NCBI GenBank assembly: GCA_009693105.1
Contig: SHXV01000006.1
Coordinates: forward strand, 1-46,573
Length of the DNA stretch: 46,573 nucleotides
Source of the DNA: Dehalococcoidia bacterium
Lineage (GTDB): Bacteria; Chloroflexota; Dehalococcoidia; SHXV01
Direction of reading: 5' to 3'
Shown here: positions 1 through 46,573 of the stretch, one piece after another
How positions within the stretch are numbered: the stretch's first letter is position 1
How the letters are laid out: each line of letters begins with the position of its first letter
Program-made: the position numbers and the translations under genes
Notes under the pieces: model-generated
Told to the model about the DNA's origin: nothing
The model's database searches: none
The model's input: the letters and a program-made list of their open reading frames with translations, nothing else

Positions 1-2182
<2,182 letters not shown>

Positions 2183-2237
2183 GGTCCCTCTATTTCCTGT
2201 GCCCGTGCCCGATGGAGACAGGCGTCCCTCATGAGGC

Positions 2238-2258
2238 AACCCGGGCCGCGCCCAGGTT
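2238..2258 (-). other. Hairpin in the rpsG-fusA spacer
   Basis: AACCCGGGC-CGC-GCCCAGGTT can fold into a 9-bp stem with one G-U pair and a 3-nt loop. It has no T-run, so a terminator is unlikely; an RNA processing or stability element in the str mRNA is possible. Nothing else recognisable lies in the 116-nt spacer apart from the fusA ribosome binding site. Confidence 0.35.
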
Positions 2259-2298
2259 TGAATCTCGTTTACTCAGTCGCCGGGTCGGACGAAAAGGC

Positions 2299-2769
2299 CT
2301 ACCAGCGGTAGTGGACAAAGGCCCGGTTGGCCTCCGCCATGCGGTGTGTCTCTTCCTTGCGGCGTATCGTTCCGCCCTGACCGTTGGCGGCGTCCAGCAG
2401 CTCTGACGCCAGCTTCTCCACCATCGACCGGCCGGTGCGGGTCCGTGCCGAACGGATGAGCCAGCGCATGGCGAGGGCGGACCGCCGCTCCGCGCGTATC
2501 TCCACCGGCACCTGGTAGGTGGCGCCACCGACGCGTCGGGGCTTGACTTCCAGCAGGGGGGTGGCGTTGCGCAGCGCCTGCTCAAACACGTCGAGGGCGT
2601 TGCGGCGGCCTTCCGCCTCGATGCGCTCCAGCGCGCCGTAGACGACGCGTTCAGCGACGCTCTTCTTGCCGCACACCATGACCTTGTTGGTGAAGCTGGC
2701 CAGCGCCCTGCTGTTGTAACGCGGGTCCGGGGCGATCTCCCGGTGTTCCGCTGCGTGTCGCCTTGGCAT
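2299..2769 (-). CDS. rpsG: 30S ribosomal protein S7
   Basis: Head protein of the 30S subunit that nucleates assembly on the 3' domain of 16S rRNA and contacts the E-site tRNA. The 156-residue product has the exact usual bacterial length and family stretches such as [19 protein letters not shown] and [15 protein letters not shown] 2769 ([12 protein letters not shown]) replaces the longer track start at 2931, whose 54 extra residues run back through the intergenic hairpin and into rpsL. It is the second gene of the str operon. In other bacteria S7 autoregulates its operon; no such site was identified here. Confidence 0.97.
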
Positions 2770-2809
2770 GCTGTCCCTTCCCCTGCATTCTGCTCCGTCC
2801 GGCGATGGG

Positions 2810-2849
2810 CCGGACAAACAACCGTCGCGTCCGCTAGCGGACGCGACGG
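2810..2849 (-). terminator. Intrinsic terminator or attenuator between rpsL and rpsG
   Basis: CCGTCGCGTCCG-CTAG-CGGACGCGACGG (2822-2849) is a perfect 12-bp stem with a 4-nt loop. Read on the minus strand, directly after the rpsL stop, it is followed by TTGTTTGT. This is the form of a Rho-independent terminator, located inside the operon, so partial termination that sets the rpsL to rpsG ratio is plausible. Confidence 0.65.
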
Positions 2850-2857
2850 GCTGCGTT

Positions 2858-3271
2858 CTATCCCTTGCGGGTGCCGTACTTGCTGCGCCCACGCTTGCGA
2901 CCGGTGACCCCTTGGGAGTCCAGCGCTCCACGAATGATGTGGTAGCGTACGCCCGGCAGGTCTTTGACGCGGCCGCCGCGGATCAGGACCACGGAGTGCT
3001 CCTGCAGCGTGTGCCCTTCCCCCGGGATGTAGGCGGTGACCTCGATACCGTTGGTCAGCCGTACCCGCGCGATCTTGCGCAGGGCGGAGTTCGGCTTCTT
3101 GGGGGTCATCGTCCGAACCTGGGTGCACACCCCCCGCTTCTGCGGCGAGCCTTTGGGGCTGCGCAGCGTGCGGCCGGTGAGGGCATTGTAGCGGAAGCGC
3201 AGCGCAGGCGCCGTCACCCGGCTCCCGGGCTTTGTCCGCCCCTTGCGTACGAGCTGATTGATCGTCGGCAC
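2858..3271 (-). CDS. rpsL: 30S ribosomal protein S12
   Basis: Decoding-centre protein of the 30S subunit, 137 residues. The diagnostic stretches [20 protein letters not shown]-like [30 protein letters not shown] and [14 protein letters not shown] are present. Both lysines associated with streptomycin resistance when mutated (in PKKPNS and VKDLPG) are wild type. The start is GTG 3271 (VPTINQL), 7 nt after AGGAG; the track start at 3394 adds 41 unrelated residues. First gene of the str operon, with a promoter about 165 nt upstream. Confidence 0.97.
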
Positions 3272-3351
3272 AACGCCACTCCTGCCTGTTTCCAAGCTCC
3301 CATAGACACAGCGATAGGTCGAAAGGCCGGGCAATGAGCCGTCTCGGCGCC

Positions 3352-3371
3352 GGCTTTCTCTGAGAGAAGCC
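3352..3371 (-). other. Leader hairpin of the str operon
   Basis: GGCTTTCTC-TGA-GAGAAGCC forms an 8-bp stem with a single bulged T, in the roughly 155-nt leader between the promoter and the rpsL start. It lacks a T-run. A role in leader control or mRNA stability is conjecture. Confidence 0.3.
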
Positions 3372-3434
3372 ATCCTGGCGCCGACGGTAGTCACTTCAGC
3401 GTTTCGACCACCTGATATGCAGTGCCAAAGGTGA

Positions 3435-3463
3435 AGTGTACGTATGGCTGCGGGCTATGTCAA
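3435..3463 (-). promoter_or_regulatory. Promoter of the str operon
   Basis: On the minus strand TTGACA (3463-3458) and TACACT (3440-3435) are separated by exactly 17 bp, a near-consensus sigma-70-type promoter. It lies in the gap between mnmA and rpsL and points at rpsL. Confidence 0.8.
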
Positions 3464-3494
3464 CGATTAGGCCGGAATTCGCCGGAATCCGTGA

Positions 3495-4592
3495 TCAGGG
3501 CCGGGGCCCGCCCCGCCCGGCCTCACGGATGGTGGCGCCGCCCAGCACCTCATCGCCGTTGTAGAACACCACCGCCTGCCCCGGCGTGATCGCCCGCACC
3601 GGCCGCTGGAAGCGCACCAGCAAGCCATCGTCCCGCCGCTCCACCCCGGCGGCCACGGCGGCCGACCGGTATCGTACCTTCACCTCCGCCGAGAACGGCG
3701 CGGCGGGGGCAGCCCCGGACACGAAGCGCGCATCCTCCGCGACCAGCCAGTCGGAGAGGAGATCCTCCTCGCTGCCGATCGTGATCACGTTAGCGGCGAC
3801 GTCGAGCGTGGTAACGTAGCTGCGTTCGCCCGTGGCGATGCCCAGGCCGCGCCGCTGACCAATGGTGTAGCCGGCCACTCCGTCATGCTGGCCTACCAGG
3901 CGGCCCTCGCGGTCGAGAACGTCGCCGGGGCGAGCGCCGAAGCGGGCGTTGAGGAACGCCCGCGTATCGCCGTCCGGCACGAAGCAGATGTCGGCGCTCT
4001 CCTGCTTGTCCGCCAGGTGCAGCCCCAGTGAGCGGGCGACCGCGCGCGTGTCCGCCTTGGAGGAGAGATCGCCCAACGGGAACAGCAGGCGGGAGAGCTG
4101 GGACTGACCCAGCGCGTACAGCACGTAGGACTGATCCTTCGCCTCATCGCGGGCGCGCAGGAGCCGGTAGCCGCCGCCGTCCTGCAGGGGCGGGCCGATG
4201 CGCGCGTAGTGGCCGGTAGCGACGCGCCCGGCGCCGAGCGCCGTCGCCCGCTCCAGCAGTGCGCCGAACTTGATGTACTCGTTGCAGGCGATGCAGGGGT
4301 TGGGGGTGCGTCCGCGCCGGTATTCCTCCACGAAATAATCGACGACGTGCTCCCGAAAGGCGTCCTCCATGTTGATCACGTAGTGGGGGATGCCCAGCCG
4401 GTAGGCGGCGGTGCGGGCGTCGTCGATGTCGTCCATGGAGCAGCAATGGCGGTTGCCGCGAGGCAGCGCTTCGTCCTCCGGCGCCCAGAGGCGCAGCGTG
4501 ATGCCGATGACCTCGTATCCCTGCTGCAGCAGCAGGCCGGCCACTACGGCAGAATCGACACCGCCGCTCATCGCCGCCAGCACACGCTCCAC
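3495..4592 (-). CDS. mnmA: tRNA-specific 2-thiouridylase MnmA
   Basis: ATP-dependent enzyme that thiolates U34 of Glu, Gln and Lys tRNAs. The 365-residue protein has the N-type ATP pyrophosphatase loop SGGVDS at residues 9-14, the catalytic cysteine pair Cys100 (PNPC) and Cys203 (ESADICFV), a second CxxC half at Cys103, and the C-terminal beta-barrel end [20 protein letters not shown]. All residues needed for activity are present. It diverges from rsfS across 61 bp. The window also carries mnmG, which modifies the same wobble uridine at position 5. Confidence 0.96.
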
Positions 4593-4628
4593 GGTGAATA
4601 CTCCTCCAACGCACGGTTACGTCAATGG

Positions 4629-4634
4629 TATACT
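4629..4634 (+). promoter_or_regulatory. Extended -10 element of rsfS
   Basis: TATACT preceded by TGG (TG-n extended -10 form), 20 bp before the chosen GTG. No convincing -35 hexamer is seen. A transcript would begin near 4641, leaving a leader of about a dozen nucleotides. Confidence 0.55.
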
Positions 4635-4653
4635 GCGGAGGCGGCGCGGCAAA

Positions 4654-5016
4654 GTGCCTGAGGAGGACTTACTGGAGAGCGGTGACCTGGCGCGAACTAT
4701 CGTCGATCTCCTCTCGGACCGTCAGGCCGAGGACATTGTCCTGCTCGACATCAGCAAGGTGTCCACGATCGCCGATTACTTCGTCATCGCCACGGCGACC
4801 AGCACACGCCAGATGGATGCGATCGCCGATTCCCTGAGCGAGACGCTGCGCCAGGACGGCGTTCGCCCGCGCATCCGGGAAGGAACCGCCGATTCCGGCT
4901 GGCTGCTGGTGGACTACGGCGATGTCATCATCCACCTGTTCTCTCCGGAAACCCGAACGTTTTACAACCTGGAATCGCTCTGGAACACCGGGGTCCAGCT
5001 TGTCCGCATCCAATAG
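4654..5016 (+). CDS. rsfS: Ribosomal silencing factor RsfS
   Basis: RsfS/Iojap family protein that binds L14 and blocks subunit joining under starvation. Family signatures are VLLDISKVSTIADYFVIATA, RQMDAIADSL, EGTADSGWLLVDYGDVIIHLF and the FYNLESLW end. The track start at 4411 runs through mnmA antisense and is wrong. GTG 4654 gives 120 residues with GGAGG 12 nt upstream. An alternative is a CTG at 4672, 5 nt after AGGAGG, giving 114 residues, a better-spaced but rarer start codon. Followed at 18 nt by yqeY. Confidence 0.9.
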   Translation: MPEEDLLESGDLARTIVDLLSDRQAEDIVLLDISKVSTIADYFVIATATSTRQMDAIADSLSETLRQDGVRPRIREGTADSGWLLVDYGDVIIHLFSPETRTFYNLESLWNTGVQLVRIQ

Positions 5017-5034
5017 CGGAGGGACGAAACCACC

Positions 5035-5481
5035 GTGAGCTTCACCGAAACCATTGCCGGTGACCTGAAGAATTCGATGCGCGCACGGGATGCGTTGCGC
5101 ACCTCCACCCTTCGTATGCTGACCGCCGCCCTGAACAACGCGCGGATCGCCGCGGGCAAGCCGCTATCCGAAGGCGATGCTCTGGCCGTGGTGGGAAAGG
5201 AAGTCAAGCAGCGCCGGGATTCCATTGAGCAGTTTCAGCAGGGCGGCCGCCAGGACCTCGCGGACAAGGAATTGGCGGAGCTGGCCATCCTGGAAGCCTA
5301 CCTTCCCCAGCAACTGGGCCGTGACGAGGTGGTGGCAGAGGTCCGGGCCGTGATCGCCCAGGTAGGCGCGGCCGGGCCTACGGACAAGGGGAAGGTGATG
5401 GGCCCGCTGATGGAGAAGCTGCGTGGGCGCGCGGATGGCCGGCTCGTGAACGAGGTCGTCACTGAGCTGCTTTCCGGCTGA
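5035..5481 (+). CDS. yqeY: GatB/YqeY domain protein
   Basis: Stand-alone protein of 148 residues resembling the tRNA-binding tail domain of GatB; its precise role is unknown. Recognisable features are the start DLKNSMRARDALRTSTLRML, KEVKQRRDSIEQF, ELAILEAYLPQQL and the C-terminal DKGKVMGPLMEKLRGRADGRLVNE. The start is GTG, with GGAGGG upstream. In many bacteria yqeY follows rpsU; here rpsU is about 22 kb away and yqeY instead follows rsfS. Confidence 0.92.
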   Translation: MSFTETIAGDLKNSMRARDALRTSTLRMLTAALNNARIAAGKPLSEGDALAVVGKEVKQRRDSIEQFQQGGRQDLADKELAELAILEAYLPQQLGRDEVVAEVRAVIAQVGAAGPTDKGKVMGPLMEKLRGRADGRLVNEVVTELLSG

Positions 5482-5528
5482 ATCACCACAAGGATTCCCT
5501 CCGTGTACACCCCCGGTAACATCTCCGC

Positions 5529-7721
5529 ATGAATGAGGCACGGCACCCGGGCAGCGCCGGACGGGTGCTGGTGTTCACCATCGCCCTAGCGATCGGTCTG
5601 TTCCTGGTGCTCTTTCCCACGGCGCTCCCTCGCATTGCGCTGGACACGGGCAGCACCGCCACCCAGACGGTTCGCTCTCCCCAGGACATCAGCTACCAGA
5701 GCGAGATCCTGACGCAGCGCCAGCGCGATCAGGCGGCGGCAAAGGTCCTTCCCCGGCTTATCTTCGACCCGGGCGTGAGGACACGACAATCCCAGCGGCT
5801 AGATGAGGTGCTGGGGGCCATCACCACGATCCGGCTGTCCAGCCTGGACGCGACCCAGAGGAGCGGCGCGTTGACCAGCCTGCAGGGCGTGCAGCTTTCC
5901 CCGCGCGCGGCGGTACTGGCCCTGGCGCTTACCGATCCCGAGTGGGGCCTGGTCCAGACGGAAGCCCGCGCCGCGATCTCCACCGCGATGGACGGCACGA
6001 TCCCGCCGGACGGCGTATCGGCAGCGCGCGATTCCCTGTACGAACGCACGAATGCCCGGCTGGGTGAGGGGATCGGCATCATCGTGAAGGCGATAGCGGG
6101 GGCGCTGCTTGTGCCGAACCAGCTGGTCGATCAGGCGGCGACGGCGCGGGCGCGCGACGACGCGGGCGGGGCCGTGCCCGCGGTCACCGTCACGATCGCC
6201 CTGGGGGAGATCATCCTCCGCCCGGGCGACACGATCGATAGCGCCGACATCGAAAAGCTGGAGGAACTGGGCCTGATCTCCGGCACGATCCAGGCGAACG
6301 ACATCGCTCCGGCGGCGATACTTTCCCTGCTTTCCGCGGCCGTGATCGGGAGTTACCTCGCCGGAGCCCGGCCGCTGGTGCTGGCGAAGCGGCGGCGCCT
6401 GGCTCTGCTGGGCGGCGTCATGCTGCTCAGCGTCGCGGTGGCGCGGCTGGGGGTGCTGGCCTTCTTCCCGGACAACGATCGGCTCTTCCTGTTCTATGCC
6501 CTGCCGCTAGCGCTGGGGCCCGTGCTGGTGGCCGTCCTGCTGGACATCTCTCTCGGCCTCGTTGTGGCGGCGCTCAGCGCGGCGATGGCGGGCTTTGTCG
6601 CCTATTCTCGGCCGGAGGCGACAGCGATGCTGGCGGCGCGGCCCCAGGATGCACTCCAGATGGTGGCGGCCGTCCTGTTCGCCGGCGCCGTGGGGGCGCT
6701 GGCGACGCACCGGGCGAGCAGGGTGAACCACTTCCTCCTGGCCGGGGCACTCATCGCCGGAACGACGGTCGCCGCGATCACCGGGCTCTGGCTGCTGGAC
6801 CCCGCGGGCGAGCGAGAAGACCTGGCCTGGATCGCCGGGGTAGGGCTGGCCAGCGGCATGATCACGGCGTTCCTGAGCCTCCAGACGTTCACCGCCGTGG
6901 GGAGCGTCTTCGGCGTGACGACGCGGATGCGGCTGATCGAGCTCTCCCAGCTGGACCAGCCGCTGCTGCGGCGGCTGCGGGAGCTGACGCCGGGCACGTT
7001 CCACCACAGCATCATCGTCAGCATGCTGGCGGAGCAGGCCGCCGACGCCATCGGCGCCGATGGCCTGCTGGTGCGGGTTGGCTGCTTCTACCACGACATC
7101 GGCAAGACGCTCCAACCGGCGTTCTACATCGAAAACCAGGGCGGGGGCGGCAACCCGCACGATGATCTGGACCCGGCAGAAAGTGCGCGGCTGATCCGGG
7201 AGCACGTGCGGGGCGGGTTGGAACTGGCCCGCCGCGACCGGCTGCCGGACTCGGTAGCGGCGTTCATCCCGGAGCACCACGGATCGCGGCTGATCACCTA
7301 CTTCTACCGCAAGGCGCTGGAGCGCGACCCCGGCATCGATACGGAGCTGTTCCGCTACGACGGACCGAAGCCGCAGACGTGGGAGACGGCGATCGTGATG
7401 CTGGCGGACTCCTCGGAGGCGGTGGTGCGCTCCAGCCGGGACCGCTCGCCGGAGAGGATTCACACGCTGGTGGACGGCGTCATCGCGGAGCGGCTGGCGG
7501 AGGGCGAGCTGGATGAATCGGACCTGACGCTGCGCGACATCGCCGCCATCGCCGCGTCCTTCAAGCGGACGCTGCGCGGCGTGTACCACCCCCGCATCGA
7601 GTACCCAGTGGCGTCGGCGGAGCAGGAGCGGGCAGCGGAAGCGGCGCGGCAGATGGAAGCGCCGGTTATCCCCATCGACGGGATCACGGGCCCGCCCATC
7701 GGGGAGCGCCGAGGCTACTGA
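5529..7721 (+). CDS. 7TM-HD domain phosphodiesterase (PgpH-like)
   Basis: 730-residue membrane protein. One N-terminal transmembrane helix (about 13-35) precedes a large outer domain (about 40-260) with the 7TMR-HDED pattern TVRSPQDISYQSEILT, then roughly six or seven hydrophobic segments (about 260-470) and a cytoplasmic HD domain. HD residues are visible in TPGTFHHS, CFYHDIGK, PEHHGS and ADSSEA. Characterised members hydrolyse cyclic di-AMP; the substrate here is inferred from family. PhoH and YbeY, its common neighbours, are absent. No clear ribosome binding site precedes ATG 5529. Confidence 0.88.
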   Translation: MNEARHPGSAGRVLVFTIALAIGLFLVLFPTALPRIALDTGSTATQTVRSPQDISYQSEILTQRQRDQAAAKVLPRLIFDPGVRTRQSQRLDEVLGAITTIRLSSLDATQRSGALTSLQGVQLSPRAAVLALALTDPEWGLVQTEARAAISTAMDGTIPPDGVSAARDSLYERTNARLGEGIGIIVKAIAGALLVPNQLVDQAATARARDDAGGAVPAVTVTIALGEIILRPGDTIDSADIEKLEELGLISGTIQANDIAPAAILSLLSAAVIGSYLAGARPLVLAKRRRLALLGGVMLLSVAVARLGVLAFFPDNDRLFLFYALPLALGPVLVAVLLDISLGLVVAALSAAMAGFVAYSRPEATAMLAARPQDALQMVAAVLFAGAVGALATHRASRVNHFLLAGALIAGTTVAAITGLWLLDPAGEREDLAWIAGVGLASGMITAFLSLQTFTAVGSVFGVTTRMRLIELSQLDQPLLRRLRELTPGTFHHSIIVSMLAEQAADAIGADGLLVRVGCFYHDIGKTLQPAFYIENQGGGGNPHDDLDPAESARLIREHVRGGLELARRDRLPDSVAAFIPEHHGSRLITYFYRKALERDPGIDTELFRYDGPKPQTWETAIVMLADSSEAVVRSSRDRSPERIHTLVDGVIAERLAEGELDESDLTLRDIAAIAASFKRTLRGVYHPRIEYPVASAEQERAAEAARQMEAPVIPIDGITGPPIGERRGY

Positions 7722-7744
7722 GCGGCTGCGCGCCGCCCGTCCCC

Positions 7745-7750
7745 TATAAT
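7745..7750 (+). promoter_or_regulatory. Consensus -10 element of purQ
   Basis: A perfect TATAAT ends 16 bp before the purQ ATG. The expected start of transcription near 7757 leaves a leader of about 10 nt that holds only the GGAGG site. No good -35 is present at 16-18 bp. Confidence 0.55.
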
Positions 7751-7766
7751 GGCGACGGAGGCCCCC

Positions 7767-8468
7767 ATGCGCTTCGCTATCGTCGTCTTCCCCGGCACCT
7801 GGAGCGACCGCGATTGCTCCCACGCCATCACGGATGACCTGGGCGAGGAAGCTGCGTACGTTTGGCACCGGGAGCGCGACCTCAGCGGCTTCGACGCGGT
7901 CGTCCTCCCCGGCGGCTTCTCCTACGGCGACTACCTGCGCTGCGGCGCCATCGCCCGGTTCTCCCCGGTGATGGAAGCGGTGGTGGAGTTCGCCAAGGCG
8001 GGGAAGCCGGTGATCGGCATCTGCAACGGCTTCCAAGTGCTGTGCGAGGCGGGGCTGCTCCCCGGCGTGCTTATGCGCAACGCCGACCTGCGGTTTCACT
8101 GCGAGGACGTCTACCTGCGGACGGAGAACGCGAACACCGCCTTCACGAACGCGCTGATGCCCGGCAGCGTCATCCGCCTGCCGATCTCCCACGGGGAGGG
8201 CAACTACTATGCCGACGCGGCGACGCTGGACGCGCTGGAAGCGTCCGGGCGGGTGGCGTTCCGCTACTGCGACGCGGAGGGCGGGGTGACGGCCGCGGCG
8301 AACCCCAACGGTTCCGCCCGCAACATCGCGGGCGTCCTGAACGAGGCCGGCAATGTGCTGGGCATGATGCCTCACCCGGAGCGGCTGACGGAGCCGGTCC
8401 TGGGCGGTGTGGACGGCCTGGCCATCTTTCGATCGATGGTACAGCTGGCGGCGACCAAAGCGCCGTAA
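7767..8468 (+). CDS. purQ: Phosphoribosylformylglycinamidine synthase, glutaminase subunit PurQ
   Basis: Class I glutamine amidotransferase that feeds ammonia to PurL in step four of purine synthesis. The nucleophile is Cys86 in GICNGFQ; the His/Glu pair lies in [16 protein letters not shown] and [12 protein letters not shown] are PurQ-specific. ATG 7767 ([10 protein letters not shown]) is preferred to the track start at 7749 because GGAGG lies 5 nt before it. 233 residues is normal. purL follows after one gene; purS, required by this two-part enzyme type, is not next to it. Confidence 0.95.
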
Positions 8469-8510
8469 GGCGGGACCCCCCCGGTGGAGATCAACGGAAG
8501 GCGACACGAC

Positions 8511-9125
8511 ATGACGTACCCGGTCGAGCTCGAGATCGATTACCCGAGGAAGCTTTCCCGCTGCCTGAACAACCCGTTCCTGATCTGGATCAAGCTGCTG
8601 CTTGCCATCCCGCACCTGCTAATCCTGAACCTGTTCCAGGACCTCGCTTATCTCCTGGTCTTCATCGCTTCTTTCGCCATTCTTTTTACCGGGCGTTTCC
8701 CGGAGGGACTGTTCAACCTCATCCTCGGATATTATCGCTGGACCGAGCGAACGAGCACGTACGTCATGGCAATGGGAAACACGTATCCCCCCTTCTCCAT
8801 GGACGAGCTGAGGGATAATCCGACGCGTTTCACTATCGATCCGCCCGCGAACCTCTCCCGCTGGCTAAACAATCCGTTCCTGTTCTGGATCAAATGGCTG
8901 TTCGCCATCCCGCACCTTTTCGTGCCGGCCCTCTATGCGATAGCCACATTCGTGGTGGGGTTGATCGCACTCTTCGCCATCCTGTTCACCGGACGCTACC
9001 CACGCGGGATGTTAAAGTTCAACCTGGGCTTTCGCCGCTGGTGTAACCGCGTCACGGTCTATCTGATGTTGATGACCGACCAGTACCCGCCGTTCAGCGG
9101 CAAGCCGTCCGCCGAGATCGGCTAA
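8511..9125 (+). CDS. Duplicated DUF4389 membrane protein
   Basis: 204-residue integral membrane protein made of two tandem copies of the same unit of about 95-100 residues. Each copy has LSR.LNNPFL.WIK.L.AIPHL, a hydrophobic segment, FAILFTGR(F/Y)P.G and a closing YPPFS. These match DUF4389 proteins, whose function is unknown. I took ATG 8511 (MTYPVELEIDYP) rather than the GTG at 8484 of the track, since the family begins with YPV. It lies between purQ and purL with gaps of 42 and 9 nt and is probably co-transcribed, but nothing links it to purine synthesis. Confidence 0.82.
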   Translation: MTYPVELEIDYPRKLSRCLNNPFLIWIKLLLAIPHLLILNLFQDLAYLLVFIASFAILFTGRFPEGLFNLILGYYRWTERTSTYVMAMGNTYPPFSMDELRDNPTRFTIDPPANLSRWLNNPFLFWIKWLFAIPHLFVPALYAIATFVVGLIALFAILFTGRYPRGMLKFNLGFRRWCNRVTVYLMLMTDQYPPFSGKPSAEIG

Positions 9126-9134
9126 GGAGCGCCT

Positions 9135-11369
9135 GTGCCAGTGGACCAACGCACACTCGACGAAGTCGCGCTTTCCCGCGCCGAGTACGAGCGCATCATC
9201 GATCTGCTGGACCGCGAACCAAACCCGGTGGAGTTGGGGTTGTTCGGCGCGCTCTGGAGCGAGCACTGCGGCTACAAGAACAGCCGCCCGCTGCTGAAGC
9301 GCTTCCCCTCCCAGGGGCCACGCGTCCTCACCACCGTGGGCGCGGAGAACGCTGGGGCGGTGGACATCGGCGATGGACTGGCGGTGGTATTCAAGATGGA
9401 GTCGCACAACCACCCATCGGCGGTGGAGCCGTACCAGGGCGCGGCGACAGGCGTGGGCGGCATCGTGCGGGACATCTTCGCTATGGGGGCGCGCCCGATC
9501 GCCATCCTGGATGCGCTGCGCTTCGGCAGGCTGGACGACGCCCGCCAGCGCTACCTGTTCGAGAACGTCGTTGGCGGCATCGGCGGCTACGGCAACTGCC
9601 TGGGCATCCCCACCGTGGGGGGAGAGGTGCAGTTCGACGACGCCTACGCCGGCAACCCGCTGGTGAACGCCCTCTGCGTCGGCATCATCTCCACCGATGG
9701 GCTGCTGTCGGCGCGGGCGAGCGGCACCGGTAACCCGTTCATGCTCGTCGGGGCGGACACGGGACGCGATGGCATTCACGGCGCGTCCGGGCTGGCCTCC
9801 CGCACCGACCCGACGGCGCGGTTCGAGGAGATGCGCCCGGCGGTGCAGGTGGGCAACCCCTTCCTGGAAAAGCTGCTGATGGAAGCCTGCCTGGAGCTGG
9901 CTCAGCACCGGGAGTGGTTCGTCGGGCTGCAGGACCTGGGGGCGGCCGGGCTGACCTCCTCCGCCATCGAATGCGCCTACCGCGGCGGCACCGGACTCGA
10001 CATCGACGTGGCCCTGGTGCCGCGGCGGGAGCAGGGGATGACACCCTACGAAGTGATGCTGTCCGAATCGCAGGAACGGATGCTGGTCATCGCCCATAAA
10101 CAGCACGAGGCGGACGTGCGGGCGCTATTCGAGCGCTGGGAGCTGCACTGCGTCACCATCGGCCACGTCACGGACGACGGCATGGCGACGATCCGGGACG
10201 GCGAGACGCTGGCGGCGCGGGTGCCGATCCCGCTGCTGGCGGAGGCGCCGACCTACACGCGGGAGCCGGTGGCATCGCCGGACATGGCGCGGCGGCAGGG
10301 GCTGGACCTGGCGGCGCCGGAGGACACGGGCGATACGGAGGGCGATCTGCTGCGGCTGCTTGCCTCTCCCAACGTAGCGAGCCGGCGCTGGATCTACCGC
10401 CAGTACGATCACCAGGTAGGGACGAACACGGTCATCCTGCCCGGCCAGGCCGATGCCGCCGTGCTGCGGGTGCGCGACACCGGGCGCGGCATCGCCATCG
10501 CCACGGACGGCAACGGGCGGCTGGTGGCGCTGGACCCGTTTGAGGGCGGCAAGATCGCGATCGCGGAGGCGGCGCGCAACGTTGTCTGCGTGGGCGCGGA
10601 GCCGGTGGCCTGCACCGATTGCCTGAACTACGGCAACCCGGAACGTCCCGAAGTGTACTACCAGCTCTCCCGCTCCATCGACGGCATGGCGGAGGCGGCG
10701 CGGACGCTGGGGACGCCGGTCATCTCCGGAAACGTCAGCCTGTACAACGAAAGCGGGGGGACCTCCATTCACCCCACGCCGATCATCGGGGTGCTGGGTG
10801 TGCTCGAGGACGTGGAGCGGCGCTGCACCATGGCGTTCCGGCAGGCCGGTGACGTCGCCTACCTGCTGGGGACGCCCCCTTCCGGCGACGCCGCCGGGCT
10901 TGCCGGGAGCGAGTACCGGTCGCTGAATGGGGAGGAGTTGGGCGGACGGCCGCGCATCGATCTTGCCCTGGAGTCGCGGCTGCAAGGGGCGACGCTGGCC
11001 GGCATCCGCGCCGGGCTGATCCGCTCCGCCCACGATTGCAGCGACGGCGGGCTGGCCGTGACGCTAGCGGAGTGCTGCATCGCCAGTGGCCTCGGGCTGG
11101 ACGCGCCCATCGCCGCACCAGCGGGGCGCACCGATGCGTTCCTCTTCGGGGAAGCGCAGTCCCGCATCGTCGTCAGCGTGGCGGAGGGCGACGCCGCCGC
11201 GCTGGAGGCGCTGGCGAAGGAGCATGACGTCCCGCTGCTGCGGCTGGGTGTGGTGGGGGACGACCGGCTCCGGCTGGCGGGGCTGCTGGATCTGCCGGTG
11301 GCGCGACTGCGGGAGCGGCATGAGCAGGGGCTGCCGGAGGCGCTGGCGGGCAACACCGGCCCCGCTTGA
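9135..11369 (+). CDS. purL: Phosphoribosylformylglycinamidine synthase subunit PurL (small type)
   Basis: ATP-dependent FGAM synthase catalytic subunit, 744 residues, the size of the small PurL that works with separate PurQ and PurS. Motifs include LWSEHCGYKNS, KMESHNHPSAVEPYQGAATGVGG, VGGEVQFD, GLQDLGAAGLTSS and NYGNPERPEVY. The start is GTG 9135 after AAGGAGCGCCT. It is the last gene of the rsfS-to-purL run; an SOS-type promoter for the next operon starts only 4 nt before its stop. Confidence 0.96.
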   Translation: MPVDQRTLDEVALSRAEYERIIDLLDREPNPVELGLFGALWSEHCGYKNSRPLLKRFPSQGPRVLTTVGAENAGAVDIGDGLAVVFKMESHNHPSAVEPYQGAATGVGGIVRDIFAMGARPIAILDALRFGRLDDARQRYLFENVVGGIGGYGNCLGIPTVGGEVQFDDAYAGNPLVNALCVGIISTDGLLSARASGTGNPFMLVGADTGRDGIHGASGLASRTDPTARFEEMRPAVQVGNPFLEKLLMEACLELAQHREWFVGLQDLGAAGLTSSAIECAYRGGTGLDIDVALVPRREQGMTPYEVMLSESQERMLVIAHKQHEADVRALFERWELHCVTIGHVTDDGMATIRDGETLAARVPIPLLAEAPTYTREPVASPDMARRQGLDLAAPEDTGDTEGDLLRLLASPNVASRRWIYRQYDHQVGTNTVILPGQADAAVLRVRDTGRGIAIATDGNGRLVALDPFEGGKIAIAEAARNVVCVGAEPVACTDCLNYGNPERPEVYYQLSRSIDGMAEAARTLGTPVISGNVSLYNESGGTSIHPTPIIGVLGVLEDVERRCTMAFRQAGDVAYLLGTPPSGDAAGLAGSEYRSLNGEELGGRPRIDLALESRLQGATLAGIRAGLIRSAHDCSDGGLAVTLAECCIASGLGLDAPIAAPAGRTDAFLFGEAQSRIVVSVAEGDAAALEALAKEHDVPLLRLGVVGDDRLRLAGLLDLPVARLRERHEQGLPEALAGNTGPA

Positions 11370-11395
11370 CAGAAGCGAACGCACGTTCGTACTAT
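11366..11395 (+). promoter_or_regulatory. Promoter of the rplI-dnaB operon
   Basis: TTGACA (11366-11371) and TACTAT (11390-11395) are 18 bp apart, a good sigma-70-type promoter. Its spacer is filled by a 14-bp palindrome matching the Gram-positive LexA box. Its -35 overlaps the purL stop. A second -10-like CATAAT (11476-11481) nearer to rplI could be an unregulated start. Confidence 0.7.
11376..11389 (+). promoter_or_regulatory. LexA (SOS) box in the rplI-dnaB promoter
   Basis: CGAACGCACGTTCG matches at every position the Bacillus-type LexA/DinR consensus CGAACRNRYGTTYG. It sits exactly between the -35 and -10 hexamers, the position expected for a repressor that blocks polymerase. No lexA gene is in the window, so the regulator is inferred. 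Confidence 0.65.
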
Positions 11396-11505
11396 CCAAG
11401 GGGTTATTTTTGTGACCTGACAGAAGGCTGGGGATAACCGGCTGTTTGGTCTGGCAATCGTAAGAACACGGCGCGCATAATCACTCGTCAGACAAAGGAG
11501 CGGTC

Positions 11506-12108
11506 ATGAAGGTTGTCTTTGTTGAGCAGGTCGAAGGGTCCGGCTACCCGGGCGATGTCAAGGATGTCGCCAATGGGTTTGCCCGCAACTACCTGCTGCC
11601 CCGTGGGCTGGCCGTCCCCGCCAACGCATCCTCGCTGCAACACGCGAAGGCGCTGGCGGGGAAAGAGGAGAAGCGCCAGGAGAAGCTGGATTCGGAGGGA
11701 CACGACCTCCAGTCCAAGCTTGAGGGCGTCGTGCTCACTTTCGAGGAGCGGGTGGGCGAGCAGGGCCGCCTGTTCGGGTCGGTCACGGTCTCGCACATCG
11801 CCGATAAGCTGAGCGCTTTGCTGGGCGGGGAGTTCGACCGGCACAAGGTGCTGATGCCGGATCCGCTGCGCCAGCTGGGCCGCTTTGACGTGCGGTTGCG
11901 GCTGAGCCGGAATGTAGAGGGCACGGTCGCCGTCCAGGTAGTCGACCAGGCGCTGGGGGCGATCCCCACGCCAGAGGCGCCGGTGGCGGAGGAATCCCCC
12001 GCGGCGGAAGCGGCCGCGACGAATGAAGCGGTAGCGGAAAAGGCCAGCCCGCGGCGAAAGAAGACGGCCGCGGCTAACACGACCCCTGACGGCGCGCCGG
12101 AAGCGTAG
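11506..12108 (+). CDS. rplI: 50S ribosomal protein L9 with C-terminal extension
   Basis: L9 binds 23S rRNA domain V and extends from the ribosome surface. The N-domain signature is GYPGDVKDVANGFARNYLLPRGLA, followed by the long helix and the C-domain (GRLFGSVT...HIADKL). L9 is usually about 150 residues; this one is 200, with an added tail from about 155 on rich in Ala, Pro, Glu and then Lys/Arg (SPRRKKTAA). ATG 11506 follows AAAGGAGCGGTC. First gene of an operon with dnaB at 38 nt. Confidence 0.95.
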   Translation: MKVVFVEQVEGSGYPGDVKDVANGFARNYLLPRGLAVPANASSLQHAKALAGKEEKRQEKLDSEGHDLQSKLEGVVLTFEERVGEQGRLFGSVTVSHIADKLSALLGGEFDRHKVLMPDPLRQLGRFDVRLRLSRNVEGTVAVQVVDQALGAIPTPEAPVAEESPAAEAAATNEAVAEKASPRRKKTAAANTTPDGAPEA

Positions 12109-12146
12109 CTTCGTTCACAGATTCTAGAGCCGCTGCGGGAGGCAGG

Positions 12147-13523
12147 ATGGTCACCGAGAAGCTTCCTCCCCATAACGTTGAAGCAGAAGAAGCGGTCCTG
12201 GCCTCCATCCTTGTGGATGCGGAGGCGGTTTCGCGCGTCGCCGGGAACCTGCGCCCATCCGACTTCTTCCGGGACCGCAACGGCTGGGTGTTCGAAGTTT
12301 GCCTGGAGCTCTGGGAACGCAACGAATCGATCGACGCCCTCACCGTCGCCCATGAGCTGTCCCGCAAGGACCGGCTGGACGATGTTGGGGGCATCGCCTT
12401 CCTCTCCCGCATCGTCACGGAGCTGCCCACGCCCATCGGGGTGGAGCACTACGCGGGCATCGTGGAGCGGGACGCGCTGTACCGGCGGCTCATCGGCGCG
12501 GCCGGGCAGATCGCCCAGTTGGCGTATGAGGGCGGGCCGGACGCGGACCATGCGCTCAACCGCGCCGAAATGCTTCTGCTCACCCTGCGCGGGGGCGAGC
12601 GTCAACGCGATTTCGTTCACATCCGCCAGCTCATCGATTCCTTCCTGGAAGAACCGCCTGAGGGCGAAGGAGCGGGAGCGCCCCTTGCCATCGTCCGCAC
12701 CGGGTTCATGGACCTGGATACGCTGTTAGGCGGGCTGAAGCGGTCGGACCTGATCATCCTTGCCGCCCGCCCCAGCCTGGGCAAGACCAGCCTGGCGCTG
12801 AACTTCGCCCGCAACGCCGCCGTGGGCCAACGGGCGAAGGTGGCCGTGTTCTCCCTGGAAATGTCGGCGGACCAGGTGGCGCAACGGCTGCTGTCCCTGG
12901 AGGCGCGCGTCAACTCCACCCGGCTGCGCCTGGGCGAGCACACGGAACCGGAGGAGCGCCGGCTCATGCGGGCGCACGGGACACTAGCCGAGTGCGAGAT
13001 CTACATCGACGACTCGCCGGTCCTCTACATCCCGGACATGCGGGCAAAGGTGCGCAGGCTGGAGATGGCGCACGGCCTGGACCTCATCATCGTGGACTAT
13101 CTCCAGCTTATGCACGGCAACATGAGCGAAAACCGGGTGCAGGAGATCAGTTACATCTCGCGTTCGCTCAAAGAGCTGGCGCGGGAGATGAACGTGCCGA
13201 TCATCGCGGTCTCCCAGCTCTCCCGCGCGGTGGAGGCGCGGCCCAGCCGCATCCCCATGCTGAGCGACCTTCGGGAAAGCGGCAGCATTGAGCAGGACGC
13301 GGACGTGGTGATGTTCATCTACCGGGAGGACATGTATATCCGCCGGGAGGAATGGCAGGACTCCCACCCGGAAATGCCGGGCGATGCCTATCCCCAGGGG
13401 CTGGCCCAGATCATCGTGGCCAAGCACCGCAATGGGCCGGTGGGGCGGGTCGACCTTCGCTTCCGCCAGGAGTACACCGCCTTTGAAGACCTTCTGCTGC
13501 GGGAGGAGGACACCAACGTCTAA
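12147..13523 (+). CDS. dnaB: Replicative DNA helicase DnaB
   Basis: Hexameric 5'-3' helicase of the replication fork, 458 residues. The N-terminal collar starts PPHNVEAEEAVLASIL; the RecA-like ATPase domain has Walker A ARPSLGKTS, FSLEMS, Walker B LIIVDYLQLM, VSQLSR and the DLRESGSIEQDADVV segment, ending with the arginine-finger area KHRNGPVG. ATG follows GGGAGGCAGG. The rplI-dnaB order is widespread. The next two genes encode the likely loader partners, so this operon supplies helicase and loader together. Confidence 0.96.
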   Translation: MVTEKLPPHNVEAEEAVLASILVDAEAVSRVAGNLRPSDFFRDRNGWVFEVCLELWERNESIDALTVAHELSRKDRLDDVGGIAFLSRIVTELPTPIGVEHYAGIVERDALYRRLIGAAGQIAQLAYEGGPDADHALNRAEMLLLTLRGGERQRDFVHIRQLIDSFLEEPPEGEGAGAPLAIVRTGFMDLDTLLGGLKRSDLIILAARPSLGKTSLALNFARNAAVGQRAKVAVFSLEMSADQVAQRLLSLEARVNSTRLRLGEHTEPEERRLMRAHGTLAECEIYIDDSPVLYIPDMRAKVRRLEMAHGLDLIIVDYLQLMHGNMSENRVQEISYISRSLKELAREMNVPIIAVSQLSRAVEARPSRIPMLSDLRESGSIEQDADVVMFIYREDMYIRREEWQDSHPEMPGDAYPQGLAQIIVAKHRNGPVGRVDLRFRQEYTAFEDLLLREEDTNV

Positions 13524-13545
13524 CGCACGCGGGAGGGAGGGTCCG

Positions 13546-14274
13546 ATGCCCGGCGGCCGCTTTCCCGGGTACCCGGCGAAATCGGCGCAGTTAGCGGTGC
13601 CCGCCGCCTTCTTCGCCGAAGTGCTGCCCCGGCTGGCGGCGCGGCCGGCGGACTTGGTGGTGGCGACGTACGCATTCTTCGCCCTGGGGCGCAAGCGCGG
13701 GTTCCCCCGCTACGTCACCGGCGAAGAGCTGCGGGCGGATGAGTCGCTGCGGGCGGCGCTGGCGGCGGCGCTCCACGCGGGCGTAGGGGATGGGGCCGAC
13801 CTTGACGCCGCGCTGGCGTTCTCGCTCCAGACGCTGGAAGGGGAGGGGTTGCTCCTTCGCCTGGCGCTGGGAGAGGGAGGGGGCGCCTACTTTCTCCCCA
13901 CTCCCGCCGACCGCAGGGGGATGGAGCGGCTCCGGGGCGAGCAGGAACAGCGCCGTGTCGCTCCGCCGGCGCCGGCGGAGCGCTCGGTCACAGAGCCGGA
14001 CATCATCGCCTGGTACGAGGGCGCCATTGGCACGGTACCGCCGATGTTGCTGGATGAGCTGCGGGAGGCGGAGGGGACCTACCCGGCGGGCTGGATCGAG
14101 GACGCATTCCGGGAGGCCGCCGCCCTCAATGTCCGCAATTGGCGCTACGTCCTACGTATTCTGGAACGATGGGCCGAAGAGGGCCGGGGAGAGCATGAAG
14201 AGACTGAACGAGATCCTGCCGAAGAGCAACGAGAGCGCTATTTTGGCGGACGCTGGGGCGGCCTCCTTCGCTGA
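13546..14274 (+). CDS. DnaD-like replication initiation protein
   Basis: 242 residues. The C-terminal part (about 150-210) carries the DnaD C-domain pattern: IIAWYEGAIG, then GWIEDAFREAAALNVRNWRYVLRILERW, including the YxxxILxxW box that in Firmicutes binds DNA. The N-terminal part could be a winged-helix domain but is too divergent to assign. ATG 13546 follows GGGAGGGAGGGTCCG; the track start at 13384 lies inside dnaB. It precedes and overlaps by 80 nt a DnaC-like ATPase, so a helicase-loading role is inferred, as for DnaD-DnaI. Confidence 0.82.
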   Translation: MPGGRFPGYPAKSAQLAVPAAFFAEVLPRLAARPADLVVATYAFFALGRKRGFPRYVTGEELRADESLRAALAAALHAGVGDGADLDAALAFSLQTLEGEGLLLRLALGEGGGAYFLPTPADRRGMERLRGEQEQRRVAPPAPAERSVTEPDIIAWYEGAIGTVPPMLLDELREAEGTYPAGWIEDAFREAAALNVRNWRYVLRILERWAEEGRGEHEETERDPAEEQRERYFGGRWGGLLR

Positions 14275-15595
14275 GGAGGAGGCGGACGGGCGCTGCCCGC
14301 TCTGTGGCGGCTCTGGGTTCATCCGGAGGACCACCTCCTTGGACGACCCCAACTTCGGCAAGGCGTTCCCCTGCCGCTGCGTCGCCGATGAATCGGGCGA
14401 TGCGCGGCTAGAACGGCTGAGCCGCTACAGCAACCTGCGTGAGCTCTCCCGCCATCGCTTCGATACGCTGGTGCGGCGGGGACGGAGCAGCGTGCCGGAA
14501 CACCAGGAGCGGTTCGCCCAGGCGGTGGCCCTGGCGGAGGCGTACGCGGAGGTGCCGGAGGGGTGGCTGGTGCTGTGCGGCCCCAGCGGCTCCGGCAAGA
14601 CGCACCTGGCGGCGGCGATGGCGAACCGGATCATCGAGCGCGGCCAGCCGGTGATGTTCATGATCGTGGCGGATCTGCTGGACCACCTGCGGGCGGCCTA
14701 CGCGCCAGACGCCGACCTCTCCTACGACAAGCTGTTTGAGCAGGTGCGCAACGCACATGTGCTGGTGCTAGATGACCTGGGGGGCCAGAGCGCAACCGAC
14801 TGGGCGGAGGAGAAGCTGTACCAGATCATCAACCACCGCTACAACACCGGCGCCGCCACCATCGTCACCCTGGCCCGGCCGCTGGAGCGGCTGGAGGAGC
14901 GGCTGCGCACCCGCCTGGGAGATGAACGGATCGCGCGGGTGCTCACGCTGGAGAGCGGCGCTCCGGCGGCGCACATCGATGACGGCATGGACCAGGCGAT
15001 GCTGCGCGGCATGACGTTTGAGTCGTTCGATACGAAGGACATGAGCCTGTCCGCGGAGGCCCGGCGAACGTTGGAAAACGCGTACCAGCTGGCGCTGGCG
15101 TTCGCGCAGGAGCCGGAGGGGTGGCTGGTGTTCTACGGCCCGCCCGGGTCGGGCAAGACGCACCTTGCGGCGGCCATCGGCAACGTATGCCGTCGCTCCG
15201 GCATGGCGGTGCAGTTCCAGTTTGTGCCGGACCTGCTCGATCACCTCCGCTCCAGCTTCCGGCCGGACAGCCCCGTGAGCTACGACGACCTGTTCGAGCG
15301 GGTGCGGGCAGTGCCGCTCCTCATCCTGGACGACTTCGGAGCCCACTCCACCAGTCCCTGGGCGCAAGAGAAGCTGTACCAGATCATCAACTACCGCTAC
15401 ACGTCCCGGCTCCCCACCGTCATCACGACGAGCCAGCCGGTGGAGGAGATGGACGAGCGCCTGGTGACGCGCTTCAGCGACCACAAGGTCTCGGCCGTGA
15501 TCCCGACGCTTGCGCCGTCACGCACGATTCGGGCGGCCGAGCCGGCGGAGCGCCCGCGGGGAGGGAGCCGAGGAGGCCGCCGGACCGGGCGATGA
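14195..15595 (+). CDS. Tandem double DnaC/DnaI-like helicase loader ATPase
   Basis: 466 residues with two DnaC-type AAA+ modules in one chain. An N-terminal zinc site (Cys34, Cys37, Cys60, Cys62 in CPLCGG and PCRC) precedes module 1 (Walker A GPSGSGKTHL at 129, Walker B VLVLDDLG at 189) and module 2 (GPPGSGKTHL at 315, LLILDDFG at 375). Both contain EGWLV, DLLDHLR, YD.LFE.VR and EKLYQIIN.RY, so they arose by duplication. At sensor 1, module 2 has VITTSQ but module 1 has IVTLAR. ATG 14195 overlaps the DnaD-like gene by 80 nt; a later TTG (14243) is the only alternative before the zinc site. Normal loaders have one module, about 250-310 residues. Confidence 0.85.
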   Translation: MKRLNEILPKSNESAILADAGAASFAEEEADGRCPLCGGSGFIRRTTSLDDPNFGKAFPCRCVADESGDARLERLSRYSNLRELSRHRFDTLVRRGRSSVPEHQERFAQAVALAEAYAEVPEGWLVLCGPSGSGKTHLAAAMANRIIERGQPVMFMIVADLLDHLRAAYAPDADLSYDKLFEQVRNAHVLVLDDLGGQSATDWAEEKLYQIINHRYNTGAATIVTLARPLERLEERLRTRLGDERIARVLTLESGAPAAHIDDGMDQAMLRGMTFESFDTKDMSLSAEARRTLENAYQLALAFAQEPEGWLVFYGPPGSGKTHLAAAIGNVCRRSGMAVQFQFVPDLLDHLRSSFRPDSPVSYDDLFERVRAVPLLILDDFGAHSTSPWAQEKLYQIINYRYTSRLPTVITTSQPVEEMDERLVTRFSDHKVSAVIPTLAPSRTIRAAEPAERPRGGSRGGRRTGR

Positions 15596-15743
15596 AGCTG
15601 TGGGGATCGTTTAGGCCGCTACTCTATCGCAGCTATAGGCGATACGGAACACGGAATGCTTGCGTTGGAAACGCTCCCTGCCCTATACTCCCGCGCGGTA
15701 GCCGGGGAAATACCGGGCAAATGACACAAGGAGGGACAAGACT
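15596..15743 (+). other. Intergenic region before the zinc-ribbon gene
   Basis: 148 bp. It contains a short inverted repeat TATCGC-N8-GCGATA near 15630, the TATACT box listed separately, and AAGGAGGG as ribosome binding site. I see no open frame of interest and no clear terminator for the dnaC-like gene. Confidence 0.4.
15684..15689 (+). promoter_or_regulatory. -10 element before the zinc-ribbon gene
   Basis: TATACT, with a weak TTGCGT 18 bp upstream (15660-15665). Transcription would start near 15696, about 48 nt before the TTG start codon. Confidence 0.5.
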
Positions 15744-16037
15744 TTGGAGTTCGCGGACAAGACGCTCACGTGCAGGGATTGCAGCTCAGAGTTCGTGTTC
15801 ACCGCGGGTGAACAGGGCTTCTATCTGGAGAAGGGGCTTCTTAACGAACCCCAGCGCTGCCCGGACTGCAGGCTGACGCGCCGGCGTGAGCGCTCCAACG
15901 GTTCCCGCGAGATGACACAGGTCACCTGCGCTTCCTGCGGAACAGAGACATCGGTCCCCTTCGTCCCTCGATTGGAACGCCCGGTCTACTGCAGCACCTG
16001 CTTTGAGCAGGTCCGCTCCGGGGCGATCTCCACCTAG
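15744..16037 (+). CDS. Small double zinc-ribbon protein
   Basis: 97 residues with two cysteine clusters. The first, LTCRDCSSEFVFTAGEQGFY then EPQRCPDCR, is the zf-trcl/probable zinc-binding domain pattern (CxxC-x25-CxxC). The second is VTCASCGTETSVPFVPRLERPVYCSTCF, the CxxC-pairing found in many small Chloroflexota and other proteins. Between them lies an Arg-rich stretch (RLTRRRERSNGSRE) that could contact nucleic acid. The start is TTG 15744, 8 nt after AAGGAGGG. Function unknown. It ends in a strong terminator. Confidence 0.85.
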   Translation: MEFADKTLTCRDCSSEFVFTAGEQGFYLEKGLLNEPQRCPDCRLTRRRERSNGSREMTQVTCASCGTETSVPFVPRLERPVYCSTCFEQVRSGAIST

Positions 16038-16058
16038 CTCGCAGGCGCCGTCGATCGT

Positions 16059-16087
16059 AAAGGACTCGCCCTTCGGGCGAGTCCTTT
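16059..16087. terminator. Bidirectional terminator, zinc-ribbon gene and moaE
   Basis: AAAGGACTCGCCC-TTC-GGGCGAGTCCTTT is a perfect 13-bp stem with a cUUCGg-type loop. T-rich sequence follows on the plus side (TTTCTCTGCCTTT). It lies between two convergent genes, so it probably serves both. Confidence 0.88.
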
Positions 16088-16108
16088 CTCTGCCTTTCCC
16101 CACGGAGC

Positions 16109-16525
16109 TTAGTGGACTTCGCAGCTCTCGATCCACTCCTCCCCGTTATCCCACACTTCCTTCTTCCACACCGGCACCGACTCCTTGAGCCGGTCGATAG
16201 CGTAGTGACACGCCTCCAGCGCCTCCTTGCGGTGGGCGGCGGACACTGCGATGCCGACGCTGGCCTCTCCGATCTCCAGCCGCCCGATCCGGTGCAGCAT
16301 GGCCACTTCGGCGATATCCCAGCGGTCGCGCACTTCCTCCGCGATCACGCCCATCTGGCGGATGGCCAGCGGGGGGTAGGCATCGTACTCCAGGTACTGG
16401 ACGTTGCGCCCCAGGTTGTTGTTTCGCACGACACCGAGGAACAGGGCGATGCCGCCCGCATCCGGACGGGCGACCGCATCGATGAGCGCCTGGGATTCGA
16501 TAGGGTCACGGATGATCTCAAACAT
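16109..16525 (-). CDS. moaE: Molybdopterin synthase catalytic subunit MoaE
   Basis: Forms the dithiolene of molybdopterin from precursor Z using sulfur carried on MoaD. 138 residues. Recognisable parts are GGIALFLGVVRNNN with the conserved Arg34, LEYDAYPPLA, AMLHRIGRLEIGEASVGIAVSAAHR, and the active-site VPVWKKE (Lys121/122). Its ATG lies inside the end of moaD (8-nt overlap), so translation is coupled. No other molybdenum cofactor gene is in the window. Confidence 0.94.
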   Translation of the reverse strand: MFEIIRDPIESQALIDAVARPDAGGIALFLGVVRNNNLGRNVQYLEYDAYPPLAIRQMGVIAEEVRDRWDIAEVAMLHRIGRLEIGEASVGIAVSAAHRKEALEACHYAIDRLKESVPVWKKEVWDNGEEWIESCEVH

Positions 16526-16775
16526 GGGCGCCTCCGCTGACCGGGGGGATCAACGCTACTTCGTCGCCATCGTGCAGTGGAAGATCGGCAGAAGCGTACT
16601 CCGCGTTGACAGCGAAGACCACGTTCGGCCCGATCATCCCCAGCACGGGGAGAGCGGCGACAATACGCTCACGCAATGCCTCCACCGGCAGTCCTTCCGG
16701 GATGTCCAAGACGGCCTCCCGCACTCCGGCGGTGTCGGCGAGCATGGCAAAGAGCAGCACCTTGATTCGCGCCAT
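16518..16775 (-). CDS. moaD: Molybdopterin synthase sulfur carrier MoaD, with C-terminal extension
   Basis: Ubiquitin-fold protein of 85 residues (MARIKVLLFAMLADTAG start, NVVFAVNAEYASADLPLHDGDEVALIPPVSGG end). The C-terminal Gly-Gly must be exposed for adenylation and thiocarboxylation, yet here three codons, Ala-His-Val, follow before the stop, created by the overlap with moaE. The frame is clear: PPVSGG then AHV then TGA. Start ATG 16775, 7 nt after GGAGG; the longer track frame to 17621 is antisense to comF. Confidence 0.9.
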   Translation of the reverse strand: MARIKVLLFAMLADTAGVREAVLDIPEGLPVEALRERIVAALPVLGMIGPNVVFAVNAEYASADLPLHDGDEVALIPPVSGGAHV

Positions 16776-16794
16776 GGCACGTCCTCCGCTCCCC

Positions 16795-16800
16795 AGTATA
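16795..16800 (-). promoter_or_regulatory. -10 element of moaDE
   Basis: TATACT on the minus strand, 19 nt before the moaD ATG, giving a leader of about 13 nt that contains the GGAGG site. No clear -35. Confidence 0.5.
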
Positions 16801-16838
16801 GCGGCGGCGTGATCGTAGCGTCGCCAGAATGCCGCGTC

Positions 16839-16844
16839 TATACT
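16839..16844 (+). promoter_or_regulatory. -10 element of comF
   Basis: TATACT ending only 7 nt before the comF ATG at 16852. A transcript starting at the usual distance would have no leader or one or two bases. No Shine-Dalgarno sequence precedes the ATG, consistent with leaderless translation. Confidence 0.5.
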
Positions 16845-16851
16845 GCGGGGC

Positions 16852-17607
16852 ATGGGAACGTTTGACCTGCTGCGAACGCTGGGAGGGGCGGCCATGGGGC
16901 TGGCCTGTCCCGCTGTGTGCGCCGGTTGCGGCACTGCGGGGGACGCGTTTCTGTGCGAGCGCTGCCTCGCCGCTCTCCCCCGAGCGGACGGCCCGCGCTG
17001 CTCCCGCTGCTGGGATGCGCTGGCGGCGCCGGGGCTCTGCCGCCACTGCGCCGGGCGGCCTCCCGGATTCGACATGCTGCGCTCCCCCTTCGCGCTGGAG
17101 GGGGTGGCGCGGGAGGCGGTGCACCGGCTGAAGTACGGCGGGCTGGCGGCGGCCGGACCAGCGCTGGCGGAACGCATGGCGGCGGCATGGCGGGACTGGG
17201 ACGTCACCATCGACATCGTCGTTCCTACGCCGCTCCATCCCCGCCGGCAACGCATCCGCGGGTACAACCAGGCGGCGGTGCTGGCAAGGCCGCTGGCCAG
17301 CGCTCTCGGCATTCCCCTTGCACACGACGCCATCCGGCGATCACGGGCCACACCGCCGCTGGCGGCGGGAGAGGGCCGTGACGCCCGCTGGCAGGCGCTG
17401 GACCGCGCCTTCGCGCCCGGGCCGGGCCGGACGGCCATCGCCGGCAGACGGGTGCTCCTCATCGACGACGTGGCGACGACGGGGGCGACGCTGTCTGCCG
17501 GCGCGGAGACGCTGCGAGCGGTGGGCGCGACGGGCGTCATCGCGCTCGTCTTCGCTCGCGACGGGTCGGCGGCCCCTTCCCCCGCCAGCCCAGATGGCGA
17601 CAGATGA
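16852..17607 (+). CDS. comF: ComF family phosphoribosyltransferase-like protein
   Basis: 251 residues. The N-terminal part is a zinc-ribbon region with CAGCG, CERC, CSRC and CRHC pairs; the C-terminal part has the PRPP loop VLLIDDVATTGAT (about 200-212) and the ComF marker RRQRIRGYNQA. In naturally competent bacteria ComF takes part in DNA uptake or recombination; in others it is present without a known role. A TATACT box lies just upstream. Its stop overlaps the next gene by ATGA, so the two are co-translated. Confidence 0.9.
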   Translation: MGTFDLLRTLGGAAMGLACPAVCAGCGTAGDAFLCERCLAALPRADGPRCSRCWDALAAPGLCRHCAGRPPGFDMLRSPFALEGVAREAVHRLKYGGLAAAGPALAERMAAAWRDWDVTIDIVVPTPLHPRRQRIRGYNQAAVLARPLASALGIPLAHDAIRRSRATPPLAAGEGRDARWQALDRAFAPGPGRTAIAGRRVLLIDDVATTGATLSAGAETLRAVGATGVIALVFARDGSAAPSPASPDGDR

Positions 17608-18722
17608 ACCACCGGCCTCACCTCGTCGTTTTCCTCGGCGAGCTGGGGGACAGCGCCGCGGAGCGGATGGTGGCGGACGCCCGCTACGCCGCCACCTTCG
17701 ACGCGCTGGAGACGGCGCTCTCCACGGGGGCGTACGCCTCCGCCGTCCTGATCACGGATGCGCCGCCCCCGGCGGCGGCGGGAGCGATCCCGGCCGGAGT
17801 CGAGGTCCTCATCGATCGGAGCCCGTTCACGTTCGATGGACGGCTGAAGGGGATCGTGGCCGACCGTGGCATGGAATCGATGGTCTATTTCGGGGGCGGC
17901 AGCGTGCCCTTGCTTGAGGCCGAGGCGTTCCGCCAGATCGCCGCCAAGCTAGCGGAGCCGGGGATCGTGACGAACAACCTGTATTCCGCCGACCTCATCG
18001 GCGTCTCCCCCGCCTCAGCGGTGCAGGAGGTCACCCAGCCCTTCGCCAGCGATAATCCGCTGCCACGCCTCCTCCGTGACGCGACGAACCTGCCGGTGCA
18101 GGCGCTGGAACGAACGGCGACGACCCAGTTCGACATCGACTCTCCCGCCGACCTGCGTATCCTGGCGGCCTCCGGGACGGGCGGACCTCGCCTGGGCGCG
18201 ATGCTGGCTTCGCTGGCGCTGGACGTGGGCGATCTCCACCGGGCGATGGCGCTGTTTACCGATGCGGAGGCAGAGATACTGGTGGCCGGGAGGGTCGGCA
18301 GTCAGGTATGGCGGCAGATAGAGCAGGACAGCGCCTGCCGGGTGCGCATGCTTTCGGAGGAGCGCGGCATGCAGGCGGACGGGCGGCTGGACGAGGGCCG
18401 CGTGCGTAGCATCCTGGGCTTTCACCTGGCCAACGTAGGCGACACGCGCTTCTTCGCCGACCTGGCGGAGCTTGGCGATGTCGCTTTCGTCGATTACCGG
18501 GTGATCATGGCCCACTTCGGGGAGCTGCCGGGCCGCTCCGACCGCTTCGCCGCCGACCTCCGCCAGCCTGCCGCCATCGCCAATCCGATGCTGCGCCGGT
18601 TCGTGGAGGCGGCGATGAACGCGCCCAGACCGGTCATCCTGGGCGGGCATTCGCTCGTCGCGGGAGGGCTGCTGGCGCTGATCGAGGCGGCGTGGCGGGA
18701 GCAGGAGCGGTCCGCCCGCTGA
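17604..18722 (+). CDS. Putative nucleotidyltransferase-like protein
   Basis: 372 residues, not firmly recognised. The first half resembles MobA/CofC-type NTP transferases: [16 protein letters not shown] start, a [12 protein letters not shown] loop, [12 protein letters not shown], and [14 protein letters not shown], a box typical of that fold. The classic GxGxR.G nucleotide loop is not visible, so activity is uncertain. The second half has no family I recognise, but ends in a Gly-rich [12 protein letters not shown]. Start overlaps the comF stop (ATGA). The nearby moaDE genes are on the other strand; a MobA role is speculation. Confidence 0.55.
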
Positions 18723-18733
18723 GGGTGCGAGCA

Positions 18734-18762
18734 TTTACGGCCTCCTCACTAGAACGTACAAT
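18734..18762 (+). promoter_or_regulatory. Promoter of the pdxS operon
   Basis: TTTACG (18734-18739), 17 bp, TACAAT (18757-18762). Start near 18769 leaves about 25 nt of leader with GAGGAAC before ATG 18794. It overlaps the end of the preceding intergenic gap. Confidence 0.55.
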
Positions 18763-18793
18763 GGGTGGAGAGACATCCCGTTGTGAGGAACAA

Positions 18794-19684
18794 ATGGACG
18801 AACAACAGCGCGGAACCTGGAAGGTCAAGAGCGGACTGGCCCAGATGCTGAAGGGCGGCGTCATCATGGACGTGGTGACACCGGAGCACGCGAAGATCGC
18901 GGAGGAAGCGGGCGCCTGTTCCGTCATGGCGCTGGAACGCGTCCCCTCAGACATCCGCGCCGCCGGCGGCGTGGCCCGCATGTCTGACCCGGAGATCATC
19001 CTCCGGATCATGGAGGCGGTGTCCATTCCGGTCATGGCGAAGGTGCGCATCGGCCACTTCGTGGAAGCGCAGATACTGGAATCGCTGGGCATCGACTATA
19101 TCGATGAGTCGGAAGTGCTGACGCCTGCGGATGAGCGCCACCACGTGAACAAGCATGACTTCAAGGTACCGTTCGTCTGTGGCTGCCGGGACCTCGGGGA
19201 GGCGCTGCGGCGCATCTCTGAGGGCGCGGCGATGATTCGCACCAAGGGGGAGGCGGGCACCGGCAATATCGTGGAGGCGGTGCGGCACATGCGACAGGTG
19301 TGGGACGGCGTCCGCCGCATCCAGAACCTGCCGGATGACGAGTTGGCGGCAGAAGCGAAGGAGCTGGGCGCCCCCCTGGAGCTGGTGCAGGAAGTGAAGC
19401 GGCTGAAGCGGCTGCCCGTGGTCAACTTCGCCGCCGGGGGCGTGGCTACCCCTGCCGACGCCGCGCTCATGATGCAGCTTGGCGCCGATGGCGTCTTCGT
19501 CGGCTCGGGTATCTTCAAATCGGAGGAGCCGGAGCGCATGGCCCGCGCCATCGTCAAGGCGGTGACGCATTACCAGGACGCCGCGATCCTGGCGGAAGTG
19601 TCCCGGGGGCTGGGCAAGGCGATGCCCGGCATCGAGATAAGTACGCTAGCGAAGGAGGAGCTCCTGGCGAGCCGAGGCTGGTAA
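18794..19684 (+). CDS. pdxS: Pyridoxal 5'-phosphate synthase subunit PdxS
   Basis: Makes PLP from ribose 5-phosphate, glyceraldehyde 3-phosphate and ammonia in the DXP-independent route, as a 12-mer with PdxT. 296 residues with [22 protein letters not shown], the ribose-binding [37 protein letters not shown] and [21 protein letters not shown]. Start ATG 18794 (MDEQQRGTW) gives the normal length; the track start adds 34 residues. Followed after 30 nt by pdxT. Confidence 0.97.
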
Positions 19685-19714
19685 CCCTGCCCGGCCCGAC
19701 CGGCAGGGAACACG

Positions 19715-20317
19715 ATGACGCGCATTGGAGTTCTGGCCCTGCAGGGGGATTTCGCCGAACACCTCACGATGCTCCGCTCTCTGGATGTGGAAGCGCGAGC
19801 GGTGCGCTTGCCCCGCGACCTTGAAGACCTCGATGGCCTCATCCTCCCCGGCGGCGAAAGCACAACGATAAGCCGGCTGGCGGATGCGTACGGGCTGGTG
19901 GAGCCGCTCCGGGCGTTCGCGGGGGCGGGCAAAGCGCTGTGGGGCACCTGCGCCGGCGCGATCTACCTGGCGCGCTCCGCGCCTGACCTAGACCGCCCGA
20001 CACTGGGGCTCATCGACATCGAGGTCCGGCGCAACGCCTTTGGTCGCCAGATCGACAGCTTTGAGATCGATTTGCCCATCGCGGGAATCGAGGGCGGGCC
20101 GTTCCACGCCGTGTTCATTCGCGCCCCCGTGATCGAAGCGACTGGACCGGACGTGACCGTGCTGGCGCGGCTGGAGGACGGACGCATCGTGGCCGTGCAA
20201 GAGGGCAACCGGCTGGCGACGGCGTTCCACCCGGAGCTGACCACGGACACACGGCTGCACCGTTACTTCGTCGCGCTGGCGGAGCGCGCCGTCCCGTCGA
20301 AGCGAGGCATGGCATGA
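19715..20317 (+). CDS. pdxT: Pyridoxal 5'-phosphate synthase glutaminase PdxT
   Basis: Glutaminase that supplies ammonia to PdxS. 200 residues with the start IGVLALQGDFAEH, oxyanion loop LPGGEST, nucleophile Cys79 in GTCAGAIYLA and His172-Glu174 in FHPEL; the triad is complete. Stop overlaps the next gene (ATGA at 20314). Confidence 0.96.
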   Translation: MTRIGVLALQGDFAEHLTMLRSLDVEARAVRLPRDLEDLDGLILPGGESTTISRLADAYGLVEPLRAFAGAGKALWGTCAGAIYLARSAPDLDRPTLGLIDIEVRRNAFGRQIDSFEIDLPIAGIEGGPFHAVFIRAPVIEATGPDVTVLARLEDGRIVAVQEGNRLATAFHPELTTDTRLHRYFVALAERAVPSKRGMA

Positions 20318-21321
20318 TCGCACGCGGCACCCGTCCCACCGATCTGCTGGCGCTGGTCTCCTTCGATGGCCGCGTGTTCCGCAATGAGGCGGTCACTTGG
20401 GATCGCCTCAGCCGCGCGCACCAGCCGCCCCGCGCCATAGAAAGCGCGCTGGACGGCGTGCTGTCCTTCGCCACGGGCAAGCACTCCTGGATCAGCGTGG
20501 AGGGGCAACGCATTCGGGCGCTGGTGAGCGGGCGCAAGCGAACGGCGGCCGCGGCGTGGGAAGTGGACACCCTCCTTGCCACGGACGATGAGCTCGCCGC
20601 TGCCCCGGACCTGCTGGCGCAGCTGGCAGAGGAAGCGTGCCGGGCGGGGGCGGAGCGGGTGTTTCTCCGCCTCATGGAGGACAGCCCAGCGCTGCGCGCG
20701 GCGGAACACGCCGGGTTTATCCCCTACCGGAAGGAACGCGTGTACATGCGCGCCGTCCCGCCCGCGGGGTGGCTGGCGGAGGAAGCGGCCCCGGCGGGGT
20801 TACGCCCGCGCCGCGACCATGATACGGGAGCGCTGTTCCGGCTCTACTGCGCCAGCACACCGGAAGCGGAGCGGGCGCTGGAGGCGGCGACGCTCAACCA
20901 GTGGCACGCCGCCCGCGAGCGCGATGGGTGCCGTGACCACGGCGAATTCGTCGTGGAAGAGCGCGATGGGCGGCTCTCCGGCTGGATTCGGGTGGCGCGG
21001 GACGGCCGCGTCAGCCGGATGATGGTGATAGCGCTGCAGCCGGAGTGCTGCGTGAGCGCGGAGGCGGCGCTGGCGGCATCGCTGCTGCGGCCGGGGCGCC
21101 GGGACCTGCCGGGCCCGGTTATCATGATGGTGCCGGAGCGCGTGGGTGGCGTCGCCCCCGCCCTGGAATCGCTGGGGTTCACGCATGAGCAAACCTACGT
21201 GGTGCTGGTGCAGCGCCTGGCGCAGACCGTACCGGTACCGGTGCGGCGACTCAGCTTTGTTCCCACGCGGCAGGGCAAGACCGTACCGGCGGGCCCGCCC
21301 TTTTCCACAGCGGTGCATTGA
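20314..21321 (+). CDS. GNAT-like acetyltransferase domain protein
   Basis: 335 residues. Two GNAT-like halves are suggested: in the first, LLATDDE..., a helix, then [21 protein letters not shown] is the usual GNAT motif B end; the second half repeats the pattern with [18 protein letters not shown] at its end. The acetyl-CoA loop (Q/RxxGxG/A) is not clear. No substrate can be proposed. It sits in a tightly overlapping run pdxT, this gene, R3H/AAA protein and tmk. Confidence 0.65.
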
Positions 21322-21329
21322 GGCAAACG

Positions 21330-22955
21330 ATGGAAACACACAGGAACGTTGTCCAGCGAACTATTACGGATGATCTGTCCTTGCTCCTGGACGTGCTGCC
21401 GTCCCGCGTGGTCGCTCCCATCATGATCGATGGACATGCGCACCTGCTGGAGATCGTGTTGGACGTGGGGCGGCAGCCCCAGGCGCGTTACGCCGATCGC
21501 GTGGTGACCCTGAGCCAGGAGGAGGTCACCGATGCCGACCTGGAATACGTCGTCTCCCGCATCGGGGAGTTCGGGCAGGACAACCGGGCCGGCATCGAGC
21601 GGACGCTGCACCGCATCTCCTGCCTGCGTAACCGGCGAGGGCGGATCGTCGGGCTGACCTGCCGCGTGGGCCGGGCCGTGTACGGCACGGTGCAGATCAT
21701 CGATGACCTCGTACGCGGCGGGCGGAGCATCCTCCTGCTGGGACGGCCGGGCGTAGGCAAGACGACGATGCTGCGTGAAGTGGCGCGTGTCCTGGCCGAT
21801 GACCTGGGGAAACGGGTGGTCATCGTCGACACGTCGAACGAAATCGCCGGAGACGGGGACATCCCCCACCCGGCCATCGGCGGAGCGCGGCGGATGCAGG
21901 TGCCGACGCCCGCCCAGCAGCACGCGGTGATGATCGAGGCCGTGGAGAACCACATGCCGGAGGTCATCGTCATCGACGAGATCGGCACGGAGCTGGAGGC
22001 GCTGGCCGCCCGCACCATCGCTGAGCGGGGCGTACAACTGGTGGGGACGGCGCACGGCAACGAGCTGGAGAACCTGATCATCAACCCCACGCTATCCGAC
22101 CTCATCGGCGGCATCCAGTCCGTGACGCTGGGCGATGACGAGGCCCGCCGCCGGGGGACGCAGAAATCGATCTTGGAGCGCAAGGCCCCGCCCACGTTTG
22201 AGGTGGTGGTGGAGATCCAGAGCTGGGATCGCGTCGCCATCCACGAAGACGTGGCAGAGACGGTCGACGCAGTCCTCCGCGGCTACGTCGTGCAGCCCGC
22301 CATCCGGGAGCTGGACGCAGCGGGTGAGATCCGGACGACGACAGCGCCCGCCGTGGAACGGGGGGCGCGGCTGGACGCGCGGCCGCCCCGGCCCGGGCGG
22401 CCGCCCCGCCGGGAGCGCGGCTGGGAGGAGGACGAGGCGGCCCCGGCCGCTCCCGGGCAAGCGGCGCCGCAGGGCAACGGAGTGGCGCGCCGTATCTACC
22501 CTTTCGGCGTGTCCCGTAGCCGGCTGGGGCAGGCCATCCGCGAAACCCACACCTCCGCGATCATCGCGGAGCACCTGGATGAGGCGGATGCACTGGTGAC
22601 GTTGCGCAGCTACTACCGCCGCAAGCCGCAGCCGCTGCGCGACGCGGAATCGCGGGGACTGCCCATTTACGTCCTGAAGAACAACACGGTCGCCCAGATG
22701 GAGCAATCGCTCCTGTCCATGCGGCACGGAACCGCGGCCGATCCGGTGAACCAGGCGCTGCAGGAGGCGGAGGAAGCGGCGGGCCAGGTGATGACACTGG
22801 AGGAATCGATCGAGCTATCCCCCCAGAACGCCTACATCCGCCGGCTGCAGCATGAGGTGGCCCAGCGCTACAACATCGTCTCCCGCAGTCGGGGGCGGGA
22901 GCCGTTCCGCCGGGTGCAGTTCTACCCCGGGGAGGCCCAGCACGAGTACGCCTGA
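21330..22955 (+). CDS. R3H domain AAA ATPase (Ycf45/SpoIIIAA-like)
   Basis: 541 residues. The central ATPase has Walker A GRPGVGKT (138-145), [17 protein letters not shown] and Walker [11 protein letters not shown] (about 215), as in SpoIIIAA and plastid Ycf45. A proline/arginine-rich linker (about 345-385) leads to a C-terminal region with [11 protein letters not shown] and an R3H-type end ([28 protein letters not shown]), which is expected to bind single-stranded nucleic acid. Function unknown. ATG 21330 with GAGG 6 nt upstream is preferred to the TTG at 21318. Confidence 0.85.
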
Positions 22956-22962
22956 GCGCGGC

Positions 22963-23565
22963 GTGTTCATCGCCTTGGAAGGGGGCGAAGGGGCGGGGAA
23001 ATCGACGCTCGCGGCGGCGCTGGAAGAGCGGCTGCGCGCTCAGGGCAGGGACGTGGTCCTCACACGGGAGCCGGGCGGGACTGATCTCGGCGACATCGTC
23101 TCCGGAATGGTGCGGCACCGGCAGGGCCTGACGCCCCGGGCGGAGCTGCTGCTGTTTGAGGCGGCGCGCGCGCAGCACGTGCAGGACGTGATTCGCCCGG
23201 CGCTGGAGCGCGGAGACATCGTGCTCTGCGACCGCTTCACGGCGTCCACCGTGGCCTACCAGGGGTATGGGCGCAAGCTTCCGCTGCGGGAGATCGCACA
23301 GGCAAACCGGATGGCGGCGGGGGGGGCAGCGCCGGCCCTGACGCTGTTGCTCGATCTTCCTCCGGACACGGGCCTGCGCCGGGACACCACCGACCCGGCG
23401 GGCGACCGGCTGCGGGGGGAACGCGCCGCCTTCCACGAGCGGGTACGCAGGGGCTACCTGGCCCAGGCCGCGGCCGACCCGGAACGCTGGCTGGTCATCG
23501 ACGCGACGCAGCCGCGCGAGGCCGTGCTGGAGGCAGCGTGGGCGCGCATCCAGGCGCTGCTCTAG
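22963..23565 (+). CDS. tmk: Thymidylate kinase
   Basis: Phosphorylates dTMP to dTDP. 200 residues with P-loop GGEGAGKST near the start, TREPGGT, the DR(F) box CDRFTAST, YQGYGR and a LID region (DRLRGERAAFHERVRRGY). The track start at 22852 lies inside the previous gene. GTG 22963 (VFIALEGGEGAGKST) is the only sensible start before the P-loop, but it lacks a close ribosome binding site and lies 7 nt after the previous stop, so reinitiation is likely. Confidence 0.92.
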   Translation: MFIALEGGEGAGKSTLAAALEERLRAQGRDVVLTREPGGTDLGDIVSGMVRHRQGLTPRAELLLFEAARAQHVQDVIRPALERGDIVLCDRFTASTVAYQGYGRKLPLREIAQANRMAAGGAAPALTLLLDLPPDTGLRRDTTDPAGDRLRGERAAFHERVRRGYLAQAAADPERWLVIDATQPREAVLEAAWARIQALL

Positions 23566-24197
23566 TCGAAGAAGAGCCGAAAGATGAGCGCGCCGGCGCC
23601 GGCCACGTACATCGACTTGATGATCTTACCGATGAGCACGGCGACGAAGAACTTGAGCAACGGCACCCGCGCCGCGCCCGCTGCCATCCCGGCGATATCG
23701 AACACCGGGTTGGGGATAATCGCCATCAGGAACATCGCCGGCGCACCGTAGCGGCGCATCCAGCCGTAGAACATGCGGTAGAGCCGACGGTTTTTCACCA
23801 TGGGGCTGCCGCCGAATCCGATGGCGTACCCGCTGAGTTCGCCGATGCCCTCCGCTACCCCGGCAACGAGCCCCACCATCACGGGCGCGGGTAAGCCGAA
23901 CACGGGGTCCAGCAGGGCGCCACCGGCCGCCGCCGCCGCCAGGCTGGGGAAGGGGAGAACGACGGCAGCGGAGCCGACGAAGGCAGCCATGAAAAGCCCG
24001 ACATATCCCAGTTTCCTCATCTCGCTGGGGCCGAAACCGAAGAGGTAGACCGCGACGGCGAATCCAACGATCATCGTGCCGACGGCGGCGAGCGCGAGCG
24101 TCTCCGCGCGCACGCCGAGCACGTAAATGCGCTCGACGAACTCGGGAAGGGGCTCGCTTTCAGGGCCGGCCGGGGGAAGCAGTGGATCGGTGGGCAT
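23562..24197 (-). CDS. VTT/DedA-like membrane protein
   Basis: 211 residues with about five hydrophobic segments. The VTT (SNARE-associated/DedA) marks are visible: GYVGLFMAAFVGSAAVVLPFPSLAAAAAGGALLDP, then a Gly-rich stretch and the re-entrant type segment APAMFLMAIIPNPVFDIAGMAAGA. DedA-family proteins act in lipid carrier or phospholipid flipping; the specific role here is unknown. Its end overlaps tmk tail to tail by 4 nt. The gene upstream on the same strand is a pseudogene. Confidence 0.82.
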   Translation of the reverse strand: MPTDPLLPPAGPESEPLPEFVERIYVLGVRAETLALAAVGTMIVGFAVAVYLFGFGPSEMRKLGYVGLFMAAFVGSAAVVLPFPSLAAAAAGGALLDPVFGLPAPVMVGLVAGVAEGIGELSGYAIGFGGSPMVKNRRLYRMFYGWMRRYGAPAMFLMAIIPNPVFDIAGMAAGAARVPLLKFFVAVLIGKIIKSMYVAGAGALIFRLFFD

Positions 24198-24233
24198 CAG
24201 CGAGATCGAGCGTACGGGGCGGAGTCACCGGCG

Positions 24234-24711
24234 TCAATCATCGTGATCGCCCGGCCCCGTGCGGCCCAGCTCCAGCCGGAAGCGGCTGTCGTCGGGATCC
24301 GCGTGGATGAGCACGGTGCTTCGCGGCAGCCGCTCCTCGATCTGGTGCTCGATCCGATCGCAGAGGGCGTGGATGGACGCGAGCGATGCCTCCCGAGTCA
24401 GGATGACAGCGCCCCCAGCGAGATGAACCAGGCTTCAACCCCGGCGGCGATCGTCTCCACTTTTTCGTAGCCGTAGGGATGCCGTCACTGGCGGGGCGCA
24501 TTGCCAGGCGCACGCTGAACAGGGTCACGCCGGCGGCGAGCAGGTCCTGGCCGCTATCGACAGCATCGGAGAGCACGGCAATGCTGCCGGTGAGCAGCCC
24601 CACGGTGAGCTTGACCGCCAGCGCCGCCGTACTCAGCCCCACCGCCAGCGCGCCGGCGCCGGCGGGAGTGTATAAACAGGCAAGGGCGCCGTGCTCTCGA
24701 TTCATCCTCAT
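24234..24711 (-). pseudogene. Cation diffusion facilitator (CDF) transporter, decayed remnant
   Basis: The N-terminal part reads as CDF helices 1-2 (VGLSTAALAVKLTVGLLTGS, IAVLSDAVDSGQD, RLAMRPASDG). One base is then missing: the expected HPYGYEKVETIAAGVEAWF follows in another frame. After VEAWF the protein jumps, with a further frame change, to a piece of the C-terminal cytoplasmic domain (ASIHALCDRIEHQIEERLP, STVLIHADPD), ending at 24234. Helices 3-6 are absent, about 130 residues compared with normal CDFs. Two frameshifts and a large deletion make a functional product very unlikely. Confidence 0.82.
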
Positions 24712-24734
24712 CCGGGAATGATGACAGGCAGAGT

Positions 24735-24764
24735 TTGAGCAGCCCTCGGCGCACCGCTTATAAT
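24735..24764 (+). promoter_or_regulatory. Promoter of the tsaE operon
   Basis: TTGAGC (24735-24740), 18 bp, perfect TATAAT (24759-24764). The GTG start codon is 7 nt downstream, exactly where transcription should begin, so the mRNA is probably leaderless. Confidence 0.6.
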
Positions 24765-24770
24765 CGACCG

Positions 24771-25256
24771 GTGCAGCACTGTGAATTCGACTCCCATTCC
24801 CCTAAGAACACCGCAGAGCTGGCGGAACGGCTGGGCCGCGCCGTTGAACGCGGCGCCATCCTGCTGCTGGAGGGGGAGCTGGGCGCGGGCAAGACGACGT
24901 TCGTGCAGGGGCTGGCGCGCGGCATGGGGCTGACGGACTACGTGCGTAGCCCGTCCTTCGTCCTCGTGCATGAGTATCGCAACGGGCCGCTGCCGCTGTT
25001 CCACGCCGATTTCTTCCGCCTCTCCGGCGCAGAGGAGGCGTTAGACCTTGGGTTAGAAGACGTGGCCGCCCCCGGCGTGCTCGTCATCGAGTGGCCGGAG
25101 CGCGCGGAGGAGGCGCTGCCGGAAGAGGCGCTGCGCGTACGCATCGTTGTGGGGACAGCGATGGACGACCGCCACCTGACCTTCTCCGCGAAGGGGGAGC
25201 GGGCGGAGCGGGAGCTGGACGCGCTCCGTTCGACAGCGGCGGGAGGGCAGCCCTGA
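24771..25256 (+). CDS. tsaE: tRNA threonylcarbamoyladenosine biosynthesis protein TsaE
   Basis: ATPase partner of TsaB/TsaD in making t6A37 of tRNAs. 161 residues with Walker A GELGAGKT (35-42), FVQGLARGMG, SPSFVLVHEY, the LFHADFFRL box and VIEWPERA. GTG 24771 is chosen because it coincides with the predicted transcription start; an upstream frame start at 24735 overlaps the -35. Its stop overlaps the tsaB start (TGATG). Confidence 0.93.
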   Translation: MQHCEFDSHSPKNTAELAERLGRAVERGAILLLEGELGAGKTTFVQGLARGMGLTDYVRSPSFVLVHEYRNGPLPLFHADFFRLSGAEEALDLGLEDVAAPGVLVIEWPERAEEALPEEALRVRIVVGTAMDDRHLTFSAKGERAERELDALRSTAAGGQP

Positions 25257-25918
25257 TGGAGCTGGCCATCGACACGGCGGATGAGATGGCGGCGATCGGG
25301 CTTTCGCTGGACGGGATGGCGAAGGCGGAGTTGCGCTGGTCCTGCCCGCGACGCCACAACGCGGAGCTGCTCCCGGCGATCGACGGGTTGTTGCGCCGCG
25401 CCGGCGTGACGAAGGATGAGCTGACGGCCGTATTCGTCTGCCTGGGGCCGGGGAGCTACATGGGCGTGCGCATAGGCGTTGCGACGGCGAAGACGCTGGC
25501 CCACACGCTGGGGCTGCCCCTGGTAGGGGTGAATCGGCTCTCGCTGGACGCATGGCAGCACCGGGGCCACGCCGGGCCCATCGTGCCGGTGCACCGCGCC
25601 GGGCGAAGCGATTGGGCGTGGGCGACCTACCGCTGGCAGCACGACGCGTGGGATGAGCTGTCGGCCCCTACGCTGGGGACGGCGGAGGCGATCGGCGGGG
25701 CGCTGCCGGCGAACGCGCTGCTCTGCGGTGAGCCCGATGACGCGCTGCTCGCGGCGCTGGACTCGCCACGGTTCGTGCGGGGGGAATCGGCCATGCGCCG
25801 GCCGGCCGGGTTGAGCGAGCTGGGCTATGCGCGATTGCGCTCGCACGGGGCCGACGACGCGGCGGCGCTTGTGCCACTGTACCTGAGGGAGCCGGCCATC
25901 GGGCCGCAGGGAGGCTAA
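25256..25918 (+). CDS. tsaB: tRNA threonylcarbamoyladenosine biosynthesis protein TsaB
   Basis: Inactive ASKHA-fold paralogue of TsaD that scaffolds the t6A complex. 220 residues: start MELAIDTADEMAAIGL, RHNAELLPAIDGLL, the family motif GPGSYMGVRIGVATAKTLA (usually GPGSFTGLR; here SYMGVR), and LPLVGVNRL. ATG 25256 overlaps the tsaE stop; the track start lies within tsaE. tsaD and tsaC are not in the window. The next gene begins 2 nt downstream. Confidence 0.92.
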   Translation: MELAIDTADEMAAIGLSLDGMAKAELRWSCPRRHNAELLPAIDGLLRRAGVTKDELTAVFVCLGPGSYMGVRIGVATAKTLAHTLGLPLVGVNRLSLDAWQHRGHAGPIVPVHRAGRSDWAWATYRWQHDAWDELSAPTLGTAEAIGGALPANALLCGEPDDALLAALDSPRFVRGESAMRRPAGLSELGYARLRSHGADDAAALVPLYLREPAIGPQGG

Positions 25919-25920
25919 CC

Positions 25921-26532
25921 ATGGGAGACGAAGCGCTCTGCCGCGCCTGGATCGATGGCGTGGAGGTGAAGGGCAAGGCGATGCTGGAAACGGACGAGCT
26001 GATCTTTCGGGGCGAGGGCCGGCGCTACGTCATCCCACTCCGCTCCGTCACAAGGGCCAGGGCGGAGAGCGGACGGCTGAGCATCGCCCACACCGGCGGC
26101 GTCGCAGTGCTGGACCTGGAGCGCGATGCGGAACGGTGGGCGCGCAAGATCTTGAACCCGCGCGGGATGATGGACAAGCTGGGGGTGAAGGCGGGGATGA
26201 CCGTCTCCGCGCTGGGGGTGAATCAGGCGGAGTTCCTGGCCGACCTGAACGATAGCGTGGAACGGCTGGCGACGGACACCCTGCTGCCCGATTCCGATAT
26301 TATCTTCCTGGGCGCAGAGGAGCGGGAGGCGCTGGACCGGCTGCGCGACATCCAGGGGTCGCTGGCGCGAGCGGGCGCGATCTGGGTGATCCGGCCCAAG
26401 GGATCGCCCCGCATCTCCGAAGCCGATGTCATGAACGCGGGCCACGCCGCAGGGCTTGTCGATACCAAGGTTATACGCTTTTCCGATACGCACACGGCGG
26501 AAAGGCTGGTTATCCCAAGGGAGCGGCGCTGA
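25921..26532 (+). CDS. DUF3052-like conserved protein
   Basis: 203 residues in two parts. Residues 1-75 look like a small beta-rich domain (WIDGVEVKGKAMLETDELIFRG, YVIPLRSVTRA), like PH-type domains. Residues 85-203 follow the DUF3052 pattern: KLGVKAGMTVSALG, DSDIIFLGAE, LRDIQGSLARAGAIWVIRPKG, EADVMNAGHAAGLVDTKVIRFSDTHTAERLVIP. Function unknown. Its stop codon is buried in a terminator hairpin, so it ends the tsaEB transcript. Confidence 0.72.
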   Translation: MGDEALCRAWIDGVEVKGKAMLETDELIFRGEGRRYVIPLRSVTRARAESGRLSIAHTGGVAVLDLERDAERWARKILNPRGMMDKLGVKAGMTVSALGVNQAEFLADLNDSVERLATDTLLPDSDIIFLGAEEREALDRLRDIQGSLARAGAIWVIRPKGSPRISEADVMNAGHAAGLVDTKVIRFSDTHTAERLVIPRERR

Positions 26533-26548
26533 GCCGCTCCTTTCTATT
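26520..26548 (+). terminator. Terminator overlapping the stop of the DUF3052-like gene
   Basis: GGAGCGGC-GCTGA-GCCGCTCC followed by TTTCTATT: an 8-bp stem, 5-nt loop and T-rich tail. The stop codon TGA is in the loop. It separates the tsaEB operon from ndk. Confidence 0.75.
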
Positions 26549-26566
26549 GCTGAGAGGAGGACAGAC

Positions 26567-27016
26567 GTGGAACGAACACTGATTCTGGTAAAGCCTGATG
26601 CGATGCAGCGCGGGCTGGCGGGGGAAATCCTATCGCGGTTTGAGCGGCGGGGGCTGCGCATCATCGGGCTGCGGCTGCTCCAGGTGGATGAGGCGCTGGC
26701 GAAGCGGCACTACGGCATGCATGAGGGGAAGCCGTTCTTCACCCAGCTGGTGAGCTACATCTGCGCTTCGCCGATCATCGCCGCGGTGCTGGAGGGGACG
26801 AACGCCATCGACGCCGCCCGGCAGACGATGGGGGCGACGAACCCGGTGCAGGCGGCTCCGGGGACGATCCGGGGCGACCTGGGCATCGAGATCAGCCGGA
26901 ACCTGGTGCATGGGTCCGATGCTCCGGAGAGCGCGGAGCGGGAGATCGGCCTGTTCTTCGGAGACGGCGGGCTGGTGGCCTGGGAGCGCTCGATCGATCG
27001 CTGGGTGTTCGAGTAG
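26567..27016 (+). CDS. ndk: Nucleoside diphosphate kinase
   Basis: Transfers gamma-phosphate between NTPs and NDPs through a phosphohistidine. 149 residues with TLILVKPDAMQRGL, GKPFFTQLVSYI, the NPVQAAPGTIRGDLG loop and active-site His115 in NLVHGSD. The start is GTG 26567, 6 nt after GAGGAGG; the track start lies in the previous gene. It should have its own promoter because a terminator precedes it, but I do not see a clear one in the 34-bp gap. Confidence 0.97.
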   Translation: MERTLILVKPDAMQRGLAGEILSRFERRGLRIIGLRLLQVDEALAKRHYGMHEGKPFFTQLVSYICASPIIAAVLEGTNAIDAARQTMGATNPVQAAPGTIRGDLGIEISRNLVHGSDAPESAEREIGLFFGDGGLVAWERSIDRWVFE

Positions 27017-27031
27017 CGCACTGGTACGGCG

Positions 27032-27051
27032 GGTGCGGCAAAGCCGCCACC
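27032..27051 (+). terminator. Possible terminator after ndk
   Basis: GGTG-CGGC-AAA-GCCG-C-CACC makes an 8-bp stem with one bulged C, 15 nt after the ndk stop. There is no T-run, so assignment is weak. Confidence 0.35.
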
Positions 27052-27086
27052 GGGGGACATTCGGATGGACCAAGAACACAGCGGTG

Positions 27087-27296
27087 CTAGCGGTGGGCGA
27101 TGCGAGTGGCCTTTTGCTGGGCCTTCATGATCTTACGGATCCGCGCGGCCGCTTTCTTGCGACGACGAACGCTGGGCTTCTCGTAGTGCTCACGCCTGCG
27201 GGCTTCGGCGAGGATGCCGTCCTGCTGGATCCGCTTGTTGAAGCGTTTGAGCGCGGATTCAAAGCTTTCGTTGTCTCCGACAATGACTTCTGCCAA
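27087..27296 (-). CDS. rpsU: 30S ribosomal protein S21
   Basis: Small basic protein of the 30S platform, 69 residues: [50 protein letters not shown]. The start is TTG (27296), 7 nt after GAGGAGG. It is monocistronic here, with its own near-consensus promoter, convergent with ndk. Confidence 0.96.
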
Positions 27297-27328
27297 GGGC
27301 CGTCCTCCTCTCGGTGATGTAGCGGCTT

Positions 27329-27358
27329 ATTGTATTGAGGTTATGAATACGGTGTCAA
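27329..27358 (-). promoter_or_regulatory. Promoter of rpsU
   Basis: On the minus strand TTGACA (27358-27353), 18 bp, TACAAT (27334-27329), in the 125-bp gap between mnmG and rpsU. The same gap holds a weak 6-bp hairpin GAGCGC-N10-GCGCTC (27385-27406) just after mnmG. Confidence 0.75.
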
Positions 27359-27421
27359 CCAACCGGACCAGCGGAAGACGAACGGAGCGCGGCGGGCACT
27401 GCGCTCTCGCTCATGGGGGTG

Positions 27422-29359
27422 TCAGCGGGCTGCGGCGGCGCGTTCGAGCTGGACCATGAGCACCGCGACGTCCGCCGGGGTAACGCCGGCTAGCCGGGCC
27501 GCCTGGCCCAGCGTCGCCGGTCGAAAGCGGCTGAGGTGCTCCACGGCCTCCCGCCGGAACCCGCCGATGGCCGCGTAATCGATATCGCCGGGGAGACGGC
27601 GATCCTCCAGCCGGGCGACGCGGTCCACTTCCCGGCGCTGCTTCACGATATAGCCGGCGTACTTCGCCTCGATCTCCACCTCCTCGGCCACGGCGGCGGC
27701 CAGGGCCGGATCGCCCACCCCCAGCGCCAGGAGAGCGGCGTAGGAGGCCTCCGGCCGTCGCAGCAGCTCCTGCGCGGACACGCTGCGGGAGAGGTCGCCC
27801 AGGCCGAGATCAGCGGCGCGGCGACGCAGATCGTCGCTGGCGGAGAGGTGGGTGCGGCCGAGCCGGGCGAGTTCGGCATCGATGGCGCTCCGCTTCGCCT
27901 CCACCGCCGCCGCGCGTTCCCCGCCGACCAGCCCGACGGCGTGGCCGATGGCCGTCAGCCGCAGATCAGCGTTGTCCTGGCGCAGGAGCAGCCGGTACTC
28001 GGCGCGGGAAGTGAACAGGCGATACGGCTCCGTCAGGTCGTGCGTGACGAGGTCATCGATCATAACGCCGAGGTACGCCTGGTCCCGCCGCAGGATGAGC
28101 GGCAGTTCCCCGCGGATCAGCCGGGCGGCGTTGATCCCGGCGATGAGCCCCTGACCGGCGGCCTCTTCGTACCCCGTGGTGCCGTTGATCTGGCCTGCGA
28201 GGAAGAGGCCGGGCACCAGCCGGGACTCCAGCGTCGCGCCGGTCTGGTGCGTGGGGACGTAGTCGTACTCGATGGCATAGCCGAGGCGCATGATCTCGGC
28301 GCGCTCCAGACCGGGGATCGAGCGCACCATGGCCCACTGCACGTCCTCCGGCAGGCTCGTGTTCGCGCCCTGAAGGTAGACCTCGTTCGTCTCCCAGCCC
28401 TCCGGCTCCAGGAACAGGCCGTGGGATGTCTTCTCCGCGAAGCGGACGACCTTGTCCTCGATAGAGGGACAGTAGCGCGGGCCACGCGACTCGATGGTGC
28501 CGTTGAACATGGGGGCGCGATGCAGGTTGGCGCGAATGATGTCGTGCGTCTGGGGCGTGCTGGCCACGAGATAGCAGGCCATCTGCGGGCGCCAGGCGGT
28601 CGCTGCGGGGGGCGGGTAGACCGGGTTGGGCGGCAGGAGGTACGGCTGCTCCGGGGGGCCATCGAAGGAGAAGGACAGCGGGATGGCGCTCCCCTCCTGC
28701 CGCTCGGCGCGGGCGAAATCGATGCTGCGGGCGTCGATGCGGGGCGGGGTGCCGGTCTTCAGGCGGCCCAACTCGAACCCAAGGGCGCGCAGGGAGCCGG
28801 ACAGCCCCTTCGCCGCGGCCTCACCGGTGCGGCCACCTTCGTAGGCGACGTCGCCCATGATGATGCGGCCGGCGAGCGAGGTGCCGGTGGTGACGATGAG
28901 GGCGCGGGAGCGGTAGACCCGTCCGGTGTTCGTGACCAGGTCCAGATGGGGGGGCGCGCCTTCCTCCTGCACCCGCTCGATTCGTTCCACCATCGCCTGG
29001 CGGAGATCGAGGTTGGCCGTGTGCTCCAGCGTGCGCTTCATCGCCAGGCCGTACAGCCGCTTGTCCGCCTGGGCGCGGAGCGCCTGCACAGCGGGACCCT
29101 TGGCCGTGTTGAGCTGGCGAATTTGGATGAAGGTCTGGTCCGTGATACGGCCCATCTCGCCGCCCAGAGCGTCGATCTCCCGGACTAGGTGCCCCTTGGC
29201 GGGGCCGCCGATGGACGGGTTGCACGGCATCAGGGCCACGGTGTCCAGGTTCATCGTGAGCAGGAGGGTGCGTACGCCGATACGGGCAGCGGCAAGCGCT
29301 GCTTCGCAGCCGGCGTGGCCGGCGCCGATAACGATGACATCGTAGTGTACGGGGTCCAT
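27422..29359 (-). CDS. mnmG: tRNA uridine-5-carboxymethylaminomethyl modification enzyme MnmG
   Basis: FAD enzyme that with MnmE installs the cmnm5 group on U34. 645 residues: FAD loop VIGAGHAGCEAA (about 11-22), PCNPSIGGPAKGHLVREIDALGG, QIRQLNTAKGPAVQALRAQ, RLKTGTPPRI, GLFLAGQINGTTGYEEAAGQG, and the C-terminal helical domain (YAGYIVKQ). ATG 29359 has no clear Shine-Dalgarno site; a TAAGAT hexamer lies 7 nt upstream, so it may be leaderless. mnmE is not in the window. Confidence 0.96.
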   Translation of the reverse strand: MDPVHYDVIVIGAGHAGCEAALAAARIGVRTLLLTMNLDTVALMPCNPSIGGPAKGHLVREIDALGGEMGRITDQTFIQIRQLNTAKGPAVQALRAQADKRLYGLAMKRTLEHTANLDLRQAMVERIERVQEEGAPPHLDLVTNTGRVYRSRALIVTTGTSLAGRIIMGDVAYEGGRTGEAAAKGLSGSLRALGFELGRLKTGTPPRIDARSIDFARAERQEGSAIPLSFSFDGPPEQPYLLPPNPVYPPPAATAWRPQMACYLVASTPQTHDIIRANLHRAPMFNGTIESRGPRYCPSIEDKVVRFAEKTSHGLFLEPEGWETNEVYLQGANTSLPEDVQWAMVRSIPGLERAEIMRLGYAIEYDYVPTHQTGATLESRLVPGLFLAGQINGTTGYEEAAGQGLIAGINAARLIRGELPLILRRDQAYLGVMIDDLVTHDLTEPYRLFTSRAEYRLLLRQDNADLRLTAIGHAVGLVGGERAAAVEAKRSAIDAELARLGRTHLSASDDLRRRAADLGLGDLSRSVSAQELLRRPEASYAALLALGVGDPALAAAVAEEVEIEAKYAGYIVKQRREVDRVARLEDRRLPGDIDYAAIGGFRREAVEHLSRFRPATLGQAARLAGVTPADVAVLMVQLERAAAAR

Positions 29360-29390
29360 GGCGGTGATCTTACCGCGCCGGCCACGGGTA

Positions 29391-29425
29391 GGGAAAGGGC
29401 CGCCCTTTGCGGGCGGCCCTTTCCC
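29391..29425 (-). terminator. Strong hairpin ending the respiratory operon
   Basis: GGGAAAGGGCCGCCC and its exact complement GGGCGGCCCTTTCCC flank a 5-nt loop: a 15-bp perfect stem 21 nt after the stop of the last gene of the operon. The tail is only weakly T-rich (TACCC after TTTCCC), but size and place fit a terminator that shields mnmG. Confidence 0.75.
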
Positions 29426-29445
29426 TCGTTTCGTCGTGAAGAACG

Positions 29446-29739
29446 CTAGTCGGCGGAGGGGAGCACCTTGGGCTGAAGCAGCTTCATCGGCTCACCGCCG
29501 CAGCGAAGATCAACCTTCCCCGCTTTAATTACCAGCGCCTCGATGGAGCCGTCCGCGCTCTGATAACGCTTGCCGAGCTGAATCGCTTCGGCATCAGCCG
29601 GGCCCGCCGCCGGGGCTTGGCCGGAATCGCTGAGCACCAGCTCCACGGCGCCGTCGGTGAGCGTGCCGGCGCCGCCCTTGGTGACGATGACCTCGGCACC
29701 GCTCGCTGCTTTGTATCTCTTCCCTACCTGTGCTGCCAT
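29446..29739 (-). CDS. Two-repeat small protein, degenerate desulforedoxin-like
   Basis: 97 residues composed of two units: VGKRYKAASGAEVIVTKGG...AVELVL and LGKRYQSADGSIEALVIKAG...RCGGEPMKLLQPK. The spacing is that of desulforedoxin-type metal domains (Y-x-C-xx-C...C-C-G-x-PM), but all cysteines are lost in repeat 1 and only one remains in repeat 2. Metal binding in the classic way is therefore unlikely. ATG 29739 with GGGAGG at 6 nt is preferred over ATG 29745, which touches the GGGAGG. Last gene of the respiratory operon. Family assignment is inference. Confidence 0.6.
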   Translation of the reverse strand: MAAQVGKRYKAASGAEVIVTKGGAGTLTDGAVELVLSDSGQAPAAGPADAEAIQLGKRYQSADGSIEALVIKAGKVDLRCGGEPMKLLQPKVLPSAD

Positions 29740-29855
29740 ATTCATCCTCCCTCACGCGCGAAGGCCGCGTCGATCTGTGTCGGTGTGTACGGCTACGTAG
29801 TGTGCCCCCGAGTCTAGCCGGGGGCGAAATCGGCGTCAAGCCACGCCGGACGGGG

Positions 29856-30266
29856 TTACTTCACCGTTATCTTGCCGGTCATCTCCGCTGGGTGGAAATC
29901 GCACTTGAAGTCGTACGTGCCGGCCTTGCTGAACGTCGCAACCAGCTTGCCCGTTTGGCCGGCTTTGATGGCATCCGGGTTAGAGATGGTATCCTTCCCG
30001 TCCATCTTCACGTTCATATTATGAATCGCGCTGCCTTCGTTATTCAACTCAAACGTGATTTCTTTTCCTGCGGCAACGGTGATCCGGTTGGGCGAGAAAG
30101 AGTTGTCCTTTGTCGTCACCTTGACCGTTGTGGCAAGGGTTGCGGGATCAACGTTAGTGGACGCGTCATCCCCGCCCCCGCAGGCCGCCAGCATTGCGGC
30201 GAGCACGATCGCGCCGAAAATGGTTGTCAGCGCGCGGCCATGCCTGATCCGGAGCCCTGGTATCAT
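29856..30266 (-). CDS. Lipoprotein cupredoxin (plastocyanin-like)
   Basis: 136 residues. A signal segment ends in the lipobox LAAC (Cys29), so the protein is probably anchored outside the membrane. The cupredoxin domain has all four type 1 copper ligands in place: His82 (AIHNM), Cys122, His125 and Met129 (CDFHPAEM). It should carry one electron, probably from the Rieske/cytochrome c of the same operon to an oxidase. It is clearly paralogous to the C-terminal domain of the next gene upstream (shared NEGSAIHNM and KF(R/K)CDFHP). ATG 30266 follows AAGGAG; the longer track frame is antisense noise. Confidence 0.88.
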   Translation of the reverse strand: MIPGLRIRHGRALTTIFGAIVLAAMLAACGGGDDASTNVDPATLATTVKVTTKDNSFSPNRITVAAGKEITFELNNEGSAIHNMNVKMDGKDTISNPDAIKAGQTGKLVATFSKAGTYDFKCDFHPAEMTGKITVK

Positions 30267-30298
30267 GCTCGCTCCTTGCTTCCCCCGAAGGTAGAGGA

Positions 30299-31132
30299 TT
30301 ACTGAACGGTGATGGTACCGACCATATCGACGGGGTGGAAATCGCAGCGGAACTTGAGCGTGCCCGCGGCGGCGGCGGTGAAGCTCAGGGACGCCGTCCC
30401 ATTGGGGCGGACCGTGTCCGGGCTGGAGACGGTGTCGTCTGACGTGTCGTACTGGGCGTCCGTCCCGGCGATACGCATGTTGTGGATGGCGCTTCCCTCG
30501 TTTCGGAGGGAGATCGTCGCCGCTTGGCCCGCGGTCACCGTGATCAGCGCCGGATCGAAGGAGTTGTCCTTCATCGCGATGCCCCAGGCGCTCTTTGGGG
30601 GAGGTGGTGGACCGGTGGGCGTTGGAGCCGGCTTGTAAACCTGGCCGCAGGCACCCTGGTTGATCTGATCGGCCGTGGGCTGGGTTGGTTTGATGCCTAA
30701 CGTCTTGGTTTGCTCCGCTACCTGTTCCCAGCCATCGCCCGCGTTGGTGGTGATGAGGAGGACAAGCTGGCGAACCATCTCGTCGTTGAGGGAGCCGCCC
30801 TGCGCCTGCGCCCACGCCGGCATGAAGGTGCCGACCCGCCCGCAGACGATGGTGTTGCTGAGGCGATCCTGGAGCTTGGTCAGTTCCGCCGGGTTGGTGG
30901 GGCGATTCGCGGGCTTGTCCAGCATCGGACCGACAAAGCCTTCGCCCCGAAGACCGTGGCAGACGGCGCAGTTATTGGCGAAGAGTTCGGCGCCGTACTC
31001 TACGGAGGTCTCCAGCTGCCTGGCTTCGGCGTCCTGCTGGCGAGTGGGCTCCCAGACGGTGTACGCCAGCAGCCCGACGACAAGGAGCACGATGAGCGCC
31101 GTCATAACCTGTATCTGCTTTGTTGTGTTCAT
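30299..31132 (-). CDS. Membrane-anchored cytochrome c fused to a cupredoxin domain
   Basis: 277 residues: an N-terminal transmembrane anchor (about 8-27), a monohaem cytochrome c domain with CAVCH (Cys55, Cys58, His59) and sixth-ligand candidate Met104 (GTFMPAW), a Pro-rich hinge (TPTGPPPPP, about 170-180) and a C-terminal cupredoxin with His217, Cys263, His266 and Met270. Both redox centres have full ligand sets. Placed directly after the Rieske gene it takes the position of cytochrome c1 or f, with copper as an internal next electron carrier. A downstream gene encodes the same cupredoxin as a lipoprotein. Confidence 0.9.
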   Translation of the reverse strand: MNTTKQIQVMTALIVLLVVGLLAYTVWEPTRQQDAEARQLETSVEYGAELFANNCAVCHGLRGEGFVGPMLDKPANRPTNPAELTKLQDRLSNTIVCGRVGTFMPAWAQAQGGSLNDEMVRQLVLLITTNAGDGWEQVAEQTKTLGIKPTQPTADQINQGACGQVYKPAPTPTGPPPPPKSAWGIAMKDNSFDPALITVTAGQAATISLRNEGSAIHNMRIAGTDAQYDTSDDTVSSPDTVRPNGTASLSFTAAAAGTLKFRCDFHPVDMVGTITVQ

Positions 31133-31174
31133 CGCTGCTCCGGATCATGCCCGCCACCGCCACGCGGCCGACTA

Positions 31175-31861
31175 TCAGGCGTTATAGGGCACCGCGCGCT
31201 TCGGGTTATCCGCTGCGCCCTGCGTGATTTTGCCGGTGTCGACTTCCACCGATCCGTTCGAGTTTACCTTGACCAGCATCGTGTCCAGCGGTCGGGGCGC
31301 CGGACCGAAGACGCGGACACCACCCTTGGTGTAGGTGGAGCCGTGGCAGGGGCAGCGGAACCAGCCGGTCTGGCCTTGAAACTGGAAGGTCCCAACCCAG
31401 GGGACTGTGCAGCCCAGGTGAGGGCACTTCTGGTAAAGCGCTAAGAGCCCACCCTTTCCATTTTCACCAAAATCGCCAAAGGCGCCTTCATCGGGCTTGA
31501 TGTTGACGAGCCAGAACTTGCCCTCAAGAATGCGCACCGGCTCTGTACCGGGTTTGGGTACGCGTTCCTTGGAGACGGTGAGGACACCGCCAAAGCCCAG
31601 GAGCTTGCGCGGCCACATGAAGTTCCAGAAGGAGTAGCCGGTGGCAAGCAGGGTCAGTCCCATGGCACCGAAGAATCCCCCGCGCAGAAATCCCCGGCGG
31701 CTTATTTCGTAGGCGCCACCGCGGGCCATGCGCTCATGTCGGGCGCGCACACGGTCGTCAAGGTTCGCCAACGGCGCCGCGGGGGGAGCCGCGGGCACGG
31801 CCACTTCAGCGGCGGGGGCCGCGTCCTCTCCCGGCTGCTTCGTCACTTCGTCTTCAGCCAC
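31175..31861 (-). CDS. Rieske iron-sulfur protein
   Basis: High-potential 2Fe-2S subunit of a cytochrome bc-type complex. 228 residues. After an unusual Ala/Pro-rich head of about 45 residues comes a twin-arginine signal SRRGFLRG (54-61) with its hydrophobic anchor. Box I CPHLGC gives Cys146 and His148; box II CPCHGS gives Cys170 and His173; Cys151 and Cys172 can form the stabilising disulfide. It is followed at 42 nt by the cytochrome c-cupredoxin gene and preceded by the two cytochrome b genes. Confidence 0.95.
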   Translation of the reverse strand: MAEDEVTKQPGEDAAPAAEVAVPAAPPAAPLANLDDRVRARHERMARGGAYEISRRGFLRGGFFGAMGLTLLATGYSFWNFMWPRKLLGFGGVLTVSKERVPKPGTEPVRILEGKFWLVNIKPDEGAFGDFGENGKGGLLALYQKCPHLGCTVPWVGTFQFQGQTGWFRCPCHGSTYTKGGVRVFGPAPRPLDTMLVKVNSNGSVEVDTGKITQGAADNPKRAVPYNA

Positions 31862-31887
31862 GATGCATCACCTGATACGAATCTGCG

Positions 31888-32763
31888 TTACGCGCCATGC
31901 GGGTGAATCGGAACTTCCCACGGAGGCACAAGGTTCTGGCCTTCCCCACGAAAGAACGTTCCGACAATAGTAAGGACGAGGAAGGCGGCCATGAAGCCGC
32001 TGAACAAGACGATCATGACGTCCCGTGTGGTGTGAACCCACCTGAACACTTTCTGGACCAGGACGAGTAGAACAGACAACCCGATTATCACCGTCATCGG
32101 GATAATCTGCTCCACCATGAACGCGACCAGATTGATCCCCCCCTTGTTCCAGTACAGGAAGACCTTGCGATCCCCGGCGAGGTTGATGTTATCGATTCCG
32201 AACGGGGCGGGGATGTTCGTGAGGTCGTTCGGATAGCGCAGACCGCCAAGGGTCCATTTCCAGTCCGTTTGCAGCGTCCGCAGTCCGCTCAGGCCCTTCC
32301 CATCGGGAAGGCCGGGGAACCAGCGGGTGTAGGGCTCGAATTTGCCGGCGTCGAACAGAATGAGGAGCCACATCAGAACGATGGTGGCACCCCAGGAGAA
32401 CAGGGCAATCTTGATCGAGTTCTCCGTCCCCCACCAGCGACCCTGGGCATCGGTCTTGCGGTCGATGTAGGGGATGGCGGCGAGCAGGACAAGCGCGATC
32501 GTGGGCACGGTAACACCGGCAAGGCCGGCTTCCATGTGCAGCAGGAGTTCCTGCAGGTTGAGCAGGTACCACGGCGCCTTGGATGGGTTCGGCGTCAGAT
32601 CCGGGTTGGCGTGGTTGAGCAGCGGCGCATCGATAGCGGTGGAAAGGATGAGCAGCGTGACGGAGAACAGCATGACCGCGATGAATTCAACAAAGACGAG
32701 ATCGGGCCAGACGAGGACCTCTTCTTCTCGTTCCCTGCGCGGCCGCGGCGTGGTTTCCGCCAT
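31888..32763 (-). CDS. Cytochrome b C-terminal subunit (subunit IV/PetD-like)
   Basis: 291 residues, longer than PetD (about 160). Hydrophobic segments near 30-50, 90-110, 130-155, 225-250 and 258-280. The quinol-site region reads NPSKAPWYLLNLQELLLH: the Glu of the common PEWY box is replaced (APWY), as in several bacterial b-type subunits. ATG 32763 (MAETTPRP) with GGGAG upstream replaces the track start at 32826, which overlaps the previous gene. It should complete the quinol oxidation site together with the b6-like gene. Confidence 0.85.
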   Translation of the reverse strand: MAETTPRPRREREEEVLVWPDLVFVEFIAVMLFSVTLLILSTAIDAPLLNHANPDLTPNPSKAPWYLLNLQELLLHMEAGLAGVTVPTIALVLLAAIPYIDRKTDAQGRWWGTENSIKIALFSWGATIVLMWLLILFDAGKFEPYTRWFPGLPDGKGLSGLRTLQTDWKWTLGGLRYPNDLTNIPAPFGIDNINLAGDRKVFLYWNKGGINLVAFMVEQIIPMTVIIGLSVLLVLVQKVFRWVHTTRDVMIVLFSGFMAAFLVLTIVGTFFRGEGQNLVPPWEVPIHPHGA

Positions 32764-32797
32764 TTGCTCCCTTACCTGACTTCCGCTATCGCCATAC

Positions 32798-33553
32798 CTA
32801 GAGCGGCCGGGCCATGCCGCCGTCACGCCGGATGCGCCAGAAGTGCACCGTCATGAATACCGCCGCCAGCAGCGGTAGGGCGATGACGTGCAGCGTGTAG
32901 AACCGGATGAGGGAGGTCTGCCCGATGCTGAAGCCGCCGAACAGAGTGAACTTGACGTCCCCACCAAGGACCGGCGCCGAGCCGGCGATGTTGCTGCCGA
33001 CCGTGATCGCCCAAATGGAGAGCTGGTCCCACGGAAGCAGGTAGCCGGTAAAGCTGAGCAGGATCGTAAGCACCAGCAGCACCACACCCACCACCCAGTT
33101 GAACTCGCGGGGCGGCTTGTAGGCGCCGGTGTAGAACACGCGCATCATGTGGAGGAACACCAGGATTACCATGGCATGCGCCATCCAGCGGTGCATGTTG
33201 CGCATAAGCAGGCCGAACTGAACATCGGTCTCCAGCGCCTTCATGTTGATGTATGCCGTTTCTGTGGAGGGGATGTAGTAGAACATGAGCAGCACGCCGG
33301 TCACGGTGAGCCCAAGGAACATGAAGAAGCTCAACCCGCCCAGACAGTAGGTGTGGGTTATCTTGACGTGCGTGCGGTGGATCCGCGTGGGGTGGAGGTG
33401 GAGGAAGACGTTCGTGGCGACAACGAGCATCTGGTTGCGGGGAGTGTTGGGGTAGCCCGATCGGAACACGGAGCGCCAGATATAGTTCTGAAAGAGCAGC
33501 GCGTAAATGCGCTCCCCAAGCCCTGGTTTTCCGGGCTGTTCTGTCACAGCCAT
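32798..33553 (-). CDS. Cytochrome b6-like subunit of the bc complex
   Basis: 251 residues with four transmembrane helices. Haem ligands are His121 and His135 in helix B and His222 and His237 in helix D; the 15-residue step in helix D is the b6 spacing, not the mitochondrial 14. PWDQLSIWA follows helix C as in PetB. Cys70 in THTYCLGG aligns with the b6 cysteine (FYCLGG) that binds the extra haem ci. Energy coupling by menaquinol oxidation is expected. It lies 13 nt after a 34-codon membrane peptide gene. Confidence 0.93.
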   Translation of the reverse strand: MAVTEQPGKPGLGERIYALLFQNYIWRSVFRSGYPNTPRNQMLVVATNVFLHLHPTRIHRTHVKITHTYCLGGLSFFMFLGLTVTGVLLMFYYIPSTETAYINMKALETDVQFGLLMRNMHRWMAHAMVILVFLHMMRVFYTGAYKPPREFNWVVGVVLLVLTILLSFTGYLLPWDQLSIWAITVGSNIAGSAPVLGGDVKFTLFGGFSIGQTSLIRFYTLHVIALPLLAAVFMTVHFWRIRRDGGMARPL

Positions 33554-33566
33554 GAAATCCCCTCCG

Positions 33567-33671
33567 TTACCGCTGCCACCACTGGCCGAACGCCACCATG
33601 ATCCCCAACGATACGAAGATCGTGATAAACACCGCGATCAGCTCTCTCGCTTCGCCAACAGCGCCGAACAT
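33567..33671 (-). CDS. 34-residue single-helix membrane peptide heading the bc operon
   Basis: MFGAVGEARELIAVFITIFV followed by SLGIMVAFGQWWQR: one hydrophobic helix with a charged N-side and a Trp-Trp-Gln-Arg end. ATG 33671 has GGAGGG 7 nt upstream, better than the longer track start at 33818, which begins on the promoter. It is first in the operon, 13 nt before the b6-like gene. Small one-helix subunits are known in b6f complexes (PetG, PetL, PetM, PetN), but I cannot match it to any of them. Confidence 0.7.
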   Translation of the reverse strand: MFGAVGEARELIAVFITIFVSLGIMVAFGQWWQR

Positions 33672-33789
33672 CGCGCATCCCTCCGCCCAGGCCGGTCGTT
33701 CCACCCGGCGGAACCGACCGTTCAACGCTTGCGCACCCGGGGACATGACCGAATTTGGACCGCTTGTGAAGAGTATTGCAAGCTCAGGC

Positions 33790-33818
33790 AATCTAGCATC
33801 AGGGGTCACCAGTGTCAA
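33790..33818 (-). promoter_or_regulatory. Promoter of the respiratory operon
   Basis: Minus strand TTGACA (33818-33813), 17 bp, TAGATT (33795-33790). The -35 lies in the last codons of the glycosyltransferase gene. The leader to ATG 33671 is about 110 nt, in which I see no terminator. Confidence 0.7.
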
Positions 33819-34614
33819 CAGTCCCCGAGGCCGGCGGCGTCACGTTTCCGACTCCGCGGAAACGCAGCCGCGCCAGTCCCTTCAGATCCCGAAGCACGGT
33901 GCGCTGGACGTTGACGCGCGTATCCGGATCTTCCACCCAGACGACGGGGACATCCTGGACGCGCAGCCCGTTCTTCTCCGCCAGGATGAGCAGCTCGGTA
34001 TCGAAGAACCACTCGCGATCATGCACGACCGGCAGCAGCAGCCTGGCGGCGGAAGCGCTGATCGCCTTAAATCCGCACTGGGCGTCGCTGAACCGGGTGG
34101 CGAAGGTGAGCTTGATCAGCAGGTTATAGCCGCGGGACAGCACGTCACGGCGGAAGGAGCGTGAGATCGCCGAGCCACGGTGCAAGCGCGTTCCCGTGGC
34201 CAGGTCATAACCCTCTCTGGTGACGGCGTGGACCAGGTCGAGGAACGCGGGGAGCCCGGTGGACAGGTCGATGTCCATGTAGGTCCGCACATCCGCCTCC
34301 GTCTCCGTCCAGGCGATGTGCAGGGCGCCGCCGCGTCCCTTGAAGGGGATGTGGAGGACGGCTACCTCCGGCCAGGCGGAGGCGAGGCGCAGCGCCGTCT
34401 CCAGGGTGCCGTCCACGGAGGCGTTATCGGCGATGACGATGCGCCAGGCAAAGTCCGCCTGTCCCTGGAGGAAGCGGCGGACGCGGCCGACGCTATCGGC
34501 AAGGACGTGCGCCTCGTTGTACACGGGAAGGACCACGTCCACGGTGGCGCTTCCGGGGAAGGCGCCGCCGCGTGCATAGCTTCCGTCCACACGCCACTGC
34601 CCGCTCGCTGTCAT
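33799..34614 (-). CDS. Family 2 glycosyltransferase (dolichyl-phosphate mannosyl/glucosyltransferase type)
   Basis: 271 residues with the GT-A fold: VDVVLPVYNEAHVLADSV (25-42), DNASVDGTLE, KGRGGALHIAW, the metal-binding YMDIDLSTGL and the acceptor region SRGYNLLIKLTFATRFSDAQCGFKAI, which is typical of ALG5/DPM1-like enzymes using a polyprenyl phosphate acceptor. No membrane helix is present. It follows purH by 24 nt on the same strand and so is likely co-transcribed with the purine genes, without functional link. Confidence 0.88.
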   Translation of the reverse strand: MTASGQWRVDGSYARGGAFPGSATVDVVLPVYNEAHVLADSVGRVRRFLQGQADFAWRIVIADNASVDGTLETALRLASAWPEVAVLHIPFKGRGGALHIAWTETEADVRTYMDIDLSTGLPAFLDLVHAVTREGYDLATGTRLHRGSAISRSFRRDVLSRGYNLLIKLTFATRFSDAQCGFKAISASAARLLLPVVHDREWFFDTELLILAEKNGLRVQDVPVVWVEDPDTRVNVQRTVLRDLKGLARLRFRGVGNVTPPASGTVDTGDP

Positions 34615-34638
34615 CCGGCACCGCCTATCGGCATCGCA

Positions 34639-36162
34639 TCAATGCCGGAAGTGGCGAATGCCGGCGAACACCATCGCCACGTCGTGCTCATCCGCGACGC
34701 GGATCGTCTCCTCATCGCGGATGGAGCCACCGGGCTGAATGATGGCCCGAACGCCACCCTTCGCCGCCGCCTGCACACCATCCGGGAAGGGGAAGAAGGC
34801 GTCCGATGCCAGCACGGACCCGCGAGCCCGCTCGCCGGCGCGGGCGAGCGCCAGCCCCACGCTGGTCACCCGGTTGGGCTGGCCGGCGCCCATCCCCAGC
34901 AGGACGCCATCGTGGGCGAGGACGATAGCGTTGGACTTGACGTGCTTGACGGCACGCCAGGCGAAGCGGAGATCGCGCACCTCCACCTCCGTGGGCGCGC
35001 GCCGGGTAACCACGCGAAGTTCGATGGCGTCGTCATCGTAGACATCGGGCGTTTGCGCCAACATACCGCCCGCCACCTGGCGAAACACGAGGGCGTCGAT
35101 AGGTCCGGGGGCGCCCATGCGCAGGATGCGAAGATCGCGCTTCTTCTGCAGGATGGCGAGGGCCTGCGGCGCGTATTCCGGCGCGATCACGATCTCGTAG
35201 AAGGTCTTCGCCACTTCCACCGCAGCCGCCTCCGTGAGCGGGCGGTTGAAGGCGACGATGCCGCCGTAGGCGGAGACGGGGTCGCCGGCGAGGGCGCGGC
35301 GGTACGCCTCCGCCTGATCGGCGTGAGTGGCAAGTCCGCAGGGATTGGTGTGCTTAATCACCGCGACCGCGGAGTTGGGAAAATCGGCGGCGGCGCCCCA
35401 GGCGGCATCAGCATCGAGGATGTTGTTGTAGGACAGCTCCTTGCCGTGCAGCTGCTCCGCGCCGGCGATACCGCGGCCCCGGCTCAAGCCGGACAGCCGA
35501 TAGAAGGCGGCGGCCTGGTGAGGGTTCTCCCCGTAGCGCAGGTCGAACCGCTTGTCCAGAGCGATGGTGAGGTGCTGGGGGAAGCGCTCCCCCTCCGCCA
35601 GCAGGTAGGTGCTGATCGCCGTATCGTAGGCGGCGACATGGGCGAAAGCCTTGCGCGCCAGGCGCTGCCGCTCCACAACGGGGACATCGCCCGCCTCGAT
35701 CAGGGCGAGGACACCTGCATAATCCGCCGGATCGACGAGGACGAGGACGTCCGGGAAGTTCTTGGCCGCCGACCGGATCATCGTGGGGCCGCCGATATCG
35801 ATGTTCTCCAGCGCTTCCTCCAGCGCGACGTTGGGCTTGCTCACCGTCTGGACGAATGGGTAGAGGTTCACGGCGACGAGCTCGATGCCGCCGATGCCGT
35901 ACCGCTCCATTTGGGCCAGGTCGCCCGGGTTGTTGCGACGGGCCAGGATGCCGCCGTGGACCTTTGGGTGAAGCGTCTTCACGCGGCCGTCCATCATCTC
36001 CGGGGAGCCGGTCAGGTCGGAAACCTGGCGGACGGCCAGCCCGGCGGCGCTGAGCGCGCTGTGCGTTCCGCCCGTGCTCACAAGCTCCCAGCCCATGCCC
36101 GTCAGCCCGCGCGCGAACGGCTCAAGGCCGGCCTTGTCATAGACACTGAGCAGTGCCCTCAC
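34639..36162 (-). CDS. purH: Bifunctional AICAR formyltransferase/IMP cyclohydrolase PurH
   Basis: Last two steps to IMP. 507 residues. The N-terminal MGS-like cyclohydrolase domain starts RALLSVYDKAGLEPFARGL and holds STGGT and GRVKTLHPKVHGG; the formyltransferase part holds GENPHQAAAFYR, ELSYNNILDADAAW and IKHTNPCGLA with the catalytic Lys-His, ending FFPFPDGVQAAAKGGVRAIIQPGGSIRDEE. GTG 36162 overlaps the purM stop (GTGA), so the genes are translationally coupled. Confidence 0.97.
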   Translation of the reverse strand: MRALLSVYDKAGLEPFARGLTGMGWELVSTGGTHSALSAAGLAVRQVSDLTGSPEMMDGRVKTLHPKVHGGILARRNNPGDLAQMERYGIGGIELVAVNLYPFVQTVSKPNVALEEALENIDIGGPTMIRSAAKNFPDVLVLVDPADYAGVLALIEAGDVPVVERQRLARKAFAHVAAYDTAISTYLLAEGERFPQHLTIALDKRFDLRYGENPHQAAAFYRLSGLSRGRGIAGAEQLHGKELSYNNILDADAAWGAAADFPNSAVAVIKHTNPCGLATHADQAEAYRRALAGDPVSAYGGIVAFNRPLTEAAAVEVAKTFYEIVIAPEYAPQALAILQKKRDLRILRMGAPGPIDALVFRQVAGGMLAQTPDVYDDDAIELRVVTRRAPTEVEVRDLRFAWRAVKHVKSNAIVLAHDGVLLGMGAGQPNRVTSVGLALARAGERARGSVLASDAFFPFPDGVQAAAKGGVRAIIQPGGSIRDEETIRVADEHDVAMVFAGIRHFRH

Positions 36163-37220
36163 GGCATTCCCTCCAGCACAAACTTCGTCCCGTCAGCGGG
36201 GCTCGATTCGATGCCCCCCAGCTGGACGGCACCCGGGATGGCGGCCAGCAGCGCATCGGCATCTGCCTCCCCCACAACGAGGACCATGCCGATGCCCATG
36301 TTGAACACCTCAAGCATCTCTCCCAGTGCGATCTCCCCGCGCGACTGGATCAGCCGGAACAGCGGCGGCACCTCCCACGCACCCCAGCGCACGCGGGCGC
36401 AGACGCCATCGGGCAGGACGCGGGGCAGGTTTCCGGGCAGCCCGCCGCCGGTGATGTGAGCCATCCCCTTGAGCCGGGCCACGTGGGGGCGGACCTCCGG
36501 AATGTAGGAGCGGTGGGGGGTCATCAGCGCGGCCCCCAGCGTGCCGCCCAGTTCCGGGTAGACCTGCTCCAGCCGGGCCCGTTCCGCGGCGGCGTCGCCA
36601 TCGATCCCCACCTCCAGCACCTGGCGGGCCAGCGCGTAGCCGTTGGTGTGCAGGCCGCTGGAGGGCAGCCCCAGGAGGGCATCGCCGGGGCGGATGCGTG
36701 AGCCGTCGATCATCTCGTCGCGCTCCACGGCCCCGACGACGAAGCCGACGAAGTCGAAGTCTCCCGGCTGGTAGACTCCGGGCAGATCGGCCGTTTCCCC
36801 ACCGATGAGGGCGCACCCGGCCGCGGCGCACGCCTCCGCCACGCCCTCCACCATGGCGATGCGGTCATCATCTGATACCTGGTTGGAGGCGATGTAATCG
36901 AGAAAGAAGAGGGGGAGGGCTCCGCTCACCAGCACATCGTTGAGGGATTGGTTGACCACATCGTGGCCCAGGGAGCGGTACTGTCCGGTGAGCGGAGCCA
37001 GCTTGAGCTTGGTGCCCACGCTGTCCGTGCTCGATACCAGCACGGGCTGCCGGTACCCCTGCAGGGCGAAGGCGCCGCCAAAGGCGCCGATCCCTGACAG
37101 CACTTCCGGGCGGGTGGCGCGGGAGGCGACCCCCCTAAGCCGATTGACAAATCGCTCCGCGGCGCGCAGGTCTACGCCCGCCTCAGCATAGCGATGAGGG
37201 GGAGAACCGGGCTCTGTCAT
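36159..37220 (-). CDS. purM: Phosphoribosylaminoimidazole synthetase PurM
   Basis: AIR synthase, ATP-dependent ring closure of FGAM. 353 residues: YAEAGVDLRAAERFVNRL, STDSVGTKLKLA, GHDVVNQSLNDVLVSGALPLFFLDYIA, LIGGETADLPGVY, and GMAHITGGGLPGNLPRVLP. The Ala-Gly-Val-Asp start and DVxxxGA box are complete. It overlaps purF by one base (TAATG) and purH by four, forming a tight purF-purM-purH unit. Confidence 0.97.
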   Translation of the reverse strand: MTEPGSPPHRYAEAGVDLRAAERFVNRLRGVASRATRPEVLSGIGAFGGAFALQGYRQPVLVSSTDSVGTKLKLAPLTGQYRSLGHDVVNQSLNDVLVSGALPLFFLDYIASNQVSDDDRIAMVEGVAEACAAAGCALIGGETADLPGVYQPGDFDFVGFVVGAVERDEMIDGSRIRPGDALLGLPSSGLHTNGYALARQVLEVGIDGDAAAERARLEQVYPELGGTLGAALMTPHRSYIPEVRPHVARLKGMAHITGGGLPGNLPRVLPDGVCARVRWGAWEVPPLFRLIQSRGEIALGEMLEVFNMGIGMVLVVGEADADALLAAIPGAVQLGGIESSPADGTKFVLEGMP

Positions 37221-38662
37221 TATGAGGGGCGCTTGGCTACGGTGGGGGCGGGCATTTTAAGGGTGGCCTCCTCCCCCGGCTCAAACATGAGCTTATCCAT
37301 CTCCAGTTGGACCGGGATGGGGTACTCCCCGGTAAAACAGGCGAGGCAGAAGCTGTCGCGGGGGGCGCCGACCGATTCCACGACGTCATCCACAGAGAGG
37401 TAGCCCAGCGTATCGGCGCCGACGTGCTGGCGGATGGCCTCCACGGACATCTGCGCGGCGATGAGCTCTGTGCGGGTGGCCATGTCTACGCCGAAGTGGC
37501 AGGGGTTGGTGATAGGCGGGGCGCAGATGCGCAGGTGCACTTCGACCGCTCCGGCACGGCGCAGGAGCTGCACCACGCGCGGCGTCGTGGTCCCGCGGAC
37601 GATGCTATCGTCCACGACGATGACGCGCTTACCGCTGAGGACGTGCGGCAACGGGTTGTACTTCAGGGCCACGCCCTGCTCCCGGATGCGCTGATCGGGC
37701 TGGATAAAGGTGCGCCCGACGTACCGGTTCTTCACAAACCCTTCCACGAAGGGGATGCCGGACTCATGCGCGTAGCCAATGGCGGCAGCGATAGCGGAGT
37801 CCGGCACGCCCATGACGATGTCCGCCTCCACCGGGTGCTGGCGCGCCAGCTGCGCTCCCATGCGCATGCGCACGGGGTAGAGCTGCTCCCCGCCCAGCTG
37901 GCTGTCCGGGCGGGCGAAGTAGATGTGCTCAAAGATACAGGCGGCATCGCGGCGCTCCAGCGCCTGCAGGGTGCGAAACCCGCCCGGACCGGCGCTGACG
38001 ATCTCCCCCGGCTGGATGTCTCGCACAAACGTGGCGCCCAGGTGATCGAGCGCGCAGGACTCCGAGGCGAAGACCCAGCCCTCACCCATGCGGCCCATGC
38101 ACATCGGGCGAACGCCCATCTGATCGCGGGCGCCGATGACCTCATCCTCGACGAGGACGACGAGGGAATACGCCCCCTCGATCCGCTTCATCACTTGCGC
38201 CAGGCGGTCCACCCAGTCCTTGCCAGGCGTGCGTACGAGCATGTGGGCGATGACTTCGGAATCGGTGCTGCTAATGAGGCGGACGCCGGCCTCCTCCAGG
38301 TCTTCACGCAGGCGCCCGGCGTTGATCAGGTTGCCGTTGTGCGCCACGGCGACGGTGCCGTAGGGGCCGGTGGCGACGAGTGGTTGGGCGTTTTCGATCC
38401 GGCTGGAGCCGGTGGTGGAGTAACGGGTATGACCGATGGCGGCATCTCCCCGTAGGGACGCCAGGTCCTTTTCCTCAAACACCTGAGAGACCAGTCCCAT
38501 GCCGAGCCGGACCTGCAGCCCGCCCCGGTCATATGTTGCGATGCCGGCGCTTTCCTGGCCGCGGTGCTGGAGGGCGTAAAGACCGTAGAAGGTGACACGA
38601 GCCACGTCTTCGCCCGGGGCATAGACGCCAAAGACTCCGCACGCTTCCTTGAGGTCCTCCAA
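37220..38662 (-). CDS. purF: Amidophosphoribosyltransferase PurF
   Basis: First committed step of purine synthesis. 480 residues. A 7-residue propeptide precedes the nucleophile Cys8 (EACGVFGVY), as in the Bacillus-type enzyme. Cysteines for a 4Fe-4S cluster are in the expected places (RRDAACIFEH, PPITNPCHFG, SFCLACFTGEYP), pointing to an oxygen-sensitive form. The PRPP loop is VIVVDDSIVRGTT. It heads the minus-strand purine unit and diverges from the sigma factor gene across 151 bp. Confidence 0.97.
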   Translation of the reverse strand: MEDLKEACGVFGVYAPGEDVARVTFYGLYALQHRGQESAGIATYDRGGLQVRLGMGLVSQVFEEKDLASLRGDAAIGHTRYSTTGSSRIENAQPLVATGPYGTVAVAHNGNLINAGRLREDLEEAGVRLISSTDSEVIAHMLVRTPGKDWVDRLAQVMKRIEGAYSLVVLVEDEVIGARDQMGVRPMCMGRMGEGWVFASESCALDHLGATFVRDIQPGEIVSAGPGGFRTLQALERRDAACIFEHIYFARPDSQLGGEQLYPVRMRMGAQLARQHPVEADIVMGVPDSAIAAAIGYAHESGIPFVEGFVKNRYVGRTFIQPDQRIREQGVALKYNPLPHVLSGKRVIVVDDSIVRGTTTPRVVQLLRRAGAVEVHLRICAPPITNPCHFGVDMATRTELIAAQMSVEAIRQHVGADTLGYLSVDDVVESVGAPRDSFCLACFTGEYPIPVQLEMDKLMFEPGEEATLKMPAPTVAKRPS

Positions 38663-38741
38663 ACCTGACCTCCAGGCTCACGGTGAGGAACCGTGGCCCC
38701 TGAACGGGCGCCACACCCAAAGGAAGGCGCCTCAGGCCGCC

Positions 38742-38770
38742 AGTGTATCATCGGCGCCGGAAAGGGGCAA
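38742..38770 (-). promoter_or_regulatory. Promoter of purFMH
   Basis: Minus strand TTGCCC (38770-38765), 17 bp, TACACT (38747-38742). The leader is about 70 nt. I see no PurR-type palindrome or riboswitch fold in it. Confidence 0.55.
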
Positions 38771-38798
38771 ACCTGTCCGCCACCGACGCGACCGATGC

Positions 38799-38804
38799 TA
38801 TACT
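38799..38804 (+). promoter_or_regulatory. Extended -10 element of the sigma factor gene
   Basis: TGC-TATACT, an extended -10 form, ending 9 nt before ATG 38814. The predicted leader is only about 3 nt, and no Shine-Dalgarno sequence is present. Confidence 0.55.
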
Positions 38805-38813
38805 CCCGCGGCG

Positions 38814-39389
38814 ATGGTACAGCAACCCGATGCTGATGCGCGGGATGAAGCGGCACTGGTACGGCGCGCCCAAACGGAACGGGCCGCCCTCAGCGAGCTG
38901 TACGAGCGCTACGCGCCGCGCATCTTCACCTACCTCTATTATCGGATCGGCAACGCCCAGGACGCAGAGGACCTGACAGCACGCGTGTTCTTGCGTGCGC
39001 TCCTCAACCTGCCCCAGTACGAGCCCGGCCAGGTCGGGTTCGGTCCGTGGCTATTCACCATCGCCCATAACCTGATGGCGAACTGGCACCGGGACCGGGG
39101 CCGCCGGCCCCAGCAGCCGCTGGACACGGCCCCCACGATCGCCTCGGAGAGCGACCCGACCAGCCTGGTGGAACGAGCAGAGGAAGCGGAGGCGGTGCGC
39201 GCCGCCGTGCAGAGCCTTTCGCCGGCGCGGCAGCGGCTGATCCGGCTGAAATACGTTGAGGGGCTGTCCAACCGAGAGATCGGCGTGGCGCTGGGCAAGG
39301 GGGAGGGCGCCGTCAAGAGTGCGCTGTTCCGCACCCTGGCGGCGCTGCGGCGGGAGCTGGAGCGCGCTTCGGCCGGAGATCGACGGTAG
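38814..39389 (+). CDS. ECF-type RNA polymerase sigma factor
   Basis: 191 residues. Region 2: LYERYAPRIFTYLYYRIGNAQDAEDLTARVFLRAL, with the -10 binding motif QDAEDLT; GPWLFTIAHNLMANWHRD. Region 4 helix-turn-helix: LSPARQRLIRLKYVEGLSNREIGVALGKGEGAVKSALFRTLAALRREL. There is no sigma 1.1 or region 3. No anti-sigma gene is adjacent: the next gene is an MBL-fold protein. ATG 38814 is chosen from the promoter position; the track start at 38649 adds 55 residues from the purF leader. Confidence 0.9.
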   Translation: MVQQPDADARDEAALVRRAQTERAALSELYERYAPRIFTYLYYRIGNAQDAEDLTARVFLRALLNLPQYEPGQVGFGPWLFTIAHNLMANWHRDRGRRPQQPLDTAPTIASESDPTSLVERAEEAEAVRAAVQSLSPARQRLIRLKYVEGLSNREIGVALGKGEGAVKSALFRTLAALRRELERASAGDRR

Positions 39390-39397
39390 CCGCCCGG

Positions 39398-39427
39398 TTC
39401 GACCGCGCTCTCCGTCTGCGCTAGGAT
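39398..39427 (+). promoter_or_regulatory. Promoter of the MBL-fold gene
   Basis: TTCGAC (39398-39403), 18 bp, TAGGAT (39422-39427), with a leader of about 20 nt containing GAGGGAGG. Both hexamers are imperfect. Confidence 0.4.
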
Positions 39428-39453
39428 GGATGAAAAGACGAGGGAGGCACGGC

Positions 39454-40092
39454 ATGGAGTTGGTCTGGCTCGGGCATTCCTGCTTTCGCATTCGCGGCCG
39501 CGACGCCACGGTCATCACCGATCCCTGCCCGAAGGAAACCGGGTACTCCATCGGGAAGCAGACGGCGACCATCGTGACCATCAGCCACGATCACGTTGGC
39601 CATAACAACGTTGTGGCGGTTAACGGAGAGCCGCGTGTGATCAGCGGTCCGGGCGAGTACGAAATCAGCGGGGTGCTCATCACGAGCATCGCCACCTACC
39701 ACGATGCCGAGGGAGGGAAGGTGCGGGGCAAGAACGTGGCCCACCTCATCGAGATCGACGGGGTGCGGGTCTGCCACCTCGGCGACCTGGGCCATGTGCC
39801 GACGCAGGAGCAGATCGAGGAGATGAGCAGCGCCGATGTTCTTCTGGTGCCGGTGGGCGGCAACACGACGATCGACGCGTCGGCGGCGGCCAGGACGGTC
39901 AGCCTGCTGGAGCCACGCATCGTCATTCCCATGCACTATGCCACCGCGGTCTCCACGGACGAGCTCGATGGACTGGATCGCTTCCTGAAGGAGCTGGGGC
40001 TCAAGGAGATACTGCCTGAAGCGAAGCTGACGGTCACCCGCGGGTCCGTGGCGGGTGAAACGCGCACCGTGGTGCTGGACTACCGGGGCTAA
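39454..40092 (+). CDS. MBL-fold metal-dependent hydrolase-like protein
   Basis: 212 residues: MELVWLGHSCFRIRG start, then ISHDHVGHNNV in place of the HxHxDH motif, GPGEYEISGVLITSI, HLGDLGH, LLVPVGG and PRIVIPMHY. This is the Lactamase_B_3/UPF0173-like layout. The Asp of HxHxDH is a Gly here (HDHVGH), so the second metal site may be incomplete. ATG 39454, 7 nt after GGGAGG, is preferred to the track start, which lies in the sigma factor gene. Substrate unknown. Confidence 0.82.
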   Translation: MELVWLGHSCFRIRGRDATVITDPCPKETGYSIGKQTATIVTISHDHVGHNNVVAVNGEPRVISGPGEYEISGVLITSIATYHDAEGGKVRGKNVAHLIEIDGVRVCHLGDLGHVPTQEQIEEMSSADVLLVPVGGNTTIDASAAARTVSLLEPRIVIPMHYATAVSTDELDGLDRFLKELGLKEILPEAKLTVTRGSVAGETRTVVLDYRG

Positions 40093-40118
40093 GCGCCCTC
40101 ACCCCTGCGAAGAGAGAG

Positions 40119-40143
40119 AAAACCGGCCATGACGGCCGGTTTT
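40119..40143. terminator. Bidirectional terminator, MBL gene and M23 peptidase
   Basis: AAAACCGGCC-ATGAC-GGCCGGTTTT: a 10-bp perfect stem with 5-nt loop between convergent genes. T-rich tails follow on both strands (TTTTCTTCGTT and TTTTCTCTCTC). Confidence 0.9.
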
Positions 40144-40176
40144 CTTCGTTCTCAGCCCACAGTGCTCAGAAAGGGA

Positions 40177-41634
40177 TCAGGGAAGGAAAACCATCGGGTT
40201 GAGCGGCGAAAGCTGGTTGAACGAAGCGTTGCCCTGCCGGACCTCGAAGTGGAGGTGAACGCCCGTGCTGTAGCCGGTGTTGCCGATGGTGCCGATGGAC
40301 TGCCCCGCCGCAACGTTCTGGCCGACGCTGACGCCGATCTTGGACAGGTGGCCGTAGAGCGTCTGGAACCCACCGCTGTGCCGAATGATGATGTAGAGGC
40401 CATAGTTGCAGCAGGGGCTGCCCCCCACAAACGTGACCGAACCGGCGGCAGCGGCGGCCACTGATCCGGACGGGTTGGCGAATCCGTCGATGTCGATGCC
40501 CAGCGGGTGCCCCGGGCCATAGTAGCTGGAGATGGGCCCGGAGAAGGGCCAGATGAACGAGGGGGCGCCACCGGCTCCGGACGGAGAAGCGGAGGAGGGG
40601 CCGGCCGCGGAGGAGGGGGACGATGAGGGCGACGAGGGCTGTGTCGCCGACCCTCCACCGGATGTCGTAGACGAATTGGGAGCGCTGGGAGCGGGGAGCT
40701 CGACCTTCGCCCCGGGCAGCAGGATCTCCGAGCCGATGCGGAGGTCATCGGCGGACTTCAGGCCGTTAGGGGCAAACCCGACGATGGACTGGATCGTGAT
40801 GCCGTGGCGGACCGAAAGCTCTGACAGCGTCTCTCCCGACTGAACCGGGTGAAGGACGCCATCCGTGAGCGGTACGCGTATCCGCTGTCCGGACTTAAGC
40901 GTTGGGGCGCCGAGGATTTCCAGATTGGCGCCAAGGACCGTGTCCTGGGTAACGCCGAACTTGGCAGCAATGCCGCTGATGGTGTCGCCCTGGAGCACAA
41001 TGTAGTCAAATGACGGCCCCTTCTGGGCGGCAACGGTGGCGTTCGTCGCTTCCTTTTCCGGCACCGACGCCGGCACCTGGATCGGCGCGGGCGTGGAGTT
41101 GGCGGGTGGGGTTGTGCTCACGTTGGTCGTGGTCGTCGATGAAGACGATGACAACGCCACCGCCACGGCCTCCGGCGTGGCGGTGGCGGGCCTGGCGACC
41201 ACGTCCTCACGCGTGCGGACGCCCGCAACGCCTGGCAGCGGCGCGGCGAGGGACCGGAGTTGCGTATCTTTCGCTGTTTCCGGCGCGGAGCGCGCGGTGA
41301 GGAAGGACTGATTGCTCTCCAGCGTCACGCCGGGAGTCTGCTGTTCGCGTAGCTGCGCGGTGGTGGCAAGGCCGGGCATGGAAATGGCGGGAACCGGTAT
41401 GTCAGGAAGGCCGTGGCCAAACAGGTCTGCGTTCACGCCTATGCGCGCGAAGAGTACCCCTATCCCGCTGAGCATCAGCACGACGATGTGGAGGTACGCC
41501 CTGCGTAGGGGGTAGAGCGGCTCCCGATAACTCAGGGAGCCACCGTGCGCGAGTTCCGCACCGGTGAAGAGGACATGACCACGGAATCGCTTCTCATGGC
41601 CACGCCGGCTGAGCGTGCCTCGAATTGCTCTCAC
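40177..41634 (-). CDS. LysM and M23 domain cell-wall peptidase
   Basis: 485 residues. A basic cytoplasmic head and one transmembrane helix (about 47-65) precede a Ser/Thr/Pro-rich stalk (160-200), LysM 1 (DYIVLQGDTISGIAAKFGV, about 209-255), LysM 2 (HPVQSGETLSELSVRHGI, about 262-307), a Ser-rich linker (320-358) and an M23 domain (360-480). M23 marks: GHPLGIDID (His376 and Asp381, one residue more between them than the common HxxxD), YGHLS (His429) and GVHLHFEV (His460, His462). Role: peptidoglycan cleavage outside the membrane. GTG 41634 touches GGAGG, so the true start may be further downstream. Confidence 0.87.
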   Translation of the reverse strand: MRAIRGTLSRRGHEKRFRGHVLFTGAELAHGGSLSYREPLYPLRRAYLHIVVLMLSGIGVLFARIGVNADLFGHGLPDIPVPAISMPGLATTAQLREQQTPGVTLESNQSFLTARSAPETAKDTQLRSLAAPLPGVAGVRTREDVVARPATATPEAVAVALSSSSSTTTTNVSTTPPANSTPAPIQVPASVPEKEATNATVAAQKGPSFDYIVLQGDTISGIAAKFGVTQDTVLGANLEILGAPTLKSGQRIRVPLTDGVLHPVQSGETLSELSVRHGITIQSIVGFAPNGLKSADDLRIGSEILLPGAKVELPAPSAPNSSTTSGGGSATQPSSPSSSPSSAAGPSSASPSGAGGAPSFIWPFSGPISSYYGPGHPLGIDIDGFANPSGSVAAAAAGSVTFVGGSPCCNYGLYIIIRHSGGFQTLYGHLSKIGVSVGQNVAAGQSIGTIGNTGYSTGVHLHFEVRQGNASFNQLSPLNPMVFLP

Positions 41635-41697
41635 CCTCCAATAAACGCTGGACGATACTAGAGTGCGTACCGACGGCGTCGTCGCAATGACCCGGTT

Positions 41698-41726
41698 ATT
41701 TTGCGCATATCTTCCACTACGGTCAA
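41698..41726 (-). promoter_or_regulatory. Candidate promoter of the M23 peptidase gene
   Basis: Minus strand TTGACC (41726-41721), 17 bp, CAAAAT (41703-41698). A TAGTAT hexamer nearer the gene (around 41660) is an alternative -10. Confidence 0.35.
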
Positions 41727-41799
41727 GCGCGGCGGAGCGCAGGGTCGGTCAGGAGGGTGAAGACCAGGGTTTTTCCCTTAGAATCAGGACGGAAGCAAC

Positions 41800-41827
41800 G
41801 GGGGCGAAAGGAATTCCTTTCGCCCCC
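41800..41827 (-). terminator. Palindromic hairpin after clpC
   Basis: GGGGGCGAAAGG-AATT-CCTTTCGCCCCC is a perfect 28-nt palindrome, 25 nt after the clpC stop. It probably ends the heat-shock transcript, although the following bases on the minus strand (GTTGCTTCC) are only weakly T-rich. The rest of the 217-bp gap holds only the candidate peptidase promoter. Confidence 0.65.
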
Positions 41828-41851
41828 CGCAATCGATCCGACGGACGCCCG

Positions 41852-44329
41852 CTACCCGCCTACCGCCGCCGGCTCCGCTGACTCCAGGGCGGACGTCGCC
41901 GCGCCGGCCCGCCGCTCGAACGTGAACTCGCCGCCCGCACCGACGTCCACTAGGACGATATCGCCCTCTCCGAACTCGCCGGAGAGCATGTGCCGGGCCA
42001 CCGGGTTTTCCACTCGTCGCTGGATCGTCCGCCGGAGCGGTCGCGCCCCGAACACGGGGTCATACCCCTCTTTCACCAGCGCCGCCAGCGCCGCCTCGCT
42101 CAACGTGAGTTCGATGCGGCGATCGGTCAGCCGATCTTGCAGATCGTCCACCATCAGCTCAACGATGCGCTTGAGGTCATCCTCGGAAAGCTGATCGAAG
42201 ATAATGACCTCATCGATCCGGTTGAGGAACTCCGGCCGGAACGCCTCTCGCAGCGCCTTCTCCACGGAGCCGCGCAGGCGGTCCCGCTCGCTCCGGGGCG
42301 AGGCCCTGGTGGGGAAGCCCAGGGCGCTGCGCTGGAGATCCCCGGTTCCCAGGTTGCTGGTCATGATGATGACGGTGTTGCGGAAATCGACGGTGCGGCC
42401 GTGGCCGTCCGTGAGGCGGCCATCATCCAGCACCTGGAGGAGGGCGTTGAACACATCCGGGTGCGCCTTCTCGATCTCATCGAATAGGATGACCCGGTAG
42501 GGCCGACGCCGAACCGCCTCCGTCAGGCCGCCGCCTTCGTCATAGCCGACGTACCCCGGGGGTGCGCCGACCAGCCGGGACACGGTGTGGCGTTCCTGGA
42601 ACTCCGACATGTCGAGCCGGATCATCGCGTCCTCATCATCAAAGAGGAAGGCCGCGAGCGCTTTCGCCAGTTCCGTCTTGCCCACGCCGGTAGGGCCGAG
42701 GAAGATGAAGCTCCCGATGGGCCGGCGCGGGTCCTTTAACCCGGACCGGGCCCGCCGGATGGCGTCGGAGAGGGCGGCGATGGCCGCGTCCTGGCCGATG
42801 ACGCGCTCATGCAGCCGCTCTTCCATCTGGAGCAGCTTTTCGCCCTCGCCCTCCAGCATACGCGCCACCGGAATGCCGGTGATCTTCTGCACCAGCTCCG
42901 CAATGTCCTTCTCCGAGACCTCCGAGTCGATCTTCGCCTCCGCCTGCCATTCCGCTTTGCGGCGGTCGTACTCCCTCTGGAGCTGGAGCAGCTCGCTGCG
43001 CTGCTTCGCCGCCGCCTCATAGTCGTTTCGGCCGGCGGCCGCGTCCACCTCCCCGCCGATCTGCTCGACGCGCCGCTGCAGCTCCCGCAGTTCCGTGGGC
43101 ATGCTTTGGGCATCGATGACGTGCTTGCTCGCCGCCTCATCGATGAGGTCGATCGCCTTATCGGGCAGCCAGCGCTCCGTGATGTAGCGGTCGGACAGGC
43201 GGGCCGCCGCCTCGACGGCGGCGTCGCTGATCGGCACCTTGTGGTGCGCCTCATAGCGCGGACGCAGCCCCTTGAGGATGGCGATGGTCTCCTCTACGGA
43301 GGGCTCATCGACGTACACGGGGGCGAAGCGCCGCTCCAACGCGGCGTCCGATTCAAAGTACTGCCGGTATTCGTCCAGGGTGGTGGCGCCGATGGCCCGC
43401 AGCTCCCCACGGGCAAGGGCGGGCTTCAGCATGGTGCTGGCATCGATGGCGCCTTCGGCGCCGCCGGCGCCCACGACCTGGTGGATTTCATCGATGAAGA
43501 GGATGATCTCCCCTTCGGCGCGACGAACCTCCTCCATGACCGCCTGCAGCCGTTCCTCGAACTCGCCGCGGAACTTGCTGCCGGCGACCATAGCGCCCAT
43601 GTCCAGCGCTAGGAGACGGCGCCCGCGAAGGTTCTCCGGCACGTCATCGGCGACGATCTTCTGGGCCAGGCCCTCCGCGATGGCGGTCTTGCCCACGCCC
43701 GCTTCGCCGATGAGTACCGGGTTGTTCTTGGTGCGGCGGTTCAGTATCTGCATGACACGGCGGACCTCTTCATCCCGGCCGATCACCGGGTCGAGCTTGC
43801 CGTCGCGGGCGGCCTGCGTCAGGTCATGGCTGTACTTTTCCAGCGCCTGGTAGCGGCTTTCCGCCTGCTGCCCGGTGGCGCGGGCCGTGCCCCGGATTTC
43901 CTGGAGCGCTTTGTACACCTTCTCCTTGTCCAGACCGGAATCGCGCAGGATACGGGCGGCCTCCCCTTCCCGCTCATCGGCGATAGCGATGAGGAGGTGT
44001 TCGATGCCGACGACCTCATCCTTCAGCCGCTCCGCTTCCGCGTTGGCCGTCTCCAGCAGCCGGACGATGCGGGGCGTAGTGTAGATCTGGACCACGTCGT
44101 AGCCCAGCTTAGGGGTGCGCGCCAGCGCTTCCGCGACGCGCTGCTGCACGGCGGCGGCGTTGGCGCCCGCGCGCTCGATGATCTGGCGGGCGAATCCGGC
44201 CGGATGATCGAGCATGGCGGCGAGGACGTGTTCCACATCCCACTGGGTATGGCGCTGCTTGCGCACCATCTCCTGGCTGGCGGCCAGCGCTTCCTGCGCC
44301 TGCTCGGTGAATCGGTCCTGTCGCATCAT
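41852..44329 (-). CDS. clpC: ClpC-type AAA+ unfoldase (ClpB/ClpC family)
   Basis: 825 residues: Clp N-domain (about 3-145), D1 ATPase with GEAGVGKT (208-215), [14 protein letters not shown], a short coiled middle segment (about 415-470), and D2 with [14 protein letters not shown] (about 545-558), [14 protein letters not shown]. The middle region is far shorter than the ClpB M-domain. The loop after [12 protein letters not shown] reads ALGF, equivalent to the GF loop that docks ClpC on ClpP. Hence a protease partner rather than a disaggregase is favoured, though annotation pipelines may call it ClpB. Third gene of the dnaJ-hspR-clpC operon; no clpP in the window. Confidence 0.85.
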
Positions 44330-44356
44330 GGTTGTTGTCCCTCCTCGGGGAAATAG

Positions 44357-44710
44357 CTACTCAGGCAACGGCGCTGGTAGGCGCCGGTCGCGGAAGCGTT
44401 GCAGCTCACGGCGCAGGGCCTCGTTCTCTTCTTCCAGCCGGGCGATCTTATCGGTCATGCGGATGATCACCTCGGCGCCAGCCAGGTTCACGCCTAGGTC
44501 GTTGATCAGCCGCTGGATCTGACGCATACGGTTGATGTCCGTCTGCGAGTACAGGCGGATATTGCCCCGCGAGCGCGATGGCTGGATGAGGCCCGCCCGC
44601 TCGTAGTAGCGCAGCGTCTGGGCGTGCATGCCCACCATGCGCGCCGCCACGCTGATCACGTAGGCGGGCGCATCCGCTTCGTTGTTCTGCGGCTCGTCAC
44701 GAAATCGCAC
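44357..44710 (-). CDS. hspR: MerR-family heat-shock regulator HspR
   Basis: 117 residues. Winged-helix MerR-type head YVISVAARMVGMHAQTLRYYERAGLIQPSRSRGNIRLYSQ, followed by DINRMRQIQRLINDLGVNLAGAEVIIRM, the HspR signature, and a coiled coil (ARLEEENEALRRELQRF). It normally represses dnaK/dnaJ/clpB operons together with DnaK. Located between dnaJ and clpC with gaps of 15 and 27 nt, so it should control its own operon. Confidence 0.92.
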   Translation of the reverse strand: MRFRDEPQNNEADAPAYVISVAARMVGMHAQTLRYYERAGLIQPSRSRGNIRLYSQTDINRMRQIQRLINDLGVNLAGAEVIIRMTDKIARLEEENEALRRELQRFRDRRLPAPLPE

Positions 44711-44725
44711 GCTCTACCTCCATCC

Positions 44726-45736
44726 TCAGTGAACGCCGGACTTGCGCTGCTCCTGCTGGAGTTGACGCAGCCGCTCGAACAGCTTGCGTTCTTCATCACC
44801 CAGCGTCTCCGGCAGCTGCAGGCGAACCCGCGCGTAGAGCGCGCCGGAACCGCCGCCGCTGAGCCTGGGCATGCCGAGCCCGCTAAGGCGGAAGCTCTTG
44901 CCGTTCTGGCTCCCCGCCGGGATGGTGAGCGCCACCTGCTTGCCGGCGAGGGTGGACACCGTGACCTCGCCCCCCAGCGCGGCGTCCGCCACCGGCACCG
45001 GCACATCGACGTAGAGGTCATCGCCCTTCCGCTCGTACCGCTCGTGCGGGAGCACCGAGACGATGAGGAAGAGGTCGCCGCTGGGGCCGCCGCCCCCACC
45101 GGGCCCGCCTTCCCCGGCGATGCGCACGCGGGAGCCCGTTTGCACGCCGGGGCGGACCTGTACCTCCAGCCGCCGGGGCCGCGTTTCCACACCGGTGCCG
45201 TTGCACACGTGGCAGGCCACGCCAGCGATGCGGCCGCTGCCGCCACAGGTGGCACAGGGGCCGCTGCCCTGGAGCGAGAGTGTGCGGCTGGCGCCGTGAT
45301 ACGCCTCCTCCAGCGTGATCTGGATCGGCTGCTCGATATCCTGTCCGCGGGCACGGCCACGCCGGCCCCGCGTGCCACGGAAGATGGTATCGAAGATGGC
45401 GCCGAAGTCCCCGTTCCCATCGAATGCGCCCTCGGAGGGCTCGCCGCCGCGCCCGGTGGCGCCGCCCCAAAACTGTCCGGCGGACTGGCCGCGGGCAGCC
45501 TCCAACTGGTCGGCGTATTGCCAGCGGTCGCCGTATTTGTCGTATTTGCGACGCTTTTCCGGATCGGACAGCATTTCGTACGCCTCGTTCATCTCCTTGA
45601 AGCGCTGTTCGGCGGCCTTATCGCCGGGGTTAACGTCGGGGTGATGCTGGCGGGCAAGGCGGCGATACGCCGATCGGATGTCCTTGTCCGATGCGTCACG
45701 CTTCACACCAAGCACGCTGTAGTAGTCGCTTGCCAT
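44726..45736 (-). CDS. dnaJ: DnaJ-type co-chaperone with a reduced zinc domain
   Basis: 336 residues. J-domain with HPD at 32-34 ([11 protein letters not shown]), a short Gly-rich region, client-binding barrels ([21 protein letters not shown]... and [18 protein letters not shown]), and only two zinc repeats, CATCGGSG and CHVCNGTG (about 160-182), where class A DnaJ has four. It is between class A and the zinc-free CbpA type. ATG 45736 has GGAG upstream; the track begins at TTG 45748. First gene of the heat-shock operon, under a near-consensus promoter. Confidence 0.9.
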
Positions 45737-45759
45737 GCGCTGCTCCAATATCTGTGTTC

Positions 45760-45788
45760 AGTATAGATTTCGGCAGCGTTACTGTCAA
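45760..45788 (-). promoter_or_regulatory. Promoter of the dnaJ-hspR-clpC operon
   Basis: Minus strand TTGACA (45788-45783), exactly 17 bp, TATACT (45765-45760): the best promoter in the window. The leader to ATG 45736 is about 16 nt. Confidence 0.85.
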
Positions 45789-45794
45789 CGATAA

Positions 45795-45822
45795 GAGCAT
45801 TATTCCTTAGTATACAATGCTC
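45795..45822. promoter_or_regulatory. Inverted repeat upstream of the heat-shock promoter
   Basis: GAGCATT-N14-AATGCTC, 6 bp upstream of the -35. It could be an operator or the hairpin ending the upstream glycosidase-like gene (tail TTATCGTT). It does not fit the HAIR consensus CTTGAGT-N7-ACTCAAG or CIRCE. Confidence 0.4.
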
Positions 45823-45830
45823 AACTTTTT

Positions 45831-46573
45831 TCAGGAGATGGGTGTGGGCGTGGTCCGGGGTCCACCGGGCGTCGCCGATGGGGTAGGGGAGGGGCTGCCC
45901 GTGCCGGTGCCGGTCACGGGGGGCGTGGGCCGCGGTGTTGCCGTGCCCTGCCCTTGAAACGGGTCGCGCTGATCCGGCGCGCCACCCCCGCCGGTGGTCA
46001 CCGTGGCGATGGGGTTGCGGCGTTTGGGCGCGCCTAGCGGCTCATCGCGCGCGCTCTCCCCGTAGGGGCGGCGAAAGTTCTGGATCCAGATCGCCCAGGC
46101 CGCCTTCGCTTTGCCATCGGTTGCCCTCAGGCCGATGCTGGCATACGCATCCAGGGGTGGATCAAGGATGTACTTCGGGTCGCTATGGGCGTACCAGACG
46201 ACGAACCGCATGCCCAGCCTATCGGCGGCGCCCTGCGCGTGAAGCAGGAAGCGCGCTTGCTCCGCTTCCGAGCCTACGTTGACTCCCCTGGCCCCGGGGC
46301 CGGAGGAATAGCCCATGTCCAGGATCGCTGGGGAAAGGCTCGTGTGGTCGCTTACCTGAGTGTAGTAATCCTCCGGCAGGTCCTGGACGGGGGTAGCGAG
46401 CAGGCTGGGATAGGTGCTGATGGCAAAGAGGTCCAGCTTGTTCCCGAACTGGTCGAGCAGCTTCCAGTCCGGGTCATGCTTGTTCCAGGGGATCTTGCCC
46501 AGCAGGTCCTCATACTGGAACGAGGCGAAGACCCGGGTATCCGGGGAAACCTCTTTCACGATATCGAACGCCT
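45831..46573 (-). CDS. Glycoside hydrolase-like secreted protein, C-terminal part (cut by window edge)
   Basis: The frame stays open to the window edge (AFDIVKEVSPDTRVF precedes the track start), so the start lies outside. The visible 247 residues resemble TIM-barrel glycosidases of the GH53/GH113-like kind: FASFQYEDLLG, LDLFAISTYPSLL, ILDMGYSSG, RFVVWYAHSD and YASIGLRATDGKAKAAWAIW. At the position where relatives have Glu (E-x-G-Y/W) this one has Asp (LDMGYS). A low-complexity Pro/Thr/Gly tail of about 50 residues ends the protein, as in exported proteins. Substrate unknown. Confidence 0.6.
   Translation of the reverse strand, partial: AFDIVKEVSPDTRVFASFQYEDLLGKIPWNKHDPDWKLLDQFGNKLDLFAISTYPSLLATPVQDLPEDYYTQVSDHTSLSPAILDMGYSSGPGARGVNVGSEAEQARFLLHAQGAADRLGMRFVVWYAHSDPKYILDPPLDAYASIGLRATDGKAKAAWAIWIQNFRRPYGESARDEPLGAPKRRNPIATVTTGGGGAPDQRDPFQGQGTATPRPTPPVTGTGTGSPSPTPSATPGGPRTTPTPIS

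Follow-up and report, generated by a model that had tools for sequence, protein, structure and literature searches.

The question raised by this locus is how electrons leave a cytochrome bc complex when a single chain carrying both a haem and a copper domain stands in the place of cytochrome c1 or f. The window, meaning the whole analysed stretch of 46,573 nucleotides from a Dehalococcoidia bacterium, belongs to a bin of 1.23 Mb that is 83.6% complete and alone in its order.

The sequence-only reading had placed the gene at 30299-31132. These limits were retained, and the coding strand was found to be the minus strand, with stops present on the plus strand of the same interval. The frame, running from 31132 to 30299, is single and uninterrupted, starts with MNTTKQ and is preceded by a plausible ribosome-binding site; a split into two separate genes was thus not observed. 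An assembly or frameshift artefact was ruled out, since the same fusion occurs in dozens of independent assemblies.

In the Pfam search, both Cytochrom_C and Cupredoxin_1 (1.7e-11, residues 185-276) were matched within the one chain, each exceeding its curated cut-off. The anchor, the CAVCH motif, Met104, the proline hinge and the four copper ligands were all confirmed as described (Table 1). In an alignment of 13 homologues the fully conserved residues include C55, C58, H59, M104, H217, C263, H266 and M270, together with C97 and C162. The cytochrome part carries CxxCH and a downstream axial Met, and the C-terminus carries His, Cys, His and Met on a cupredoxin fold with the spacing C-x2-H-x3-M. 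The C-terminal domain is accordingly predicted to form a type 1 (blue) copper site and would bind the metal through these four residues. Cys97 and Cys162 co-occur in 75 of 75 complete Dehalococcoidia members, and the cysteine of the CGR motif is absent from 20 of 20 members of other Chloroflexota classes; the two residues may form a disulfide closing the cytochrome domain.

Table 1. Features of the fusion gene and its operon (coordinates refer to the window).
Feature	Coordinates	Strand	Basis or remark
Cytochrome c-cupredoxin fusion, 277 aa	30299..31132	-	Anchor, monohaem cytochrome c, proline hinge, predicted type 1 copper domain
Transmembrane anchor, residues ~8-27	31052..31111	-	Sequence; MNTxKQ start conserved in family; model helix 3-54
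Cytochrome c domain, residues 44-125	30758..31003	-	Pfam Cytochrom_C 3.1e-8; invariant residues
CAVCH haem motif, residues 55-59	30970..30956	-	Within cytochrome c domain
Axial Met104	30823..30821	-	Within cytochrome c domain
Cys97	30844..30842	-	Within cytochrome c domain
Cys162-Gly-Gln (CGQ), then Pro-rich hinge up to residue 180	30593..30649	-	Conserved; Cys162 codon 30649..30647
Cupredoxin domain, residues 181-277	30302..30592	-	Pfam Cupredoxin_1; four ligands; auracyanin fold match
Predicted copper ligands	His217 30484..30482; Cys263 30346..30344; His266 30337..30335; Met270 30325..30323	-	
Rieske [2Fe-2S] protein	31175..31861	-	Pfam PF00355 1.2e-8
Subunit IV-like C-terminal half of cytochrome b	31888..32763	-	Pfam Cytochrom_B_C 1.8e-5; operon order conserved
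b6-type cytochrome b, N-terminal half, 251 aa	32798..33553	-	Pfam 1.2e-47; PDB cytochrome b6 5.6e-51; motifs
Stand-alone lipoprotein cupredoxin	29856..30266	-	Pfam Cupredoxin_1 1.4e-18; LAAC lipobox; CDFHPAEM
Small ORF, one C-terminal transmembrane segment, upstream of cytochrome b	33567..33818	-	Start and membership uncertain

The AlphaFold model, calculated with the family alignment, reached a mean pLDDT of 80.4 and a pTM of 0.58. The cupredoxin part was well predicted (pLDDT about 78-96), and its best PDB match by Foldseek was Roseiflexus auracyanin (6kol, E 1.3e-8). Confidence was low in the hinge (pLDDT < 50) and poor around residues 99-112, and the model does not give the interdomain geometry. 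Auracyanin comes from phototrophic members of the same phylum and works with alternative complex III. Unlike the domain described here, it is a separate protein, and the two are about 25% identical over the matched part.

The minus-strand gene order is small transmembrane ORF, b6-type cytochrome b, subunit IV, Rieske protein, fusion and lipoprotein cupredoxin. The fusion therefore lies directly after the Rieske gene of a b6-like operon, in the cytochrome c1/f place, as had been proposed. A paired-histidine cytochrome b, a Rieske protein and a c-haem subunit within one operon are the parts of a bc/b6f complex. Cytochrome b is split, its nearest PDB match is cytochrome b6, and the cysteine of YCxGG, the predicted attachment residue of an extra c-type haem, is aligned between the two. 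The histidines of its two pairs are separated by 13 and 14 residues, which is the b6 pattern; this spacing was counted in 93 of 98 rows and YCxGG in 87 of 98.

The subunit IV frame opens at 32826, with the Met at 32763 as the likelier start. Its Qo motif reads APWY and lacks the acidic residue of PEWY/PDWY, a form common to 75 of 78 Dehalococcoidia rows. Since variants of the Qo motif are known elsewhere, the missing acidic residue does not exclude a bc complex. The stand-alone cupredoxin, about 48% identical to the copper domain of the fusion, is a possible next electron carrier. The small ORF gave no Pfam or NCBIfam match; over its last 28-57 residues it resembles ORFs that precede cytochrome b in several relatives, and it is a possible small subunit.

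Among Pfam families, the fusion matched only Cytochrom_C, Cytochrome_CBB3 and Cupredoxin_1 above cut-off, and no match to cytochrome f or c1 was obtained. It has one CxxCH, not the two of QcrC, and scored 34.2 bits with NF050122, the NCBIfam model of QcrC, against a cut-off of 200. Judged by its parts, the complex is a bc complex, with a c-subunit that is neither QcrC nor cytochrome f/c1.

The query was matched in 82 of the 393 genomes of the class Dehalococcoidia (E 1e-25), and a scan of GTDB species yielded 72 loci, nearly all titled Chloroflexi, Chloroflexota or Dehalococcoidia. Every complete operon fetched contained cytochrome b, subunit IV, the Rieske protein and then the same cytochrome c gene, L122 being the sole exception in gene order. 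Recurrence of the neighbourhood had been put forward as a check, and co-occurrence with Rieske/cytochrome b genes was seen in every operon examined.

The N-terminal half of the family is constant and consists of the MNTxKQ anchor, CxxCHG, CGRxGTxMP and then CGQ. The C-terminal half is variable. Some members have a cupredoxin whose ligands are spaced C-x2-H-x3-M or C-x2-H-x2-M; other forms are a C-x4-H-x4-M cupredoxin, a second cytochrome c domain, and a helical tail without a redox motif. Two proteins (L035, L036) end in two cupredoxins in tandem. In other Chloroflexota classes, the same slot holds two haems in 12 of 20 operons, three haems in 2 and a haem with a cupredoxin in 6.

In some members the haem is separated from the last domain by LysM repeats or other repeated modules, and the chain reaches up to 757 aa. 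The LysM type characterises family f34 (L049, L050, L055, L057, L065, L066), where the repeats separate the haem and copper domains; three stretches pass in L050, and the remaining members were judged by sequence. Such an arrangement would suit a bc subunit that is attached to the cell wall or passes through it. The c-subunits of L046, L059 and L070 measure 676-757 aa, and the insert of L046 is made of repeated VERGxxGTxAxxHxxG modules. Three Rieske-matching ORFs lie between subunit IV and the fusion at L037:5726-7520. In L270 and L271, from other Chloroflexota classes, a trihaem c-subunit adjoins an unsplit, longer cytochrome b.

The main feature of the family, absent from the sequence-only reading, is the exchange of the copper domain with a second cytochrome c domain. 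Across 95 complete Chloroflexota operons, the C-terminal state was a cupredoxin in 52, at least one further haem domain in 39 (two or more CxxCH in total, as in QcrC) and no redox domain in 4. Loss of ligands in homologues with the same context had been named as an observation that would count against the reading. All 52 copper-type proteins retain His, Cys, His and Met as well as CxxCH, across several ligand spacings, whereas in other lineages the same slot holds a second haem or no redox domain at all.

On the cytochrome b plus Rieske tree of 98 operons, about ten changes of the last domain are needed among the complete rows. Seven changes are needed in a mixed clade of 35 Dehalococcoidia on the careful tree, which covers a 47-row subset only, most other trees being quick ones. 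The root is not secure, and these counts carry no direction. Within this mixed clade, grouping all copper rows or all haem rows into one clade was rejected by AU tests (p 9.9e-6 and 1.3e-34, respectively), and a single gain or loss of copper there was ruled out by the same tests.

The exchange point of the relatives lies just past the CGQ/Pro-rich hinge region in the alignment. The copper-type L097 and the haem-type L085 and L103 are aligned through CGQF...AADIRGRDP and diverge only in the Ala/Pro-rich hinge, and their N-terminal parts are closely related to one another. This kinship, together with divergence only at the hinge, indicates that a domain was exchanged and not the whole gene. Replacement of the whole gene was also disfavoured by the N-terminal cytochrome c of mixed neighbours, which groups as the core does.

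It is thus reasonably likely that the terminal carrier of the Chloroflexota bc complex is a plug-in domain. Tethered cytochrome c and blue copper would have been swapped repeatedly at one junction of the c-subunit, a membrane-bound parallel to the exchange of soluble plastocyanin and cytochrome c6. The outcome would be copper-based wires from complex III to IV without soluble cytochrome c.

The fusion itself is, with good probability, the c-subunit of a b6-type menaquinol-oxidising cytochrome bc complex, with the tethered cupredoxin as its electron-exit domain. Occupation of the same slot by a second haem in relatives fits such an exit role. Menaquinol, the quinone type expected from the kind of complex and the organism, would give up its electrons at cytochrome b and the Rieske cluster, the Rieske domain then reducing the membrane-anchored haem of the fusion. 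From this haem, electrons would pass over the proline hinge and reach the type 1 copper. Swinging on its tether, the copper domain would reduce the terminal acceptor, most likely CuA of an aa3 or caa3 oxidase, either directly or via a separate cupredoxin such as the neighbouring stand-alone one. The tethered copper would thereby do what the second haem does in dihaem QcrC of actinobacteria. The internal haem-to-copper relay suggested earlier remains the best reading, as far as sequence allows.

The acceptor side was approached through the oxidase genes. No match to COX1 or COX2 was found in the window's own bin (83.6% complete), and its only Cytochrom_C match is the fusion gene. COX1 was present in 21 of 21 operon-bearing relatives at least 90% complete. 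Of the 45 genomes in which an oxidase locus was examined, 28 are copper-type and 17 haem- or none-type; a cupredoxin gene adjoins the aa3 oxidase in 19 of the 28 and in 0 of the 17, counted within about 4.2 kb of COX1 or, in the few loci where COX1 was missed by motif, by distance to the same fetched oxidase stretch. In each of the 17 haem- or none-type genomes, oxidase subunit II carries a fused cytochrome c. The association is confounded by clade: independent pairs were not significant, with one to three informative and all concordant. A strict pairing of copper exit with oxidase type was not upheld with independent pairs and is suggestive only, caa3 tracking clade and not metal; several copper-type genomes have a caa3 oxidase without an adjoining cupredoxin. 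The pattern points to copper both at the exit of complex III and at the entry to complex IV, in an association that follows clades.

Further cupredoxin fusions were recorded at oxidase loci. Oxidase subunit IV is joined to a cupredoxin at L222:6992-7708 (Pfam) and, by similarity to L222 in motif and HMM only, at L297:6089-6844; oxidase subunit II is joined to one at L224:1417-2646. Proteins with a C-terminal cupredoxin adjoin aa3 oxidase genes at L205:42-1067, L206:544-1572 and L220:6559-7815, and in L205 and L220 a weak ABM-like match is joined to that cupredoxin.

Alternatively, the cupredoxin could be an entry or branch domain that exchanges electrons with a partner other than the oxidase, such as an enzyme acting on nitrite, iron or sulfur, possibly with the complex running in reverse. 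The lack of a COX1/COX2 match in the own bin and the separate cupredoxin gene after many of the operons are compatible with this, and Chloroflexota nitrite reductases, as well as some NOR types, are known to carry fused cupredoxin or cytochrome c domains (PMC8756737). It is nevertheless unlikely, given the constant presence of COX in the near-complete relatives, the cupredoxin genes adjoining oxidase operons, and the swap at this position with a second haem, which fits an exit domain.

It is quite improbable that the copper domain lies off the main electron path, acting as a copper buffer or in partner docking or stabilisation of the complex, with the haem alone reducing the acceptor. Lineage f21, without any C-terminal redox domain, indicates that the haem alone can suffice, and the LysM repeats and long haem-copper inserts of other lineages suggest structural roles. 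However, oxidase subunit II of the f21 genomes checked includes a fused cytochrome c, the replacement in 39 operons is again a redox domain, and the four ligands are kept throughout the copper-type proteins despite several spacings.

That the operon is a selenite/tellurite-reduction (Ext) system is highly improbable: the window's cytochrome b scores 293.3 bits with NF040969 (ExtP) against a cut-off of 290, but the weak ExtQ match of subunit IV reaches 59.9 against 150, so that the two do not pass jointly, and the operon also encodes a Rieske protein and a cytochrome c, conserved across the class in genomes that have aerobic oxidases. The ExtP match more likely reflects the shared b6-type cytochrome b, and an automatic annotation of this gene as ExtP may be a misnaming.

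The exit-domain reading can be set beside several known systems. Subunit II of caa3 oxidase combines a CuA cupredoxin and a cytochrome c in one chain. It differs from the fusion in its reverse domain order, in having CuA instead of type 1 copper and in being part of complex IV; several relatives contain both fusions.

In mycobacteria, dihaem QcrC links complex III to IV without soluble cytochrome c (PMC4505504, PMC8361435). This subunit (cytochrome cc of the actinobacterial bcc complex) is likewise a membrane-anchored, two-centre c-subunit of a bc complex, whereas the fusion has a predicted type 1 copper as its second centre, an N-terminal anchor and a split b6-like cytochrome b. Cytochrome b6f shares the b6-type cytochrome b, subunit IV and Rieske protein, and its copper carrier plastocyanin and haem carrier cytochrome c6 serve the same downstream step (PMC13036084). 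Its exchanged carriers are separate soluble proteins, in contrast to the tethered domains of Chloroflexota, and the fusion gave no match to a cytochrome f domain.

The view of cytochrome c and plastocyanin as normally separate proteins proved too simple, as three-domain copper nitrite reductases have a tethered cytochrome c or cupredoxin, with haem and type 1 copper in one chain (PMC13324648). There the tether belongs to a different enzyme and feeds a catalytic copper, not a bc-complex exit. The role of that tethered domain is disputed (PMC13324648), which was counted against the exit-domain reading. No description of a haem-cupredoxin bc subunit was found in the open-licence papers searched, which is weak evidence of absence. 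Tethered haem and copper domains being already known from nitrite reductases, the new part within that literature appears to be their placement in a bc complex.

The usual recipient of an electron from the haem of a bc complex is a separate protein, replaced in actinobacteria by a second haem within the complex; in the fusion, this internal recipient would be copper. About ten exchanges of the exit metal appear to have taken place, with the other parts of the complex remaining recognisably alike. Close complexes differing mainly in a copper or iron exit, such as L097 and L085, would offer a natural experiment on why one metal or the other is used for the same task and on whether metal supply governs that choice. 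The hosts include many uncultured Dehalococcoidia of marine, soil and groundwater habitats, and the class, best known for anaerobic dehalogenation, would here possess an aerobic chain.
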